Positions 1-64,000 of a stretch of 64,000 bases of DNA are shown one piece after another. The position numbers were made by a program, and so were the translations under genes. Positions within the stretch are counted from its first letter, which is position 1; each line of letters opens with the position of its first letter. The notes under the pieces are model-generated. The model saw nothing but the letters and a program-made list of their open reading frames with translations. It had not been told where the DNA came from and ran no database searches. Source of the stretch: Spirochaeta lutea (GTDB lineage: Bacteria > Spirochaetota > Spirochaetia > DSM-27196 > Salinispiraceae); contig NZ_JNUP01000065.1 of NCBI RefSeq assembly GCF_000758165.1, forward strand, positions 23,359 through 87,358, written 5' to 3'.

Positions 1-80
1 CACCCTGGCGACACCATACCTGGGTTGGTTCCCTGGCTGTGCCACTATATCTAGCGTAGTTTACAATCTTTTGCGCACTA
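1..80 (-). repeat. Truncated copy of the 105-bp dispersed repeat
   Basis: The reverse complement begins TAGTGCGCAAAAGATTGTAA and continues into the same interior as the copies at 21187, 25104, 29770 and 58276; the rest lies outside the window. It is closest to the copy at 58276, which shares the two-repeat interior with a GTGGCACAGCC-type segment. Confidence 0.85.
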
Positions 81-298
81 CCAAATCCTTAGATCAATAT
101 CGACAAAAAACACATAAAGAATGATGGCAAAAAAAACTCTATATTCTTGTGCATATTTGTTAAGAGTATTCTATACCTAATGCAAAGAAGTAAATCAAGC
201 TTTATAGGGGTGGAACAACAAAAATATGGGAAAAAAACCGGGTAAACGAACATCTTGCTTTATAAAACTTGTTATTTTTTGTCTGCATCAAAAACCCG

Positions 299-430
299 TC
301 AATACTCCAGACCGGCTAGGATTTTGGGTGGCATGAGTTTCCCGTTACGGGTAGTCCCGTGAGTCTCCTGGGTACGGCGAATCCATTCATCGGTACAGGT
401 GTGGCCGCTGCTTGAAACGCAGCAACCCGT
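299..430 (-). pseudogene. Possible 3' fragment of a gene
   Basis: On the minus strand an open frame of about 43 codons ends with TGA at 299-301 and reads ...TDEWIRRTQETHGTTRNGK... up to the edge of the inverted-repeat array at 431. Its composition and codon pattern resemble coding DNA more than the surrounding AT-rich spacer. No start codon or ribosome binding site is visible, and the frame hits a stop inside the array. I do not recognise the family. It may be the tail of a gene cut off by insertion of the 431-593 element, or chance. Confidence 0.25.
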
Positions 431-593
431 TGTACACCTACCGTTACTTTGGGCAAAATGTTTTAAGTATTTGTACAAAATGTTTTAGCTAATGGTACAA
501 AATGTTTCAGCAGGCAAAACATTTCTTTTCAGCTGCTAAAACATTTCGCTACAATAGCTAAAACATTTTGCATAAACTGCTGAACCTGCTACA
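431..593. mobile_element. Palindromic array of six phased sites; IS21-like MITE candidate
   Basis: Three direct copies of CAAAATGTTTTAGC-like sites (454, 476, 498) are followed by three inverted copies (514-525, 535-548, 557-570). Within each arm the centres are exactly 22 bp apart, and the innermost centres are 17 bp apart. The outermost site on each side lies exactly 23 bp from a TGTA (431) or TACA (593) end. Terminal TG/CA ends plus several internal transposase-binding repeats are typical of IS21-family termini; here only the two ends remain, with no transposase between. A regulator or replication-protein binding array is the alternative. No clear target duplication was found. Confidence 0.5.
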
Positions 594-798
594 GAACCAC
601 TCGCATTATAAAGAGCGCAACAGATTGCAAACTATCATCTCGGCAACACCGGCTGCAGGCCTGTTACGATCTGGCTGGCCGGTGTATCACCGAAAAGGTC
701 AGGCTGCCCCTCGGGGCCCGGTTTCGCCCCCCGGGGTGCGGGTAACGAAACTGCTATGGCAACCGATCCAGGGGCACAGGTAATAGCTCCCCGGGCGT

Positions 799-1881
799 TT
801 AGCCCAGGGCCCTTACAATGGCATCACCCATTTCCTTGGTATTCACCCGGGTGCATCCCGGGGTCATGATATCTCCGGTCCGAAGCCCCTGGGCAAGTAC
901 CGATTCAATGGCTTGGTAGATGGCATCATAGGCCTCACTCAAGCCGAAGCTGTATTTGAGCATCATGCCCGCGGATAGAATCTGAGCGATGGGATTTGCA
1001 ATTCCCTGACCGGCAATATCCGGCGCACTGCCCCCGGAGGGCTCGTACAGACCGAAACTGCCCTCTGCCAGGCTTGCGCTGGGTAACATTCCCAAGGATC
1101 CGGTGATCATGCTGGCTTCATCGCTGAGAATATCACCGAACATATTGCCGCAGAGCAGGACATCGAACTGCCGGGGATTTTTCACCAGCTGCATGGCGGC
1201 ATTATCAACGTACATATGATTCAGCTCTACATCCGGATAGTCCTTGGCAACCCCGGTTACCACCTCCCGCCAGAGCACCATACTTGCCAGAACATTTGCC
1301 TTATCAATGCTGGTTACCTTCTTGTCCCGCAGGCGTGCGGCCTTAAAGGCTACATGGGCGATGCGTTCTATTTCGGGTTTCGTGTAGACCAGGGTATCGA
1401 ACCCCCGTTCCGCATCCCGACCCTTGGGCTGGCCGAAATAGATGCCTCCGGTAAGCTCTCTGACTACCAGGACATCAAAGCGGTCACCGATCACCTCCGG
1501 TTTCAGGGGCGAGGCATCCTTGAGCTGGGGGAAGATGATGGCAGGCCGTAGATTGGCATAGAGGCCGAACAGCTTCCGCAATGGAAGCAGCGCTCCCCGT
1601 TCGGGTTGCTCATCCGGGGGAAGGTTCTCCCACTTGGGCCCGCCCACGGACCCAAAAAGAATGGCATCGGCCCAGCGGCAGGTTTCGACGGTGCTGTCGG
1701 GCAGCGCTTTGCCCTCTGCATCAATACCTGCACCTCCCACATTCGCCCGGCGTTTTTCCAGGCTCAAGCCGTAACGGGGGGCAACAACATCCAGAATCTT
1801 TTCTGCTTCAGCCATCACCTCAGGTCCGATACCGTCCCCGGGGAGAATAGCTATTTTTTTGGTTTTTGTATGTGCATCCAT
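799..1881 (-). CDS. leuB: 3-isopropylmalate dehydrogenase
   Basis: This is the NAD-dependent oxidative decarboxylase of leucine biosynthesis, converting 3-isopropylmalate to 2-oxoisocaproate in the cytoplasm. The protein is 360 residues, the normal length. It shows the N-terminal GDGIGPEV loop (about residues 15-22), LFGSVGGP, the substrate Arg/Lys/Asp residues, and the family signature around [12 protein letters not shown] (about residue 245). No other leu gene is adjacent. The start at 1881 has no Shine-Dalgarno site but lies 6 nt downstream of a TAGAGT -10 box paired with TTGAAG at 17 bp, so the mRNA is probably leaderless. It is transcribed divergently from transketolase. Confidence 0.95.
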
Positions 1882-1887
1882 GGCATC

Positions 1888-1916
1888 ACTCTACCCACCG
1901 GCTGCCCTTTCTTCAA
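1888..1916 (-). promoter_or_regulatory. leuB promoter, leaderless type
   Basis: Read on the minus strand: TTGAAG (1911-1916), 17-bp spacer, TAGAGT (1888-1893), then 6 nt to the ATG at 1881. Confidence 0.6.
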
Positions 1917-2030
1917 GGTTGACCCCAGGCTCTTACTCATATGTCTGGTGATTTTCCTGCCTTTCGGATAGAATACCCGCCTGGAAAAACCAAGCACTCC
2001 GCATGTATACCATCCGAGGGAGGAACCCAT

Positions 2031-4022
2031 ATGAATACCAAGGCCCTGGACGCCGTCGCATTATCCATACGAAGTCTGAGTATGGACGCCATCGAAGCCG
2101 CCAAGAGCGGCCATCCCGGATTACCCATGGGTATGGCAGAATTCGGGGCTCTCCTATTCGGGGAGATTCTAACCCACAACCCCCAGGACCCTGCCTGGAT
2201 GAACCGTGACCGCTTTGTGCTTTCCGCAGGCCATGGTTCCATGTTTCTATACAGCCTGCTGCATCTCAGCGGGTACGATCTTCCTCTCTCGGAAGTCAAA
2301 CGCTTCCGCCAGGTCGGGAGCCTTACCCCGGGACATCCGGAGTTTGGACACACCGCTGGGGTAGAAACCACCACGGGTCCCCTGGGGCAGGGCTTGGCAA
2401 ACGCCGTCGGGTTTGCCCTGGGAGAACGCCATTTGGCCGCCCGACTTAATACCCCGGAGTTCCCGGTGATCGACCACTATACCTACGTGCTTGCCGGAGA
2501 CGGCTGTATGATGGAGGGACTCACCAGTGAGGCAGCCAGCTTTGCGGGCCATCAGGGTCTGGGAAAACTGATTGTCTTCTACGATTCCAACCGGATCTCC
2601 ATCGAAGGATCCACCGACCTGGCATTTACCGAGGATGTAGCAGGTCGTTACCGGGCCTTCGGATGGCAGGTTCTTGAGGTCAGTGCTTACGATTACCAGG
2701 GAATGAGGGATGCTGTTCATCAGGCGAAAAGCCAGGATAGCCAGCCCTCGCTCATTATTTTAACCAGCACCATTGGTAAGGGTGCGCCAACCAAGGCGGG
2801 GACAGCCGGCATTCACGGTGCCCCCCTGGGCGCTGAGGAACTCTCCGCGACGAAGAAGGCCCTGGGCATCCCTGAAGATCACCCCTTTTTCATTCATCCC
2901 GAGGCTCTGGCCTATTTTAAGGAAAAGGCTTCCGGCTGGGCCCAAGCTCAAAATGCCTGGAATGCCCAACTAGCTGCTTGGAAGAAGGCCCATCCGGAGA
3001 ACGCTGCCCTGCTGGAGCAGTTAGGCAAGCGGGGACCGGAACTCTTGGACCAGGTAGAGTGGCCGGCCTATAAGCCCGGGGATACCGGGGCAACCCGATC
3101 CACCAGTGGAAAAGCCCTGAACGCCCTGGCCAAGGTGTACCCCGGAATCATCGGAGGCAGCGCCGATTTAGCTCCCTCAAACAATACGAACCTCCAGGGC
3201 TTCCCGGATATGGACGGCAGCAACCCCGGCGGCCGGAACCTGCATTTCGGGGTCAGGGAACACGCCATGGGGGCCATCAGCAATGGACTGGCACTGTACG
3301 GAAATCTACGCCCCTTCTGCGCCACATTTCTGGTATTTACCGACTATATGCGGCCGGCAATGCGTTTGGCGGCCCTTATGAAACTCCCGGTCATCTACAT
3401 TATGACCCATGACTCCATATTTGTCGGAGAAGACGGCCCCACCCACCAGCCCGTGGAACATCTGGCTGTAGCCCGGGCCATTCCAAACATGGTGGTGCTG
3501 CGGCCCGGGGATGGAGATGAAAGTAATCTGGCTTGGATTATGGCCATGGAACGGACCAATGGACCGGTAGTGCTGAGCTTGACCCGGCAGAATCTGCCCG
3601 TATATGAAAAACCGGCAGGTTGGGAACAGGATGCCCTCCGGGGTGCCTACATCCTGTACCGGGGAAGCGACAATCCGGATATCTGCCTGGTAGCCACCGG
3701 TTCGGAGGTGCATATTGCCCTGGATGCTGCGAAGCGCTATGAATCAGCCAATCCCGGGAAGACCGTCCGGGTGGTCTCCATGATCAGCCGTGAACTCTTT
3801 TTATCCCAGGATAAGACCTGGCGTCGGGCCACCGTTCCCCCGAAAAGCAGGGTAATGGTGGTGGAAATCGCCAGTTCCCTGGGCTGGGAGGGGTTTGTTC
3901 AGGATCGGGCAGACCTATTTACCCTGGACAGCTTCGGCATCAGCGGACCGGGCAGCGAGGTCGCGGAGCATTTCGGTCTGGATGTTCATAGCCTGGTCCG
4001 ACGGATGGAAGATCTTTCCTAG
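2031..4022 (+). CDS. tkt: Transketolase
   Basis: Thiamine-diphosphate enzyme of the non-oxidative pentose phosphate pathway, transferring two-carbon ketol units between sugar phosphates. At 663 residues it has the usual bacterial length. Visible features are SGHPGLPMG near residue 25, the cofactor motif beginning GDGCMMEGLTSEA and ending in a conserved Asn near YDSN (about 150-185), and THDSIFVGEDGPTHQP in the pyrimidine domain (about 460). An upstream in-frame extension to 1941 is possible, but the ATG at 2031 is preceded by GGGAGGAAC and begins at the family's normal N-terminus, so I choose it. It converges with the phosphatase gene, stop to stop, with a 5-nt gap. Confidence 0.95.
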   Translation: MNTKALDAVALSIRSLSMDAIEAAKSGHPGLPMGMAEFGALLFGEILTHNPQDPAWMNRDRFVLSAGHGSMFLYSLLHLSGYDLPLSEVKRFRQVGSLTPGHPEFGHTAGVETTTGPLGQGLANAVGFALGERHLAARLNTPEFPVIDHYTYVLAGDGCMMEGLTSEAASFAGHQGLGKLIVFYDSNRISIEGSTDLAFTEDVAGRYRAFGWQVLEVSAYDYQGMRDAVHQAKSQDSQPSLIILTSTIGKGAPTKAGTAGIHGAPLGAEELSATKKALGIPEDHPFFIHPEALAYFKEKASGWAQAQNAWNAQLAAWKKAHPENAALLEQLGKRGPELLDQVEWPAYKPGDTGATRSTSGKALNALAKVYPGIIGGSADLAPSNNTNLQGFPDMDGSNPGGRNLHFGVREHAMGAISNGLALYGNLRPFCATFLVFTDYMRPAMRLAALMKLPVIYIMTHDSIFVGEDGPTHQPVEHLAVARAIPNMVVLRPGDGDESNLAWIMAMERTNGPVVLSLTRQNLPVYEKPAGWEQDALRGAYILYRGSDNPDICLVATGSEVHIALDAAKRYESANPGKTVRVVSMISRELFLSQDKTWRRATVPPKSRVMVVEIASSLGWEGFVQDRADLFTLDSFGISGPGSEVAEHFGLDVHSLVRRMEDLS

Positions 4023-4027
4023 AATTC

Positions 4028-4777
4028 CTAGGGGATCTTATTTATGAGCTTCCATTCGGCGTAAAAGCCCGTGGAAGCTCCGTCCGACTCGGGTAATTCC
4101 GTCTGACCGGCACCGGAAGCGGCACCGGAAGCGGTTCCAGCCGAAGAAGGGGCGGCACTCGGCTGAATGGTAAAATGGAAGATCCCGCAGTTTCCTACCC
4201 TGATTACGGGCATCCAGCTATCCCAGCCCGAGGCAAGGCTGACCCGAAACAGCCATTGAATCAATCCTCCATGGCTCACGCACAACAGCCGGGCCGGCTC
4301 ATCCATTTCACCGGCCCTGGCTATAAGGGTATTCCACACCCGTAGCGCCCGGGCCTCCAGTTCGGCGATGGTTTCCGCTCCTTGAACCCCTTCCCAGGAG
4401 CGGCGGCTGAATCGCCGCCATGCTTGGGGATCTTCCTCCCGGATTGCGGCTATCGATTTATCCGTGAAAACGCCGGTATCAATCTCCTGTAAATCATCCC
4501 AAGATTCCACCTCCTGGCCGGAAATCCCAATCTCCGAGGCAATGATACGGGCGGTTTCCATGGCCCTGCCCAAGGGGCTGGAGTAGATCTGCCGGATATC
4601 CTGGCTTGCAAACCACGACCCGGCTGCATGTGCCAGGGTCATGCCCGTTTCGGTCAGGGGGTAGTCGGTCCGGCCTTGAATAATATGATTCCGGTTCCCG
4701 AGGGTTTCACCGTGGCGAATAAAAAACAAGTCTACCCGGTGGGTAAGATTGGATATATCAAGATGGGGGTGATTCAT
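4028..4777 (-). CDS. Histidine phosphatase family protein (phosphoglycerate mutase-like)
   Basis: A 249-residue member of the branch-1 histidine phosphatases. RHGE at about residues 23-26 carries the phosphorylated His, with the second Arg in SSPLGRAMETA and the second catalytic His in CVSHGG. The substrate cannot be told from sequence; relatives include cofactor-dependent phosphoglycerate mutases, RNase H-linked CobC-type and sugar-phosphate phosphatases. The start at 4777 follows GGAAGGA; the longer frame to 4858 lacks a site. The C-terminus has a Ser/Ala/Gly-rich tail encoded partly by a duplicated 12-mer (GGCACCGGAAGC, 4109-4132), an example of the low-complexity inserts seen across the window. 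Confidence 0.85.
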   Translation of the reverse strand: MNHPHLDISNLTHRVDLFFIRHGETLGNRNHIIQGRTDYPLTETGMTLAHAAGSWFASQDIRQIYSSPLGRAMETARIIASEIGISGQEVESWDDLQEIDTGVFTDKSIAAIREEDPQAWRRFSRRSWEGVQGAETIAELEARALRVWNTLIARAGEMDEPARLLCVSHGGLIQWLFRVSLASGWDSWMPVIRVGNCGIFHFTIQPSAAPSSAGTASGAASGAGQTELPESDGASTGFYAEWKLINKIP

Positions 4778-5030
4778 AGTCCTTCCTTCCTGCCGAACTC
4801 TACCGCAGTTTTCATGAAACTGCCAACCCCAAGATTGTTCTGGCTCTCCACCGCCCAACCGGGCGTGCCCAATCCTGGAGGCGGCACTATTTCTGGGTTG
4901 GTCCCCATTGTTGGCGACGAATGGATTACACCGCCCTAACCGGCATAGAGTCCAGGGTGTTGCGCCTCATAGGTGGTTCCGAATCCTGGGGTAGCTCCAG
5001 AAATCCATCGGGCGGATTGCCAGCCGGGGC

Positions 5031-5060
5031 AAAAAAAAAGCTGCCAATTCCTTGGCAGCT
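5031..5060 (-). terminator. Rho-independent terminator of the small lipoprotein gene
   Basis: GCTGCCAA/TTGGCAGC stem (5040-5059) followed on the minus strand by a run of nine T, about 20 bp after the stop of the 5080-5445 gene. Confidence 0.85.
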
Positions 5061-5079
5061 AACCGAGTTTGCAATGGTC

Positions 5080-5445
5080 TTAGTGTTTATACCAAACCTG
5101 CTGTTCGTCAGCAAAAATATCGGACACCAGGGTGTTCCCTTCAAAGGTATAGGTAAATGCGCTGGAATCACTCTTCACAAAGAGGGCGTAATACCACCAT
5201 TCGCCTGCGCCGTTAGAGGCGGAATACTCGGCCTGGCCCCCGAGGGTCCCAAGTATCATAAGTGCTCCAAAGAGAGAATCTTCATTGAATGTTACGGAAC
5301 CGTCCGCACCAAGTTCAAAGTCCCAAATGGACTCGCTTGATCCCCATCTTCCAACAATGCCCTGATCTATAACACTGCATGATCCCAGAGCGAGAACCGC
5401 AGCAACCAGCAAAATCACAACCACGATTTTTCCTCGTGCCTTCAT
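5080..5445 (-). CDS. Small lipoprotein of unknown function
   Basis: A 121-residue protein with a basic N-terminus, a hydrophobic core (VVVILLVAAVLAL) and a lipobox LGSC, so the mature protein should start at Cys23 and be membrane-anchored. The rest is rich in Ser, Gly, Trp and Phe (for example IVGRWGSSES and WWYYALF), resembling short beta-rich lipoprotein domains such as the lipocalin-like folds, but I cannot name a family. The ATG follows TAGGAGGTCAC, a strong ribosome binding site. The gene is monocistronic, with its own promoter and a strong terminator. Confidence 0.85.
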   Translation of the reverse strand: MKARGKIVVVILLVAAVLALGSCSVIDQGIVGRWGSSESIWDFELGADGSVTFNEDSLFGALMILGTLGGQAEYSASNGAGEWWYYALFVKSDSSAFTYTFEGNTLVSDIFADEQQVWYKH

Positions 5446-5484
5446 TGTGACCTCCTATTAAGGTAAGACGTAGTGTCAGTCATG

Positions 5485-5513
5485 ATTTTACAACCTTAAA
5501 TCTACCTTAACAA
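5485..5513 (-). promoter_or_regulatory. Promoter of the small lipoprotein gene with CCTTAA boxes
   Basis: Minus strand: TTGTTA (5508-5513), 17 bp, TAAAAT (5485-5490). CCTTAA occurs twice 11 bp apart within the spacer and -35 region (5494-5499, 5505-5510), and once inverted at 5459-5464, suggesting a regulator site overlapping the promoter. Confidence 0.5.
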
Positions 5514-5603
5514 GAGAAATCTAAATTATTAAACCTAATTGAATTAGTCAGATTAGTCTAACTTTGAGACTGACTTCATCGGAAAAGAGGTAATAGCATC
5601 ATT

Positions 5604-5623
5604 AAAATCCTAAGGGATTTTTT
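5604..5623. terminator. Terminator-like hairpin without an obvious gene
   Basis: AAAATCC-TAAG-GGATTTTTT lies in an AT-rich spacer. No plus-strand gene precedes it. The rest of 5624-5938 is GC-richer and I see no credible gene in it. Confidence 0.3.
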
Positions 5624-5938
5624 AGATGATAACGTTTCAATATATAAAAAATCCATAATGACGTTTTCGAGGGGCTATCTCATGGCAGGATACTGGCGAC
5701 CCCACACCGACGGGGTCACCTCAAGGTGCCTGTTGCATGGGGGTGGGATTGCATTATTTTCTAAAAGTGCTGGGTACCAAGATAAAACGGGGCTGCAGGT
5801 ACGCCGGTCAGCTGTCTTCCGGTTCTCCGAACCTCGGACAAGGGGCAGATCTCCCCAGCACTGGGATGCCCGCAAAGCTGTCGGCGCTCTATAGGGGCTG
5901 AGGATATCTGCCGCTTAGTCCTAAGTAAGAACCCCCGG

Positions 5939-7780
5939 CTAAAACCAGATTACGATATCCTCGTCGGGATCATCATCGTAGTATTTGATCATCAGGGTCT
6001 GGGAATCCGGGTTGTAGTACCGGCCCTTGCTGTAAACCTCAAAGTCCGGGGCGTTGCGCCAGGTAATGCCGAAGAGCTGCATGCCCGTGAGGGGGTCGAC
6101 CCGGGGAATCCCATGGATCAGCATGTACTGGGTGCGGTTCCGGGTGGTGGTGGCGGAAAGGGTCAGCTGATTGCCGGAAAACTGTATATCATCCACCTGG
6201 GCTATGGTGTACCACCAGCTCCCCGGGCCAAAGTAGGGGTAGAGGCTTTCCATCCGGGGGTAGAAGGGATTCTGCTGGATGAGTGAGTAGATATCCTCGG
6301 GGCCCCGGAAGCGTAGGAAGGCGGAGATCTCGCCCCCGGTAATTTCGATTCGTTCGGGCAGGAATCCCTGGCTGTCCCCAAGGTTTAGGATGGACAGTAC
6401 CATGGTCCGCCCGAGGTTCACCAGCCGGTCGTCATTCAGCTCCCGGCCGGCGGCTTGGAGCATCTTACCGGCCAGCACATTGAGCTGGCTATCGGCAATA
6501 CCCGGTTCAGACTGGAAGAAGAATCCCTGGTCAATTCGGATGATGTTAGGCAGAACCATTTCTTCGATGAGGGGATAGAAAGCTTCCCGGAACTGGGCAA
6601 TTTCTGTGGCGGGAAGATCGAAGATGAGCAGGTTGGCAAGCAGGCCCACCGCCTGGGACGGTTCCAGGGCAACGGTATTGATGGTATCGGTCAGATTCTT
6701 AAGGTCCGCGTATAAATCGGTGCCGCCATGGAAGGCTGCAAATGAAAATAGTTCGGGAACCAGGAAGACCTCCATGTTTCGTTGGGTAACCAGATTAGCA
6801 ATCCTTGTCCTCAGGGCTTCAGTGTGGGCCTCTAACCCTGCGGTAACCCGGCGGAGATCTCCTAGGAAAACCGAGGAACGGTAGGTGAGGGCATCAGGAT
6901 GGGCATCCGCTGCGGTGCGCATGCTGGTGTACACCCGGGTGTAATCGTTTCGCTGCCAGGCTTCTGCAAGCAGACTGATGAGGATTTCCTCATTGAAGGC
7001 CGAGTCACCGTTCCGGTGAGACCACATCCCCGTTCCTGCGTTAAACCGGTTGGTTCGCCACCCGAGGTAGGCTGCATCGATGTACTCCTGGATTCCCGCG
7101 GAATACGCGCTGGCGCTGACCTGGGGTACCTGGTCCTGGAACCAGAGTTCAAACACATCCTGATTCCCCGCTGCCCTCCGGGTGTACCGGGCCATGAGAG
7201 AAGCGGTATCAGCGGCGAAGACCATGGTCTGGGTATCGGTTTGTATGAATGACCGGGGCGGCAGGGAGAGGATGTACTGATCTCCGTTATACCCTACCTC
7301 CAGGCCCGGGTAGTTCTCGGTAATCCGGGCATCCGCACCGCGCTGCAGGCGGTAGGGAACCAGTACGCCCCGGTAGGGCTGCTCGGATTCCGGGATGATC
7401 GGGTTCAGAATGAACTGATCACCCTCCCCCTCGTAGGTAATTTCCAATTCTATTCCGGCCTCGAAGAGAATGCGGAATCCACCCGGGATGCTTTGGTAGC
7501 CCTGGAGATCGTAGTATTGCTGGGCGTCCTGCTGCTGGGTCAGGGCGATGGGGTTCCGATCGTCAAAAACGAACTCCAGGCCCTCCACCCCGATGGTCAG
7601 GGTGTCAATGGCCGGTGCCCGATCATCCTCAGCGAGTTCGAATACCCCCTCGAGCTGAATGGGTCCAACAGAGTCGGAGAAGAGGCTGCCTCCGGAGAAC
7701 TGAATGTAGAGAAGCAGCAGCAGGATGCCTGCATAGAGCAGGGGTAAACCAAGGTAGGTTAGGGGGATTCGACGGTTCAT
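5939..7780 (-). CDS. Membrane-anchored exported protein, unknown function
   Basis: A 613-residue protein with one N-terminal membrane segment (about residues 8-27, LPLLYAGILLLLLYIQF) and a large predicted periplasmic portion. I recognise no domain. The region after residue about 150 is helical and contains repeated short blocks, with aromatic-rich strands near the C-terminus (SLYPYFGPGSWW). The frame continues upstream to 7966, but the ATG at 7780 begins exactly at the signal-anchor and lies 8 nt from a TTGCAA-17-TATGCT promoter, so I choose it. It could be a lipid- or envelope-maintenance protein; this is a guess. Confidence 0.75.
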   Translation of the reverse strand: MNRRIPLTYLGLPLLYAGILLLLLYIQFSGGSLFSDSVGPIQLEGVFELAEDDRAPAIDTLTIGVEGLEFVFDDRNPIALTQQQDAQQYYDLQGYQSIPGGFRILFEAGIELEITYEGEGDQFILNPIIPESEQPYRGVLVPYRLQRGADARITENYPGLEVGYNGDQYILSLPPRSFIQTDTQTMVFAADTASLMARYTRRAAGNQDVFELWFQDQVPQVSASAYSAGIQEYIDAAYLGWRTNRFNAGTGMWSHRNGDSAFNEEILISLLAEAWQRNDYTRVYTSMRTAADAHPDALTYRSSVFLGDLRRVTAGLEAHTEALRTRIANLVTQRNMEVFLVPELFSFAAFHGGTDLYADLKNLTDTINTVALEPSQAVGLLANLLIFDLPATEIAQFREAFYPLIEEMVLPNIIRIDQGFFFQSEPGIADSQLNVLAGKMLQAAGRELNDDRLVNLGRTMVLSILNLGDSQGFLPERIEITGGEISAFLRFRGPEDIYSLIQQNPFYPRMESLYPYFGPGSWWYTIAQVDDIQFSGNQLTLSATTTRNRTQYMLIHGIPRVDPLTGMQLFGITWRNAPDFEVYSKGRYYNPDSQTLMIKYYDDDPDEDIVIWF

Positions 7781-7788
7781 AGCTTTAG

Positions 7789-7817
7789 AGCATATCAGCA
7801 GGGAACCAGAATTGCAA
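7789..7817 (-). promoter_or_regulatory. Promoter of the 613-residue protein gene
   Basis: Minus strand: TTGCAA (7812-7817), 17 bp, TATGCT (7789-7794), 8 nt to the ATG. No Shine-Dalgarno site. Confidence 0.55.
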
Positions 7818-7945
7818 TTTCTCCGGGCCCGATCCCGGGGATCATTTCTGTTCGAAGGGTATCCTGGGGACCTCTGAGAGGCCCCGGAATGTACTGAACA
7901 GTGAGGTTTTGTGGATCCAATTTCCCTCGAGCTACCAGGTGCATC

Positions 7946-7975
7946 TTGAAAATTATACGGTATCATATATAATAC
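7946..7975 (+). promoter_or_regulatory. Leaderless promoter and operator of the PIN/RHH module
   Basis: TTGAAA (7946-7951), 16 bp, TATAAT (7968-7973), 6 nt to the ATG at 7980. GGTAT (7959-7963) and ATACC (7971-7975) form an inverted repeat across the -10 box, a plausible autoregulatory site for the RHH antitoxin. Confidence 0.6.
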
Positions 7976-7979
7976 CTAT

Positions 7980-8408
7980 ATGGAGAAGGTTGAAGCAATT
8001 CTCGATACCAATGTCCTTTTATCTGGATTAGTGAGTAGAAACGGAAAATCCTTTAAGATTCTCCAGCTTTTAGCGGAAGAGAAATTCAATATTTCAATTT
8101 CTGTTCCGGTCATTCTTGAATATGAGGCGATACTCAAAAAGAAACTGAATAGGAAAGTTTATTCAGACCAGGATATTCATGCGATTATTGATTACATCTG
8201 CAAAATTGGACGACATATCAAAGTATATTATTTATGGCGACCAATCCTAAAAGATCCATATGATGATCATTTGCTTGAGGTTGCGGTAGCCACAAATGCA
8301 AAATGGATCATTACGTACAATGTGAAAGACTTCGAACGGGCCAGTACATTTGGAATTTCAGCTGTGACCCCAAATGAATTCCTTCGAGTGCTTGAGGAGG
8401 TAAAATGA
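7980..8408 (+). CDS. PIN-domain toxin of a toxin-antitoxin pair
   Basis: A 142-residue PIN-family protein of the kind annotated as putative toxin-antitoxin toxin component. PIN toxins are Mg-dependent ribonucleases. The conserved acidic residues are visible in ILDTNVLLSG (Asp9), the Glu in PVILEYEAIL (about residue 52), DPYDDHLLEVA (Asp near 98) and the Asp in NVKDF near residue 119. The region is clearly AT-richer than its neighbours, suggesting transfer. It is followed by the RHH gene with a 4-nt ATGA overlap, so the toxin is encoded first. There is no ribosome binding site and the -10 box is 6 nt upstream, so translation is probably leaderless. Confidence 0.85.
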   Translation: MEKVEAILDTNVLLSGLVSRNGKSFKILQLLAEEKFNISISVPVILEYEAILKKKLNRKVYSDQDIHAIIDYICKIGRHIKVYYLWRPILKDPYDDHLLEVAVATNAKWIITYNVKDFERASTFGISAVTPNEFLRVLEEVK

Positions 8409-8638
8409 GCACGTTGAGTATAAGAATCCCAGATTCACTTCATGCATCAGTGAAACGATTCTCGAAAGAAGATCATGTTTCAATAAATCAATTTATTGCT
8501 GCAGCCGTAGCAGAAAAAATTACCGCCCTGGAAACGGAAAATTATCTGAGTGAACGAGCACAGTCTGGCAGCACTGAAAAGTTCAAAGAAATATTAAAAA
8601 AGGTTCCCAATATAGAACCAGAACAGCATGATAAATGA
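8405..8638 (+). CDS. Ribbon-helix-helix antitoxin
   Basis: A 77-residue protein starting STLSIRIPDSLHASVKRFS, a typical ribbon-helix-helix N-terminus (strand, then two helices with SINQFIAAAVAEKI), as in HicB-type or CopG-type antitoxins. The C-terminal half is charged and likely wraps the toxin. GAGGAGG lies 6 nt before its ATG, so unlike the toxin it has a strong ribosome binding site. That difference could keep antitoxin in excess despite its second position. It shares the AT-rich composition of the toxin gene. Confidence 0.85.
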   Translation: MSTLSIRIPDSLHASVKRFSKEDHVSINQFIAAAVAEKITALETENYLSERAQSGSTEKFKEILKKVPNIEPEQHDK

Positions 8639-8679
8639 CCACGTATCAAGCGCTTCGAGACGGACTCGCCTATTGACAT

Positions 8680-8716
8680 GGAGTTTGCTTGATCCGCCTG
8701 GCGGCGGGCAAACTCC
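8680..8716. repeat. Long stable hairpin after the toxin-antitoxin pair
   Basis: GGAGTTTGC (8680-8688) pairs with GCAAACTCC (8708-8716), with an inner CCGCC/GGCGG stem. There is no T tract, so it may be a factor-dependent or bidirectional end between convergent genes, or the scar of a transferred module. Confidence 0.5.
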
Positions 8717-8730
8717 ACGCCAATTACAGC

Positions 8731-9447
8731 TCACCGCTCAAGCGGTCGTTGGGTAGATTTAGTCCGCCGGGTGGCAGCGGTACTGCTGCTTCGGGAAGAG
8801 GAAGTCCCGGAGGACCGGCTTGCGGTTGAGGAGCCTGACCCGGAATTCGATCCCGAGCCGAGGCTTCGGGCGACGCTTACCAAGGCACCGGTGATCTCGG
8901 CGAGGTAGTAGCCCAGGAGAAGCATGAAGAAGCTGCTCACTGCACCGAGGATCAATACCAGCATTCCGTTCAAGAAAGGACTGCTGGTTAATCGCAGACC
9001 GAAGTACATCATGAAGGGGGCCATAGCGGTAATAAGCCCTATGAGCATGGGGGCGAGCCAAATCGCAAAGGTAGTAATAAGACTGACCGCCAGAAGAATG
9101 AACACCACCGTCTCGGTTACGGTCTTCATAAGCAGCACGATAATGGGGGTTGCGCAGTACTCAAGATCCCGGGTTAATCCCAGAATATCCGAGCCCCGGA
9201 CCCACAGCAGATTCAAGAGCAGGTAAAACAGGGCCAGAAATACGATCTGGGTTAGGATGAGAAACACCACAATCTCCACGGGCGGCTCGCTCCCCCGGAT
9301 GGTACTCCAGAGATCCACGGAGTATTTGATTAACGGAATCACCGTCAGCAGACTGAGGATGCGGACCAGCCAGCCGTACCCGCGGTTGAACAACCGTCCG
9401 TCTTGAACGGTGCGCAAGAACGATGTGAACACCAGAATCTTATTCAT
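8731..9447 (-). CDS. Integral membrane protein of unknown function
   Basis: A 238-residue protein with about four to five hydrophobic segments (around residues 28-45, 60-85, 103-125, 130-150, 160-185), followed by a roughly 45-residue Ser/Gly/Arg-rich tail made mostly of SG, SS and SR steps. The tail is low complexity and probably cytoplasmic and disordered. I do not recognise the family. The start follows AAGGAGAAAGGC. A copy of the dispersed repeat ends just upstream, so the transcript leader may contain it. Confidence 0.75.
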   Translation of the reverse strand: MNKILVFTSFLRTVQDGRLFNRGYGWLVRILSLLTVIPLIKYSVDLWSTIRGSEPPVEIVVFLILTQIVFLALFYLLLNLLWVRGSDILGLTRDLEYCATPIIVLLMKTVTETVVFILLAVSLITTFAIWLAPMLIGLITAMAPFMMYFGLRLTSSPFLNGMLVLILGAVSSFFMLLLGYYLAEITGALVSVARSLGSGSNSGSGSSTASRSSGTSSSRSSSTAATRRTKSTQRPLER

Positions 9448-9462
9448 GCCTTTCTCCTTAGG

Positions 9463-9568
9463 TAGTGCGCAAAGGATGGTAAACTACACCGGAAGTAGCG
9501 GTGCTACCAGGGGTTCGGCCCCAGGAGTATTGCCGCCTCGGGGCAATGGTACAATCTTCTGTGCACTA
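9463..9568. repeat. 105-bp dispersed repeat, diverged copy
   Basis: It begins TAGTGCGCAAAGGATGGTAA and ends ACAATCTTCTGTGCACTA, with the inverted TA...TA ends of the family but more interior changes (GGTTCGGCC core). It lies directly upstream of the 8731-9447 gene. The spacer 9569-9750 also holds a perfect 14-bp palindrome, TGGCCGATCGGCCA (9652-9665). Confidence 0.8.
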
Positions 9569-9750
9569 AATTCGTAGTAATAGCAGGCGCATTTGCCTTG
9601 GGAGCTTCTGTCCCCCGGTAAAGTATAGGTGCCCATACCGCATCCCGTAATTGGCCGATCGGCCAGTGGGTGTGGCCAAAAGACCGCCCTTCCCCCTGGA
9701 TGAGGCATTAAAATCCCCGAAGGGAAAATAAAGAGTGATATACTGAGGGT

Positions 9751-10161
9751 ATGAAGGAAACACAGGACGTACAGCAGCCCCTCGTAGAGAACAAATCGGT
9801 CCGGCAGCGCCCCGATGAGGGCTTCCGGCGGTGGTTCATGAACGACTACTTCGATCTTATCGTGTGGTACCGGGATGTCTCGGGTCCGGTGCAGGGGTTT
9901 CAGCTCTGCTACTCCCGCCACCGGGGTGAACGGGCATTTACCTGGCAGAGCGACAGTGCCGCCAGCCATTTTGTCAGTGACGGAACCGACGGCCAGGGAA
10001 TCAGCCGCCTTGCCACGGGTATTCTGACCGGAGATGCCGGGCCGGTTCCACCGAGGGTACTCTCCCGGCTGGAGGCTGAGCAGGGCGATCTGCCCGATGA
10101 GCTCCTGACCCTAATTCTTCAGCATGTAGGTGATTATAACGACCGGCTCTCCCGGAACTGA
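9751..10161 (+). CDS. Conserved hypothetical protein
   Basis: A 136-residue soluble protein with motif FDLIVWYRD (about residues 34-42) and FQLCYSRHRGERAFTW, a pattern I associate with small conserved bacterial proteins of unknown function. A GDAGPVPP segment follows near residue 93. There are no signal peptide or membrane segments. TATACT ends exactly 6 nt before the ATG, the leaderless spacing used by other genes here, although the intervening GAGGGT could also serve as a weak ribosome binding site. It converges on the lipoprotein gene at 10216. Confidence 0.75.
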   Translation: MKETQDVQQPLVENKSVRQRPDEGFRRWFMNDYFDLIVWYRDVSGPVQGFQLCYSRHRGERAFTWQSDSAASHFVSDGTDGQGISRLATGILTGDAGPVPPRVLSRLEAEQGDLPDELLTLILQHVGDYNDRLSRN

Positions 10162-10190
10162 CAGCCAAACCCCGCCCGGGAAGGGGGCTG
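10162..10190. terminator. GC-rich hairpin between convergent genes
   Basis: CAGCC...CCCC pairs with GGGGGGCTG immediately after the stop of the 136-residue gene, followed by GTTTCC. It may end both convergent transcripts; there is no T run. Confidence 0.35.
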
Positions 10191-10215
10191 GTTTCCTCCC
10201 TGACCTCCACGACCC

Positions 10216-11511
10216 CTACTGGCCCGGCAAAAACTCCAGATGCGGCGCAGAAATCAAGAAGCTGCCGGCATCCTCGTTGGGGTAGCTGGTTTCCAAATCC
10301 TCACCCTGGGGATCGTACACCTGCTTGCCAATGGCGGCGGGAATAACCTGAATCCGGAGAACCTCATCATCGCCTGCCACCCCGTAGAGGCTGCCCACCA
10401 GATTTTCTCCTGTCAGCGTAAGCTTGGTCCAGCCCTCGGGCTGGGTGTAGCCCTCCTTGGGGTTGCCCTGCCAGAGGTCAAAGGTTTTGCTGGCGGACCC
10501 GGCGTTGCCCAGGATCTGGAGGGTAATGTACCGGCCGGGGTAGCGGTTTCGGCCGTCCGGGTCCGGGGTAACCACCGGGTCGGGGCGGACGTAGAGGGAA
10601 AACTCGTAAGATCCGCTTTGCAGGGGAAAATCCGCTCTCTTGGCATCATCCACCCGGGTCAGGCCGGTTTCCAGACTGTAGGAGAGATCCGCCGACTGGG
10701 TTTGCACGATCCGGAAGTTGTCAAAGTGCAGATCCAGGTTCGATGCGGTCTGCTCCAGGGAGAGGTAGCGCATGGTACCGGGGCCCAGGGTGACGGTGTT
10801 TGCGGTGTTCCCCGGGTAGAATTGGCCCGCTGTATCAATTGATGGAAATGTCCGGTAGATGGAAAGGTCGCTGTCCGGCTGAACCGAAACGGTAGCGGTG
10901 GGGTTGTAGGTGCCTCCGGGGCTATCCCAGAACCCGAAGCTGTAGCTGAATTGATCCCCGGGAAGCCGCATGGAAAAATGGATGGTGAACTCCCTGGCCG
11001 GGGTCTGGGCCGAGAAGGTGGACAGATGGTCGGCCAGGTCGATGTAGGCGTAACTGTCCTGGGCTGCTGCTGATTTATGGTGGAGTACCTGGCCGCTGAG
11101 CCACCAGAAGCTATCAGTTTCGGGGTTGCCGGCGGTTCCGAATACGAGGTCGGTACCAGGGTCTTCAGTTGACCACTGGACGGGAGGATTGCTGCCGTCC
11201 TCGAAGTCGCCGTTGGCCAGCTGGTTCTTGAGTTCCAGACGGTAGACGGCGCCTGAGGCTTCCGGGGGCGCGGCGAGATTCTGGCCGGTTACATCGTCGA
11301 AGGCCATGAGGGCGCCGGAGGTTCCGGGTGCTGTGGATTCATGAAGAACCCAGGATTCGGTTGAGAGGTTCTGGGATTCCAGGAGGTTCTGTCCCCGGTA
11401 GGCGGAGAAAATATCCAGGGGATCGCCGCAGGTCGTCAGGATCCCTGTTAGAACCGTCAGGATTAAGAGGGGAAGGATGGCTGGCCTTTTCGTATCCTGG
11501 GAATTGTTCAC
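10216..11511 (-). CDS. Lipoprotein, beta-rich, possible carbohydrate-binding type
   Basis: A 431-residue protein with a signal sequence and lipobox LTTC (Cys28). The mature part is rich in Tyr, Ser, Gly and Asp, and contains two jelly-roll-like stretches, for example LANGDFEDG...PVQW (around residue 97) and LDLHFDNFRIVQ (around residue 262). Such N-G-D-F-E and DNFRI patterns are common in carbohydrate-binding and fibronectin-like surface modules, but I cannot assign a family. Translation starts at GTG (11511) with AGGAGCAG upstream. A 7-bp inverted repeat lies just before the gene. Confidence 0.75.
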   Translation of the reverse strand: MNNSQDTKRPAILPLLILTVLTGILTTCGDPLDIFSAYRGQNLLESQNLSTESWVLHESTAPGTSGALMAFDDVTGQNLAAPPEASGAVYRLELKNQLANGDFEDGSNPPVQWSTEDPGTDLVFGTAGNPETDSFWWLSGQVLHHKSAAAQDSYAYIDLADHLSTFSAQTPAREFTIHFSMRLPGDQFSYSFGFWDSPGGTYNPTATVSVQPDSDLSIYRTFPSIDTAGQFYPGNTANTVTLGPGTMRYLSLEQTASNLDLHFDNFRIVQTQSADLSYSLETGLTRVDDAKRADFPLQSGSYEFSLYVRPDPVVTPDPDGRNRYPGRYITLQILGNAGSASKTFDLWQGNPKEGYTQPEGWTKLTLTGENLVGSLYGVAGDDEVLRIQVIPAAIGKQVYDPQGEDLETSYPNEDAGSFLISAPHLEFLPGQ

Positions 11512-11531
11512 CGTACTGCTCCTGGTTCGGG

Positions 11532-11554
11532 ACTAGAATCTTGGGGGTTCTAGT
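11532..11554. repeat. Inverted repeat upstream of the lipoprotein gene
   Basis: ACTAGAA and TTCTAGT arms with a 9-bp loop, about 20 bp before the GTG start; possibly an operator. The remainder of the 11555-11802 spacer shows no gene or recognisable element. Confidence 0.4.
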
Positions 11555-11802
11555 ACCCTTCAAGATAACTATAGCACACCCCATGGGCCCCAGCCACATG
11601 GTACCGGGATTGATTCAGGAGGGTTACTTAGCGCGTACTATCCGTTGTATCCATACAAGACGGGCTGGATTGCGGGGAGTTTGGGGAAGAAAAAAAGCTG
11701 CCTCCCGCGCGCTTCAAGGAGGACCCGATGGTTGAAATCCTAAGAATCGGGTGAATCGCCGCAGGGGCAGCCGTATTACCAACAACGCGATACCGGAGGA
11801 TG

Positions 11803-12279
11803 TTACAGGGCAGCTAGTACATCGCTGCCGTGGGTTTCGGTATTAACCCGGCGCCAGATCTTCTTTATTCGTCCCTGGGGATCAATAAGGAAGCTGGACC
11901 GAATAACGCCCATGGTTTTTTTACCGTACATATTTTTTTCACCCCAGGCTCCGTACCGGGTCATGACCTCTCCTTGAGGGTCGGACAACAGAGTAAAGGG
12001 CAGTTGGTACTTTTCTATGAACCGGCGGTGGCTGGCGGCATCGTCCTTGCTTATGCCCAGGATTACGGTGTCGGTATTTACAAAATCCTGCCAGGTGTCC
12101 CGAAGGCTGCACGCCTCCTTGGTACAACCCGGGGTGTCATCCTTGGGGTAGAAATAGACCAGAACGTGTTTTCCCCGGAGTTGTTCTAGGGTGACCAGCT
12201 GACCGTCTTGGTCTGCCAGGGTAAAATCCGGTGCTGACTGTCCTTCTTCCAGCCGGACAGGTTGGGGGTTTGCACTCAT
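11803..12279 (-). CDS. bcp: Thioredoxin-dependent thiol peroxidase
   Basis: A 158-residue AhpC/TSA-family peroxiredoxin of the BCP/PrxQ type, which reduces hydroperoxides using thioredoxin in the cytoplasm. The active-site segment is FYPKDDTPGCTKEACSLRD, with the peroxidatic Cys48 in PGCTKEAC and a second Cys 5 residues later, the hallmark of the 1-helix PrxQ class. Length and the GVSKD/GISKDD and DPQG motifs fit the family. AAGGAG precedes the ATG by 7 nt. It suits an anaerobe or microaerophile needing peroxide removal. Confidence 0.95.
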   Translation of the reverse strand: MSANPQPVRLEEGQSAPDFTLADQDGQLVTLEQLRGKHVLVYFYPKDDTPGCTKEACSLRDTWQDFVNTDTVILGISKDDAASHRRFIEKYQLPFTLLSDPQGEVMTRYGAWGEKNMYGKKTMGVIRSSFLIDPQGRIKKIWRRVNTETHGSDVLAAL

Positions 12280-12334
12280 GATGCACTCCTTACTAATAAG
12301 TATAGAATAGGCTCGGCCGGTCTGCCATGGGGGC

Positions 12335-13411
12335 TTACCGGCCTTGTAGTTTTTTAAAAAAGTCTTCTAGGTTCTTGCCTGCGTCGGAGGCGGATTTTTG
12401 AAGCCGTTCGCCTAGATCAGCGGCGGCCTTTGCCAGGGGATCCTTGGAGCGGCGTAATTCTTCCTGGTACGCCTTGCTGGATTCCTCAAAGTCTCGACGC
12501 AGCTCTTCAAAGCTCGGCCTGCTGGGCCGACTGGTTTGTTCGCCGGGGTTTGCGGTGTCTTCACCGGCGGTTCGGGAAGCCGAGGCAGTTGAATCCCTTT
12601 GAAAATATTCCCCATCCAAGATGCGCTGGTAGGATCCGGAATCGATCCACGTTTTTAGTTCGGACACCCGGATGACCGGGAAGGGATGGGTTTGGCCGAT
12701 GAGGTTGATGACCTTGTGTATGCTGTCGACCATGGTGCCGGCTGCATCGTAGTCCGCTGCCTGGGCAAGAAATGAGTCGATGTTCATCTGCCCGATCTCG
12801 CTGCCCCCGGCAAGCTTCATGAGTACCCGGTATTGGACATTGGGGTCCTGAACGGTGAGCAGTCCCGCCCGGTCTGCGGTGAGTTCGCTTTTTCGGTCCC
12901 ATTCACGCAGGGCGGCGATGATGGCGTAGAGGGCAAGCTGGCCCACCGGGAGCTGGAGAACCAGGGCGGTGGAATTCACCAGGAGCCAGAGCAGGGTTTT
13001 GTATAGGACATGGTTGCTGGCGATGTGGCCCAGTTCATGGCCGATAATGCACAGTAGTTCCTGGTCGTCCATAGCTTGAACGAGGCTGGAGTTCAGGGTA
13101 ATGAAGGGGCGGTCGACTCCCACTGCACCGGCGTTTAGTACGGGGTTCTGGGTTACATAGACCTCTGGAACGGGGTGGATGTCCAGGGTGCTGCAGGCCT
13201 GGATGGTCAGAGCATGGACCCGGGGAAACTGGTCGGGGCTTACCCGGACAGCTGAGGCTAAAAAGAGCTGACGCAGACTGGATTCTCCGGTCAAGCCGAC
13301 AACAAAGCGGATCACCTCGTTTACTCCCGGTACCGCCCGGAGGGCGTTCAGGGCGGCCCGGTCAGCGGGATGTTCCCAGGTTTTTGGGTCAATGGATGGA
13401 AATTCGTTCAT
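12335..13411 (-). CDS. M48-family zinc metalloprotease
   Basis: A 358-residue peptidase with the HExxH motif in GHELGHIASNH (His137, Glu138, His141) and the downstream Glu in ELTADRAGLL as third zinc ligand. Hydrophobic stretches around residues 150-180 suggest membrane association, as in HtpX/LoiP relatives. The C-terminal third has a Ser/Thr/Pro-rich insert (about 275-300) and then an alanine/lysine coiled-coil tail (SFEELRRDFEES onwards). The frame runs upstream to 13909, but that part is repeat DNA; the ATG at 13411 lies 7 nt after a TACATT -10 box and begins at the family's N-terminus. Confidence 0.85.
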   Translation of the reverse strand: MNEFPSIDPKTWEHPADRAALNALRAVPGVNEVIRFVVGLTGESSLRQLFLASAVRVSPDQFPRVHALTIQACSTLDIHPVPEVYVTQNPVLNAGAVGVDRPFITLNSSLVQAMDDQELLCIIGHELGHIASNHVLYKTLLWLLVNSTALVLQLPVGQLALYAIIAALREWDRKSELTADRAGLLTVQDPNVQYRVLMKLAGGSEIGQMNIDSFLAQAADYDAAGTMVDSIHKVINLIGQTHPFPVIRVSELKTWIDSGSYQRILDGEYFQRDSTASASRTAGEDTANPGEQTSRPSRPSFEELRRDFEESSKAYQEELRRSKDPLAKAAADLGERLQKSASDAGKNLEDFFKKLQGR

Positions 13412-13418
13412 ACCTTTG

Positions 13419-13447
13419 AATGTACTACCTGGAGGGGAGGGGGGCAA
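13419..13447 (-). promoter_or_regulatory. Promoter of the M48 protease gene
   Basis: Minus strand: TTGCCC (13442-13447), 17 bp, TACATT (13419-13424), 7 nt to the ATG at 13411. It supports the shorter start. Confidence 0.5.
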
Positions 13448-13479
13448 AGGGGAATTTCTGGAAATCGGCGGCGGTCCCG

Positions 13480-13915
13480 GGACGGGCGATTCCCGGCGGC
13501 GGGTTGATAGACGGCCGGGCTGGAGCTGTCTACGCAAGTTTGTTATCAGACGGCCGGCTTGGACTGAAAGAGGCACGGGTACCGAGGAGTACCGCCCCGA
13601 CGGCTGGGACGTTCCCCCGGCAGCCAGGTTGGGATGGAAAGAGGCACGGGTACCGAGGAGTACCGCCCCGACGGCCGGCTGGGGCGGTCCCGGCACCGGC
13701 TGGCACGGAATGGTGCGGGGTGTACCGTGGAGTACCGCGCCGGGCGACGGCTGGGAGTAACCAATAGGTGAATGCGGGAGTGATGCAAACGCCGTGCGGT
13801 CCCCGGCGCCGGCTGGGGCGGTCCCGAGGAGACGGTCTCCCGAAGCCGGGGTCCCTGTCAGAAGTCCGGCTGGGGCGCTATCGGCAGGTTTGTTATCAGG
13901 CAGGCGCAACCCCGG
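13480..13915. repeat. GC-rich spacer built from degenerate tandem repeats
   Basis: A 71-bp unit containing GAGGCACGGGTACCGAGGAG occurs at about 13549 and 13620, with a third diverged copy to 13759. The flanking blocks (13505-13545 and 13865-13905) share AAGTTTGTTATCAGAC/AGGTTTGTTATCAGGC. All copies carry CCGGCTGGGGCGGTCCC-like segments. Long open frames on both strands here are products of the GC-rich repeats, not genes. Confidence 0.7.
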
Positions 13916-13977
13916 GTACTGAGGCCATCTACTCCCGGGGTGGAAATTCCCGGCCCTTTAGTACTATGGTTTCGGAT

Positions 13978-14730
13978 ATGAAACAGAAAACATCCATGGC
14001 GGGTACGGCGGTACTATCGGGGCTTCTACTGATTTTGATTTTTTCAGGGTGCTCCGCGGAGCAGGGGGTTGCCCTGGGGGTTACCGGGGATGCCAAGTTG
14101 AACCTTTCCCTGGAGTTACAGCCCTTTTTCGTGGAGTATCTGCGCGATCTGGCTGCGCCAGGCGCCCACGCCGGGGTGGTATTCGACCCCCAGGCGATTC
14201 GGGCCGGCTTCGAGGCCTACCGGGGGGTCCGGGTTCAGGATGTCCGGGTGGAGGATGACCGGCGGCTGACGCTGTCCCTCTCGGTGGTGGATCTGGAGGA
14301 GCTCGCTGGTGATGAGCTCGAGCTTCCCGAGCTTCTGAGCTTTCTCCGGAGCTCCCAGACCCCCGGCTCCCAGGTATCCGGGGTAATCTTCCGGATTGAC
14401 CGCGGGCTCGTACAGGCCCTTCTCGGGGTAACGCCCTTCGCGGATTCCGAATCGATCCGCTACCTGCTGCCCGGGGAGAACCAAATGGTACGGGCAGAGG
14501 ATTATACCAGCGACCTGGTATGGATCTTTGAGGAATACGAGGAAAGCGCGCTGCTGGAACAGGTGCTCGGGGAATCGGCGGTGGTTCTGGAAATCTCCGT
14601 GCCCCGGGATATTACCCGGGTATCCGGCCCGGGGTTGGAGCGTATCGCTCCCCGGCGAGCCCGGTTGCGGCTTCCGGTCATTCCCCTGTTGACCGATGTT
14701 GAGCCAGGGACCTACCGTCTTGAGTTCTGA
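13978..14730 (+). CDS. Lipoprotein of unknown function
   Basis: A 250-residue protein with an N-terminal signal (MAGTAVLSGLLLILI) and lipobox FSGC, Cys25. The mature protein is acidic and rich in Leu, Val and Glu, alternating strand-like segments (VRVEDDRRLTLSLSVVDL); I do not recognise it. An ATG at 13966 is in frame but overlaps a TACTAT -10 box (13962-13967), so the ATG at 13978, 10 nt after that box, is preferred. The frame upstream to 13768 is repeat DNA. The 3' end overlaps the next gene by 35 nt, implying one transcript with the histidine kinase. Confidence 0.75.
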   Translation: MKQKTSMAGTAVLSGLLLILIFSGCSAEQGVALGVTGDAKLNLSLELQPFFVEYLRDLAAPGAHAGVVFDPQAIRAGFEAYRGVRVQDVRVEDDRRLTLSLSVVDLEELAGDELELPELLSFLRSSQTPGSQVSGVIFRIDRGLVQALLGVTPFADSESIRYLLPGENQMVRAEDYTSDLVWIFEEYEESALLEQVLGESAVVLEISVPRDITRVSGPGLERIAPRRARLRLPVIPLLTDVEPGTYRLEF

Positions 14731-16501
14731 CCGAGATCTCTCCCCAAACCGCGAACGCACCCTGGATGAGGGGCTCTCCCGGATGATCCGGCGTTTTGCC
14801 GAGACGGGGGGCTCGGTTGACGGGGAAACTGCGGGACCGCGGCAGGCATTGCTGGGGGCCCTGGAGGATACCGGGCGGCTCTGGGCCGGGACCTGGCGGG
14901 TCATCTGCGTGGAGGACGGTCTGCTGGTTCAGGCCCTGGGGCTGGATGACCGGCGGCCCATCTTGGCTGGGGGGGCTTCGGAGCAGTCCGGGGAAGAATG
15001 TATCCGGGCCATCTGCTGTATCGGGGATAGCGAGACCTCCCCATCCCCGAGCCTGGACGCTGCCCGGCAACGGATCCTTGAACGCTTGGCGGAGGATCCC
15101 GTGGCAATTCTGCCCGATACCGGGACCCTGGTTGTCAAGTTAGGGCGCCGGGATGAGCCTATGGGGTTTTTTATTATAGGGGGATTCGAATGCCTGCCCC
15201 ATCGGGGGGAGCTGCTGCTTCTCCGGATGCTTGGGGAGGTCCTGGGCAGCTTCTTGCAGCGTATCCGGGGTGAATTCGCCGATAGGCAGCACCGGGCCGA
15301 GATCCAGCGGGATTTGGCGCGATGGGCCTGCCTGTACCGGATCGCCGGTCTTGCCCGGGGAGATCTGACCGAGCCCCGGGAGTACTTTACCCGGGCTGCG
15401 GCCCTCATTCGGGATGGTCTGGCGTATCCCGAAGAAAGTCGAGTGACCCTGCGGATCTGGGACATCCTCTGTGTTTCCCGGGGCAGTTTGGTGGATGAAG
15501 CCCGGGAAGACCCAGCGGGTCGGGGTGGCGGAGAGATTGCAATCCCCTTGGGGACCTCGGATGGCGGAGAGGGATTGCTGACGGTGGATCTGCCCCGGGG
15601 ACTTACAACCCACGACCGTCAGTTGGTGGATGCCGCCGGGGCGGAGCTTTCCCTGGTCATCGAAAACTACCGGCTTCACGGCCAGCGGGATCTCATGGAG
15701 ATTCAGCTGCGGCATACCCAAAAGATCGAGGCCTTGGGGCGGTTGAGTGCAGGTCTCGCCCATGAAATGAATACCCCCCTGCAGTATATAAGCGATAACC
15801 TTACCTTTTTATCTGCCTCCTTCAAGCGGGCGGTGGGGTACCTGGCGGAGCTGCGGCGCCAGATGCCGAGCCGGGGCATTCCGGCTGCCCTGAAGGATCA
15901 GATGGAGCTTTCCTACCTTCTCTACGAGGTTCCCCGGGCGATACGCCAGTCCAGAAGCGGGGTTGAGCATCTGAGCTCCCTGGTTTCATCCATGCGGGTG
16001 TTTGCCCATCCCGACTCGCGTTCCACCCGGGAGACGAAGCCCGAGGAGCTGGTGCTGAACGCCCTGAATCTATGCCGGTCCCAGGTTCGCCGGGTTGCCC
16101 GGATTCACCGGCGGATCGTTCCGGGTCTGCCGGCCATTCGGACCCTGGTGGGGGATGTTACCCAGGTTCTGGTGAACCTGTTGATAAATGCTGCCCAGGC
16201 GGTGGAATCACGCAATAAGATTACCGGCAGAACCCGGGGCCTAATCCAGATTACCGTCCGCCGGATTGAGGGGGGGACGGAGTTCAGGATTTCCGATAAC
16301 GGTTCGGGAATCCCTGAAGATCTTCAAGGCAGGCTCTTCGAGCCCTTTGTGACCACCAAAAAACCCGGCAGCGGAACGGGCCAGGGATTGTCCATTGTCC
16401 GGGAGATTGTTGAACATAGGCTGGGGGGTGAACTTTTGTTCTGGTCCCGGCCCGGGGAAGGCTCGGAGTTTGCGGTAATCTTGCCTGATCGGGGGGAATA
16501 A
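14696..16501 (+). CDS. Cytoplasmic sensor histidine kinase
   Basis: A 601-residue kinase without membrane segments. Residues 1-330 form an input region that resembles one or two GAF-type folds. They are followed by a dimerisation helix with the phosphoacceptor in SAGLAHEMNTPLQ (His about 359) and an intact ATPase domain: N box LVNLLINAAQAVES, G1 DNGSGIPEDL, G2 GSGTGQGLSI. The class resembles NtrB/two-component kinases of the HPK4 group. The start at 14696 overlaps the preceding lipoprotein by 35 nt; a TTG at 14721 is an alternative. The receiver-GGDEF gene follows after 40 nt and is the obvious partner. Confidence 0.85.
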   Translation: MLSQGPTVLSSDRDLSPNRERTLDEGLSRMIRRFAETGGSVDGETAGPRQALLGALEDTGRLWAGTWRVICVEDGLLVQALGLDDRRPILAGGASEQSGEECIRAICCIGDSETSPSPSLDAARQRILERLAEDPVAILPDTGTLVVKLGRRDEPMGFFIIGGFECLPHRGELLLLRMLGEVLGSFLQRIRGEFADRQHRAEIQRDLARWACLYRIAGLARGDLTEPREYFTRAAALIRDGLAYPEESRVTLRIWDILCVSRGSLVDEAREDPAGRGGGEIAIPLGTSDGGEGLLTVDLPRGLTTHDRQLVDAAGAELSLVIENYRLHGQRDLMEIQLRHTQKIEALGRLSAGLAHEMNTPLQYISDNLTFLSASFKRAVGYLAELRRQMPSRGIPAALKDQMELSYLLYEVPRAIRQSRSGVEHLSSLVSSMRVFAHPDSRSTRETKPEELVLNALNLCRSQVRRVARIHRRIVPGLPAIRTLVGDVTQVLVNLLINAAQAVESRNKITGRTRGLIQITVRRIEGGTEFRISDNGSGIPEDLQGRLFEPFVTTKKPGSGTGQGLSIVREIVEHRLGGELLFWSRPGEGSEFAVILPDRGE

Positions 16502-16541
16502 GTGTGGAAAATCCGCTGAAATGGGAGTACAGTATAGGGCT

Positions 16542-17417
16542 ATGAATGCCAGAGTGCTGTTCGTAGATGACGATCTGAACCTGTTGGAGAGTTTCTCCAG
16601 GAACCTGGGACGATCTTTTCAAGTCGATACTGCCGAGGGTGCGGATGAGGCGCTCCGGTGTCTGTCCCGGAATGGGGAGTACGCCGTATTGGTGGCGGAT
16701 CAGCGGATGCCCGGGATGGACGGTGTCCGGTTTCTTCAGGAAGCGTCCCAGATTGCCCCCCAAACGGTCCGGCTAATGCTTACCGGGTATGCGGATACCC
16801 ATACAGCCATTGAGGCGATAAATACCAGTCACGTGTACCAGTTTCTCGAAAAACCCTGTCCCCTGGAACGGCTTCAAGCGGTTCTCCAGGAGGCCATCCA
16901 GGTGTACGAAACGAAACGGAACCTGCATCAAGCATCCCTGTCGGACCCCCTGACAGGCTTGTACAACCGGCGGTTTCTGGAACAGCAGATTCACCGCCTG
17001 TTATCCCGGTCGAACCGTACCGGGGAGGGCTTCGGGCTCATTTTTATGGATGTAAATAATTTCAAGCAGATAAACGATACCTTCGGTCATGCCCTGGGCG
17101 ACCTTGTCCTGGCCCGCATGGCGGCGGCCCTTACGGATGAGTGCCGGGAGAGTGATGTGTTGTGCCGCTACGGCGGGGATGAGTTTGTGGTGCTTTTTGA
17201 TTACAGCAGCTCCCGGGGTGCGGAGCAGTTTTCCCTGCGGCTCCAGGAGGCGGTGGGGACGCTGATTATTCCTGAGGTTTCCGGCTGGCGGTGTTCGGTT
17301 TCCGCAGGATGTGCATCCTATCCGGACGACGGCGCAGACTGGGAGGCCCTGATGGATGTGGCTGACCGCCGGATGTACAGTCAGAAAAAATCTATTCTTG
17401 ACCAGACTCCGGGGTAA
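16542..17417 (+). CDS. Receiver-GGDEF response regulator (diguanylate cyclase)
   Basis: A 291-residue two-domain protein. The N-terminal receiver has FVDDD (residues 6-10), the phosphorylated Asp in LVADQRMPGMDG, Thr in LTGYAD and Lys in FLEKP. The C-terminal domain has SLSDPLTGLYNRR and the active-site motif GGDEF (about 226), so it should make cyclic di-GMP when phosphorylated. RESD sits five residues before GGDEF, matching the RxxD inhibitory site for product feedback. An ATG at 16521 is in frame; 16542 matches the receiver's usual start. Its last 26 nt overlap the convergent lipoprotein gene. Confidence 0.9.
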   Translation: MNARVLFVDDDLNLLESFSRNLGRSFQVDTAEGADEALRCLSRNGEYAVLVADQRMPGMDGVRFLQEASQIAPQTVRLMLTGYADTHTAIEAINTSHVYQFLEKPCPLERLQAVLQEAIQVYETKRNLHQASLSDPLTGLYNRRFLEQQIHRLLSRSNRTGEGFGLIFMDVNNFKQINDTFGHALGDLVLARMAAALTDECRESDVLCRYGGDEFVVLFDYSSSRGAEQFSLRLQEAVGTLIIPEVSGWRCSVSAGCASYPDDGADWEALMDVADRRMYSQKKSILDQTPG

Positions 17418-17826
17418 ACATGGTTCCCGGAATCCGGACCTTCCATCGGCCCTCGGGGTTCTGAACCAAGTACCACACGTCAATTACCCTTCCCATAGAA
17501 TCCCCGATGGTTACCTCGCGTATACCGGCTGAGTCCGGGGGATCTATCCCCAATACCCTGGCGTCCGGGGGCGGGATGGGAAGGTCCAGGGGCTGTCGGG
17601 TGGTTTCCGAGGCCTCGAGCATGGTTTGCAGCAGTTCCAGGTAGGCGGCGGTATAATCCTCTGCATGGGCAGCAGCGGCAGTAAAATCACCCTGAACAAA
17701 AGATTCAAGAAAGGCCGTTGCGGTTTTTTCCGCTCCCATGGGGGCGGAGCAGCCGTGAAGGCTTAAGAAGGCCGACAGCAGGATGAGTACCGCCAAGCTT
17801 CTGTGTCGGGATTGAAGGATGGTCAT
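17392..17826 (-). CDS. Small lipoprotein, NTF2/DUF4878-like
   Basis: A 144-residue lipoprotein: signal LAVLILLSAFLS, lipobox LHGC (Cys26). The mature part begins with a helical segment ATAFLESFVQGDFTAAAAHAED and ends with strands (VIDVWYLVQNPEGRWKVRIPG), a layout typical of NTF2-like or DUF4878 lipoproteins. Its ATG overlaps the stop of the ROK regulator gene (ATGA), so both are probably one transcript. The 3' end overlaps the convergent GGDEF gene by 26 nt. Confidence 0.8.
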   Translation of the reverse strand: MTILQSRHRSLAVLILLSAFLSLHGCSAPMGAEKTATAFLESFVQGDFTAAAAHAEDYTAAYLELLQTMLEASETTRQPLDLPIPPPDARVLGIDPPDSAGIREVTIGDSMGRVIDVWYLVQNPEGRWKVRIPGTMFTPESGQE

Positions 17827-19061
17827 GATTCGGCCTCCTGGTCGTAGTGGAGAAGGGCGTGGTCCGCGGCGATTTTTGCGGTACCCAGGGCCATGTTCTG
17901 TTTGTAGGCGCTGCTGAACCGGATACGCTTCCGGTAGAAGTCGTAGAGCCCGGGGACAGTGTAGGGTTTCAGGGATTGGGTAACCATGGTATGGAAGGCG
18001 GGGCCCATTTCGCCCAGGGGGCCGGTAATAAAGAGGGCCTCGGGGGCCAGAAGGGTGAGCAGGTTCGCGCAGAGCAGGGCCGTTTTATCAGCCATGCCCT
18101 CCAGAATTGATTGAGCGGCAGGGAGTTTCTGGGCTACCAGATGGGTCAGGAGTTCATAGGCGTATTCTTGAGTCCAGGGCAGGTCGCCGGTAGACGGGGT
18201 GCTGCCCGCGGGTTTTGCCGTCGAATCGGGCCGGAGCGTCTGTAGTTCGGAGAAAAGGGCTTCCCTGCTGATGTAGGCCTCCACGCTGCCCCTGGGTGAA
18301 CCGGATTTCTGCTTTCCCTGGGGAACCATGATCAGGTTCCCGGGCTCTCCCGCTAAATTTTGGAATCCTTGGTATGCAGTGCCGTTGACGAATATTCCCA
18401 ATCCGACACCCTCCTCAATAAAGAGGCTCAAAAAATGGTCCAGGTACCGGGCCTGGCCGCAAAACCGTTCAGCCGTGGAGATCGCATGGGAGTCGTTCAC
18501 CACCACGGTGGGCAGGCTCAGTCGGTTTCGCAGTTCTCCTGCGATGTCAATATCTAATAAGAAGGGCTGATTGTTGGAAAAGATGAGGCGGTGGGTATCC
18601 AAATCTACCCGGCCGCTGACGGTAAACCCCAGAGCTAACAGACGCCGGGGATCCTTCCTTTGAATATCCCGGATGGTGCGGCTGATTTGGTCCAGGAAGT
18701 CTGCTCGGGTGTCCAGGGAGATTTCCATGAAGAAGCCTTCTTCCAGGTTCAGTGAAAAGTCGGATTTCCGGAAGATGAGCCGGGACCCGATGAACTCTCC
18801 TGAGAGCAGGTAGCCGAGGCTGTGTTTCGGGTAAAAGGTGATTTTCCGCCGTCTGCGTTTACCTTCTTTGGTTTCCTGGGCCAGAATATCCTCCGGGTAG
18901 TCCTGGGGCGTCCGTTCTTCCAAGACCCCGTCGTTGAGTAAGGGGCGAAGTATTTGGGTAATACTCGCCGGAGAAAGCTGAAAGTGGTTTGATAGTTCCT
19001 GGTTGGATAGGGGACCGAGACGGAGGAGTTCGCTGTAAAGTTGACCGGTTCGTCGGATCAT
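17823..19061 (-). CDS. ROK-family transcriptional regulator
   Basis: A 412-residue protein of the NagC/Mlc/XylR type. An N-terminal winged helix-turn-helix (about residues 5-60, LSNQELSNHFQLSPASITQILR) is followed by a ROK sugar-binding domain (ALGFTVSGRVD, VVVNDSHAISTAERF, FIEEGVGLGIFVNG, LAGEPGN). It probably represses the divergent PFK operon and responds to a sugar or sugar phosphate. Two Cys in the ERFCGQ and LLCANLL segments are not the full zinc motif of many ROK repressors. A Pro/Ser/Thr-rich insert occurs near residue 280. The ATG at 19061 is 6 nt after TATAGT; the longer start at 19076 would overlap that box. Confidence 0.9.
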   Translation of the reverse strand: MIRRTGQLYSELLRLGPLSNQELSNHFQLSPASITQILRPLLNDGVLEERTPQDYPEDILAQETKEGKRRRRKITFYPKHSLGYLLSGEFIGSRLIFRKSDFSLNLEEGFFMEISLDTRADFLDQISRTIRDIQRKDPRRLLALGFTVSGRVDLDTHRLIFSNNQPFLLDIDIAGELRNRLSLPTVVVNDSHAISTAERFCGQARYLDHFLSLFIEEGVGLGIFVNGTAYQGFQNLAGEPGNLIMVPQGKQKSGSPRGSVEAYISREALFSELQTLRPDSTAKPAGSTPSTGDLPWTQEYAYELLTHLVAQKLPAAQSILEGMADKTALLCANLLTLLAPEALFITGPLGEMGPAFHTMVTQSLKPYTVPGLYDFYRKRIRFSSAYKQNMALGTAKIAADHALLHYDQEAES

Positions 19062-19067
19062 AAAGAA

Positions 19068-19096
19068 ACTATACACTAAAAACTACCGCCCTGCAA
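19068..19096 (-). promoter_or_regulatory. ROK regulator promoter, leaderless type
   Basis: Minus strand: TTGCAG (19091-19096), 17 bp, TATAGT (19068-19073), 6 nt to the ATG at 19061. Confidence 0.65.
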
Positions 19097-19101
19097 TGTA
19101 T

Positions 19102-19124
19102 TAATTTTTAATTTATAAAAATTA
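19102..19124. promoter_or_regulatory. Probable ROK operator
   Basis: A perfect 9-bp inverted repeat, TAATTTTTA and TAAAAATTA with a 5-bp spacer, sits exactly between the two divergent -35 boxes. It resembles the AT-rich NagC/Mlc operator pattern (TTATTTT...AAAATAA), so binding would control both the ROK gene and the PFK operon. Confidence 0.6.
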
Positions 19125-19125
19125 C

Positions 19126-19154
19126 TTGTGTAATTCCCAGAGTGGGTGTACTAT
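19126..19154 (+). promoter_or_regulatory. PFK operon promoter, leaderless type
   Basis: TTGTGT (19126-19131), 17 bp, TACTAT (19149-19154), 6 nt to the ATG at 19161. Confidence 0.6.
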
Positions 19155-19160
19155 GAACCC

Positions 19161-20360
19161 ATGAAACATGGAAACCTAGTCATTGGCCAATCCGGGGGAC
19201 CTACCTCGGTTATAAACAGCTCCCTCGCCGGGGTAATTGAAGCTGCACTGGAGTCAGGCAGTTTCGACCGGGTCTTGGGAATGAATTTCGGTATAGAAGG
19301 CCTCATGGAGGAGCGTTTTTTCGATCTGGGCAAACAGGGTCGGGAGGTTATCCGGGGACTGCGTTCTACTCCGGGATCGGCCCTAAGTTCATCCCGGCAT
19401 AAACTCCAGGAGGAGGATTTCCCGCGGATACTTGAGGTCCTAAAGAAGTATGATATTAGGGTGTTCATGCTCATCGGCGGCAATGACACCATGGATACTG
19501 TTCATCGGGTGGAAGCCCATTGCCGGAAGGCAGGCTATGAACTCCGGGGAATAGGCATTCCCAAGACGGTGGACAACGATTTGTTCGGGACCGACCATAC
19601 CCCGGGATTCGCCAGCGCCGCCCGGTCCAATATATTGAATGTGCGCCAGGGCGGTGTTCTTGCCCGGGATATGCGCAGGGTGGATCAGTTTGTGGTTTAC
19701 CAGACCATAGGCCGGGATGCCGGGTGGCTGGCTGCGGCTACGGCACTGGCCCGGCAGCAGGAGGGAGACGGCCCGCATCTCATCTACATGCCCGAGCGTC
19801 GGTTCACCACGGAGCGGTTCATTGCCGATGCAGAGGCGGCATATGCGGCCCATGGCTGGGTTTCGGTGGTCTGTGGTGAGGGTATAACCTATCCCGACGG
19901 GATGCCGGTGAGTGCCAGCAAGACCCAGGACCGGTTCAGCAATACTGAGTTCGGCGCCATGGGGGGGGCTTCGGTGGCCCTTCAGCTGCACCGGATGCTC
20001 CGGGAACACTTCGGTTGGCGGGGTGAGTTCCAGATTACCGAGAGCCTGATTATGAGTGACGCCGCCCGCAGGGAGGAGCAGGATGCCCAGGAGGCCTATG
20101 AATGCGGACGTAAGGCGGTGAGCCTTGCCCTGGATGGGGTTTCGGGGGTCATGGTGTCCATCCAGCGAGTGTCTGATAATCCATACAGTATCGAGCTGGG
20201 AACGGCGGCATTGGAGGATGTGGCTGTGCGTGCTAAGCCCATGCCCGATACCTTTATTAATGAAACGGGGAACTATCCCAGCCAGGCCTTTATCGACTAC
20301 TGCACGCCCCTGATCAGTGCACTGCCGGAATTCACCCGCCTCGAAGATAAGATGGTATAG
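19161..20360 (+). CDS. 6-phosphofructokinase, probably PPi-dependent
   Basis: A 399-residue phosphofructokinase-family enzyme. IGQSGGPTSVINSS is the phosphoryl-donor loop; GGNDTMDT and GIPKTVDND (about residues 103 and 127) are the donor and catalytic motifs. The Asp after GGN and the Lys in PKTVDND are the residues that favour pyrophosphate over ATP in this family, so it is probably PPi:fructose-6-phosphate 1-phosphotransferase; the donor remains to be shown. No ribosome binding site is present and the -10 box lies 6 nt upstream, so a leaderless start at 19161 is likely. It leads the operon with the deacetylase 10 nt downstream. Confidence 0.9.
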   Translation: MKHGNLVIGQSGGPTSVINSSLAGVIEAALESGSFDRVLGMNFGIEGLMEERFFDLGKQGREVIRGLRSTPGSALSSSRHKLQEEDFPRILEVLKKYDIRVFMLIGGNDTMDTVHRVEAHCRKAGYELRGIGIPKTVDNDLFGTDHTPGFASAARSNILNVRQGGVLARDMRRVDQFVVYQTIGRDAGWLAAATALARQQEGDGPHLIYMPERRFTTERFIADAEAAYAAHGWVSVVCGEGITYPDGMPVSASKTQDRFSNTEFGAMGGASVALQLHRMLREHFGWRGEFQITESLIMSDAARREEQDAQEAYECGRKAVSLALDGVSGVMVSIQRVSDNPYSIELGTAALEDVAVRAKPMPDTFINETGNYPSQAFIDYCTPLISALPEFTRLEDKMV

Positions 20361-20370
20361 GAGACAGGCT

Positions 20371-21138
20371 ATGAGTACAGAATTTGCCCGAAACATTGTT
20401 GTGTTTGCCGCTCACCCCGACGATACTGAGATTTTTGTGGCGGGAACCCTGAAGCTGCTCGCCGACCGCGGCTGGAATATTACCGTGTGTACCATGACCG
20501 CCGGGGGAATGGGGGGGATTGGAAGCTCCGAGGAAAAAACCATCCGCCTTCGAAAACGGGAGGCCCAGAAGGCTGCCGCACTCTTGGGGGCAGACTACCG
20601 GTGTTTGGATGGGCGTGATGGGTACCTGTTTGATACCGAGGCGCTGAGGATCAAAACCATCGATCTGATCCGGGAGAAGAAGGCCGGAGTGGTAATTACC
20701 CATTTACCCATGGATTACCACTCGGACCACCGGACCACAGCATCCATTGTGGATGCCGCTGCGATGTTGGCTACCCTGCCTAATGTCCCCAGCCGGTTCG
20801 AGCCCTTGGATGTGACCCCGCTGTTTTACCACAGCGCCACCCTGGGGCTGACTGACCCCTTGGGAAATGCCATAGCTGCACCCCATTTTTATGTGGATAT
20901 AACCTCCGTGGAGGATACGAAGATGGAGATGTTAGCCTGTCACCAAAGTCAGATTGAACTCATGCGGATCATGCATAAAATGGATGATTTTTTCGGAGAG
21001 ATGAAAAAGCAGGATATTGCCTGGGGCAGGAAAGCCGGGGTTCAGTATGCTGAGGCCTACTGGCAGCACCTGGGTGGCGGGTACCAAAAGCAGCCTCTCT
21101 TACAAACCGAGCTGGCCCAGTACCTTATAACCAAGTAG
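20371..21138 (+). CDS. PIG-L family deacetylase
   Basis: A 255-residue LmbE/PIG-L zinc hydrolase. The signature AAHPDDTEIFVAG (residues 13-25) supplies zinc ligands and the catalytic Asp, and the third ligand is in HSDH (about 124). Relatives remove acetyl groups from GlcNAc-linked compounds (BshB, MshB, GlcNAc-PI, chitobiose-type deacetylases). Placement after PFK and before a SIS isomerase suggests it deacetylates an N-acetyl-hexosamine or its phosphate or conjugate. GGAGACAGGCT precedes the ATG at 20371. A GC-rich hairpin (21145-21171) and a dispersed repeat lie between it and the SIS gene. Confidence 0.9.
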   Translation: MSTEFARNIVVFAAHPDDTEIFVAGTLKLLADRGWNITVCTMTAGGMGGIGSSEEKTIRLRKREAQKAAALLGADYRCLDGRDGYLFDTEALRIKTIDLIREKKAGVVITHLPMDYHSDHRTTASIVDAAAMLATLPNVPSRFEPLDVTPLFYHSATLGLTDPLGNAIAAPHFYVDITSVEDTKMEMLACHQSQIELMRIMHKMDDFFGEMKKQDIAWGRKAGVQYAEAYWQHLGGGYQKQPLLQTELAQYLITK

Positions 21139-21144
21139 TAAACT

Positions 21145-21171
21145 CCGGGGCTGCTCCAGGGAGCTCCCCGG
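21145..21171. repeat. GC-rich hairpin after the deacetylase gene
   Basis: CCGGGGCTGCTCC and GGGAGCTCCCCGG form an imperfect long stem without a T tract; it could attenuate readthrough into the SIS gene. Confidence 0.4.
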
Positions 21172-21186
21172 GCTAGATAGGTTTTG

Positions 21187-21291
21187 TAGTGCGCAAAAGG
21201 TTGTAAACTACACCGGATGTAGCGGAGCAATCTATAAGTCCACCCATGGGTGGTGCCGCCGGGGTGCAATGGTACAACCTTTTGCGCACTA
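21187..21291. repeat. 105-bp dispersed repeat
   Basis: Ends TAGTGCGCAAAAGGTTGTAA and GGTACAACCTTTTGCGCACT+A form an imperfect inverted repeat. It lies within the sugar operon spacer, 42 bp before the SIS gene. Confidence 0.9.
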
Positions 21292-21332
21292 TGAATAGTT
21301 TTGCACACGAGAAACAGAATAAGGAGTTGAAG

Positions 21333-22361
21333 ATGAATAATTCAGAACCGCGTTACACTGCCTACAATCTGAGCCGGGAAATGCTGGAAACCCCGGGGGT
21401 TGTACGGAGATTCAAGATTGATGGGGTACGGGAAATCGCCGAGGCCGCCAAGGGTTTTTCGGCATTTTTTCTAACCGGTGAAGGTTCCAGTCGAATCTTT
21501 CCGGCAAAACGGGCCATGTATCAGAACTTCTCACGTTCGAATCCCCTTTGGATGAGTACCGAGGGATCCACCCAGGCCATGGAATACAATCTGGATCATA
21601 GTGCCGTGTTCGGCGCTTCAAACTCCGGAAAAACCAAGGAATTGCTCCGGCTGTTCTACCAGCTGAAAGACCATGGCCACACCGGGTTTTTTGGGGTTAC
21701 CGCCAACGATGGAACGCCCTTGGTAGAGGTGTCTAAGAAGGCGGTGGTATTGTCCTGCGGTCCCGAACAGGCCGTTGCGGCAACCAAGAGCGTGATGGAA
21801 CAGGCTCTGGTGTACCACGGCGTGTTTTCTCTGATCCGGGGCGAGGATACCGGGGCATTTGAGGCGGGCTTGAAGGAGCTTGCCGATGCAATGGAGGAGG
21901 TGTTGGGCGCTTCCCTGGGGGCTGACAAGTATCAGGGGCTGGTTGAGGGATCCATGATCTATTTTGCCGGCCGGAATAACGGGGTCGCCGAGGAACTGAC
22001 GCTAAAAACCAACGAAATAACCCGGAAGAAGTCTTCCTTTCTGGAGGGAACCTACGCCGTCCACGGTATTGAAGAGGTCATGCGGGCCGGGGAGGCGCTG
22101 GTGCTAGTTGACCCCTTTGAGGCGGAGGAAGAAAAGTTCGAGGAGTGCCTGGTTACCGGCGCCGGAGTAGTTCCGGTAGCCATTTCCCACCGGGAAACCC
22201 GGTTCCCAACCATCCGTATACCGAAGATTGCCGACGAGTTCATGCCCTATCTGCAGATGGCAGCGGGATGGAGTCTGCTTCTTGAAGCCGGTTTGGATCT
22301 CGGAATTAATCTGGATAAGCCCGAGCGCGCCCGGAAGGTTGGCAATGAGTTTTCGCTCTAG
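21333..22361 (+). CDS. SIS-domain sugar isomerase or deaminase
   Basis: A 342-residue protein with two SIS-type halves. FLTGEGSSRIFPAK (about 45-58) and ASNSGKTKELLR (about 93-104) bind the phosphosugar, and ALVYHG and FLEGTYAVHG...E provide candidate catalytic residues. It resembles the isomerase domain of GlmS and the AgaS/FrlB group, which isomerise, deaminate or deglycate aminosugar phosphates. With the deacetylase and PFK this gives a plausible route N-acetylhexosamine to fructose-6-phosphate to fructose-1,6-bisphosphate. AAGGAGTTGAAG precedes the ATG. Its 3' end overlaps the CBM9-like gene by 17 nt. Confidence 0.85.
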   Translation: MNNSEPRYTAYNLSREMLETPGVVRRFKIDGVREIAEAAKGFSAFFLTGEGSSRIFPAKRAMYQNFSRSNPLWMSTEGSTQAMEYNLDHSAVFGASNSGKTKELLRLFYQLKDHGHTGFFGVTANDGTPLVEVSKKAVVLSCGPEQAVAATKSVMEQALVYHGVFSLIRGEDTGAFEAGLKELADAMEEVLGASLGADKYQGLVEGSMIYFAGRNNGVAEELTLKTNEITRKKSSFLEGTYAVHGIEEVMRAGEALVLVDPFEAEEEKFEECLVTGAGVVPVAISHRETRFPTIRIPKIADEFMPYLQMAAGWSLLLEAGLDLGINLDKPERARKVGNEFSL

Positions 22362-23331
22362 GGCTGCCCGCAGGGACGGTGAGGACCACGGCGAAATGAT
22401 CCCGGAAACTGTGGATCAGGAAGGTGTGGGACAGACCCGGGAGGGACAGTGGCCGCCCCTGTTGCGGTTGCGGGTTCCCAGGGTGCCGGCTCTGGCGGAC
22501 CTGGGGAGGGGCCTCGTCGCTGCAGCCGGCGGCCGGGCAGTCATCGATCCGGGGCTGGATCCCCATGGTTCGGCCCTGGGAGATGCTATCAGCCTGGTGT
22601 TGGCGGGCCAGGGGTGCCCGGCGCCCATCGCCCAGCGGAATTGGCTCCCTCCCGGGCATACGGGTGTCTCAGGGGTGGGGCAACCGGGGGCAGCCACGCA
22701 AGTCCATTCCGGATACCCCGGCGGCTCGCGGATAATCGACCCGGTACAGTGCCAGGCCCTGATGGCCCACGATGGGACGAACCTGTACCTCCAGTACCAG
22801 GTCTTGGAACCCGAGATTCGCTGCATTCACGACAAGGATCAGGCGCCGGTCTACCAGGATTCCTGTGTGGAGCTATTCATCAGTCCCGGGGGGAATTACC
22901 GGAATTTCGAATTCAACGCTATCGGTAGCTGTCTACACTACATCGGCCCGGACCGGCACAACCGCCGCCCTCTGCCCCCGGAGGTGGTGGGACGGATCCT
23001 CCGGATTCCGAGCCGGGGAGCCAGGGCTCAGCACCAGCATCCCGGTGACGGGCCCCACCGCTGGTCCCTCCTGGTTATGATACCTGGAGATGTATTGGGT
23101 CTCGATCCCGGCACCGGGACGGTTCCGCGAAGCTCGGAACCAGCCTCGGCTGATTCGGTCCCCCCGACCGGGGAACCAGCTCCGAACCTGTCAGGAACAA
23201 CCTGGCGCGGAAACCTGTATAAATGCGGCGACAGCCTGGAACAACCCCATTATCTGTCCTGGTCCGCCATCGATACCCCGAAACCGGACTTTCATGTCCC
23301 TGAATTTTTCGGAATTATTGATTTTCAATAA
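22345..23331 (+). CDS. CBM9-like carbohydrate-binding family protein
   Basis: A 328-residue protein whose core matches the family-9-like carbohydrate-binding fold: LYLQYQVLEPEIRC, YQDSCVELFISPGG, FEFNAIGSCLHYIGP and C-terminal LYKCGDSLEQPHYLSW...FGIIDF. No signal peptide is seen, so it is probably cytoplasmic. Two Pro/Gly/Ser-rich inserts (about residues 85-130 and 252-285) enlarge it beyond the usual roughly 220 residues. The ATG at 22345 is inside the SIS gene; the frame open upstream to 22228 overlaps conserved SIS coding. It ends the operon, followed by a strong terminator. Confidence 0.75.
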   Translation: MSFRSRAARRDGEDHGEMIPETVDQEGVGQTREGQWPPLLRLRVPRVPALADLGRGLVAAAGGRAVIDPGLDPHGSALGDAISLVLAGQGCPAPIAQRNWLPPGHTGVSGVGQPGAATQVHSGYPGGSRIIDPVQCQALMAHDGTNLYLQYQVLEPEIRCIHDKDQAPVYQDSCVELFISPGGNYRNFEFNAIGSCLHYIGPDRHNRRPLPPEVVGRILRIPSRGARAQHQHPGDGPHRWSLLVMIPGDVLGLDPGTGTVPRSSEPASADSVPPTGEPAPNLSGTTWRGNLYKCGDSLEQPHYLSWSAIDTPKPDFHVPEFFGIIDFQ

Positions 23332-23393
23332 TCACAGTGCTACTATATAAGAAGGCAAGGCACGCTAACTTGAAGGTTAACGGATTTTTCTAG

Positions 23394-23428
23394 ACCCGCG
23401 GACGGACCGTTCGCGGGTTTCTTTTTTT
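23394..23428 (+). terminator. Rho-independent terminator of the sugar operon
   Basis: ACCCGCG (23394-23400) and CGCGGGT (23412-23418) stem followed by TTCTTTTTTT. Confidence 0.9.
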
Positions 23429-23546
23429 ACTCTGGGGTGCATCCTGTCCCTGCCCTGAGCGGACGGTCCTTCCATGGATATTTTCCGGGTGACAATCTCA
23501 GAATTAACCCGATTTCGGGTCAGAACAAGTATTCAATACCGGGGTA

Positions 23547-23555
23547 TGCTATACT
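23547..23555 (+). promoter_or_regulatory. Extended -10 promoter of the nucleotidyltransferase gene
   Basis: TGCTATACT, an extended -10, lies 35 bp before the ATG at 23590; no good -35 is visible. The gene has a normal ribosome binding site (GAAGGAGAAAACC). Confidence 0.45.
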
Positions 23556-23589
23556 CCCGGAGCATCAACGGAAATAGAAGGAGAAAACC

Positions 23590-24495
23590 ATGAAACCCGC
23601 ACTACTTGTCTTGGCCGCCGGAATGGGGAGCCGGTACGGAGGCATAAAGCAGATTGAACCGGTGGGCCCCTCGGGTGAGATCATCCTCGAATACTCAGTA
23701 TACGACGCCATTCGCGCGGGATTCGACAAGGCGGTTTTTGTTATTCGCCGGGATATTGAACGGGACTTTACCGACCACGTGCTTACGCGATTCGACTCCA
23801 AGATACAAACCGAGGTTGTCTTCCAGGATTTGCATGATTTGCCCCGGGAATACACCGTTCCCGAGGGGCGGCAAAAGCCCTGGGGAACCGGTCATGCCGT
23901 TTTAAGCGGATCACCCGCCCTCTCTCAGCCCTTTGCGGTAATCAATGCAGACGATTTTTACGGATCCCAGGCCTTCGATGCTGCCGGTCAGTTTTTGTCC
24001 CGGGTGGATTCCCATGCCCTGGAGCTCTGTATGGTGGGGTATCGTCTCGATAAAACCGTGAGCGACCACGGAACGGTCTCCAGGGGACTGTGCCAGGTGG
24101 ACGCCCGGGGATACCTCCAGGACGTGGAGGAGCACACAAAAATTGAAAAGACCCCCGAAGGTATTGTCAGCCATCTGGCCGATGGAACTGCCCAGGAGCT
24201 TACCGGTGATGAAACTGTGAGCATGAATCTCTTTGGCTTTACCCCGCCCCTGTTAGATCGGGCCAGGAGCCAATTCAAGGATTTCCTGGACCAGCATGGG
24301 AATGATCTGAAGGCCGAGTTTTATATTCCCAAGGTGGTGAATACCCTAATCCATTCCGGTGAGGCACAGCTTTCGGTTCTGCAGACCGACGCCCAGTGGT
24401 TTGGCATCACCTACCAAGAAGACCGGCCCCGGGTTATTCAGAGCATCCGTACCCTGGTTGACCAGGGGCGGTACCCAAGTCCGCTTTGGTCCTAG
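23590..24495 (+). CDS. Sugar-1-phosphate nucleotidyltransferase-like protein
   Basis: A 301-residue GT-A-type NTP transferase. The nucleotide-binding signature is LAAGMGSRYGG with the downstream Lys (IKQIEPVGPSGE), and INADDFYG carries the metal-binding Asp residues. The sequence is closer to uncharacterised GalU-like or N-acetylhexosamine-linked nucleotidyltransferases than to canonical GalU, so the sugar and nucleotide cannot be named. It could supply UDP- or ADP-glucose for the glucosylglycerate locus 15 kb away, an inference only. A strong ribosome binding site precedes the ATG. It is monocistronic. Confidence 0.8.
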   Translation: MKPALLVLAAGMGSRYGGIKQIEPVGPSGEIILEYSVYDAIRAGFDKAVFVIRRDIERDFTDHVLTRFDSKIQTEVVFQDLHDLPREYTVPEGRQKPWGTGHAVLSGSPALSQPFAVINADDFYGSQAFDAAGQFLSRVDSHALELCMVGYRLDKTVSDHGTVSRGLCQVDARGYLQDVEEHTKIEKTPEGIVSHLADGTAQELTGDETVSMNLFGFTPPLLDRARSQFKDFLDQHGNDLKAEFYIPKVVNTLIHSGEAQLSVLQTDAQWFGITYQEDRPRVIQSIRTLVDQGRYPSPLWS

Positions 24496-24500
24496 CCGGC

Positions 24501-24529
24501 TTGCCAAGGTGACGACTTTTCCATACCTT
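24501..24529 (+). promoter_or_regulatory. slyD promoter, leaderless type
   Basis: TTGCCA (24501-24506), 17 bp, TACCTT (24524-24529), 6 nt to the ATG at 24536. Confidence 0.6.
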
Positions 24530-24535
24530 TAGACC

Positions 24536-25015
24536 ATGATCGCAACAACAAATAAACAGGTCACTATTACATATAGCTTTTCCACCGCCGACGGCCGATC
24601 CCTGGGCTCCAGCGAGCAGTCCGGCCCCTTCCAGTTTGTTCTCGGCAGGGGCGACATTATTCCCGGTCTCGACCGTCGCCTGGAGGGCGCCAAGGTGGGC
24701 GATTCCTTCCATTTCGAGATTCCGGCATCCGAAGCCTACGGAGAATGGCAGGAGGACAAAGAGTTCCGGCTTGATCCCTCGGCCCTCGCCTCTCTGGGAG
24801 AAGCAAAGCCGGGAATGCGGGTCACTACCACCATGCAGGGGCAGCCGGTCGAACTCGTCATCACCGCCATTACAGACCAGGAGGTCGTCCTGGACGGGAA
24901 TCATCCCCTAGCCGGGCATGACATCGTCTTCGATGTTCGGATAGAAGGTGTGGAGGATGCTCCCCTGGAGGATGATCATGGCTGCGGCTGCGGCGGAACC
25001 TGCGGCTGCAGCTGA
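24536..25015 (+). CDS. slyD: FKBP-type peptidyl-prolyl isomerase, SlyD-like
   Basis: A 159-residue cis-trans prolyl isomerase and chaperone of the SlyD group. The FKBP core is split by an insert-in-flap domain: VTITYSFSTADG, FVLGRGDIIPGLDRRLEGAKVGD, then the IF domain (about 70-128) and LAGHDIVFDVRI. The C-terminal tail DDHGCGCGGTCGCS is Cys/His-rich, as in metal-binding SlyD proteins that deliver nickel to hydrogenases. The gene has no ribosome binding site and a -10 box 6 nt upstream. The codons of the metal tail also form the stem of a probable terminator. Confidence 0.92.
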   Translation: MIATTNKQVTITYSFSTADGRSLGSSEQSGPFQFVLGRGDIIPGLDRRLEGAKVGDSFHFEIPASEAYGEWQEDKEFRLDPSALASLGEAKPGMRVTTTMQGQPVELVITAITDQEVVLDGNHPLAGHDIVFDVRIEGVEDAPLEDDHGCGCGGTCGCS

Positions 25016-25020
25016 TTTTT
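24987..25020 (+). terminator. Terminator overlapping the slyD metal-binding tail
   Basis: GCTGCGGC (24987-24994) pairs with GCTGCAGC (25005-25012, one G-T pair), followed after TGA by a T run (25016-25020 and further T-rich DNA). Confidence 0.5.
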
Positions 25021-25103
25021 CCGTCTTTTCTCTAGGCGGTTCACCAGGCCACCGGCCACGGGTGCCAGGATATTCGTGGTTTTACTGTACCAAAATCATT
25101 ACG

Positions 25104-25208
25104 TAGTGCGCAAAAGGTTGTAAACGACACCAGATGTAGTGGAGCAACCTGTAAGTCCATCCATGGGTAGTGTCGCCGGGGTGCGATGTTTCAACCTTTT
25201 GCCCACTA
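25104..25208. repeat. 105-bp dispersed repeat
   Basis: Same orientation as the 21187 copy, with ends TAGTGCGCAAAAGGTTGTAA and CAACCTTTTGCCCACTA. It ends 9 bp before the -35 box of the TetR gene. Confidence 0.9.
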
Positions 25209-25216
25209 TAAAAGCA

Positions 25217-25245
25217 TTGACTTCCCTGGCTGATGGTAGTAGGTT
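25217..25245 (+). promoter_or_regulatory. TetR gene promoter
   Basis: TTGACT (25217-25222), 17 bp, TAGGTT (25240-25245), followed by the operator and ribosome binding site. Confidence 0.5.
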
Positions 25246-25253
25246 ATCAAAAA

Positions 25254-25269
25254 CAGAACGGTTGTTCTG
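25254..25269. promoter_or_regulatory. TetR operator, site 1
   Basis: CAGAACGGTTGTTCTG: CAGAAC and GTTCTG arms, 4-bp spacer, directly followed by AAAAGGAG and the ATG of the TetR gene. A matching site precedes the SDR gene. Confidence 0.7.
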
Positions 25270-25281
25270 AAAAGGAGCAGT

Positions 25282-25920
25282 ATGCCGCGTCAACGGGAAT
25301 TTGATCCCCAGGAGGTATTGTCCCGGGTAATGGTGCTGTTTTGGCAGCGGGGATACCTGGATACATCGATAGACGACATCGTTCGGATTACCGGGGTAAG
25401 CCGCTACGGGTTGTATTCCACCTTCGGAGATAAATATGAGTTATTTGTCAAGGCGATGGATTACTATTCCCGCACCACCATCCAGGGGTTGTTAGGTCCC
25501 ATGGAGGGTCCGGATGGGGGGCGTGAGGAGATTCTACACTACTTCGATAGGCTGCTTGCCGCCCTGGATCGACCCGAAGACCGGCTGGGGTGCCTAATCG
25601 GCAACGCTTCGGTTGAGCTGGTGGATGCCGGTGCGGAGGTTTCCCGACGGATTGCCGCACATTTTTCCCGGATGCGCAGGGCATTTGTCCATGCCTTAAC
25701 TAATGCCATGGCTAAGGAAGAAATCTCCCGATTCTCCGAGGATGGGGGGGCGGCCCTCGGGAAGACCAGCCAGGCGGACTCGGACGATACCAGGGATGTT
25801 GAATCCCTGGCCGATTACTTGGTGGGGGTTGCCACGGGGTACCTGGTCTGTATCCGCGGGGGTATTCCTGATGACCAGGTTCGGCGGTTCATCCGGACTG
25901 CCCTTGCCTGGTTGTACTAG
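25282..25920 (+). CDS. TetR/AcrR-family repressor
   Basis: A 212-residue regulator with an N-terminal helix-turn-helix (FWQRGYLDTSIDDIVRITGVSRYGLYSTFGDKYELF, residues about 22-56) and a C-terminal ligand domain containing RLGCLIGNASVEL, like the AcrR C-terminal families of drug or aldehyde sensors. An acidic insert (EDGGAALGKTSQADSDD) sits near residue 160. It probably binds the CAGAAC-N4-GTTCTG sites in front of itself and of the SDR gene 200 bp downstream, giving autoregulation and control of the SDR. AAGGAG precedes the ATG. Confidence 0.9.
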   Translation: MPRQREFDPQEVLSRVMVLFWQRGYLDTSIDDIVRITGVSRYGLYSTFGDKYELFVKAMDYYSRTTIQGLLGPMEGPDGGREEILHYFDRLLAALDRPEDRLGCLIGNASVELVDAGAEVSRRIAAHFSRMRRAFVHALTNAMAKEEISRFSEDGGAALGKTSQADSDDTRDVESLADYLVGVATGYLVCIRGGIPDDQVRRFIRTALAWLY

Positions 25921-26092
25921 TGGGGGGGCGCCGATGGGTGAACCATTGTCCCCGACGGTGCTGCCCCTGGGGCCGGTTGCCGGCAGCTTCGCGGGATTCG
26001 GTGCAGGGTATGGGCCGTTACGCACTATCCTGGGTGTCGCCGCCATGGAGGGGTACGTGATTTTGCACCCCGTGGGTTTTTTTGCATCAAAA

Positions 26093-26108
26093 CAGAACGA
26101 ACGTTCTG
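26093..26108. promoter_or_regulatory. TetR operator, site 2
   Basis: CAGAACGAACGTTCTG, the same arms and spacing as site 1, followed by AAAAAGGAG and the SDR start. The rest of the 25921-26092 spacer shows nothing else recognisable. Confidence 0.7.
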
Positions 26109-26122
26109 AAAAAGGAGTTAGT

Positions 26123-26965
26123 ATGGGATTGAGGAAGATCACCCTTGATACACATCAATACGGGCCCTGGGCAATCGTTACCGGGGCATCATCAGGAATC
26201 GGTCTGGAGTTTGCCAAGCAGCTTGCGGCCAACGGGATCCACCTAGTGTTGGTAGCCCGGAGAGAGCAGCTGCTTCGGGGAATCAGCCGGGATCTGTCCG
26301 CCCGGTGGGGTATAGAGACACGGGTGGTCCCCCTGGATTTGACCCAGCCTGATATGCTGAAGGTACTCGGAGAGGCCGTGGCGGATCTCGACATCGGTCT
26401 GGTTGTTTCGAACGCCGGGGGCGGCGGGCCGAGGGAGTTTTTGGAGGAGTCCCTGGAGTCGCTTCGGAGGGTAGTGGAGCTGAACGCCGTGGCGCCTCTT
26501 CAATTGGCCCGGTATTTCGGTGAGAGGCTGGTCGCCCGGGGCCGGGGAGGGCTGGTGTTTGTTTCCGCCATGGGCGCCCAGGTCGGGTTGCCGTTTATGG
26601 CGAATGAATCGGGGACCAAAGCCTATAACTCGAGCCTTGGGAAGGCCTTGAACTGGGAGTTCCGGGGCAAGGGGGTCCATGTGACGGTGCTCGAACCTGG
26701 GCCGACCCAAACCCCCATTGTGGAGGAGTTCGGGTTCACAGCGGAAAATCTGCCCATGAAACCCATGGCGGTGGAAGCCTGCGTAGCCGAGGCCCTTACG
26801 GCCCTGAAAAACAATAAACCGTCCATACTCTCCGGGCGGATCAACCGCGCCTTCAATAGACTGCTTCCCCAGGGTCTTCTTCGACGGATTAACGCCGGGA
26901 TGCTGGGATCGGCTGCCAGGATACGGGCCGGCCGGGTTGCTGATACAGGTTCGGTGTCGGGTTGA
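26123..26965 (+). CDS. Short-chain dehydrogenase-like protein with altered active site
   Basis: A 280-residue Rossmann protein of the classical SDR type: VTGASSGIG (residues 17-25), VVSNAGGGG, and the Ser of FVSAMGAQVG. In the YxxxK position the sequence reads ESGTK (about residues 160-164), so the catalytic Tyr is Glu while the Lys is kept. Relatives of this subgroup normally read YSATK. It may be inactive as a dehydrogenase or have another role. The ATG at 26123 follows AAAAAGGAGTTAGT and the TetR operator; the longer open frame to 25703 overlaps the TetR gene and is not used. Confidence 0.85.
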   Translation: MGLRKITLDTHQYGPWAIVTGASSGIGLEFAKQLAANGIHLVLVARREQLLRGISRDLSARWGIETRVVPLDLTQPDMLKVLGEAVADLDIGLVVSNAGGGGPREFLEESLESLRRVVELNAVAPLQLARYFGERLVARGRGGLVFVSAMGAQVGLPFMANESGTKAYNSSLGKALNWEFRGKGVHVTVLEPGPTQTPIVEEFGFTAENLPMKPMAVEACVAEALTALKNNKPSILSGRINRAFNRLLPQGLLRRINAGMLGSAARIRAGRVADTGSVSG

Positions 26966-27004
26966 GGTTGGTTAGGGGGATTCTCATGTCCGGCTAAAGG
27001 ATAC

Positions 27005-27039
27005 AAAAAAAAGCTACCGGGGATTTCTTCCCGGTAGCT
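27005..27039 (-). terminator. Rho-independent terminator of glgP
   Basis: On the minus strand AGCTACCGGG and CCCGGTAGCT form a 10-bp stem followed by eight T. Confidence 0.9.
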
Positions 27040-27082
27040 CAGGGTAGATCCTATTCGTCGGATCCAAGGGGCCGAATCGGCC

Positions 27083-29623
27083 TTACTTGCGCTTGGTTGC
27101 TTCAATAAGGGTTTCTTCGCCCTCGGTATTCAGATCGATGGCGCAGGGCTTCACATCCCAAATGTCCTTGGCATACTCCGCAATGGTTCGGTCGGAACTG
27201 AACTTACCGCTGGTGGCGACATTGATGATGGCCTTCCGCACCCAGGTATCCTGATCGGCATACTGGGCAACCACCTTATCCTGGGCGGCTGTGTAGCTGG
27301 CGAGATCGGCTAGGTGGAAATAGTTGTCTCCTCCCTCAAAGAGGGTGTGGCGGATGGGTTCGAAGATATTCGGTTCGCCGAAATTAAAGTGTCCGCTGAA
27401 CAACAGATCCAGGGCATCCTTAATCTCCTGGTTTTCCAGGTAGTATTTGTAGGGATCGTAGGTCGGCCGAAGTTCTTCCACCTCATCAGCGGTTAAACCG
27501 AAGATAAAGCAGTTTTCATCCCCGGCTTCTTCACGAATCTCAATATTCGCGCCATCCAGGGTTCCCAGGGTCAGGGCTCCGTTGGCCATGAACTTCATAT
27601 TCCCCGTGCCGGAGGCTTCGGTTCCGGCGGTGGAAATCTGCTCGGACACATCTGCAGCAGGGATGATTTTTTCCGCCAGGCTTACCCGGTAGTTGGGGAG
27701 AAAGTAGACTTGGAGGTACTTGTTCACATCCGGGTCGTTGTTCACCACATTGCTGATGTTGTTAATGAGTTTGATGATCAGCTTGGCCATGGCATACCCG
27801 GGAGCAGCCTTTCCCCCGAAGATGAAGGTTCTGGGAAGAAGTCCCTTGGTTTTGCCCGCCTTAATCCTGTTGTAGAGGATGATGATGTGCAGGGCATTGA
27901 GCAGCTGGCGCTTGTATTCATGGATCCGTTTAATCTGTACATCGAAGATTCGGTCGGTTTCAATGACCCAGCCGGTTTCCCGCAGAACCTGATCAGCCAG
28001 GGCCTGTTTGGCCTGGGCCTTAACCGCGGCAAACTGCTTTCTGAAGGCAGTATCTTCGGCGTAAGGCAGGAGCTTTTTCAGCTCGGCCATGTTGGTAACC
28101 CAACCGTTTCCGATGGTGTCGGTGATTAGTTTTGCCAGGGGAGGATTCGCCTTGAGTAGGAAGCGCCGCTGGGTGATGCCGTTTGTCTTGTTATTGAAGC
28201 GGTTCGGCCACATCTGGGCGAAGTTGGGAACCAGCCGGCTTTTGAGAAGCTCGGTATGGAGGGCTGCAACCCCGTTGGTGCTATGGCTGCCGACGATGGC
28301 GAGGTACGCCATGCGAATCTGCTTTGGATTCCCCTCCTCAATAATGCTCATATCGGCGAGCTTCTGGGTGTTTCCGGGGAATTTGATAGCTACCTGGCTC
28401 AGGAAGCGGTGATTGATCTCGTAGATGATCTGAAGATGCCGGGGAAGAAGCTTCTCAAACATGGGAACCGCCCATTTTTCCAGCGCTTCGGGCATGAGGG
28501 TATGGTTGGTGTAACCCAGGGTTTTTACGGTTATGTCCCAGGCGGTCTCCCAGGTAAGGCCCTCATGGTCCATGAGGATTCTCATGAGCTCAGCCACCGC
28601 AACGCTCGGGTGGGTATCGTTGAGCTGAATAGCCGCCATGGATGGCAGGTCCTTCCATTTTTTTCCCGATTTTTTAAACCGCCGGATGATGTCGGCCAGG
28701 GAACAGGCAACGAAGAAGTACTGCTGCTTCAGCCGCAGCTCTTTTCCGAGGTAGAGCTTATCATTTGGGTACAGGACCTTGGTGAGGTTTTCTGCATGAA
28801 CCTTATCGGCAACGGCCTCAACGTAGTCGCCCTCGTTGAATTCATGGAAGCTAAACTCTTCATTCGCCCTGGCGCTCCAGAGCCGGAGTGTATTAACGGT
28901 TTTGCCTCCAAAGCCAACGATGGGTGTGTCGAAGGCAACCCCGATTACCTGGTCGGTATCTACCCACTGGTACACCGTCTGACCCTTGGCGTTTTGCACG
29001 GCCTGGACCCGGCCGCCGAAGTTAACCGGTACGCTGACCTCGGGACGTTCGATTTCCCAGGGGTTTCCGTTCCGGAGCCAGTCGTCGGGATGCTCGACCT
29101 GATGGCCGTTCTCTACCCCCTGGCGGAATATGCCGTAATCGTAGCGTAGACCGTACCCGAAGGCGGGAAGGTCGAGGGTCGCCAGGGAATCGAGGAAGCA
29201 GGCTGCAAGCCGCCCAAGACCCCCATTGCCAAGCCCTGCGTCCACTTCCTGCTCGCGCATTTCCTCGAAGCTGTAACCGAGCTCTTCCATGGCGTCCCGG
29301 ACTGCCTCTTCAAATCCGGCATTGATGACGTTGTTTCCCATGGCTCGGCCCATCAGAAACTCCAGGGACAGGTAATAGACCCGTTTGACCCCTTTCTCGT
29401 GATGGGTACGTTGGGTTTGCAGCCATTGGTTGATTAGGCGGTCGCGCACCGCGTTGGCCAAGGCCATGAACCGATCTTGCTCGGTGGCTGAGTAGCTGTC
29501 TACGCCCATGTTGTATTTAAGGTGTTCTGCGAAATCCCACTTGATGGCGTCCTTTGAGTTTCCGCTTCTAATGTTCTTAGGCGGATCGGAAGGCCCCCCA
29601 GCCTTCTTTTTTGCTGTAGCCAT
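27083..29623 (-). CDS. glgP: Glycogen/starch/alpha-glucan phosphorylase
   Basis: An 846-residue GT35 phosphorylase that releases glucose-1-phosphate from alpha-1,4-glucans. GLGNGGLGRLAACFLDS (about residue 120) and NDTHPSVAV are family motifs, and the pyridoxal-phosphate Lys is in EASGTGNMKFMANGAL (about residue 667). Length and the ERIFDVQIKRIHEYKRQLLN-type block match the canonical enzymes. AAAGGAGTCATC precedes the ATG. It is a single gene with its own terminator, and its upstream spacer carries a dispersed repeat. Product glucose-1-phosphate could feed the nucleotidyltransferase and the compatible-solute genes. Confidence 0.97.
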   Translation of the reverse strand: MATAKKKAGGPSDPPKNIRSGNSKDAIKWDFAEHLKYNMGVDSYSATEQDRFMALANAVRDRLINQWLQTQRTHHEKGVKRVYYLSLEFLMGRAMGNNVINAGFEEAVRDAMEELGYSFEEMREQEVDAGLGNGGLGRLAACFLDSLATLDLPAFGYGLRYDYGIFRQGVENGHQVEHPDDWLRNGNPWEIERPEVSVPVNFGGRVQAVQNAKGQTVYQWVDTDQVIGVAFDTPIVGFGGKTVNTLRLWSARANEEFSFHEFNEGDYVEAVADKVHAENLTKVLYPNDKLYLGKELRLKQQYFFVACSLADIIRRFKKSGKKWKDLPSMAAIQLNDTHPSVAVAELMRILMDHEGLTWETAWDITVKTLGYTNHTLMPEALEKWAVPMFEKLLPRHLQIIYEINHRFLSQVAIKFPGNTQKLADMSIIEEGNPKQIRMAYLAIVGSHSTNGVAALHTELLKSRLVPNFAQMWPNRFNNKTNGITQRRFLLKANPPLAKLITDTIGNGWVTNMAELKKLLPYAEDTAFRKQFAAVKAQAKQALADQVLRETGWVIETDRIFDVQIKRIHEYKRQLLNALHIIILYNRIKAGKTKGLLPRTFIFGGKAAPGYAMAKLIIKLINNISNVVNNDPDVNKYLQVYFLPNYRVSLAEKIIPAADVSEQISTAGTEASGTGNMKFMANGALTLGTLDGANIEIREEAGDENCFIFGLTADEVEELRPTYDPYKYYLENQEIKDALDLLFSGHFNFGEPNIFEPIRHTLFEGGDNYFHLADLASYTAAQDKVVAQYADQDTWVRKAIINVATSGKFSSDRTIAEYAKDIWDVKPCAIDLNTEGEETLIEATKRK

Positions 29624-29769
29624 GATGACTCCTTTGGTGGATTGTGAATGGGAACGTGCTCACCGGGGTGAACACACCATATTTTGATACTATAAAACCG
29701 GTTTAGGTCTGTCAAGGAAGGCTGCTTCTTTCATTTCTGTTTCATTGGGTGGGAATTTACATCCATTCC

Positions 29770-29874
29770 TAGTGCGCAAACGGTTGTAAACTACACCAGA
29801 TATAGCGGAGCAACCGGGAATTCAACCCCTGGGTAGTGCCGCCGGGGTGAAACGTTACAACCTTTTACGCACTA
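29770..29874. repeat. 105-bp dispersed repeat
   Basis: Ends TAGTGCGCAAACGGTTGTAA and TTACAACCTTTTACGCACTA; full-length copy between glgP and the 365-residue gene. Confidence 0.9.
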
Positions 29875-29952
29875 TAAAATCCATTGAAACTTCCTGAAAG
29901 GTCAAAACAGAACTGGTAAAATACGGCTCTTTTAGTTACCATAGAGATAATT

Positions 29953-31050
29953 ATGGAGACGAATGTCAATTCACCCATTCAAGGCCCGCTTACCGTCACC
30001 CTTCACGACGATGGGGTTGATTATTTCATGCAGAAGGGCCAGCGCTTATTTAAGCAGAATCTCTTCGATGGTACCCAGGCGTATGGGCTAACCTTTCCGA
30101 AGAGTGAGGCGAAAGGGCTCCAGCGTATGGCGGTTCTGGGTTACATCAACCGCATCGAACACCCCGTGAGTAACATTGCGTACGAACGTGCGAATCTCAT
30201 AGACCTTACCAAACTCCTGGGCTACGGAATGCTCTACCGGCAGTTTGATTCCCGGGTGTGGGACATATTACTGAATTCCGATCTAACCAATGCATGGAAC
30301 CGTCAGTATCCGAAGCTAGCCATCAGTTTTGGGGTTGATACCAGGAAACTGGGGCTGACGCCGGTTCTGCAGGCCAATGAATCCGCAATTACCGCCTTCA
30401 AGCAGACAATTCTCAGGGCAATGCAGGGACTGATCATGCAGAACGGGAAGCTCCTGGAAGAGGAAAAGCGGAAGCAGATGTTCCTGGCTATCCGGTTCAT
30501 CAACATGGTGGATCCCTTCGTATGGCTCTTGCTTACGGTGTTTAACCAGCATCCCTCGGCCAGAAACCTATTAGGGGAGATTCAGCAATTATTGGTGTCC
30601 TACCTGACCAAAACCGAGGCTCCGGAATACCTCGCATTGATGCTCATTGAGCTGGTGTTGATTGTCGGGAACATCCAGGCCTCGGGCATCGAGGGTGAGG
30701 AAGTGATGGGACACGAGTCGGTCTTTTTGAGCTATGAGATTTCCAGCCGAAAGCGGGAGCAGGGGGAGCGCACCAGGCTTAGGATTACCCTCGCCCAGCA
30801 GCAGTCCGATTTTGAAATGCTTCGGGATGAGGTGGAATCGAAAAAACACATCAATCTGCGGGAAAAGAGCCTGGATGCCTTTTTTGAACGAAGCTCGACC
30901 AACGATGCCGTTTCAAACCGGGAAATCGGGATGTACTACCTCTCCTATCTGAAGGATGCCTGCCGCCGGATGAATATCAGTTTTGAATCCTTTGTGAATG
31001 TTATTCCCGGGTCTAATCAGACCATGATGAATCTTGTGATGACCTTCTAA
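29953..31050 (+). CDS. Conserved protein of unknown function
   Basis: A 365-residue protein without signal peptide or clear membrane spans, although IRFINMVDPFVWLLLTVFNQ (about residues 177-196) and LALMLIELVLIVGNI are hydrophobic. The rest is mostly helical and charged, with a coiled-coil-like stretch RKREQGERTRLRITLAQQQ near residue 262. I do not recognise a family; helical proteins of this shape occur next to stress-switch genes in spirochaetes, but that is only an impression. No clear ribosome binding site; TACCAT lies 10 nt before the ATG. Confidence 0.7.
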   Translation: METNVNSPIQGPLTVTLHDDGVDYFMQKGQRLFKQNLFDGTQAYGLTFPKSEAKGLQRMAVLGYINRIEHPVSNIAYERANLIDLTKLLGYGMLYRQFDSRVWDILLNSDLTNAWNRQYPKLAISFGVDTRKLGLTPVLQANESAITAFKQTILRAMQGLIMQNGKLLEEEKRKQMFLAIRFINMVDPFVWLLLTVFNQHPSARNLLGEIQQLLVSYLTKTEAPEYLALMLIELVLIVGNIQASGIEGEEVMGHESVFLSYEISSRKREQGERTRLRITLAQQQSDFEMLRDEVESKKHINLREKSLDAFFERSSTNDAVSNREIGMYYLSYLKDACRRMNISFESFVNVIPGSNQTMMNLVMTF

Positions 31051-31161
31051 TACCGAGAGTCGGGGGCAGGGCTGCCTCCGGACAGTGGGGATCTCCTCAG
31101 CGCTGATGGCACACTAAACGATAGACACTAAACAAGGTTTGGCACAATAGACTCACCGTGG

Positions 31162-31194
31162 AAAAAAAAGACCGTCTGTCATTGACAGACGGTC
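31162..31194 (-). terminator. Rho-independent terminator of the stress-switch operon
   Basis: GACCGTCTGTC and GACAGACGGTC with a 3-nt loop, followed on the minus strand by eight T; 54 bp after the RsbW-like stop. The plus-strand spacer 31051-31160 contains no gene I can support. Confidence 0.9.
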
Positions 31195-31247
31195 ACCTCC
31201 TTTTGGTGTATGGTCCCCACCGGTGGTACGGTCAGGAATCATAACCA

Positions 31248-31778
31248 TTATACCTCAAGACGTTTTTTGGCGAATTTTTTACCTACTGCTACGGCATTGC
31301 ACTTCTCATTGTAAACCATGCCTTCATCCCAGTATTCCAGGGCGGCGAACAGGGCGTTTCCGCCGTCATGCTCGTCTGAGCGGGCGGTGCGGTAGCTTAC
31401 GTAGTTATCCAACTCGTCAAAGTTGCGGGCCTGGAGACAGGCGACGCGCTGGCGGTTGAACTCGTTCCATTTTTCCAGGTCCTTAAAGCCGTCGCCTTCA
31501 TCCTCTACGATGAGACGGGCTTCGGTTTCGGAGAAAGAGAACCAGACATGAACGGATTTACTTGGATCGTTCCGGTTTCCGTGTTTTACGGCGTTTTTTA
31601 GGAGCTCGGAAATCTGCTGCTCCAACAGGTTTATCTCCTGGATCTCGGGGGGCGCTTTCTGTACCACCACCAGAGCAAAGTACCGGATCTGACGCTGGTC
31701 AGACGGGAACTTTTTGTAAAACATGTTAGTTTTGTCGAAGAGTTTGTTGTTTTCGTCTACCTTTAATTCTTTGATCAT
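31248..31778 (-). CDS. RsbW/RsbT-like anti-sigma ATPase
   Basis: A 176-residue GHKL ATPase of the serine-kinase anti-sigma type. The N box is ISELLKNAVKHGN (about residues 55-67), the G1 box is VEDEGDGF, and a G2-like GGNALFAAL follows near 140. In partner-switching systems such kinases bind and inactivate a sigma factor and phosphorylate the STAS partner. The region between G1 and G2 is longer than usual (NEFNRQRVACLQARNFDELD). It is the third gene of an RsbU-RsbV-RsbW order, 11 nt after the STAS gene, and ends at a strong terminator. Its sigma factor is not encoded here. Confidence 0.85.
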   Translation of the reverse strand: MIKELKVDENNKLFDKTNMFYKKFPSDQRQIRYFALVVVQKAPPEIQEINLLEQQISELLKNAVKHGNRNDPSKSVHVWFSFSETEARLIVEDEGDGFKDLEKWNEFNRQRVACLQARNFDELDNYVSYRTARSDEHDGGNALFAALEYWDEGMVYNEKCNAVAVGKKFAKKRLEV

Positions 31779-31789
31779 CCGTGATCCCC

Positions 31790-32143
31790 CTAGTCCATTG
31801 ACTGTAGTTGTTCGATAGCCTCATCCTCGGTACGAAGGATGGGAAAGTAATCGTCCAGCTTGGTGAGCTCGATTACCTTTTTTACCGATCCGTGAATGTT
31901 GGTAAAGAAGATTTTTATTTCCCGTTTTTTGGTTTCTTTAAATATATTCAGCAAAGCACCAATACCGGAACTATCGATATAGGTCACCTCCTGAAAATTC
32001 AGAACAATTTTCTTGTGCGCCGATTCAAAAATCTTATTGAAATACAGCTTCAGCTTGTTTGCATGAAATAGGTCGATCTCCTCCTGGAGCTCAACCAACA
32101 GTACGCCGTTTTTGGTCTTCAGTTTTACTTCCACTGCTACCAC
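31790..32143 (-). CDS. STAS-domain anti-sigma factor antagonist (RsbV-like)
   Basis: A 117-residue single STAS domain. The phosphorylatable Ser lies in YIDSSGIGALL (about residues 56-66), preceded by the strand IVLNFQEVT. Unphosphorylated antagonist would bind the RsbW-like kinase and free its target. It sits 9 nt after the phosphatase gene and 11 nt before the kinase gene, so all three are co-transcribed. Its codon use is AT-richer than most genes here (many AAA, TTT, ATT codons). Confidence 0.92.
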   Translation of the reverse strand: MVAVEVKLKTKNGVLLVELQEEIDLFHANKLKLYFNKIFESAHKKIVLNFQEVTYIDSSGIGALLNIFKETKKREIKIFFTNIHGSVKKVIELTKLDDYFPILRTEDEAIEQLQSMD

Positions 32144-32152
32144 TCCTTCTGC

Positions 32153-34099
32153 CTAGGCCTTCATGATGATTAACGTTTGGTCATCGTGCTGCTTTGCATT
32201 GCCCACAAACCGATCAATATCATCCTTGATGGCGTCAAGTATTTCCTTGGCCTCGCGGTCGACATTGTCACGGAACACTGCCTGCAACCGTTCCTCTTCG
32301 TATTGTTCACCCGCAGGGTTCATAGCCTCAATAATACCGTCAGTATATACCATGACTACATCCCCGGGGGCTAATTTTAACACCTTTCGTTCGTATTTGG
32401 CATCCCTTTCTAACCCGATGGGAAGTCCGGGAGCATCTATACGCTCGATTTTTTTGCTTTCCCGCCGCAATACCACCAGTGGGTGGTGGCCTGCATTGGA
32501 ATATTCCATAACCCCGGTTTCAGGGTCGTAGGTCATATAACTTAGGGTGGCGAAACGCTCGATATCGATGCTTCCTGCGATACCGCGGTTAATCCAGGTG
32601 AGTACCTTGGATGCATCCTTAGTTCCCGCTGCAACCAGATGTACGATGGTCCGGATCATCACCATTATCAGGGATGCAGGGACACCCTTTCCGGCTACAT
32701 CGCAGATTACCAGTCCAAGCTTACCGGCCCGGGTAAGGGGGATAATATCGTAATAGTCACCCGATACTCCCTTGGCCGGAATACTGAAGGCAGCAATAGC
32801 CTTGCGGATACGCCGGGGGATCCGGGAGGGCAGGAGTTTTTTCTGAATATCTCCGGCGATGTTTACTTCCCGTTCGATTTCCTGTTTTTCCAGTAACTGG
32901 CTGTAGTTGTACAGGGAGTCCAAGGTTAGGGATGCGTATTCAGAGAAGATTTTGGTCCGCTCATAGTCCGCCTGGGAGAAGAGGTTCTCCCGCCGCCGGT
33001 GAATAATTGACAGGATACCGAAGATTTCCTTGTTTACATGGAGGGGCAGGGCGATGAGAGAGGAAATGTAGAGGGTATCGTCCTTAGTATTGGTTTCCAT
33101 CAGAGGATCGTCTTTGGTGTTCCTGATGTAGATACCCTGGTCCTTATCGGCAGCCACCCCGATGACGGTATCACCGAATTTAATGGGGGTGCTCTCAAAG
33201 TATTTTTCTACACCGGAAAGTTTTGTCTTTACGATGGCAGGAACCGGGAAGGGCGGGGGGTAGTAACCCTGGACGACTCCCAGGGTTAGGGTGTTCTCCC
33301 CGGGATCCCGGAGAAACACCGCACCTGCCTCGGCCTCGGTGTGCTGGATTACCGCCCGGACTACGTACTCAATAACCGCTTTAACCTCGATCCGTTCGGT
33401 CATGGCCGTACCGATGGTACGCATGAAGTCGAAGAGGGAGTTGATATAGGAACTGTTAAACTCATCCTGTTCGACAAACTGGTTGTGGTAGTAGGCCTGG
33501 TATCGGTACATGATGTAGAAGTAGGGAAGGTAGGTAATAGGAATGAATAGGTATCCGGCCACCAGACCTTGGTGACTCGGATCAAAGATGAATAAAAACC
33601 GGGAGAAGATCATCAGGGCGAAAATCATGATACGGTTCTCTATGATGAACTCCGCATGGCGGGTATTGTACACCGAGATGTTGTTCATCATCAGTCCCAA
33701 TGCCCCGGGAAGCAGCATCATTAAAATCACCTCAGTAATAGCGACGATTCCCGCAGCGTTAAACACAATCCCGATGATCTCAATCCCGATGATGATGGGA
33801 AGGGCTAAATTCCGGAACAGGGCTGCTGGTTTCGTATTTTCCGCATAGGTTCCCACCCAGTAGGCGAAGATGACCATGATCACCAGGTCTGAGAGGATGA
33901 ATACAAAATGGTGGGGAAGAAAGAAACTGAGAAGTTCGCGGCCCAGAAGAATAAGAGGTATGATGCGTATCCATTTCCAGGAGGGAACCGAATACTGTTC
34001 GGTAATGAGCTGGGTGTATACAAGAAGCCCGAGGGCTATGATGAGCCGTAGCCAAACGGGTGATGAGAAAAATCCTGCGAGGGTGAAAGTCATGTTCAT
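32153..34099 (-). CDS. Membrane GAF-PP2C phosphatase (RsbU/SpoIIE-like)
   Basis: A 648-residue protein. Residues 1-215 contain six to eight membrane helices, followed by a GAF sensor domain (about 235-390, including AGAVFLRDPGENTL) and a C-terminal PP2C/SpoIIE phosphatase (about 430-648) with GVSGDYYDI, LVICDVAGKGVPASL, VYTDGIIEA and HDDQTLIIM metal-binding Asp motifs. It should dephosphorylate the STAS protein in response to a membrane or ligand signal. AGGATAT lies close to the first ATG; the second Met, two codons on, is an alternative. It lies 83 nt after the GT4 gene of the solute locus, same strand. Confidence 0.92.
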   Translation of the reverse strand: MNMTFTLAGFFSSPVWLRLIIALGLLVYTQLITEQYSVPSWKWIRIIPLILLGRELLSFFLPHHFVFILSDLVIMVIFAYWVGTYAENTKPAALFRNLALPIIIGIEIIGIVFNAAGIVAITEVILMMLLPGALGLMMNNISVYNTRHAEFIIENRIMIFALMIFSRFLFIFDPSHQGLVAGYLFIPITYLPYFYIMYRYQAYYHNQFVEQDEFNSSYINSLFDFMRTIGTAMTERIEVKAVIEYVVRAVIQHTEAEAGAVFLRDPGENTLTLGVVQGYYPPPFPVPAIVKTKLSGVEKYFESTPIKFGDTVIGVAADKDQGIYIRNTKDDPLMETNTKDDTLYISSLIALPLHVNKEIFGILSIIHRRRENLFSQADYERTKIFSEYASLTLDSLYNYSQLLEKQEIEREVNIAGDIQKKLLPSRIPRRIRKAIAAFSIPAKGVSGDYYDIIPLTRAGKLGLVICDVAGKGVPASLIMVMIRTIVHLVAAGTKDASKVLTWINRGIAGSIDIERFATLSYMTYDPETGVMEYSNAGHHPLVVLRRESKKIERIDAPGLPIGLERDAKYERKVLKLAPGDVVMVYTDGIIEAMNPAGEQYEEERLQAVFRDNVDREAKEILDAIKDDIDRFVGNAKQHDDQTLIIMKA

Positions 34100-34182
34100 A
34101 TATCCTAGAGTTTCTTTACCTTTTCCGATTATACACGGCTATGGCGCCCCTGACAAACAAAAAATGGGCTGCCTAAATCGGG

Positions 34183-35499
34183 TTATTGGTCTTCGCATCC
34201 GCCATTGATATCAACGATACCAAACTGCAGTAAGGCGGTGCGGATTTTTTGCTCCAGAATATCGTAGGAAAAGAATTTCCTGGCCAGGGTGAAGTTCTTC
34301 TCTACCATTTGTTTCCGTTCCTCAGCGTTTTCCAGGTAGTGGAGAACCTCACTGACCTCCTTGTCGGTAATGTAGGTATCCATCATGACCGCATGGAAGC
34401 CCAGGGGCTCGATATCCTGCTGATATATTGAGTATCGGTTTACCATGATGGGTTTCTTAAAGAAAACCGCCTCCAGAAAGGCGTTACCGAAGCCTTCGTA
34501 GGTTGAGGGGTAGGTGACAAAGTCTGCGTGGGGATAAATATCCCAGAGGCTGTAGATTTTTTGTCCGTCCGGGGTGGTGCCCCGGGTAGCGCCGATGATT
34601 TCGGGCTTAATGATGAGGTCCACACCCATGAGTTCGGCGTAGTCCACGATTCGATGGTAATACTCCTGCCCCTCGTCCCTGCTTTGGTGGCTGATGAGAA
34701 GTTTGACATTTTTTATTCCCCGGCGTTTCATGCGGTTCGCCAGTTCCAGGGCGTGTTCAATTCCCTTTCTGGCGATGACCCGGGTGGGTTGAAGCAGCAG
34801 GATGTCATCGGGGTTTACCCCTATAGCCTGACGGAAATCCGCTGAATACTCGTCAATGCCAGGAGGTTGACGGGAAAAGTCGAACACATTGGGAATGACA
34901 ATGGAGCTGAGCCCCCGGCGGTAACTCAGGGCTTTACGGTTCTCGGTGTTAATGACGACGTGAACCATGGTGTGCATCTTCGGGGGGAAGGCCATGGAGA
35001 TATACTCCGGGACGGAGTTTACTAAAAACCGTGTGCGTTCCCAGTAGAAGTCATGGTGATGGCCGATGCTCGGAATTCCCGTTTCGGCGATTACCTCGGT
35101 AATGGCGAGGCCCAGGGGGATGTTCATGGGGATTGCCAGGGCATTTTCCACGATGAGCACGTCAATAGAGAAGGTATTGATGAACTCGTAGAGTTTTGCC
35201 TTCAGGAGCTTACGGAGGTTGTGAATCTCGCCGGTGATCTCCTCATTCCGGGAGGTTTGGCCGTAGACCTCGTTTTGGATAGCGGCGATTCGGGGGTGTT
35301 CCCAGAAGGCCTCGGGAACCACCATGGTTCTCTGAGGGTCCCAGTCTGAAAGGCCGGCAAAAAAGAAGCTGGTGAATCCGAGTTTATCCATAACGTGGAT
35401 CCATTTCTCTGTCTCCAAACTGACGCCGTCTGTTCCTTGGAAGCGGGTAGAGATGAATCCGAAGTTTTTAACCGGGCGGTCGAGGCCTTTTGTATACAT
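34183..35499 (-). CDS. GT4-family glycosyltransferase
   Basis: A 438-residue GT-B enzyme. The N-terminal half carries STRFQGTDGVSLETEKW (acceptor loop near residue 17) and SIGHHHDFYWERTRF; the C-terminal half has LQPTRVIARKGIEHALEL (donor phosphates, about 242-259) and the EX7E-type motif YEGFGNAFLEAVFF. Similar enzymes transfer glucose or mannose to small acceptors. With gpgS and the HAD phosphatase it could build mannosylglucosylglycerate or an elongated glucosylglycerate; donor and acceptor are inference. TAGGAG precedes the ATG. Its start is 8 nt after the HAD stop. Confidence 0.88.
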   Translation of the reverse strand: MYTKGLDRPVKNFGFISTRFQGTDGVSLETEKWIHVMDKLGFTSFFFAGLSDWDPQRTMVVPEAFWEHPRIAAIQNEVYGQTSRNEEITGEIHNLRKLLKAKLYEFINTFSIDVLIVENALAIPMNIPLGLAITEVIAETGIPSIGHHHDFYWERTRFLVNSVPEYISMAFPPKMHTMVHVVINTENRKALSYRRGLSSIVIPNVFDFSRQPPGIDEYSADFRQAIGVNPDDILLLQPTRVIARKGIEHALELANRMKRRGIKNVKLLISHQSRDEGQEYYHRIVDYAELMGVDLIIKPEIIGATRGTTPDGQKIYSLWDIYPHADFVTYPSTYEGFGNAFLEAVFFKKPIMVNRYSIYQQDIEPLGFHAVMMDTYITDKEVSEVLHYLENAEERKQMVEKNFTLARKFFSYDILEQKIRTALLQFGIVDINGGCEDQ

Positions 35500-35507
35500 A
35501 GATACTC

Positions 35508-36404
35508 CTATATTTCGAGGGTTGTGAGTTGTTCCAGGGCGGTTATCCGGCCCCTGGGTGTAAAGTCTTTGCAGCGGGGGTCCTGTTCCCGAAGGCGTAG
35601 GCTCCGGGTGTCTCCGGCGAAGAGGACGGTTTGGAATCCGAGTTGAGCGGCTGCCCAGCAGTCCTTAAGCATGTCGTTGCCCACATAGAGGACGTTTTCC
35701 GGACCGATGGTACGCAGGCCGTGGCTGGGAAACTCCAGGGTATTCAGGTGGTGCTTGAGGATGCTGTAGAGGTGCAGGCTGGGTTTGCCGTACCCGTGCT
35801 GGTAACTGAAGACGAGCAGGTCGGGGTGGAATCCCGCCTCTACCAGCCCTTTGCCGAGAAAGGCCGACAGCATGGCCGGGGTGTAGGATTGGGCATTGCT
35901 GACAATGCCCATGGGAATCCCCCTGGATTTGAAAAAGGAAAGGGTCCGGCCCAGTCCGGGCATGGGGCTGACGGGATTGATGACCGACTCGTACTCTGCG
36001 GCAAAGAGGTCGAGGTCGTCGGGTACCGGCTGACCCAGGGTTCTAAAAACTTCTCGCCAGATTTCCAGGATGTCTACCTCGGGGTAGTCCTTTCCGTGGG
36101 CTTGTTGCCGGCGGTGGTCCCGGATGATGGTCTGCTTCCAGGTACGGATGAGTTCCTGGGGGGGGACGGCCAAGCCGCGGCGATGGAGAAGCTCCGGTAA
36201 GGCTGGGGGGTACTCGGTGAGGTTCTCATCAACCGAGATGTCGCCGCTGCCGCTGATGACCAGGGTGCCGTAGATGTCGAATACCACGGCTTGGATGGTG
36301 CTGGGATCGATGGCGCTGAGATCCGCTGAGAGTCCCGTGGGAATGGGGGCTATGCGGGGATCGGCCTCAAGGAATTGCTGTTCCAGGGTGCGGTGTCTGC
36401 ACAT
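35508..36404 (-). CDS. HAD-superfamily hydrolase, candidate glycosyl-phosphoglycerate phosphatase
   Basis: A 298-residue HAD hydrolase. Motif I is VVFDIYGTLV (Asp about 46), with a cap domain (80-150), motif II IVSNAQS, motif III Lys in GYGKPS and motif IV YVGNDMLKD. In known pathways a HAD-type enzyme removes the phosphate from glucosyl- or mannosylglucosyl-3-phosphoglycerate; position between two transferases and downstream of gpgS makes that the likely job here. The frame extends upstream to 36440, but I place the start at the ATG at 36404, preceded by TATAGT (12 nt) and no ribosome binding site. Confidence 0.8.
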   Translation of the reverse strand: MCRHRTLEQQFLEADPRIAPIPTGLSADLSAIDPSTIQAVVFDIYGTLVISGSGDISVDENLTEYPPALPELLHRRGLAVPPQELIRTWKQTIIRDHRRQQAHGKDYPEVDILEIWREVFRTLGQPVPDDLDLFAAEYESVINPVSPMPGLGRTLSFFKSRGIPMGIVSNAQSYTPAMLSAFLGKGLVEAGFHPDLLVFSYQHGYGKPSLHLYSILKHHLNTLEFPSHGLRTIGPENVLYVGNDMLKDCWAAAQLGFQTVLFAGDTRSLRLREQDPRCKDFTPRGRITALEQLTTLEI

Positions 36405-36448
36405 ACAGTAAAGGGTACTATAGTCCCAACGCCTTGGCAAAAAAAAGA

Positions 36449-38002
36449 TTACATTGCGCTTAGGTATAGGCCTTCGGGGTTGAGGAAGCTGAGCAGCAGG
36501 CTGGTTTTGCTTATGCTGTGCTCCAGGTGGTCCTGGAGAACCTGGGAGTAGACCCGGGAAAGCCGGTTCGCGTAGGCCTCGGCGCTGTAGACGGTGGTCA
36601 CCACCCGGGTATTCTCGGCGACCGCTCCCTGGTGGAGGGGCGGTGCGGACCCGGCCAGGGGCCAGGCGGCCAGCTGGGGATTCAGGGCGAGCAGATGGTC
36701 CTTGTCGGCCCGGTTATCCGGGCTGAGTCGGGAAATGATGGCAGCCTGTTCCTCTCTGGGCAGAATAGCAAAATCCAGGGTGCCGTCCTGGACCAGCCTG
36801 GACCAGCGGTCCGGGAGGTCCTTGAGAAGCAGCTCCAGGGCCTGGAGGGTGTTCTGTTGATTGTCCGGATTTTTGGCGACAACCTGATAGAAGGCGTGGA
36901 TGCGCTTTTGGTTTTCCCCGAGCCAATCCTGGCGGACCTTTTCGGTATTGAACCATGAGAGGGGTATCCGGATGGAGGTATACAGATGGGACAGGTTCAT
37001 TCCCTGGTGCTCGAAGTCCGGGCAGACCATCTCCAGGTACCGTCCGCCGACGGGTTTTTGAATCGTCCAGGGTTCTAGGAAGGCGAATCCGAATCCCTCT
37101 TGCACACTGGTTGACAGAAAGGAGTCTGCCTGGGCGACAAGGTCCTCAAAGGCCCACTGTTCTCCTGCTCCCAGCTGGACCGGGGCGTCCAGAGACCTAA
37201 CCAGATCCTGCCAGAACCGGTAGGTTTGGTTGTCTGCGGGGTTGTTCGGGGGAAGGGTTACTGCCAGGGCGGTATCCTCTAGAATCCGGCTCAGCAGAAT
37301 GACCTCACCGATGTTTTTCCGGCGAATCGCCCTGACGGGATACAGAATGAGCCGGGATTTTCCCAGGCTTTGGGCCAGTGATCCGGAAGATGAGGATCCC
37401 GCCGGAGCAGGGTTGTTTGCCGGTTCTCGGGGTGCCGGCAGGGGCAGGGGGCTAACCTGGTTCGGCAGGCGGTGGAGTCCCGGGGAGGAGAGACCGGCCT
37501 GCATGAGGGCTCGGAAGTCCCGGCTGTTGATGACGGCAAAGTGGCAGTCCTGGGGATAGTCCTCGGGGCTGTAGACCTGGGGACGCCCGTCCTCGGCAAA
37601 ATCGTGGAGCTGGAGCAAAAACCGGTATCCCATGGATTGCAGACGCTGTAAGGCCGGCAGTAAGGCGGTATTTTTCTCCAGGGTAACGTTGTGGGCATGG
37701 ATGATTACCGGGCTATCAGAGGTTTTCCAAGCCTGGATGGCCCGGTGGATGTCGGTGCTCAGGTTATGGTAACGGCGTTCCTCATCCAGGAGAGAATCCT
37801 GGAGGTACACATCGTAGTTGAGGCGTTCCAGGGTTTGAAAGCCTGGAATTCCCTTGGGATTGTGACCCACCAAGCCCAACCAGGGGTATCCCAGGGCGTC
37901 TAGGGCCCGGGCCTGTTGCTCCATGACCTTGGTAACACCGCCGGGACGCAGATGGTAGTGCAGCAGGATGATGGAGGGAGTACCGCGGCGCTGTTCCTGC
38001 AT
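36449..38002 (-). CDS. GT4-like glycosyltransferase
   Basis: A 517-residue GT-B protein with N-terminal LHYHLRPGGVTKVMEQQARAL (donor/acceptor loop, residues 14-34), VIIHAHNVTLEKN, and C-terminal LYPVRAIRRKNIGEVILL and STSVQEGFGFAFLEPW (EX7E-type motif). It is longer than normal GT4 enzymes because of a Pro/Ala/Ser-rich insert near residue 195 and an unfamiliar C-terminal domain of about 150 residues. Directly downstream of gpgS (3-nt gap), it is the best candidate to add a second sugar to glucosyl-3-phosphoglycerate, as MggA does in mannosylglucosylglycerate synthesis. Confidence 0.8.
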   Translation of the reverse strand: MQEQRRGTPSIILLHYHLRPGGVTKVMEQQARALDALGYPWLGLVGHNPKGIPGFQTLERLNYDVYLQDSLLDEERRYHNLSTDIHRAIQAWKTSDSPVIIHAHNVTLEKNTALLPALQRLQSMGYRFLLQLHDFAEDGRPQVYSPEDYPQDCHFAVINSRDFRALMQAGLSSPGLHRLPNQVSPLPLPAPREPANNPAPAGSSSSGSLAQSLGKSRLILYPVRAIRRKNIGEVILLSRILEDTALAVTLPPNNPADNQTYRFWQDLVRSLDAPVQLGAGEQWAFEDLVAQADSFLSTSVQEGFGFAFLEPWTIQKPVGGRYLEMVCPDFEHQGMNLSHLYTSIRIPLSWFNTEKVRQDWLGENQKRIHAFYQVVAKNPDNQQNTLQALELLLKDLPDRWSRLVQDGTLDFAILPREEQAAIISRLSPDNRADKDHLLALNPQLAAWPLAGSAPPLHQGAVAENTRVVTTVYSAEAYANRLSRVYSQVLQDHLEHSISKTSLLLSFLNPEGLYLSAM

Positions 38003-38005
38003 TCC

Positions 38006-39157
38006 CTATTCCTCTTCCAGGGTCTGGTGTTTAGCCGGATCCCGGTCTCGGCTCTTCCCGGAAATGGATTTGAAGCTCTTTTCGTGGCCCGGTACACCCT
38101 GGGGATAGAATTTTTGGATGTACTCATCAATCCCGAGGATGGGAGGGCGCTCCATGGGCTGCATGATGGTGCTCCGTTTCCGGTATTCCTCATCAACGAG
38201 CTGGTGCTGGAGCATGCGCTCGTAGAGATCCATGTTGATTTTAATCAGCCCGAGTTTTTCAATCCGCTGGAGGAAGGTCTGCATGATCCCGAAGGCCATC
38301 CGGCCCAGGGCCAGGGTGTTCTGGTTCCGGTGGACCCGTTTATCCAGGTCAACCTGGGCGATGACATCCATACCCCAGCGTTCATAGATATCCAGGAGCA
38401 TACTGGTTTCGATACCGTAGCCGATGGGGAAGCTGACCTGCTCAAAGATCTCCCGGTAGCCGGCGTATTCCCCGGAGAGGGGCTGGATGATTTGGCTCAG
38501 GTTGGGGGTAAAGAGGCTAAATAACGGACGGATGACCAGTTCGGTTACCCGGCCGCCCCCGGTGGGTTTGACCTGGCTGGAGCTGAGGCTTATGGGGCGG
38601 TCATAGAAGGCCTTGGAGTATTTAACGTCATCCCTGAGCAGCAGGGGACCCAGGAGACCGTAAACGAAGCGGTGGTGAATATTCTTAATATCGGCGTCGA
38701 TGTAGACGATGATATCGCCCTTTAGCACGTACAGGGCCTTCCAGAGGTTTTCGCCCTTGCCCTTATAGGCCTCCAGGTTCGGCAGAATCTCGTCCGCTAA
38801 AAATACCTCGGCGCCGTAGCTCCGGGCGATCTCCCGGGTTTTATCCGTGGACCCCGAGTCGATAACAACAATCTCGTCCAGCAAGGGGTAGCGGTGCATG
38901 AGTTCGCTGCGCATGATGATGATTTCTTTGGCAATGGTCTTTTCTTCGTTCAGAGTGGGAAAGCAGAGGCTTATGCTCAAGCCTTTTTTGCGCTTTGCGT
39001 CCACCAGTTTGCCGATGTCATGGAAATCGCTGTGGTGGTAGGTGTTCCTGCGCAGCCAGCTCTTGGGATCTACGGCCTCTGCCGCCGGCTCTTCTTCCAG
39101 GGTTCCGTGGGTGCGTTCCATTTCCGGCAGTTCATCCCGTTGTTGTTTATTGCTCAT
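38006..39157 (-). CDS. gpgS: Glucosyl-3-phosphoglycerate synthase
   Basis: A 383-residue GT81 enzyme that joins NDP-glucose to 3-phosphoglycerate, the first step of glucosylglycerate synthesis. Features are ISLCFPTLNEEKTI (about 62-75), VVIDSGSTDKT, the KGKGENLWKAL block, YIDADIKNIHHRF with the metal-binding DAD, TGGGRVTELVIRPLFSLF, PLSGEYAGYREIF and AQVDLDKRVHRNQ, all characteristic of GpgS. The N-terminal 30 residues (acidic, GTLEEEPAAEAVD) are extra. It overlaps the upstream peptidase gene by 11 nt and leads straight into the GT4-like gene. Confidence 0.93.
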   Translation of the reverse strand: MSNKQQRDELPEMERTHGTLEEEPAAEAVDPKSWLRRNTYHHSDFHDIGKLVDAKRKKGLSISLCFPTLNEEKTIAKEIIIMRSELMHRYPLLDEIVVIDSGSTDKTREIARSYGAEVFLADEILPNLEAYKGKGENLWKALYVLKGDIIVYIDADIKNIHHRFVYGLLGPLLLRDDVKYSKAFYDRPISLSSSQVKPTGGGRVTELVIRPLFSLFTPNLSQIIQPLSGEYAGYREIFEQVSFPIGYGIETSMLLDIYERWGMDVIAQVDLDKRVHRNQNTLALGRMAFGIMQTFLQRIEKLGLIKINMDLYERMLQHQLVDEEYRKRSTIMQPMERPPILGIDEYIQKFYPQGVPGHEKSFKSISGKSRDRDPAKHQTLEEE

Positions 39158-40355
39158 CTGTTACCCCCTTATCAATGGACTGAAGCACCGCCAACAGCTG
39201 GGTAACCCCTTGAACCAGGGGCTCGATCTCCGCCGAGGCGTTTTCGGTATGGTAATTCTCGCCATGGGTCAGTCCGATGGTAATAGCAGGAATTTTATGG
39301 TTTAGGAAGATGGATAACTCCGATTCGCTGGATTCTATGATGGGTTTTATCTTCAGGGTTTCAAGGATTTCTATGGTATTTTTAACCAGGGGATGGGTGT
39401 ATTCCAGGCGGGCCGCATCGACCCCTGAAATCTTCTTGATACGCAGGTCCACCAGATACTCATGGGCGATGGAATCAACAATATCCTCGATCTTCCGGGA
39501 GATTGCCTGAACCATCTCGTTGCTGGCGCTCTCGATTTCCAGTCCCAGCTCCCCGGTCAGGGCGAGGTCTCCGTGTTTGATCCCACCTTCGATCTTCCCG
39601 ATGATAATCTGGGTTTGGGGACGCTGGGGCAGGTGGATCTCCAGAATCCGGTTTATGACATCGTTAATAATGAGGATGGCATTGGATCCGTACTTGTTCT
39701 CCCATCCTGATTTCATGGGAATTTCGCAGGAAATCTCGTAGCGGCTCATGCTCCGGCTGAAATAGTTGAGCCGTCCCAGTTCGGCTCCCTCCAAAATAAT
39801 CCCCGCGGCGATGGGCCGCTTCCAGTTGTCCAGGAAGCGTCGGATACTGGAAAGATTTTTCGCGCCGATGGATTCATTCAGGCCCACAATGACGATGTCG
39901 CAGTCGAAACGCAGGTCCAGGGCCCGGATCAGCTCCGGAAGGGAAAGAAGAATCCCCAGGCTGATGGAGTTATCGATGATCCCCGGTCCGGAAATCACCT
40001 TGTCATCAATGGCCAGGTGGGCCTCCTGCTCGAAGTGGTACACCGTATCCATGTGGGCTGCTACCACAATACAGCGGTCGGTTTCCGCGCTGCCCTTGAT
40101 TATTCCCACGGGGTTGCCCGAGGCATCCGAGGCAACCTCATCGACTCCGAGTTCGGCCATCCGGTCCAGGAGGGTGCGGGCCCGGAGGTTAACCGCAGAC
40201 TTTTCAACGTCGTCCTCCTTCATCGCTATGGAAATGGGCGGCACCTGTCCGATAAGGATGGTGTTCGTGAGAATATGTTCCCGTTGCTGGGACACACCCC
40301 GCTGGATGTCAGGAATCCTATTCAGTAGGGGCTTGAGCTTTCTGGCTCGTTCCAT
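39147..40355 (-). CDS. M20/M42-type zinc peptidase homologue
   Basis: A 402-residue metallohydrolase. Metal ligands and catalytic residues are visible in VVAAHMDTVYH (His/Asp), GPGIIDNSISLG (Asp), LNESIGAKN (Glu) and ILEGAELGR (Glu), with late His in GLTHGENYHT. The fold matches clan MH aminopeptidases or deacetylases. Its substrate is unclear, and its fixed place between the phosphorylase and gpgS suggests an unrecognised role in the solute pathway rather than protein turnover. The ATG at 40355 follows AAGGAGAG; the longer frame to 40448 is not used. It overlaps gpgS by 11 nt. Confidence 0.82.
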   Translation of the reverse strand: MERARKLKPLLNRIPDIQRGVSQQREHILTNTILIGQVPPISIAMKEDDVEKSAVNLRARTLLDRMAELGVDEVASDASGNPVGIIKGSAETDRCIVVAAHMDTVYHFEQEAHLAIDDKVISGPGIIDNSISLGILLSLPELIRALDLRFDCDIVIVGLNESIGAKNLSSIRRFLDNWKRPIAAGIILEGAELGRLNYFSRSMSRYEISCEIPMKSGWENKYGSNAILIINDVINRILEIHLPQRPQTQIIIGKIEGGIKHGDLALTGELGLEIESASNEMVQAISRKIEDIVDSIAHEYLVDLRIKKISGVDAARLEYTHPLVKNTIEILETLKIKPIIESSESELSIFLNHKIPAITIGLTHGENYHTENASAEIEPLVQGVTQLLAVLQSIDKGVTDEQ

Positions 40356-40371
40356 TTCAACTCTCCTTTGT

Positions 40372-42210
40372 TCATTGAACCCTCTGGTTTCCCTCGTCCC
40401 GGCTGGATAGCCACCGGTATTCCCATGGGCCGAGGGGCATTTCTCCATGGTTTTTTAGGGTGATTCGAATGTCATCCGAAGAGGTGTTTACCCCGAGGAC
40501 AACCCAGTGTTTGGTATTCGGAATGAACCGTTTGATGACCAGGGCCCGGGGATCATCTACCTCGGGCACCTGGATAGCTGCGGCGGGATGTAGGGCCGGC
40601 AGGGTTCTACGGAGGGCCAGCATCTCCTTGTACCCCCGGAATACCCGGGACCGCAGGGTCCGGGGATCGGCAAGTTCCCGTTCCAGATCCTCAAGAAACA
40701 GCTTTTCCCGGTTAATGGTCCGGTTTACCCCGGTAATTTCTGGTCCCTGGGTCCAGTTCTCGGACCCTAGCAGGCTGTGGATGTAGATGCCAGGAGTGCC
40801 GGGCATGGCCAGGAGGATGGCCTGGCTTGCCAGGAATTTTTGGGCCCGCAGCTCCGTGGGCAGGTTGGGATCCGCCAAGGCGCTGAGGTAGTTGGTATTC
40901 AGTTCGTAGGGAATAAGTCCCTGTTTCGTGGATTTATAGCTCACCAGTCCCCCGTGGTCCGAAACGGCCTGGATGAGTTTTTCCCGCTCTTGATCCGAGA
41001 GGATGCCATGGGAGGGCAGCATCCCTATGCCGTCATGACTGGCGCAAAAGTTAAAATAGGTGGTGTCCAGGCCGAGGGGGCCCGGGGGGCCTGCCTGGAT
41101 CGTCCGCGCCCAGCTGCTGAGGTGCCGGGCATCCGCCCGGGTAAAGGCATCCAGGATGAGGGGCGGCAGGCTGAACTGGTAGATCATATGGGCTTCGTCG
41201 GTGCCCGTACCGAAATAGCTGAGATTCTCGGCGTGGGGAACATTGGTTTCGGTTATGAGCACAACCCATGGACAAAGCTGGGAGAGTACCTCCCGGAAGA
41301 ACTTAACAACCTGGTGGGTTTTGGGATGATGGATACTGGGGGTTCCCAGTTCCTTCCAGAGGTAGGCGATGGCATCCAAGCGGATTACCTGGACTCCCTG
41401 TTCGATGTAGAACAGGATTGTATCCAGCATTTCAGCGAGGACGCCGGGGTGGGCAAAATTCAAATCCACCTGATCATCGCTGAAGGTTGTCCATACGTGG
41501 ACGGTCTCATCGGTACCGTTCCTCCGGGCTTTCATGGGGGTCAGCAACGGATGGGCCCGAGGCCGGGCGATGTCCGAGGTGTCGGTATCTTCGGGCAGGG
41601 TAATAAACCAGTCCTGGTATTTGGGGTCGCCTGCCAGGAAGCCCTTAAACCATGGACTCTTTGCCGAACAGTGGTTCAGAACCAAATCGGCCATGAGGTG
41701 GAAGCGGCTGCCGATCCGGACGATATCCTCCCAGCTCCCCAACCGGGGATTTACCTGTTTGTAGTCTACAATGGAGAAGCCGTCGTCCGAGGTATAGGGA
41801 AAGAAGGGCAGGATGTGTATCCCCGAGACGGTATCCGCCAAATGGCGGGTAAAAAAGGCTTCCAGGGCCTCCAAGGGCCGTTCACCCCGGGGGGCCTTGG
41901 GCAGAGGGTTGCCCTTTTCGTCGACCCCGCCGCCGACGCCGACCCGGGTAGGGTTTTTTCGGGTTTCCTCATAATCCCGGGCTGATCCGGGCAGGATGCT
42001 GTCTCCGTAGCAGATAATGAAGGCATCCCGGTGGTCCAGGGGCAGGCTGCTTCCTAATGAGTCCCCGGGCCCCCCGGCGGAGGTCCCGGTATGCCGGGAG
42101 GCTAGGGATTTCAGGGTATGTTCGTGGTTTTTCAGTACGGCCTCAACCTGGGTAATAACCTCAGGCGCCGTATCTTCGTACACAAGTTCAAGATATGTTT
42201 GTCCGACCAT
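40372..42210 (-). CDS. GH13_18 phosphorylase (glucosylglycerate or sucrose phosphorylase type)
   Basis: A 612-residue alpha-amylase-superfamily enzyme of the GH13_18 group, which phosphorolyses sucrose, sucrose-6'-phosphate or glucosylglycerate. Motifs: DLVLNHCSAKSPWF, the nucleophile in VIRLDAIAYLW (Asp about 320), acid/base in VLITETNVPH (Glu about 358), SHDGIG, and VSYK and NREKL typical of the subgroup. Adjacent gpgS argues for glucosylglycerate as substrate, yielding glucose-1-phosphate and glycerate. A Gly/Ser insert (TGTSAGGPGDSLGSSLP) lies near residue 44. Start 42210 has no ribosome binding site and is 8 nt from a TATTCT -10 box. Confidence 0.88.
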   Translation of the reverse strand: MVGQTYLELVYEDTAPEVITQVEAVLKNHEHTLKSLASRHTGTSAGGPGDSLGSSLPLDHRDAFIICYGDSILPGSARDYEETRKNPTRVGVGGGVDEKGNPLPKAPRGERPLEALEAFFTRHLADTVSGIHILPFFPYTSDDGFSIVDYKQVNPRLGSWEDIVRIGSRFHLMADLVLNHCSAKSPWFKGFLAGDPKYQDWFITLPEDTDTSDIARPRAHPLLTPMKARRNGTDETVHVWTTFSDDQVDLNFAHPGVLAEMLDTILFYIEQGVQVIRLDAIAYLWKELGTPSIHHPKTHQVVKFFREVLSQLCPWVVLITETNVPHAENLSYFGTGTDEAHMIYQFSLPPLILDAFTRADARHLSSWARTIQAGPPGPLGLDTTYFNFCASHDGIGMLPSHGILSDQEREKLIQAVSDHGGLVSYKSTKQGLIPYELNTNYLSALADPNLPTELRAQKFLASQAILLAMPGTPGIYIHSLLGSENWTQGPEITGVNRTINREKLFLEDLERELADPRTLRSRVFRGYKEMLALRRTLPALHPAAAIQVPEVDDPRALVIKRFIPNTKHWVVLGVNTSSDDIRITLKNHGEMPLGPWEYRWLSSRDEGNQRVQ

Positions 42211-42218
42211 ATACTATA

Positions 42219-42246
42219 GAATAATCCCATGGTTCGGTCGGGGCAA
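42219..42246 (-). promoter_or_regulatory. Promoter of the compatible-solute operon
   Basis: Minus strand: TTGCCC (42241-42246), 16 bp, TATTCT (42219-42224), 8 nt to the ATG. A divergent TAGAAT (42217-42222) overlaps it and may serve the CorA gene. Confidence 0.5.
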
Positions 42247-42273
42247 CCCGGGAACAAGAATAAGGAGGAAAGA

Positions 42274-43521
42274 GTGAAGAAGCGGCGATTCACATCCATC
42301 ACCGGTTACTACAAGAAGAAGGCCGGCCTCCCTCCCGGCACCCTGGTGCCTGAGACCGGGACGGAGGCCCCGGCCGGGGGATACTCGGGGCCGAGTATCC
42401 GGTTGGTGCGGTATTCCCGGGAATCCTGGCAGATCCAGATTGTGGAGCCCTCTGCCCGGGGGGTGGAGGAGGTTATCCAGGCTGTGAAGGCCGCAGATCA
42501 GAAGGCTGTGGTCTGGGTGCATATTGCCGGGAATTTACCCGATGTGCTGTTCCAGCATCTGGGCAACGAGCTGGGCATTGATGCCCTGACCCTGGAGGAT
42601 ATCGCCTCCAACCACCAGCGCCCAAAGATCGAGTTTTCACCTGGTCATGCCTATATGGCTTTTGCTGCCATCGGATATAACGGTCAGGAATTTATCAGAG
42701 ATCAAGGCGATTTTATTCTTGGGAAGGACTACCTGCTCAGTTTTTCCAACGGGTTCGGATTGCCTGCAGGGGTTGCATCTGGGATGGATAGGGGGAATTC
42801 CCAGGGAGGCCCGCCGGGGAGGGGGGATTCAGGGTCTGGGGATGTGGATGAGCTGAACCTGGCGGTTCCCTTCGAGGATTGGACCGTTCCGGTACTGGAG
42901 CGTATCCAGTCCGGACGGGGGTTTGTGCGCCAGAACGGCCCGGATTACCTCTGTTATGCGATGTTGGATACGGTAGTGGACCGGTATTTCGGGGCTCTGG
43001 AGCAATGGGAGCAGGGAAATGAGGAGCTGGAGGACCGGTTGCTGTTCCAAAACCACGGGGGACGTGAAGGATCTGAGGGTTCGGAAATCCAGATTCTGCG
43101 GTCCCAGAAGGACGCCATTAACCAGCTGAGACGGATCATCTGGCCTACCCGGGAGGTGCTGACCGAGGTGCTGAAGAACGAGAGTAAGGCATTTTTTCCC
43201 ACCGCCCAGCGGTTTTTTAAGGATGTCTTCGACCACCTGTTGATTCTCCAGGATATGTTGGAGACCATGCGGGATTCTATGAGCGATTTGATGACCCTGC
43301 ATCTATCTGTGGTGTCTAACAGGCTGAATCAGATTATGAAGGTGTTGACCATTCTCTCTGCCATTTTTATTCCTATCACCTTCGTGGCGGGGGTGTACGG
43401 GATGAACTTCCAGTTCATGCCCGAGCTTAGCCGGCCCTGGGCGTATCCCGTGGTTCTGGGGAGTATGGCAGGCCTTGCCGGGGGACTGGTGGTGTACTTT
43501 AAGCGGAAGGGTTGGTTCTGA
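42274..43521 (+). CDS. corA: CorA-like magnesium/cobalt transporter
   Basis: A 415-residue CorA-family channel. The long cytoplasmic N-terminal domain includes LGIDALTLEDIASNHQRPKIE, the helical stalk spans about 235-350, and two C-terminal membrane helices flank the signature YGMNFQFMPEL (about residue 380). A Gly/Ser/Asp-rich insert (SGMDRGNSQGGPPGRGD and on) interrupts the cytoplasmic domain near residue 170. The GTG at 42274 has AAGGAGG 6 nt upstream and is preferred; an in-frame ATG at 42229 lies 6 nt from a TAGAAT box and could give a second, leaderless form. Confidence 0.9.
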   Translation: MKKRRFTSITGYYKKKAGLPPGTLVPETGTEAPAGGYSGPSIRLVRYSRESWQIQIVEPSARGVEEVIQAVKAADQKAVVWVHIAGNLPDVLFQHLGNELGIDALTLEDIASNHQRPKIEFSPGHAYMAFAAIGYNGQEFIRDQGDFILGKDYLLSFSNGFGLPAGVASGMDRGNSQGGPPGRGDSGSGDVDELNLAVPFEDWTVPVLERIQSGRGFVRQNGPDYLCYAMLDTVVDRYFGALEQWEQGNEELEDRLLFQNHGGREGSEGSEIQILRSQKDAINQLRRIIWPTREVLTEVLKNESKAFFPTAQRFFKDVFDHLLILQDMLETMRDSMSDLMTLHLSVVSNRLNQIMKVLTILSAIFIPITFVAGVYGMNFQFMPELSRPWAYPVVLGSMAGLAGGLVVYFKRKGWF

Positions 43522-43590
43522 ACCCCGGGGATGGCGGGGCATCGGAATCACCCCAGCCTCCTGGAAACCGTCATATCTCGTTATCCTGTA

Positions 43591-43619
43591 TTGTCGTATG
43601 AAATAAACCTCAGTATACT
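43591..43619 (+). promoter_or_regulatory. metK promoter
   Basis: TTGTCG (43591-43596), 17 bp, TATACT (43614-43619), 9 nt to the ATG. No S-box or other riboswitch fits in this space. Confidence 0.6.
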
Positions 43620-43628
43620 GGTCAAATT

Positions 43629-44795
43629 ATGAATAATCCTAAGTCCTATGTATTTACCTCAGAATCCGTTTCCGAGGGCCATCCGGATAAGGTGGCCGAC
43701 CAGATAAGCGATGCGGTTCTTGATGCTTGTTTAGAGAAGGATCCGGCCAGCCGGGTTGCCTGCGAGACCTATACGACCACCGGAATGGTGCTTATCGGAG
43801 GCGAGATTACCACCGAGACCTACGTGGATATTCAGGAGATTGCTCGGGGGGTGGCCAAGGATGTGGGCTATACCCATGCGGAGTACGGTCTGGATTATGA
43901 ATCCATGGCGGTGCTCAATGTGATTCATGCCCAGAGCCCGGATATCAGCCAGGGGGTCAGCGGCACCGGATTGTTCAAGGGTGAGCAGGGTGCGGGTGAC
44001 CAGGGGATGATGTTTGGCTTCGCATGCACCGAGACGCCCCAGCTGATGCCCGCGCCGATTACCTACAGCCACGCCATTTTGTCCCGGGCTGCGGAGTTAC
44101 GGAAGTCGAGCCAGATCCCCTGGCTGCGCCCGGATAGCAAGAGTCAGGTTTCTATCCGCTACGAGGGCTACACTCCCAGGGCCATTGAGGCTGTGGTGGT
44201 GAGCCATCAGCACAACCCCGAGGTGAGCCGGGAAGAGATCGAGAGCACCCTGATCGAACAGGTTATTCGGCCGGTGTTGGAGCCCACGGGGCTTCTTACT
44301 CCGGAGACTAAATTCTACATCAATCCAACCGGCAGATTTGTGATCGGTGGGCCCCACGGCGATGCGGGTCTGACGGGCCGGAAGATTATTGTGGATACCT
44401 ACGGCGGTATGGGGCGCCACGGCGGCGGGGCCTTCAGCGGGAAGGACCCCAGTAAGGTGGACCGCAGCGCGGCCTACATGGGGCGCTATGTGGCCAAGAA
44501 CATTGTGGCTGCCGGGCTTGCCCAGCGCGCCGAGGTGCAGCTCAGTTACGCCATCGGGGTTCCGTTTCCGATCAGCGTGATGGTGGATACCTTCGGAACC
44601 GGTGAGGCTCCCGAGGAGCGGATCGCCCAGGCGGTACGGAAGGTGTTTGATCTGAGTCCTGCCGGGATAATCCGGAGCCTGGATCTCCTGCGGCCCATCT
44701 ACCGTGCCACCAGCACCTACGGACATTTCGGCCGGGATCAGTTTTCCTGGGAGCAAACCGACAAGGCGGCAGAGTTGACCCGGGCTGTGGGGTAG
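43629..44795 (+). CDS. metK: S-adenosylmethionine synthetase
   Basis: A 388-residue enzyme making S-adenosylmethionine from methionine and ATP. Signatures: [22 protein letters not shown] (residues 9-30), [12 protein letters not shown] (about 117-128), and [19 protein letters not shown] with the GGGAFSGKD loop (about 262). Length is normal. No ribosome binding site; the -10 box is 9 nt upstream. metF follows after 4 nt, so methyl-group metabolism genes are co-transcribed. It is not controlled by a visible SAM riboswitch. Confidence 0.97.
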
Positions 44796-44799
44796 GGGT

Positions 44800-45861
44800 A
44801 TGGCAGAACGAACGGAACAGACTGAAGGTACAGAACGATTAGAAGAGTCAAAATCCCCGGACACCCGGGGCACTTCGGACTCCCGGGGCACTTCGGACTC
44901 CCGGGGCACTTCGGACTCCCGGGGAGCTTCGGACTCCCGGGGCGGCCCGGGCCCGGTCCATAAACCCGCAAACATTGTACAGCTCTTCCAAGGCTGCACC
45001 GAGGAGGGAAAAACCCCCTTCAGCTTCGAGTTTTTTCCCCCGAAAACCCCGGCAGGCTGGGAGAAGCTCTACGCCACCATTACCCAGCTGCTGCCCCTGC
45101 GTCCTGCCTACGTTTCCGTGACCTACGGCGCCGGGGGCGGAACCCGGGACAATACCCATGAGCTGGTTCGGCGGCTGAACGACCAGGGGGTTCCCGTGGT
45201 CGCCCACCTAACCTGCGAAGGCAGCAGCGAGCCTGAAATCCGGGAAATCCTGGAAACCTACGATCGGGAGGGGATTCACAACATCCTGGCCCTGAAGGGT
45301 GATGTGCCCATGGACCGCCGGACCCCGGGACCGAGTTTCGAGTATGCCGCCGACCTGGTGAGCTACATCCGCCGCCGCTTTCCCCACTTCGGCATCGGCG
45401 TAGCAGGCTTTCCCGAGGGACACCCCGACTGCCCCAACCGCCTCCAGGAAATGGATTACCTCAAGGCCAAGGTGGATGCCGGGGCTGACTACGTGGTAAC
45501 CCAGCTGTTTTTTGACAACCGCGACTTCTACGATTTCCGGGACCGGGCGGAGCTGGCGGGCATCCAGGTGCCCATTATTGCCGGTATTATGCCCATAACC
45601 ACCCGGAAGGGTATGGCCCGGATGGCCGAGCTCGCCGGGGGAGCCCGGTTCCCTGCCAAGCTGCTCAAGGCTGTCGGCCGGGCGGCAGACGAGCAGGGGG
45701 TTGCCCGGGTCGGCGCCCACTGGGCCACGGAGCAGATATCCGACCTTCTGGCAAACCATGTGGCAGGGGTGCATCTATACACCCTCAATACCAGCACATC
45801 TTCCCTGGAAATCCTGAAAAACCTGGGTCTGACGAGCTATTCTATTAAAAGCGATGTGTAG
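44800..45861 (+). CDS. metF: Methylenetetrahydrofolate reductase
   Basis: A 353-residue flavoprotein that reduces 5,10-methylene- to 5-methyl-tetrahydrofolate for methionine synthesis. The TIM-barrel core starts near residue 65 with FSFEFFPPKTPAGWEKL, then VSVTYGAGGGTRD, LALKGD and VTQLFFDN. The first 60 residues are extra and include four tandem 6-residue units (GTSDSR three times, then GASDSR) encoded by 18-bp repeats. Other MetF proteins begin close to the FEFFPPK block, so this tail is dispensable-looking. The ATG at 44800 is 4 nt after metK, and the 3' end overlaps the M30 peptidase gene by 8 nt. Confidence 0.93.
   Translation: MAERTEQTEGTERLEESKSPDTRGTSDSRGTSDSRGTSDSRGASDSRGGPGPVHKPANIVQLFQGCTEEGKTPFSFEFFPPKTPAGWEKLYATITQLLPLRPAYVSVTYGAGGGTRDNTHELVRRLNDQGVPVVAHLTCEGSSEPEIREILETYDREGIHNILALKGDVPMDRRTPGPSFEYAADLVSYIRRRFPHFGIGVAGFPEGHPDCPNRLQEMDYLKAKVDAGADYVVTQLFFDNRDFYDFRDRAELAGIQVPIIAGIMPITTRKGMARMAELAGGARFPAKLLKAVGRAADEQGVARVGAHWATEQISDLLANHVAGVHLYTLNTSTSSLEILKNLGLTSYSIKSDV
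44869..44940 (+). repeat. Four tandem 18-bp repeats inside metF
   Basis: GGCACTTCGGACTCCCGG three times (44869, 44887, 44905) and GGAGCTTCGGACTCCCGG once (44923). Frame-preserving; perfect identity of three units suggests recent expansion. Confidence 0.95.
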
Positions 45862-47635
45862 AACACCACAGCCCCGGGGAGCTTCCCCGACACCCCTTTC
45901 TGGCGGGGTTTTTGCCGGTTTCCTTCTGCTACTCCTGGTGCTGCTGGCCGGCTGTAAGCCTGCCATGGACCCCAGCCGGGTGGAGCCCCTCTCGGCGGAC
46001 AGCCTGACCTTTACGTACCAGCCCCAAAAAACCACCGAGATCCTTAGCGTAGACCTGGGTTCAACTCCCCGGGACCTCTACCTGGTGTATTCCAACACCT
46101 ACCCTATAGCCCAGGCCCCTCCCAAGGTTGTTTCTTCTTCTTGGGGTGATTCCCATGCCCCCGCCTCTTCCCGGTCCGGGGAAAACAGCCTGAACTCCGG
46201 TCCTCCTTCTCCCGCGCCGAGCCGCCCCCGGGCCATCCGTGGCTTTCCGGGCCAACACGCCTGGCGCCAGGACCACCCCCTTCCTCCCCCCAGGGCTCCC
46301 GTTCCCTCCGGGGCCTCAAGCCGGGCGCTGAGCAGGAGCTTTGCGGCTGAATCGGTGGGGACCGCAACCCTGGCCTACACCTCCTATAACGGCAGCAGCA
46401 TATCCCTGACCCTGCGCCTCCAGAAGGATGTAACCACGGCCTTCGGCACCAAGCGGGTGAACCTCTGGGTAGATGATGCCCAGTGGGACGGCTCCGGGAC
46501 CGGCCCGGTGAGCCTAGACACCCTGGAGGCCTTACAGGAAGCCTTTCTCCAGGATGGGCAAGATAACGATATCTACGACTGGCTGACGGCCATCTTCGGG
46601 GAGGAGTACGGAGGGACAGGGTATGTTGACTATATAGCCCCGCAGGATACCGTTGATATTCTGCTCTTTGATATTGATGGAGATGAACACCCCGTGGTTG
46701 GAGACGGCCGTATGGTGGGCTACTATTGGGCCAAGGATCAGCACCTTGATGAAGCTGCATTACGGATATACGGAAGAGAAAGCCACAAACGGGTAATCTT
46801 TGTGCTGGATTCCTGGCTTGCCGCCTCCCCCGACCCGTATTGGCAAAAGGAGGTCATCTCCACCCTGGCCCACGAGTTCCAGCACATGATCAACTTTTAC
46901 CAGCGGTATATTACGCTCGGGCAAGCCGATGCGGTTTGGTTTGACGAGATGCTCGCCATGGCCGCCGAGGATCTGGTGGCCGATAAGCTCGGGGTGAACG
47001 GACCCCGGGGAGTGGCCTTCGACGACCCCGGCCCCGGCCCGGCTGAGAATTACAGCGGGCGTCTAATAGACTTTAATACCGCCACGGACGCCCAGGTAAC
47101 AAAGTGGTGGTCAAATGAGCCAGAAGATTATGAGAACCTTATCCAAGCCTACGGGGTTGCCTATGCCTTCGGTGCCTACCTGGGGCGCAACTACGGGGGA
47201 GCGGGGTTCTTTGCGGGATTATACGACCGGAACTCCACAGGTATCCAGGCCATTACCGAGGAGATTCAGGCCTCGGGGTACGGGGAGGTGACCCCGGGAA
47301 CCCTCCTGGGCCGCTGGGGCGCTGCGGTGGTGCTTTCGGATAGGCTAAGCCCCGGGGAGCTGATCACCTACAACCGGGGAACTAGTTGGAACAGCACCAC
47401 CCTGGAGGGAATGCAGTACAACCTGGGTTCCATAAACCTGTTCAACTACTACCGGGGTTCGGATTACTGGAATACGGTCACCGGGCCCAATTTGAACAAC
47501 TATTCTCCCGACAAGAACCTGAAACCCGAGTCAAATACCTACCATAGGATTGCCTCGGGGGTGACGGGCAGGCAGGAGATTACCCTGGAGATTCCAAATC
47601 CCCAGTGGACCACCCTTACCCTGGTGGCGAGGTAG
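45854..47635 (+). CDS. M30-like zinc metallopeptidase lipoprotein
   Basis: A 593-residue exported peptidase. Signal FAGFLLLLLVLLAGC gives lipobox LAGC (Cys35). The catalytic site is TLAHEFQHMINFYQR (HExxH, His near 339) with WFDEMLAMAAEDL downstream, matching peptidase family M30 (hyicolysin type). Residues 90-165 form a Ser/Pro/Arg-rich insert or linker (SSSWGDSHAPASSRSGENS and on). It starts inside metF (8-nt overlap), so it is translated from the metK-metF message, an odd partnership. The end is beta-rich. It probably degrades surface or environmental protein. Confidence 0.85.
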   Translation: MCRTPQPRGASPTPLSGGVFAGFLLLLLVLLAGCKPAMDPSRVEPLSADSLTFTYQPQKTTEILSVDLGSTPRDLYLVYSNTYPIAQAPPKVVSSSWGDSHAPASSRSGENSLNSGPPSPAPSRPRAIRGFPGQHAWRQDHPLPPPRAPVPSGASSRALSRSFAAESVGTATLAYTSYNGSSISLTLRLQKDVTTAFGTKRVNLWVDDAQWDGSGTGPVSLDTLEALQEAFLQDGQDNDIYDWLTAIFGEEYGGTGYVDYIAPQDTVDILLFDIDGDEHPVVGDGRMVGYYWAKDQHLDEAALRIYGRESHKRVIFVLDSWLAASPDPYWQKEVISTLAHEFQHMINFYQRYITLGQADAVWFDEMLAMAAEDLVADKLGVNGPRGVAFDDPGPGPAENYSGRLIDFNTATDAQVTKWWSNEPEDYENLIQAYGVAYAFGAYLGRNYGGAGFFAGLYDRNSTGIQAITEEIQASGYGEVTPGTLLGRWGAAVVLSDRLSPGELITYNRGTSWNSTTLEGMQYNLGSINLFNYYRGSDYWNTVTGPNLNNYSPDKNLKPESNTYHRIASGVTGRQEITLEIPNPQWTTLTLVAR

Positions 47636-47700
47636 GGTCGTGGTGCCTAGGAGGCTGTAACCTTCCGGGGGTTCCGGAGCTTTTTCGCAGGGAGGTAACC

Positions 47701-48108
47701 ATGACGCAGAGGAATGAGGCTTCGGTTCTCCGGTTAGGGGTTCTTCTGGTATTGCTGCTCTCCCTGGGGCTACCTGGGACAGCCGGGGGCGGGGCAGGCC
47801 GTAAGGACCGGGAAAAGGCATTGGAATCACCCCGGGATACCTCCAAGGATGAAGAGCTGAAAGATGGTGACCTTGTCCTGGAGGGTGAGCTCCGGGTGGT
47901 CCGGGACGGGCCGGGATCGCGGCTCATTCTGGTGCAGGAGCCGGGGGTTTCCTATCTTCTGCCCCGGGAGTGGTGGGATCGGCTCTGGGAGCATCAGGGG
48001 CGGCGGATTCGGATTGTGTTGGCTTCCGGGGATCTGCAGCCGCGTCAGCCGGGCAGCCATGGGCCGGGGGTAATTCTGGGGTTGAAATCATGGGTTTTTG
48101 TTGAGTAA
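47701..48108 (+). CDS. Small exported protein of unknown function
   Basis: A 135-residue protein with an N-terminal hydrophobic segment (LRLGVLLVLLLSLGLPGTAG) likely cleaved as a signal peptide, a charged linker, and a short beta-rich domain with VLEGELRVVRDG and RIRIVLASG strands that could be an OB-like fold. I cannot name it. The start at 47701 follows GGGAGGTAACC, a strong site, so the longer open frame from 47605 is not used. It lies 65 nt after the M30 peptidase and could belong to the same message. Confidence 0.75.
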   Translation: MTQRNEASVLRLGVLLVLLLSLGLPGTAGGGAGRKDREKALESPRDTSKDEELKDGDLVLEGELRVVRDGPGSRLILVQEPGVSYLLPREWWDRLWEHQGRRIRIVLASGDLQPRQPGSHGPGVILGLKSWVFVE

Positions 48109-48130
48109 ATCCTATCCCTGATACTATGCT
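48101..48130 (+). promoter_or_regulatory. manC promoter, leaderless type
   Basis: TTGAGT (48101-48106), 18 bp, TATGCT (48125-48130), 6 nt to the ATG at 48137. Confidence 0.5.
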
Positions 48131-48136
48131 ACAGAT

Positions 48137-49744
48137 ATGACATCCATAACAAATCTGATCCTTTGCGGCGGGGTGGGGAGCCGGCTTTGGCCCCTGAGCC
48201 GAAAGTTGCTGCCTAAGCAGTTCGCCCGTATCTTAGAGGGCCAAACCCTGTTCGAGCGTACCGCCCAGCGGAACGCCCGGTTTAGCCGCCGAGTTCTCAT
48301 CGCTGCCAACGAACACCAGAGTTTTCTCGCCTACAATCAATTACATAACCTCGGAATCCGGCCGGCCGGAGGCCTTATCGAGCCTATCGGCAGGAATACC
48401 GCCCCGGCCATCGCCCTGGCCGCCATGCAGTGCGATCCCGGGGAGATTATTCTGGTAAGCCCTTCGGACCATGTTATTGCCGATGAACAGGCCTACGCCG
48501 GGGCTGTGGCTGAGGCGGCGGATCTGGCGGCCCAGGGGTACATCGTGACCTTCGGCATCCGTCCTGAGTATGCTGAAACCGGCTTCGGCTACATCCAGGC
48601 GGGTCCGGTTATTGTACCCGAGGACCGGCCCGATGCACGTATAGCGGAGGGCGGTGAATCACCGGACACCGCCGGCGCGAGGGCCGTGCCCGGCGAGGAA
48701 ACCCAGGGGGGTGATGAGCCCCGGTCTTCGGGAAGCAGGGGTGCCGGGCTGCAGGGCCAGGAGCCGGGAGATCCCGGGAGCAACGGAACGGTTCAGGGCC
48801 GACGGGTTGCGGCATTTAAGGAAAAGCCCGATCTGCCCACCGCGGAGGGCTACCTCCGGGACGGTAACTTTTTTTGGAACAGCGGGATGTTTTGTTTTCA
48901 GGCCGGGGTATTCCTGAAGGAGCTGGAAACCTATCAGCCCGAGATGTACCGGGCCTGCCGCCGGGCCCTGGAAGGCGCCGGGAAAGCCTCCCTGGAGACC
49001 AGGGGATCCGGGGAGGCCGCCCTGACCCCGAGGCTGGAGGATATGCAGGCTATTCCGGCGTTGTCGGTGGATTATGCGGTCATGGAGCAGACCCGCCGGG
49101 CAGCGGTGGTCCCCTGTTCCATCGGGTGGAGCGATCTGGGCAGCTTGGATGCCTTGTTTGATTTTCTGGGTGATGAGGCCCGGCAGCGGAATCCCGAGGC
49201 TGAAAATGTCTGGAACAGCGATCTGCCTCCGGTAGCCGTGGAATCCCGGGGTAACCTCGTTATTGCCGGAGAGCGCCAGGTCGCTCTTATCGATGTGGAG
49301 GATTTGTACGTCATTGAGACCCCCGATGCCCTGTTGGTCGGCCGCCGGGGTTCCAGTCAAAAGGTAAAGGCGGTGGTACAGCATCTTGAAGAGACTGCGC
49401 CGCGCTTTACCGAGCGGTTTCCCACGGTGGAGCGCCCCTGGGGACGGTACACCACCCTTCACCAAGGGGAGGGGTACATGGTCCGGCGGATCCAGATAAA
49501 ACCCGGGGGAAAAACAAGTCTGCAGCGTCACCGCCGCCGGGAGGAACTCTGGACGGTCGCCTCGGGTCAGGCCCGGGTCCGCATTGAGCTGTCGGTTCGC
49601 ACCTACCAGAAGGGCCAGAGCATCGAGGTGCCCCGGGGGGCGTGGCATCAGCTGGAGAATAGCGGCACCGAGCCCCTAATCATTATTGAAACTCAGATCG
49701 GTAATGCTATCTCCGAGGATGATGTAGAACGCCGGGAGGGGTAG
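48137..49744 (+). CDS. manC: Mannose-1-phosphate guanylyltransferase with isomerase-like cupin domain
   Basis: A 535-residue bifunctional-type enzyme. The nucleotidyltransferase has LCGGVGSRLWPLSRKLLPKQF-like signature at residues 7-27, SPSDHVI and GYIQAG. The C-terminal cupin domain (VERPWGRYTTLHQGEGYMV, then GGKTSLQRHRRREELWTV) is typical of type-II mannose-6-phosphate isomerase. It makes GDP-mannose, possibly for mannosylglucosylglycerate as well as glycans. About 60 Gly/Glu/Ser residues (nt 48620-48800) are inserted between GYIQAG and the conserved FKEKPD block. No ribosome binding site; -10 box is 6 nt upstream. Confidence 0.93.
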   Translation: MTSITNLILCGGVGSRLWPLSRKLLPKQFARILEGQTLFERTAQRNARFSRRVLIAANEHQSFLAYNQLHNLGIRPAGGLIEPIGRNTAPAIALAAMQCDPGEIILVSPSDHVIADEQAYAGAVAEAADLAAQGYIVTFGIRPEYAETGFGYIQAGPVIVPEDRPDARIAEGGESPDTAGARAVPGEETQGGDEPRSSGSRGAGLQGQEPGDPGSNGTVQGRRVAAFKEKPDLPTAEGYLRDGNFFWNSGMFCFQAGVFLKELETYQPEMYRACRRALEGAGKASLETRGSGEAALTPRLEDMQAIPALSVDYAVMEQTRRAAVVPCSIGWSDLGSLDALFDFLGDEARQRNPEAENVWNSDLPPVAVESRGNLVIAGERQVALIDVEDLYVIETPDALLVGRRGSSQKVKAVVQHLEETAPRFTERFPTVERPWGRYTTLHQGEGYMVRRIQIKPGGKTSLQRHRRREELWTVASGQARVRIELSVRTYQKGQSIEVPRGAWHQLENSGTEPLIIIETQIGNAISEDDVERREG

Positions 49745-49772
49745 CCTTCGGGTACTGCTGGCCCATGCATCT
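49743..49772. repeat. Partial intergenic copy of the 42-bp element
   Basis: TAGCCTTCGGGTACTGCTGG and the following CCCATGCATC closely match the core of the 42-bp unit repeated in the RND gene at 52239 and 53473. Confidence 0.55.
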
Positions 49773-49773
49773 G

Positions 49774-51717
49774 TTATTCCGGGGGGGTCAGGGTTTTGGC
49801 GATCATGGCTTCCAGGCTCTGGCGGCTGATGGGTTTCTGCAGGAAGTCGGTGAAGCCCTGGCTTTTTACCAGATCGTCTCCTTCTTCCTGGGTGATTCCG
49901 CTGACCGAAATAATCGGGGTGCTGCGGTGGTTGGGAAGTTCCCGGATTTTTTGCAGGACCTGAGTACCGCTCATGGCATCCAGATAGTTGTCTAAGAGGA
50001 TCAGGTCGAAGGATTTCTCCTGCAGCACGGAGAGGGCGCCGGCGGAGGTTGCCGCCTCCTGGGTGGTAATCCCCAGAGTTCTGCAGAGCCCGGACAGGAT
50101 GAACCGGGTAGTCTCGTCGTCATCAATAATCAAAATATGCGCTTTCATGGAATAGTGCTCCTCTTTGAGACCTCCCGGGGGGGTCTGGGGTGTGTTTTCC
50201 AGGGGCATGGGGCTGGAAGTTGCTGGGGTATCCGGGGGGTATAGGGGGATTCTAACGCTAAAGGTACTTCCTTGCCGGGGTGTACTGGTCAGGCTGATGG
50301 TTCCTCCCATGCTCGCCGTTAGGACTTTCACGATGGACAGGCCCAGACCCATACCTCGGTGGCTATTGCTCTGCCCCGGGGGTGGCTGAGCCGGGCTGGA
50401 AGCTGGCTGGTCGGGGGGGGGTGCGGGTTCTCCCGGGCCCTCAGGCTGCCTGGAGGTCTCTGAATCATCCTGAACATAGCGTTCGAAGATTCGGTCCTGC
50501 ATGTGGGGGGCTATTCCCCTGCCGGTGTCCTGTACCTGGATGATCATCTCCCGGGGCAGTCCGGCTGAGGGCTGAGGGGTGCTGCACCGGATTGTAACCG
50601 AGCCTCGGGGGGTGAATTTTACCGCGTTTCCTAACAGGTTAATGAGGATGTGCCGGAGGGCGGTGTCGTTGAGGGTCAGTGTCCGGGGTACCAGGGCCTG
50701 GATGTCCATAGACAGTTCCAGGCCTTTTAGACTGCATTGAGCGGTGAAGAGGGATTTTATCTCGTGGAGGAAGTCCCGGATGTCGATGTTCCGGGGCGCG
50801 GCTGTGAAGGAACCCTGCTCAATATGGACTGATTCGATGATCTGCCCTAGCTCGGCCGTGAGGGTTTGGCTGGCGTGTTTGATGGTATCCAGGTAGGTCT
50901 GCTGCTGAGCGGTGAGGGCTGTTTGGCCCAGGAGTTCCAGGGATCCGGAGATGCCTAACAGGGGGGTTCGCATCTCGTGGGTCATGGTGAGGATGCGCTG
51001 TTCTTTTTGGGTATTTGACCGGTCTAAGGCTTCAATACGATGGAGCAGCAGTTCTTCCCGACGGGCAAGGTCGTAGGCCATGACCTGGACTGCGCTGGAG
51101 AGGTCCGATAAGGGGTGCCCCTGGGGAAGGGGCGGAACCTCTACGTCGTACTCATTCTTCCAGAGGATGCGGGCCATGGCGGAGAGGATGGCGTTTAAAT
51201 CACCCTTGGTCTGGGGACGCTCAAGACAGAAGCAATCCTGGGATTCTCCGGGGGGCTGTTCATCTAGAATGGAGGTGATGGTTTCCCGGTAGTCCCGGGC
51301 AAGGCGAACCTTGGACGCGATGCCGCCCAGGTAGAGGGATAGCCGCAGAATCTGCTTAACCGGGGAACCCATCCCGAAGAAGTACACCGTGTCCAGTCGG
51401 TTTATGATCTGGCTGAGGTTTGTCATTACCTTAAGTCGGTTATGGATGGGGGGATTTTCCAGGCTGCTGTAGTCAAAGCAGGCGTAGAAGGCCTGATCGG
51501 TACTGAAGGTCTCGTCCAGGGCATGAAAGATCAGCCTTGTGATGGCTTCGGCATCCTCGGGTTTGGGACAGCCCCAGGGTTGCCAGACCATGATATTGGT
51601 ACCTACCAGGGATAGGTTGCCCTGGTAATGCTCGTCCGGGGTGCGGTAGTGCCAATGGGGAGGTGAGTACACTGGAAGCCCGCTGACCGGACAGGGCTCG
51701 GCATCCTTGAGAATCAT
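49774..51717 (-). CDS. Hybrid sensor histidine kinase
   Basis: A 647-residue cytoplasmic kinase. The N-terminal 250 residues are an unassigned sensory region (HWHYRTPDEHYQGNLSLVG). A HisKA domain carries MTHEMRTPLLGI (His about 251); the ATPase has N box LLGNAVKFTPRG and G1 QDTGRGI. Between the G1 and G2 boxes a 35-residue Pro/Ser-rich insert interrupts the ATP lid. The C-terminal receiver (residues 525-647) has IIDDDE, Asp in LILLDNYLDA and Lys in LQKP. A Met at the receiver start has GAGGAG upstream and could allow separate receiver synthesis. It starts 3 nt after the RND gene. Confidence 0.9.
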   Translation of the reverse strand: MILKDAEPCPVSGLPVYSPPHWHYRTPDEHYQGNLSLVGTNIMVWQPWGCPKPEDAEAITRLIFHALDETFSTDQAFYACFDYSSLENPPIHNRLKVMTNLSQIINRLDTVYFFGMGSPVKQILRLSLYLGGIASKVRLARDYRETITSILDEQPPGESQDCFCLERPQTKGDLNAILSAMARILWKNEYDVEVPPLPQGHPLSDLSSAVQVMAYDLARREELLLHRIEALDRSNTQKEQRILTMTHEMRTPLLGISGSLELLGQTALTAQQQTYLDTIKHASQTLTAELGQIIESVHIEQGSFTAAPRNIDIRDFLHEIKSLFTAQCSLKGLELSMDIQALVPRTLTLNDTALRHILINLLGNAVKFTPRGSVTIRCSTPQPSAGLPREMIIQVQDTGRGIAPHMQDRIFERYVQDDSETSRQPEGPGEPAPPPDQPASSPAQPPPGQSNSHRGMGLGLSIVKVLTASMGGTISLTSTPRQGSTFSVRIPLYPPDTPATSSPMPLENTPQTPPGGLKEEHYSMKAHILIIDDDETTRFILSGLCRTLGITTQEAATSAGALSVLQEKSFDLILLDNYLDAMSGTQVLQKIRELPNHRSTPIISVSGITQEEGDDLVKSQGFTDFLQKPISRQSLEAMIAKTLTPPE

Positions 51718-51720
51718 AGG

Positions 51721-54069
51721 CTATTGTAGGCCCACCTTTGGAGATTCCACAATGGAAAATATCCTGGGGAGGATGTATACGGTGACGGTTGTGGCTGCCC
51801 AAAGGGCGATGATGCCCGTAATGGCGGCCCAGGAGAGGGGTATGATGCTAGAGAACGCCAGGGGCAGCAGCAATAGGGAGAAGATCAGGGTGGTTTGCAG
51901 GATGGGGGTTACCACCCGGTGATCCGAGTCGGGGTGCTTCAAGGCGAGGACCATAAAGATAGCGTCATCGTTGCTTACACCCACCAGGAGGCTCAGGAAG
52001 GCGCAGTCGATGAGGGAGAATCCTCTGCCGGAAACCAGGGACACCAGGGTGTAGCTCAGGACCGAGACCAGGACCGAGATTCCGGGCAGGATACCACCCC
52101 TGGCACTGCGGGTTATGAGAGCCAGGAGCATAATCATAAGAGCAATCAACAGAGGGATTCCCATGAGAAAGGTCTGGATCACCGCGCTTTGGTAACGGCG
52201 TAACTCATAGAAGTACCCCGAGACGCGAACCACGGATTCCGGGGCTGGTCGTACCCTTTGGGTACTGCTCGCCCATGCGTCCGGGGCTGGTTCAGATGGG
52301 AGCATGGGTTCAAATTGCGGTGGGTGCTCAGTCTCAAGGCCGGCGGCCTGATAAGCAGCCAGGATGTCTTGGTGGAGGTTGTCCAGGGCATGGTAGGTGC
52401 CTGCTTCCTGGGTCGGGGTTAGGTAGAGGCGGAGCAGGGAGTACTGCGGGTCGGTGTAGCGCTGAAGAAGGGCCCCGGCGTCGTTAGAGGCTGCGAGTTC
52501 CAGGTTCTCTCCGGCCTCCTCCATGGACTGGGGCAGTCTGTCTTCGATTCCGCGATAGCGTCCGGTAATCCAGGCGAGCAGGGGAATGAGAGAATCACTA
52601 TGAGAGATTCCGGGATTCGCTTCCAGGGTCTTGGTCAGGGTTTCAAAGGATTGTAAAAACTGTGGCGAGAGAATGCCTCCCTCGGTTTTTGTATCCACGG
52701 TCAGCACGATCTCGCCGTTGGATAATCCGGACCGCTGATTCTCAAGGAAGTATTTGTGTACCGGAGAATTCCTGGTGAAGATGGCGTTGGTAATGATCTG
52801 CGGTTCGAGACCTAGGGCAGGGAGGTAGGCTATTATGAAGACGCCTCCGGCCATTCCGGCGTAGCAAAGGCCGCGCCGAATCCCTGAGAGCGCCGTTGCC
52901 CGGCCGGGGCGGGAGGGCTCGTATCCGTCTGTGGGCCAGGGCAGGATGGCCGGCCGTAGACCTTGTGCAGGCGAGGGAATGGTGTTCAGGATTGCCGGAA
53001 ACACCAGGGTTGTACCCAGGATGCTCAAGGCTGATGAAATGGCCATAAGAATCCCCAGGCGCTCCAACAATGTGTTACCGGATAGGATCAGGAGTAGCAT
53101 GGCTGTTCCGGTGGTGAAACCCGAGAGCAGGATGCCCAGGGTATCCAAGGATAGCGCCCTGGTGCGGAGGGTCCTCCGAACTAGGCCCCAAGCCCGGAGC
53201 CGGTGAAGTAGAAACGGGCCGGTAATTGCCAGGGAAAAGAAGGGTACGGTCGCTGTTACCGCATTGAGCTCCAGATTCATGAGCTGCATGATCCCCAGGG
53301 TCCAGGCTGCGGGCATTACCAGGGCTGCACCCAAGGCTGCAAGGATGCGTTTTCGCCGGGTTACCAGCAATCCCCCCAGAACAGCCAGGGGCAGAGCGAG
53401 AAGCATCTTCGTGAGAATATCCTGTTTGAGCTCCGATTCGATGCTATGGGTGTAGTGGTAAAGACTTGTAACCCGGGGCTGGTCGTAACCTTCGGTTACT
53501 GCTCGCCCATGCGTCCGGGGCTGGTCGTAACCTTCGGGTACTGCTCGCCCATGCAGCCGGGGCTGGTTTTCTTGGTACGGTTCCGGTGGGAAGAGGCTTA
53601 GCAGGTCCTGTCCCTGCTCGGGGCTCAGGTTCATGACACTCCGGAGGTACACCGATTCGCCGTCGATAGATGCAGGGTTTCCCGGTGTACCCTCGGATTC
53701 CTTCCCGGCAAATAGCAGCCGGAGGAAGGGGCTGTCCAGGGTTCTTGGGGTAAGTTCTCCAGCAGCCGAATCCCATACCGGAACCTCCGCCAAGGTGTCG
53801 CCCTGGAGTATGATGTCGGTGAATTCCAGGGGGTCAAGGATGAGAGCCTGGGGGTCCAGAGCCAGGATGGATTTCCGGATACTGGGGGCAGCCTCCTGAA
53901 CGGCAGCTTTGGGGATTCTGAAGGAGACAATTGTGGTGTTTTCTTCCGGATTTTCCTGTTCCTCTGTTAACAACTCTGTGCCGACCCGTAACAGCGGAAT
54001 ACGGAATGCTGCAAAGACCGAGAAGGCCAGGGCGATGGTAATAATTACGAGTTGTCCGGATCTTGTCAT
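51721..54069 (-). CDS. RND-superfamily (MMPL-type) exporter
   Basis: A 782-residue transporter with about twelve membrane helices in two groups (SAFAAFR-type first helix, then 230-440 and 600-780), and large extracytoplasmic loops. The Asp/Ser/Thr-rich transmembrane motif SLLVGVSNDDAIFMVLAL is characteristic of MMPL/RND proteins. Two loops contain a repeated 42-bp element translated in different frames (QPRTHGRAVTEGYD versus APDAWASSTQR). The ATG at 54069 begins at the first helix, 9 nt from TATGAT; the frame upstream to 54189 is not used. Kinase gene follows at once, suggesting the transporter is sensed or regulated by it. Confidence 0.88.
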   Translation of the reverse strand: MTRSGQLVIITIALAFSVFAAFRIPLLRVGTELLTEEQENPEENTTIVSFRIPKAAVQEAAPSIRKSILALDPQALILDPLEFTDIILQGDTLAEVPVWDSAAGELTPRTLDSPFLRLLFAGKESEGTPGNPASIDGESVYLRSVMNLSPEQGQDLLSLFPPEPYQENQPRLHGRAVPEGYDQPRTHGRAVTEGYDQPRVTSLYHYTHSIESELKQDILTKMLLALPLAVLGGLLVTRRKRILAALGAALVMPAAWTLGIMQLMNLELNAVTATVPFFSLAITGPFLLHRLRAWGLVRRTLRTRALSLDTLGILLSGFTTGTAMLLLILSGNTLLERLGILMAISSALSILGTTLVFPAILNTIPSPAQGLRPAILPWPTDGYEPSRPGRATALSGIRRGLCYAGMAGGVFIIAYLPALGLEPQIITNAIFTRNSPVHKYFLENQRSGLSNGEIVLTVDTKTEGGILSPQFLQSFETLTKTLEANPGISHSDSLIPLLAWITGRYRGIEDRLPQSMEEAGENLELAASNDAGALLQRYTDPQYSLLRLYLTPTQEAGTYHALDNLHQDILAAYQAAGLETEHPPQFEPMLPSEPAPDAWASSTQRVRPAPESVVRVSGYFYELRRYQSAVIQTFLMGIPLLIALMIMLLALITRSARGGILPGISVLVSVLSYTLVSLVSGRGFSLIDCAFLSLLVGVSNDDAIFMVLALKHPDSDHRVVTPILQTTLIFSLLLLPLAFSSIIPLSWAAITGIIALWAATTVTVYILPRIFSIVESPKVGLQ
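52239..52290 (-). repeat. 42-bp element inside the RND gene, copy A
   Basis: One unit plus the beginning of the next (CCGGGGCTGGTCGTACCCTT ... GCGTCCGGGGCTGG). It encodes PAPDAWASSTQRVRPAP in the RND protein. Confidence 0.85.
53473..53566 (-). repeat. 42-bp element inside the RND gene, copies B and C
   Basis: Two tandem 42-bp units (53473, 53515) and a partial third (53557). They are read in a different frame from copy A, giving QPRLHGRAVPEGYD and QPRTHGRAVTEGYD. Confidence 0.9.
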
Positions 54070-54123
54070 GACTGGTGGATCATACAACAGAGCTGGCCGA
54101 GTGGGCAGCCCTGTACCAAAATT

Positions 54124-54256
54124 CTGGGGTGAATGGAATGGGATCGAATCTGGGGGGCTTGGCGCGCCGCCGATAGTCGCTATTCGCACGCCGAGCCGGC
54201 CTGGGGCGCGATTTTAGTACTAACCAAAATTGGTCATTGCATTGCATTCACCCCAG
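54124..54256. repeat. 12-bp perfect inverted repeat in a divergent spacer
   Basis: CTGGGGTGAATG (54124-54135) and CATTCACCCCAG (54245-54256) flank 109 bp between the RND gene and the LytS-type kinase gene. It could be paired operators or the ends of a small element. ACCAA/TTGGT (54223-54234) is a second small dyad. Confidence 0.4.
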
Positions 54257-54270
54257 CCCTGGCTTAACCT
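54242..54270 (+). promoter_or_regulatory. Promoter of the LytS-type kinase gene
   Basis: TTGCAT (54242-54247), 17 bp, TAACCT (54265-54270), 9 nt to the ATG. Confidence 0.4.
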
Positions 54271-54279
54271 GAATGTACC

Positions 54280-56229
54280 ATGCTGGTACTAACCCTGCTT
54301 CAAAACATAGCCCTCCTGGTTACCCTTGCAGTGCTCTACGAACAGCTCCTTGAGCTGTTCTCCCAACGTCCGGTGTTAAGCGCGTGGCTCAGCGGCCTGC
54401 TCTTCGGGTTGGTGGGAATTATCGGTATGATGACTCCCCTGAACTTTGCACCGGGAATTATTTACGACGGACGGTCCATTATTCTCTTTACCGCCGGCTA
54501 TGTAGGCGGCCCCTGGGGGGCGGCATTAGCAGGAATCATGACCAGCGTGTACCGGTATTTTTTTGTGGGAGGATCCGGTGCTGCGGTAGGGGTTTTGGTG
54601 ATTCTGCAGTCCGCTTTTACCGGAGCTGTGTTTTATTCGATCCGTAGAGGTCACAGTTTTTGGGAGCACTGGCCGGGGATTCTTCTGACGGGCTACATAG
54701 TCCACATTCCCATGCTGCTTATTCAACTGCTCCTGCCCGATGGGGTGGGATTCCGGGTGCTTCAAGAGGTAGGCCCCATCGTACTCCTCCTGTATCCCGT
54801 GGGCCAACTGCTGATCATCAGTCTGTTTTTAAACCGCCGCCGCGCCTTGGAGAACCAGCAGATTCTTCAGGATCAGAGTGAATGGTACCAGCAAATATTT
54901 AAGGATTCTGCTATCCCCAGGCTGGTTATCGATCCTGAATCGGGCCGAATAGCGGATATTAACCATGCTGCCGAGGTATTTTACGGGTACACCCGGGAGG
55001 AATTCTGTTCCCTGACCATCGGGGATATCAGCATGCACCCCCAGGGGCGGATTAACGACCGCATGTCCCTGGTTGTATCAAAGCTTAACACAGCCTTTGA
55101 AATCACCCATAAAACCAAGGACGGCCAGCCCCGGAACGTAACAGTCTTTTCCTCACCGGTGTATGCCCGGGGCAAGACCCTCCTGAACACCATTGTCATT
55201 GATACCAGTAAGCTCAAGGAACTGGAGCGGGAGTCCTACATTCTCAGTGAATGCGTGGAGAACGCCGCCATCGGGGTATTCCGAATCGACGATGATACGG
55301 GCAAAATTCTCTGGGCGAACCATGAGGCCTGCCGGCGCCTGGGGTATACCAAGGCGGAGCTGCAAACCATGTCCGTCTTTGATATTGATCCCAATTACAC
55401 CGCAGACACTTGGGCGGATCACCGCAGCGCCATCAAGACCTCGGGGGGCGGGACCGTGGAAACCCAGCACCGTTGTAAGGACGGCAGTACCTACCCCGTA
55501 GAAATAACCGTAACCTATTTCACCTACCAGGGTGAAACCCTGTCCTTTAGTTTTGCCAAGGATATTACCCAGCGCAAGCGCTCGGAACAACGGATGCTGG
55601 AAACCCTGGAACAGAAGGATGTTCTGATCCAGGAGATACACCACCGGGTGCGGAACAACCTCTCCCTCATCCTCGGGATGATCAACCTGGAGCGTAATCA
55701 TCTGCCCGACGGGGATCAGCATCCCGGAATTATGACTCGACTAACCGACCGTATTCTTGCCATCGGGCTTATCCACGATCTGGTTTATCAGGATGAAAAC
55801 CTCTCTAAGATTTCCTTGAATGCCCTCCTCTTGGAGGTAGCCCGAAATCTCCGGGAAAACCACAGCCTGCCGGCGGAGGCCCAACCACGGGTAACCGGGA
55901 ACGAGGTGGTATTGGACGTAACCCGGGTTATGCCCATCGGACTGATGGTAACCGAGCTGTTCTCCCATTTTTACAGCGCCGTCCACGCCCAGCCTCCGGG
56001 TTCCCAGGGGTGCGCACGGGGGATGGAGATTGTTGTTACCCATCACTCCGGGGGGTTCATGAGCGTAGCCTTTAATTCGGACTGCGAGGTTGCCGAACAT
56101 GCGTGCCGGACCATGCGGGATGACCGGCTGAGTATCGAATTAATGACAGTGCTTGCCCTCCAGGGCAGGTGGGAATATCATTGGAGCACTGCGGGGCATT
56201 TACTCGAGATTACCAGTGTGCACCTCTAA
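54280..56229 (+). CDS. LytS-type membrane sensor kinase with degenerate ATPase domain
   Basis: A 649-residue protein. Residues 1-185 form a five-helix 5TMR-LYT sensor (GIIYDGRSIILFTAGYVGG), followed by two PAS domains (about 200-310 and 325-440) and a HisKA_2 helix with LIQEIHHRVRNNLSLI (His about 458). The C-terminal ATPase lacks its key residues: where an N box (TNALKH-like) belongs it reads TELFSHFYSAV, and where G1 (DNGxG) belongs it reads FNSDCEVAE. It may be unable to bind ATP and act as a signal-modulating pseudokinase, partnered by the receiver gene 40 nt downstream or by the intact kinase beyond it. Confidence 0.85.
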   Translation: MLVLTLLQNIALLVTLAVLYEQLLELFSQRPVLSAWLSGLLFGLVGIIGMMTPLNFAPGIIYDGRSIILFTAGYVGGPWGAALAGIMTSVYRYFFVGGSGAAVGVLVILQSAFTGAVFYSIRRGHSFWEHWPGILLTGYIVHIPMLLIQLLLPDGVGFRVLQEVGPIVLLLYPVGQLLIISLFLNRRRALENQQILQDQSEWYQQIFKDSAIPRLVIDPESGRIADINHAAEVFYGYTREEFCSLTIGDISMHPQGRINDRMSLVVSKLNTAFEITHKTKDGQPRNVTVFSSPVYARGKTLLNTIVIDTSKLKELERESYILSECVENAAIGVFRIDDDTGKILWANHEACRRLGYTKAELQTMSVFDIDPNYTADTWADHRSAIKTSGGGTVETQHRCKDGSTYPVEITVTYFTYQGETLSFSFAKDITQRKRSEQRMLETLEQKDVLIQEIHHRVRNNLSLILGMINLERNHLPDGDQHPGIMTRLTDRILAIGLIHDLVYQDENLSKISLNALLLEVARNLRENHSLPAEAQPRVTGNEVVLDVTRVMPIGLMVTELFSHFYSAVHAQPPGSQGCARGMEIVVTHHSGGFMSVAFNSDCEVAEHACRTMRDDRLSIELMTVLALQGRWEYHWSTAGHLLEITSVHL

Positions 56230-56269
56230 AACGGAGCAGTTTTGAGGGGCACCAGTGTTGGAGCATCGT

Positions 56270-56644
56270 ATGAAGGAAACAACGATTTTACTGGTTGAGG
56301 ACGAGCTGATTATTGCTATGAGCACCAAGATTCAGCTGGAGGCTGCGGGGTATCGGGTATTATTTCCTGTCATGACGGGAGAGGAGGCGGTTTCTCGGGC
56401 CCAATCCGATTTGCCCGACCTCATCCTCATGGATCTTCTGCTTAAGGGCCAAACGAACGGCCTGCAAGCAGCCCTGGAGATCCGTAAATTCCACCAGGTT
56501 CCCATTCTATTCGTTACCGGCAATCCAGGCATGGTGTCTTCCCGAGATCTTGAAACCTTGGGCGACGCAACCGCCGTTTTGACCAAGCCGGTTAATGCCC
56601 AGGCGCTGCTCCAGTCCATCCAGCAGTTCATCCCCCCAGCCTAA
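56270..56644 (+). CDS. Stand-alone response regulator receiver
   Basis: A 124-residue CheY-like receiver: LLVEDEL (acidic pair), phosphorylated Asp in LILMDLLLKGQTNG, Thr in LFVTGN, Lys in LTKPV. The DLLLKG...NGLQAA sequence is the pattern of receivers paired with HisKA_2 kinases. An in-frame GTG at 56255 is possible; the ATG at 56270 has GGAG upstream. It follows the LytS-type kinase on the same strand. Confidence 0.9.
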   Translation: MKETTILLVEDELIIAMSTKIQLEAAGYRVLFPVMTGEEAVSRAQSDLPDLILMDLLLKGQTNGLQAALEIRKFHQVPILFVTGNPGMVSSRDLETLGDATAVLTKPVNAQALLQSIQQFIPPA

Positions 56645-56729
56645 GAGCCCTGTCAGGGCAGTTAGGGATGTCTGGACCCTCCGGTATGGTGACGCCAAGA
56701 CAAGGAGGGGCCGGATTGGATGATACGGT

Positions 56730-58187
56730 TTAGTCTAGGGGGACGGTTATGGTGGTGATGGTTCCGCCCCGGCAGGTTGTTTCTATAGTACCTCGGATCT
56801 GCAGGACGAGGCTCTGGATCAATTGAATACCCAGGCCAGGCGTGGGCAGGGAGGCTTGGGGTGTGTCGAAACCGCAGCCTCGGGAGGCAAGGTCTTCGGG
56901 CATTCCGCAGCCGTTATCGGCAATTTCCAGGGTAGCCCCGGAGTACTGCCCGGTGCTGTCCCCATGAGAATCACCCTTCAACACAATGCTAATGTTGCCC
57001 GTACCCTCGGGGAAGGCGTGTTTTATGGCGTTGGTCATTAACTCGGTTACAATCAGGCCCAGGGGGGCGGCAATGCTGGTGGGTACGGTGACCGGTTCCA
57101 GCAGGCATTTCTTGGTAATTCCCGGGGTAAGGTCGATGATGGGGTGAACCAGGCGGTGCAGGTATTCGTCTAATCGAACCTGATCCACTTGGTCGCGGCT
57201 GTAGAGCAGACTGTAGAGCTCGCTCATGGATCGAACCCGGCTTCCGAGATCTTCAAGGATTTTGAGGGCCTCGGGGTTGACGCTTTTCCCGGCTGTCAGG
57301 TCGATGAGAGAGGCAATGAGGGAAAAGCTGTTTTTGGCCCGGTGTTGGAGTTCCCTGAGCAGCTCTTTGTTGCGGATTGCGGAGGTTTCCAGGGCTTCCT
57401 CGACCTCCCGCCGTTTACTGATGTCATGAACCAGGGAATAGAGAAGCTTGCGGCCTCCGATTCGGATGGGGCCGCTGTACACCTCCACCGGGCAGGCGCC
57501 GCCGGTTTTTCGACGGTGTTCGAAGACAAAATAGTTATTCTTATCGGCTGCGGCTCTGGCCATCTCTGTTTCGATCTCGTCCCGGCTGAGGGTGTTTATC
57601 TGGTCTATGTTCATGGTGCGAAGCTCATCCTCGGACCAACCGTAGAACCGGGCTGCGGCCGGGTTTGCATCAAAGATGCTTCCGTCCCGGGGATCAATGA
57701 CTAAAATAACAGCATGGTTGTTCTCAAAGAGGCTGCGGAATTTCTCTTCGCTTTGCTGTAGGGCCTCCTGAGCCTGTTTTTGATCGGTTATGTCCCGGAA
57801 CTCCGTTACCCGGACCTGTCTGCCGTGGTAGGGAATGTTCTTTGCTTCGATTCGAACTGGGAAGACAGTACCCCGGACTGTTAGCCCCAGGCTTTCGTAG
57901 GGTTTGTCAAAGCCTGATGCAATGATGTCCCGTACCCTGGGACGTTCCGACGGAACGATAAGTTCCAAGCCGTCCATGCCGATGAGATGGCTTCGGGAAT
58001 AGCCAAAGAGGGTTTCCAGAGCAGCGTTACATTCTAGTATTATTCCCTTGTCGTGAATGGCGATTCCCCCGAAGCTGGCCTGCAGGAGGGCTTGGGTGTG
58101 GGCTTTGGACTCTGCGAGGTTCTTTGCCATTTCCTGGATAGTTGGTTCATCGTTGGTATGTGATGATTTGGAATAAATATCCTTCAT
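56730..58187 (-). CDS. PAS-PAS sensor histidine kinase (HisKA_2)
   Basis: A 485-residue soluble kinase with two PAS domains (about 35-145, beginning QASFGGIAIHDKG, and 160-270 with NHAVILVIDPRDGSIFDANP), then HisKA_2 (LLRELQHRAKNSFSLI, His about 288) and an intact ATPase (TELMTNAIKHAFP, IADNGCGMPEDL). It is the likely ATP-competent partner of the convergent LytS-type protein or its receiver. The ATG at 58187 is the start preferred; upstream frame to 58331 is repeat DNA. No ribosome binding site; TATACT lies 8 nt upstream. Confidence 0.88.
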   Translation of the reverse strand: MKDIYSKSSHTNDEPTIQEMAKNLAESKAHTQALLQASFGGIAIHDKGIILECNAALETLFGYSRSHLIGMDGLELIVPSERPRVRDIIASGFDKPYESLGLTVRGTVFPVRIEAKNIPYHGRQVRVTEFRDITDQKQAQEALQQSEEKFRSLFENNHAVILVIDPRDGSIFDANPAAARFYGWSEDELRTMNIDQINTLSRDEIETEMARAAADKNNYFVFEHRRKTGGACPVEVYSGPIRIGGRKLLYSLVHDISKRREVEEALETSAIRNKELLRELQHRAKNSFSLIASLIDLTAGKSVNPEALKILEDLGSRVRSMSELYSLLYSRDQVDQVRLDEYLHRLVHPIIDLTPGITKKCLLEPVTVPTSIAAPLGLIVTELMTNAIKHAFPEGTGNISIVLKGDSHGDSTGQYSGATLEIADNGCGMPEDLASRGCGFDTPQASLPTPGLGIQLIQSLVLQIRGTIETTCRGGTITTITVPLD

Positions 58188-58275
58188 GTAATTGTAGTAT
58201 AGGGCCGTATCGGGAGAAACACCAGCGTTTCGTGGATAGACCCGGCGATATGTCGGTGAGGAAGAAATTGGTATG

Positions 58276-58380
58276 TAGTGCGCAAAAGATTGTAAACTAC
58301 ACCAGATATAGTGGCACAGCCCGGGAACCAACCCAGGGATGGTGTCGCCAGGGTGGAAAGTTACAACCCCTTGCGCACTA
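58276..58380. repeat. 105-bp dispersed repeat
   Basis: Ends TAGTGCGCAAAAGATTGTAA and TTACAACCCCTTGCGCACTA; closest match to the truncated copy at 1-80 (shared GTGGCACAGCCCGGGAACCA). It lies between the kinase and the MCP genes. Confidence 0.9.
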
Positions 58381-58409
58381 AAAATTTGTACAAGGTGTCT
58401 GGCCTGGGG

Positions 58410-60215
58410 TTACTCGACCTTGAAGCGATTTACCCCCTGGGTTAAGCGCTGGATGCTTTGCTGGTTTTCCTGGCTGTTGTCGTTGACCTGGTGGATGGCT
58501 GTATTGATCTGGTTGGCTCCGGCGGACATTTCCTGCATACCCCCGGTTAGCTCCTGGGTGATGGCGGTGAGACGATGCATCCGCTGTTCCACTGAGGTGC
58601 TGGCCTGGTTCATGATTTGGGTTGTGTCCTTGACCTGGGTGGTAATGGCGTTTATCTGGGCAATGGCCTGAAGGACCTCTGATCCGGCGGCGTTCTGTTC
58701 ATCCATGGCGTTTTTAATGACAGCCTCCTGGTCACGGACCGTCTTGGTGAGTTCAAAGGATTTATCAATGTCTGCCAGGGCCGAGCTGGTGGACTCGGAG
58801 GCCGTATCGATCAGGTCCTTTAGGCTGGCCAGGGTCGTGGCGATGGATTTTCCCTGGCTGTTGGATTCTTCAGCGAGCTTCCGGATTTCGCTGGCCACTA
58901 CGGCGAATCCCCTGCCTGCTTCCCCGGCATGGGCTGCTTCAATTGCGGCGTTCATAGCGAGGAGGTTAGTCTGGCTGGAGATATCTTGAATAACCTTACT
59001 AGCCTGGAGCAGGGCTGCGGAGCTCCGGGATATCTCCTGTACCATGGTGTTTACCCGGTCCATTTGCTCGCGTTCAACCTGGGCGGAGTCCATGAGCTGG
59101 ACCACCGATTCGTTATTGGAAGCTAACACCTGGGCCACTGACCGAATATTCGCGACCATCTCTTCAATGGAGGAGGATGATTGGGAAACATTCGCTGCCT
59201 GGGTTTCCGTGAGGGATCCTAATTCCTCAATCTTCGCCAGGAGCCTTGCTGTTTCATCCAGGGTTGCCTTGACCTCCGCATCCTGGGATGCAGCCTTGTC
59301 CCGCATACCCTCCACATTCGTCGAGATTTCGTTCATGGCGCTGGCTGTTTCATTCATGTTCACCGCCAGGTTGTCTCCAATCCTGTTCATGGCCAGGGTT
59401 TCTTGTTTGATCTGCCGAACCAGATCGCGGATGGTTGAGAAGGTGGTGTTAAACAGCTCAGCCATGCGGCCGACCTCATCGGAGCTGCGGACTGGCAGCT
59501 CCTTGGTCAGATCTCCCTGGCCTTGGGCGATGTCCTGGAGCATAGCGGTGGCAGCCCGGATGGGACGCACCAGGCCCCGGCTTACCAATACTCCGCCGAA
59601 TATGGCAAGTAGGGTACCCGCTACAGAAATAAGAATCAGGAGGATGCGTTTAGAGGCGAGGCTGTCCGCCACATCGTTGATGTAGACACCGGTACCGATA
59701 ATCCACTGCCAGGGACTAAAGCTCTGCACAAAGGAGAGTTTGGGTTCTATTCTGCCCTGATCATCGTAGTACTGCCATTGGTAGGGAACAAACCCTGATC
59801 CTTGGGTGCTTGCGACATCTGCCATCCTCTGGAAGAGGAATACGCCGTCGGGGTCCTGGATACCCGAGACGTCGGTACCGTTGAGATCGGGTCTGAAGGG
59901 ATGCATGATCATTCGTGGACCGGAGTCGATAATCCAGTAATAATCCTGATCGTTCTCCCCGAAGGTCATCCCTTGGATGACGGACTTGGCGGCCTCTTGG
60001 GCGTCCGTGCGGTTGAGGGTTCCCTGCTGTTCCTGGCGGTGGTAAAACTCCAGAACATGGACGGCCACCTCCACCAGGTTCGTGGTGAGCTGTTCGCGAT
60101 CCTCCATCATGGTTGATCCTAAAACCTGTGAGCTGCTAATTATCAGGACGAGATTTACGAGGAAGAGTAGTCCGGTCACGAGGGTAATTATTTTACCTTG
60201 TATGCCTAGTTTCAA
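58410..60215 (-). CDS. Methyl-accepting chemotaxis protein
   Basis: A 601-residue MCP. An N-terminal helix (10-30), a single Cache periplasmic domain (about 40-195, with [16 protein letters not shown] and [13 protein letters not shown]), a second helix (200-220) and a HAMP domain precede the coiled-coil signalling region. The conserved hairpin tip is [30 protein letters not shown]. It has no C-terminal receptor-modification pentapeptide. Start codon is TTG (60215) with GGAGG 6 nt upstream. It implies motility and chemotaxis. Confidence 0.95.
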
Positions 60216-60235
60216 TGGGTGCCTCCGTGGTTACT

Positions 60236-60279
60236 TGGTAGCGCCGCCAATGGAAAATGGTACGGTCGTATGCGCGCTA
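60236..60279. repeat. Degenerate half of the 105-bp repeat
   Basis: TGGTAGCGCCGCC...AAATGGTACGGTCG...TGCGCGCTA aligns with the right half of the family (GGGTAGTGCCGCC ... ACGCACTA), with many changes. Low-confidence remnant. The rest of 60280-60461 shows no gene. Confidence 0.4.
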
Positions 60280-60461
60280 CATAATTAATTCTAAGAAAAA
60301 TACCTAGGCCGCTGCAACTGATTTCTGAAGAGTGGGCGAAACAATGCAGCTGGCGCTATCTGCCTAGGCCGTATCCAACGGGTATTCTCGGTTGCACGGG
60401 GCTCAAAATCCCCATGGAGAAACTCCGTGGCATTCTCCGGCACCGGCTTGCCTCATGTTGC

Positions 60462-60489
60462 TTGACAATCCGGGGGTAGGTGATACTAT
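60462..60489 (+). promoter_or_regulatory. Promoter of the TPR lipoprotein operon
   Basis: Perfect TTGACA (60462-60467), 16 bp, TACTAT (60484-60489); 11 nt to the ATG at 60501. No ribosome binding site. Confidence 0.65.
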
Positions 60490-60500
60490 TCCTGGCTATT

Positions 60501-62006
60501 ATGAAAACGGGAAACCCACGAGCCGGACTGTCGACCAGCCTCGGCCTTATAATTGTCTGCATTCTTTTATTCGGTGTAGTTGCCGGCTGCACCACCCTAA
60601 CCGAAGAGTCACCGGAGGGTATGCCGATTCCGGAGACCGAGGAGACTGCCGTCTCCGGGGAAGCCTCTGAGGAGGTGCCGGGGGAGGTACCAGGGGAAGC
60701 CTCTGAGGAGGACACGCCCGGGGTGGACTGGGAACAGAGATTCATCGAGGCGGTACGGTCCGGGGATATCGACCTGGCATTGACGCTCTACGAGAGTTCA
60801 GGTGCCGGGGATCCCTTATTGCTCGGTAGCCTGCTGATGGCCTCCGGAAGGGTGGCCAGGGCGGAGAATATGTTTACCCAGGTAACGGCTCAGGAGGAAG
60901 GGGCTGATAGGGTAGAAGCATTGTTTAACCTAGGTATGATCGCCTTGACCCGGAATGATCTGCCCAGGGCCGAAGAGTTTTTCATGGACACGGTGGAGCA
61001 GGAACCCGCCCACTCCCAGGCTCTTTCCGGCCTGGGAGTCATTGCCCTGGACCGGGGAAATACCGCCATCGCCATGGACCTCTTTACCCGCAGCCTGGAA
61101 TCCGATCCGGAGAATGTGCAGGCCCTGCTCGGCCGAGCTCAGCTTTGGATGGAGAGGGAGCAGTTTACCCGGGCTGCAGGGGATTATTCTGCAGCCTTGG
61201 CCATTATGCCCGAGGCGGGGGAGGTATACGGTCTGCGGGCCCGTGCCCGGGCGCTGGATGGCGGCTTTTCCGGTGCCTTGGAGGATTATAACCGGGCTGT
61301 AAGCCTGGCTCCTGAGAATCCCTGGAACCTGTTGGATAGGGGCCGGTTGCTGCTTCGGGCCGGAAGGTTTGAAGAATCCCTGGAGGACTTTACCGCGCTT
61401 CTTGAGATGAACGATGGATTTGATCTTGCCCTGGTGTACCGGGCTCAGGCATTTGATTCTATGGGAAATACCGAAGCAGCCTTAGAGGATTACCGGCGCA
61501 TTCTGGAGCTTCAGCCCGATTATACCGAGGTTTATGCCCCGGCTGGGGTAGCCTATTTCAAGACAAACCAGTTCGACGAGGCCGGTCGGCTGTTTGTTCG
61601 TGCGGCCGAGCAGCCCAATGGACGAAAGGAGCTGCTGCTTCTCGCTGCGCTGTCGGGGTACTACCAGGCCTACCAGGGAGAACAGCGGGATGCCCGGGGG
61701 GTACAACAGACGAACCGTCGGCTTGAGGAATGGGCGGCCCGGTTCGACCGTGAGGGGTTGTTTTATGCCATCGTCCGATATTTTCTTTCTCCGGGCTACG
61801 ATGGGGCGGTAATTCAGGCTGTTCAGGGGCATACAAAACCCTTGGAGAGGGCCCAGGGGCAGGTGTATCTGGGGGCGTTTTTCCTTCTGGAGGGTAAAAC
61901 CGCCACGGCACTTGCGCTTCTTTCTGAAATAGGGGAGACTGTTCTGGCCGGATTACCCGAGGGGAGACTGGCGCAATGGTTGGTACATGAATACACAAAC
62001 GAGTAG
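60501..62006 (+). CDS. TPR-repeat lipoprotein
   Basis: A 501-residue lipoprotein: signal LGLIIVCILLFGVVAGC, lipobox VAGC (Cys31). An acidic Glu/Gly/Pro segment (residues 40-75) contains a 36-bp direct duplication (GGGGAAGCCTCTGAGGAGG at 60657 and 60693). About ten tetratricopeptide repeats follow from residue 110, for example AEELFNLGMIALTRNDLPRAE-type helices. Such proteins scaffold envelope or secretion complexes. GTG at 60480 is in frame, but the signal peptide starts at 60501. Its end overlaps the DHH gene by 20 nt. Confidence 0.9.
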   Translation: MKTGNPRAGLSTSLGLIIVCILLFGVVAGCTTLTEESPEGMPIPETEETAVSGEASEEVPGEVPGEASEEDTPGVDWEQRFIEAVRSGDIDLALTLYESSGAGDPLLLGSLLMASGRVARAENMFTQVTAQEEGADRVEALFNLGMIALTRNDLPRAEEFFMDTVEQEPAHSQALSGLGVIALDRGNTAIAMDLFTRSLESDPENVQALLGRAQLWMEREQFTRAAGDYSAALAIMPEAGEVYGLRARARALDGGFSGALEDYNRAVSLAPENPWNLLDRGRLLLRAGRFEESLEDFTALLEMNDGFDLALVYRAQAFDSMGNTEAALEDYRRILELQPDYTEVYAPAGVAYFKTNQFDEAGRLFVRAAEQPNGRKELLLLAALSGYYQAYQGEQRDARGVQQTNRRLEEWAARFDREGLFYAIVRYFLSPGYDGAVIQAVQGHTKPLERAQGQVYLGAFFLLEGKTATALALLSEIGETVLAGLPEGRLAQWLVHEYTNE

Positions 62007-62985
62007 GTTACAAGATTTAGTCCAGGTACTGGATAAAAAACGCCCGGTGGTGATTCAGGTCCACGATTTTCCGGATCATGATGCAGTCGCCGCGGGCTTT
62101 GCCCTGTCACGTCTCCTGGAAAACCGAGATTTCTCTGCGAGTCTCTGTTACTCCGGGAGAATTCAGAGCGCTAGCTTAGAGGAGGCTGTGGAAACCTTCA
62201 ATATTCCCCTGGTTCCCAGCACATCCCTGGCAATAAATCAGAACACCCAGATTATTTTAGTGGATGGATTCATCGGCAATAAGAACGTCACCGAGCTTGA
62301 GGGTTCGGTGGTGGGGCTGATCGACCATCATAATCCCCCGGAAAAGCCGGAATGCCCATTCTTTGATATCCGACCCCACTACGGCTCCTGTTCAACCATG
62401 GTGTATGAGTATTTTCAGGAGTCGGGAGATGAGTTGTCCATAGAGGTTGCTACCTCCCTGCTTATGGGGTTGATGATGGATACCGCATTTATGACCCGGG
62501 GTGTTACCGAGCACGATATGAAGGCCTTCTCCGAACTGTTTTTTCTTGGAGACTGGGAACGCGGCAGCCGGATGCTAAAAAACAGCCTGTCGCTGATTGA
62601 CCTAGGCGTATTCCGAGAGGCCATCAACAGCTGTGAGGTAGCCGGCGACTTTGCCTTTGTACCCATTCAGAAGGAGTGCAGCCCGGAGGTTACCGCCCTT
62701 ACGGCTGATTTTTTCCTGGGCTTGCGGGAAATCCGGTTTGTAGTAGTACTGGTTCCCGACCGGGAGGAATACCGGATCTCCGTACGGAGTGAGGATCTCG
62801 AACGCCCCTCGGATGTCATCATCCGCAAGGCCCTGCGGGGTATAGGGTACGGCGGTGGACACGTACACATGGGCGGTGGAAATATACCCCGGGATCTGTT
62901 CCCGGGACAACAGACCCTGCGGAACCGATTTTTGGTGGCCCTAGGCATGGAGGAAAAGGAAGCAAGTGGATCAACAAGTGAATGA
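61987..62985 (+). CDS. DHH-family phosphoesterase (NrnA-like)
   Basis: A 332-residue DHH/DHHA1 protein, the family of nanoRNases and pAp phosphatases or c-di-AMP phosphodiesterases. Metal motifs: VHDFPDHDAVA (about 23-33), LVDGFIG, GLIDHHNPPE (DHH, about 117) and DTAFMTRG; the C-terminal DHHA1 has YGGGHVHMGGG (about 295). The FPDHDA form replaces the more common HxxPDGDA. It overlaps the lipoprotein gene by 20 nt and the TraB gene by 20 nt, so all three are one message. Confidence 0.9.
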   Translation: MNTQTSRLQDLVQVLDKKRPVVIQVHDFPDHDAVAAGFALSRLLENRDFSASLCYSGRIQSASLEEAVETFNIPLVPSTSLAINQNTQIILVDGFIGNKNVTELEGSVVGLIDHHNPPEKPECPFFDIRPHYGSCSTMVYEYFQESGDELSIEVATSLLMGLMMDTAFMTRGVTEHDMKAFSELFFLGDWERGSRMLKNSLSLIDLGVFREAINSCEVAGDFAFVPIQKECSPEVTALTADFFLGLREIRFVVVLVPDREEYRISVRSEDLERPSDVIIRKALRGIGYGGGHVHMGGGNIPRDLFPGQQTLRNRFLVALGMEEKEASGSTSE

Positions 62986-64000
62986 AACCGAGCCGGTGGA
63001 GGCTGTGGAGTCCCCGAATACCTCGGAACCCCAGGACTCCGATACTATAACCCGCGTCAGCCTGGGGGGCCGGGAGTATACAATCATCGGTACCGCGCAT
63101 ATCTCGTCGGAAAGCGTCCGGGAGGTGGATGAGCGCATCCGCGAAGAGAATCCCCACCGGGTTTGTGTGGAACTAGACCAGGGGCGTTACAATGCCTTGG
63201 TAAACGGTCAAAACTGGCAGAATCTGGATATATTTAAGGTTATCAAAGAGAAAAAGGCATTTTTACTCCTCGGAAACCTGGTGCTTTCGGCCTCTCAAAA
63301 GCGAATGGGCATGGATTTAGGAATCAAACCAGGCCAGGAGATGAAGGCTGCCATCTCTACTGCAGAGGAATTGGGGATACCTGTGAGTCTCTGCGACCGG
63401 GAGATTCAAACCACCCTGCGCAGGGCCTGGGGCTTAAGCGGCTTCTGGGGTAAGAATAAGCTCCTGGCGTCCCTCATTGCCGGGGCGTTCTCCACTGAGA
63501 AACTGTCCAACGAAGATTTGGAGAAAATGAAGCAGAAAAGTGCTCTGCACGGGATGCTTGAAGAGGTGGCAGAGTATCTACCCTCGGCAAAACGGGTGCT
63601 GATCGACGAGAGAGATGAGTACCTTGCTAAGAAGATCTTTGAATCCCCCGGAGAAGCCGAGACCCGAATACTAGCAGTGGTCGGAGCCGGGCATGTTCCG
63701 GGAATCCTCCGGCATCTTGAAGCCCTTCACGCCAAGACCCAGACACCTGATGTGTCGGAAATCGATTTTGTCCCCCCGCCCTCCCGGGTGGGGAAGTTGA
63801 TTCCCTGGATTATTTCGGGGGTGATCATCGGTTTGATAGTCTGGGGATTTATCAGCGGAGGGGTCTCTCAGGGGCTTGAAAACTTCGGTGTGTGGGTGCT
63901 GGTGAACGGAGGGCTTGCCGCCCTGGGTGCCCTGGCGGCCTTGGGCCATCCCCTCACAGTGGTGCTGTCCTTTGCTGCTGCGCCGCTTACGAGTCTCAAC
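62966..64000 (+). CDS. TraB-family protein (partial, cut by the window end)
   Basis: 345 codons are visible without a stop. The TraB/PrgY signature is clear: YTIIGTAHISSESVREVDERI (about residue 35), HRVCVELDQGRYNAL, LGIPVSLCDREIQTTLRRAW, VVGAGHVPGI, followed by C-terminal membrane helices starting near residue 275. Such proteins are membrane-linked, metalloprotease-like regulators of pheromone or peptide systems. GTG at 62966 with AAGGAAGCAA upstream is the start; it overlaps the DHH gene. The N-terminal 25 residues are acidic. The C-terminus lies beyond 64000. Confidence 0.88.
   Translation, partial: MDQQVNETEPVEAVESPNTSEPQDSDTITRVSLGGREYTIIGTAHISSESVREVDERIREENPHRVCVELDQGRYNALVNGQNWQNLDIFKVIKEKKAFLLLGNLVLSASQKRMGMDLGIKPGQEMKAAISTAEELGIPVSLCDREIQTTLRRAWGLSGFWGKNKLLASLIAGAFSTEKLSNEDLEKMKQKSALHGMLEEVAEYLPSAKRVLIDERDEYLAKKIFESPGEAETRILAVVGAGHVPGILRHLEALHAKTQTPDVSEIDFVPPPSRVGKLIPWIISGVIIGLIVWGFISGGVSQGLENFGVWVLVNGGLAALGALAALGHPLTVVLSFAAAPLTSLN

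Follow-up and report, generated by a model that had tools for sequence, protein, structure and literature searches.

A family of very short palindromic repeats in spirochaetes, probably mobile and inserted in frame into genes

Repeat copies in and beside an RND-type gene

The window, a stretch of 64,000 nucleotides from Spirochaeta lutea (genome of 3.53 Mb in 69 contigs), contains a gene for an RND-type membrane protein that holds three in-frame copies, A, B and C, of a short palindromic element. A degenerate copy, D, lies at the end of a sugar nucleotidyltransferase gene. The features are as follows.

48137-49744, plus strand: mannose-1-phosphate guanylyltransferase / mannose-6-phosphate isomerase gene, with its stop codon inside copy D
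49732-49775, plus strand: degenerate copy D, left arm eroded (18.7 bits)
51721-54069, minus strand: host gene of copies A, B and C, encoding an RND-type (HAE3-like) membrane protein of 782 aa
52243-52284, plus strand: copy A, GGC-TGGTC-GTACCCTTTGGGTAC-TGCTC-GCC-CATGC-GTCCGG, followed by a second GGCTGGT
53477-53518, plus strand: copy B, first of a tandem pair, hairpin GTAACC ttc GGTTAC
53519-53560, plus strand: copy C, second of the tandem pair, hairpin GTAACC ttc GGGTAC with one broken pair

A preliminary description had placed a 42-bp element at two sites in the RND-type gene, read in two frames, and both statements are borne out. Units of CCGGGGCTGGTCGTA begin at 52239, 53473 and 53515, the tandem pair having a spacing of 42, and an extra CCGGGGCTGG closes each run of units. 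The core GGTACTGCTCGCCCATGC, with up to three mismatches, occurs four times in the window versus 0.10 expected from shuffles. The strand of the element is identical in A and in B and C, but the reading frame differs: the copy at 52239 is translated as ..APDAWASSTQRVRPAP.., containing PDAWASS, and those at 53473 and 53515 as QPR(T/L)HGRAV(T/P)EGYD, containing HGRAV. Copy D matches 24 of the 25 core bases. It had been described as a related partial copy at 49743 between genes; the relationship holds, but the copy is not purely intergenic, since its GTAG includes the TAG stop codon of the upstream gene.

When RND homologues from the same order were checked for ancient peptides, both inserted segments and their peptides were absent, which leaves the insertion reading unrefuted. 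It is hardly credible that the segments are an ordinary tandem repeat of local origin, or that the protein has carried them since ancient times. Two of the units do stand in tandem, and loops tolerate repeats, but the homologues are without the segments and the same DNA is found in other genes, orientations and frames. In a predicted model of the RND protein (mean pLDDT 61.7, 14 sequences), low-confidence coil at residues 32-204 and 580-609 houses the inserted segments, and each insert immediately precedes a strand and a long helix, one per protein half. This placement, which the preliminary description had proposed to model, is compatible with loops, though weakly so because the model confidence is low at the inserts.

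Other inserts are seen nearby. The sugar nucleotidyltransferase gene encodes a Gly/Pro/Glu-rich low-complexity stretch of ~60 residues (about 48617-48803, plus strand) between GYIQAGPVI and RRVAAFKEKP, which is unrelated to the hairpin element. A histidine kinase gene (about 50370-50470, minus strand) has a proline-rich insert (PEGPGEPAPPPDQPASSPAQPPPGQSNSH) within the HATPase domain. These two cases suggest that low-complexity inserts are frequent in this genome.

Architecture and covariation of the repeat

On the plus strand of the window, the consensus is NNN-TGGTC-[hairpin, usually 15 nt]-TGCTC-N'N'N'-YATGC-RWCC. The whole repeat is about 40-60 bp long and consists of a three-pair outer helix, a fixed TGGTC/TGCTC internal loop, a variable inner hairpin of 5-10 pairs (rarely up to 15), and a fixed 3' tail, YATGC-RWCC. 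The hairpin and the outer three pairs covary almost perfectly, and the loop and tail are invariant. A scan requiring the hairpin recovered 92 distinct copies versus none in reversed sequence. In a set of 23 copies that differ in their hairpins, 97.1% of cells are paired and 72 are double-changed, versus a shuffle mean of 21.6 and 8-16 with slid partners; the inner-stem figures are biased towards perfection because the scan accepted only perfect pairing at the foot of that stem. The first inner-stem pair is G-C in 19 of the 23 and A-T in the other four, with GGTC before the stem and TGCTC after it.

The outer three pairs were not used in the scan, and their 177 cells comprise 172 Watson-Crick pairs, 0 G-U pairs and 5 mismatches. 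Such an outer helix, Watson-Crick without G-U, would favour pairing in DNA over pairing in RNA. A functional structured RNA motif, such as a protein-binding or processing hairpin under RNA-level selection and duplicated around the genome, is quite improbable. Strong covariation combined with an unchanging internal loop and tail is what one expects of structured RNAs, and G-U pairs would be possible in the TGGTC/TGCTC loop on the forward strand; against this, besides the outer helix, the orientation of copies relative to the host gene varies, the host genes have no common function, and an Rfam search gave no match to the element.

With regard to the terminal inverted repeats and target-site duplication typical of a MITE, the left triplet recurs immediately behind the element in 16 of 76 copies versus 0-5 at other offsets, and empty sites are ambiguous by a few bases. 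The triplet is a weak sign of a three-base direct repeat, which may stem from duplication or from the choice of target.

Stems mostly differ between separate loci and are alike in tandem copies at one locus. We think it unlikely that the inner hairpin is rewritten at copying, with only the internal loop and tail copied faithfully. Some stems are common to different loci in the genomes G109 and G060, which argues for slow drift rather than rewriting. If it were true, rewriting would call for copying by a hairpin-primed or arm-templated mechanism of a kind not known for bacterial repeats.

Distribution and candidate movers

A genome-wide search, as the preliminary description had proposed, extended the repeat beyond this neighbourhood. 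BLAST against the own genome yielded one more copy, within an ABC-2 permease gene on contig C64; relative to the coding strand, its orientation is opposite to that of the RND copies. A covariance model added another on C68, in an IS3-type transposase gene. Other short BLAST matches in this genome were judged to be chance. The model, built from the four own copies, matched 24 of the 41 genomes of the order (E up to 1), with 55 matches in G002; low-scoring matches on L048, L049, L074 and L075 were also judged to be chance. A stricter sequence pattern matched 11 of 296 Spirochaetota genomes, including G109 (58 copies), G002 (34) and G060 (18), and the reversed pattern, run as a control, matched twice in total. 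At least three single-match genomes from this pattern are without a hairpin; the single matches in G236, G230 and G182, which have none, were taken as chance. Copy number in Spirochaetota is patchy, from none to about 58, and the repeat is often missing from relatives of high-copy genomes.

Viral contigs hold about a dozen copies that show the hairpin structure. A 14-mer scan of bacterial and archaeal contigs returned at least 118 loci, the query being too unspecific; among the matches listed, four contigs have the hairpin structure, of which L133, L140 and L189 are titled as spirochaetes and L115 as Bacillota. L115 carries tandem element units at 3284-3395 and is the only non-spirochaete title with the structure among the matches listed; it may be a misbinned contig. 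BLAST searches of plasmids and phages gave nothing relevant, and a search of the open-access literature for the element sequence gave no relevant paper.

Size, palindromy, tandem arrays and intragenic copies are all REP-like, and the left flank pairs with an internal triplet in the outer helix. These features would suit a REP moved by a Y1 (RAYT / IS200-IS605-type) transposase, as thought for GTAG repeats. Such an origin is nevertheless unlikely, as the repeat has no GTAG tag and Y1_Tnp is absent from G000 as well as from G002 and G060 with their many copies. The Y1 transposase is present in other genomes of the phylum (G109, G193 and G118), and as a shared mover it is unsupported.

Elements that carry many copies are another candidate. 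Copies lie inside group II introns of L063, L140 and L216, in every examined copy of one G002 intron, and within IS3 and IS66 genes, as would be expected if group II introns or IS elements moved the hairpin. This is quite unlikely in view of the many copies outside such elements and of those in transposase and maturase genes, which look inserted into them. Moreover, G109, despite its 58 copies, and G193 are without the group II maturase domain, which leaves the maturase unsupported as a shared mover.

The genome G002 offers several further observations. A 2.15-kb group II intron holding the hairpin element is present in about ten near-identical copies (L226, L227, L230, L237, L239, L241 and L242), and the intron copies examined lie directly after terminator-like hairpins. 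At L232:9950-10250, a tRNA gene is adjoined at its 5' end by a tandem array of the element, one unit of which apparently holds an insertion of another, longer palindrome. At L238:2900-4300, close to tRNA genes, a tandem repeat unit of roughly 230 bp holds five copies as well as terminator-like hairpins.

In-frame insertion and relation to known palindromic repeats

Beyond the RND-type and permease genes, the repeat lies in frame in genes for a group II maturase, IS3 and IS66 proteins, an AAA-ATPase and a Toprim protein. Inserts in genes are 42, 45 or 51 bp long, and the fixed core is free of stop codons in all six frames. Both orientations and four of the six element frames are used among the host genes, and the added peptides vary with strand and frame. 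Each of the eight genomic insertions into genes (seven from the hairpin-length count plus L070) has a hairpin whose length is a multiple of three, versus 26 of 62 other distinct hairpins; the same is true of a ninth, in a Toprim gene on the viral contig L359.

Empty sites were found in homologues. In homologous IS3 transposase genes of C68 and of the genome G007, each has a 42-bp insert where the other has none; a second full copy of the G007 IS3, sought in G007, G002 and G000, was not found, although a homologue was. When the flanks were joined, with the insert taken as 27 bases plus the hairpin, the conserved motifs YVRGWMNYYG (group II maturase), GFCLWQKRLE (IS66 TnpB), NQLWVADFTY (IS3) and NGGGRVEREF (AAA-type ATPase) were restored, with no stop or frameshift. 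Removal of the element raised the family score in four of the five families tested: from 382 to 402 bits for the group II maturase, from 92 to 107 for IS66 TnpB, from 129 to 156 for IS3, and from 36 to 42 for Toprim_2. The exception is the permease, with a Pfam score of 24.1 bits with the element and no match at E 0.001 without it. Because this score does not rise, the permease case rests on the length of its homologues, which are about 19 residues shorter at the insert site.

The earlier proposal that the repeat invades protein-coding genes is thus upheld by empty sites in homologues, several hosts, both orientations, several frames and a patchy distribution. We conclude that this is very probably a family of very short palindromic repeats of spirochaetes that behaves as mobile elements and is inserted in frame into genes. 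Its active mobility is inferred from the insertions. The repeats occur at new sites and in tandem. A putative enzyme acting in trans could perform the insertion, with the folded single-stranded DNA perhaps recognised through the fixed internal loop. Any copy with a length divisible by three could then sit in a gene in either orientation, adding about 14-17 residues, and would be tolerated because its core is open in six frames and its length keeps the frame. Such copies would persist, presumably in loops, and others would be lost by selection.

Rickettsia and Wolbachia provide the best-known cases of selfish palindromes inserted in frame. Described in PMC10969869 and PMC3767692, the Rickettsia palindromic elements (RPE; Ogata et al. 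2000, 2002) are in-frame palindromic inserts in unrelated genes. They are about 100-150 bp long, and RPE-4/6/7 have an ATGAC motif (PMC3767692). The preliminary description had drawn a parallel with these elements, and it holds for behaviour: here, too, several unrelated protein-coding genes have taken up a palindrome in frame and gained peptides from it. Judged by size, sequence and architecture, however, the spirochaete repeat is not an RPE by membership. Its inserts in genes are only 42-51 bp, its sequence is unrelated and shows no ATGAC in the consensus, its stems vary around an internal loop that is fixed, and its hosts are Spirochaetota rather than Rickettsiales.

CGTC-tagged REPs, among them RPE-4 and RPE-6, have been reported in five phyla, Spirochaetes being one. 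They are short hairpins, sometimes intragenic and without an associated transposase; CGTC (or TGTC/CCTC) lies by the stem, the stem begins with A-T pairs, and the tail is CCA (PMC3733652). The spirochaete repeat is likewise a short hairpin, sometimes intragenic, with no associated transposase, and the GGTC before its inner hairpin is one off CGTC. It differs in having this GGTC before the stem and mostly G-C as the first pair, as well as an outer covarying helix, a 3'-side TGCTC and the YATGC-RWCC tail. GTAG-tagged REPs have RAYT transposases and, in some species, intragenic copies (PMC3733652). They resemble the spirochaete repeat in size, palindromy, clustering and intragenic copies, but the latter is without the GTAG tag, and no Y1 transposase was found in the genome of the window or in G002.

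Gene invasion by small palindromes is not new, since RPE behave alike and intragenic GTAG and CGTC REPs are known from many bacteria (PMC3733652); the sequence and structure of this repeat are its own. As a second, unrelated family in another phylum, it would mean that small repeats are a recurrent source of new peptide segments. Its sharply defined structure and its several clean empty sites would also make it tractable for finding the movers of palindromes that lack a transposase of their own.
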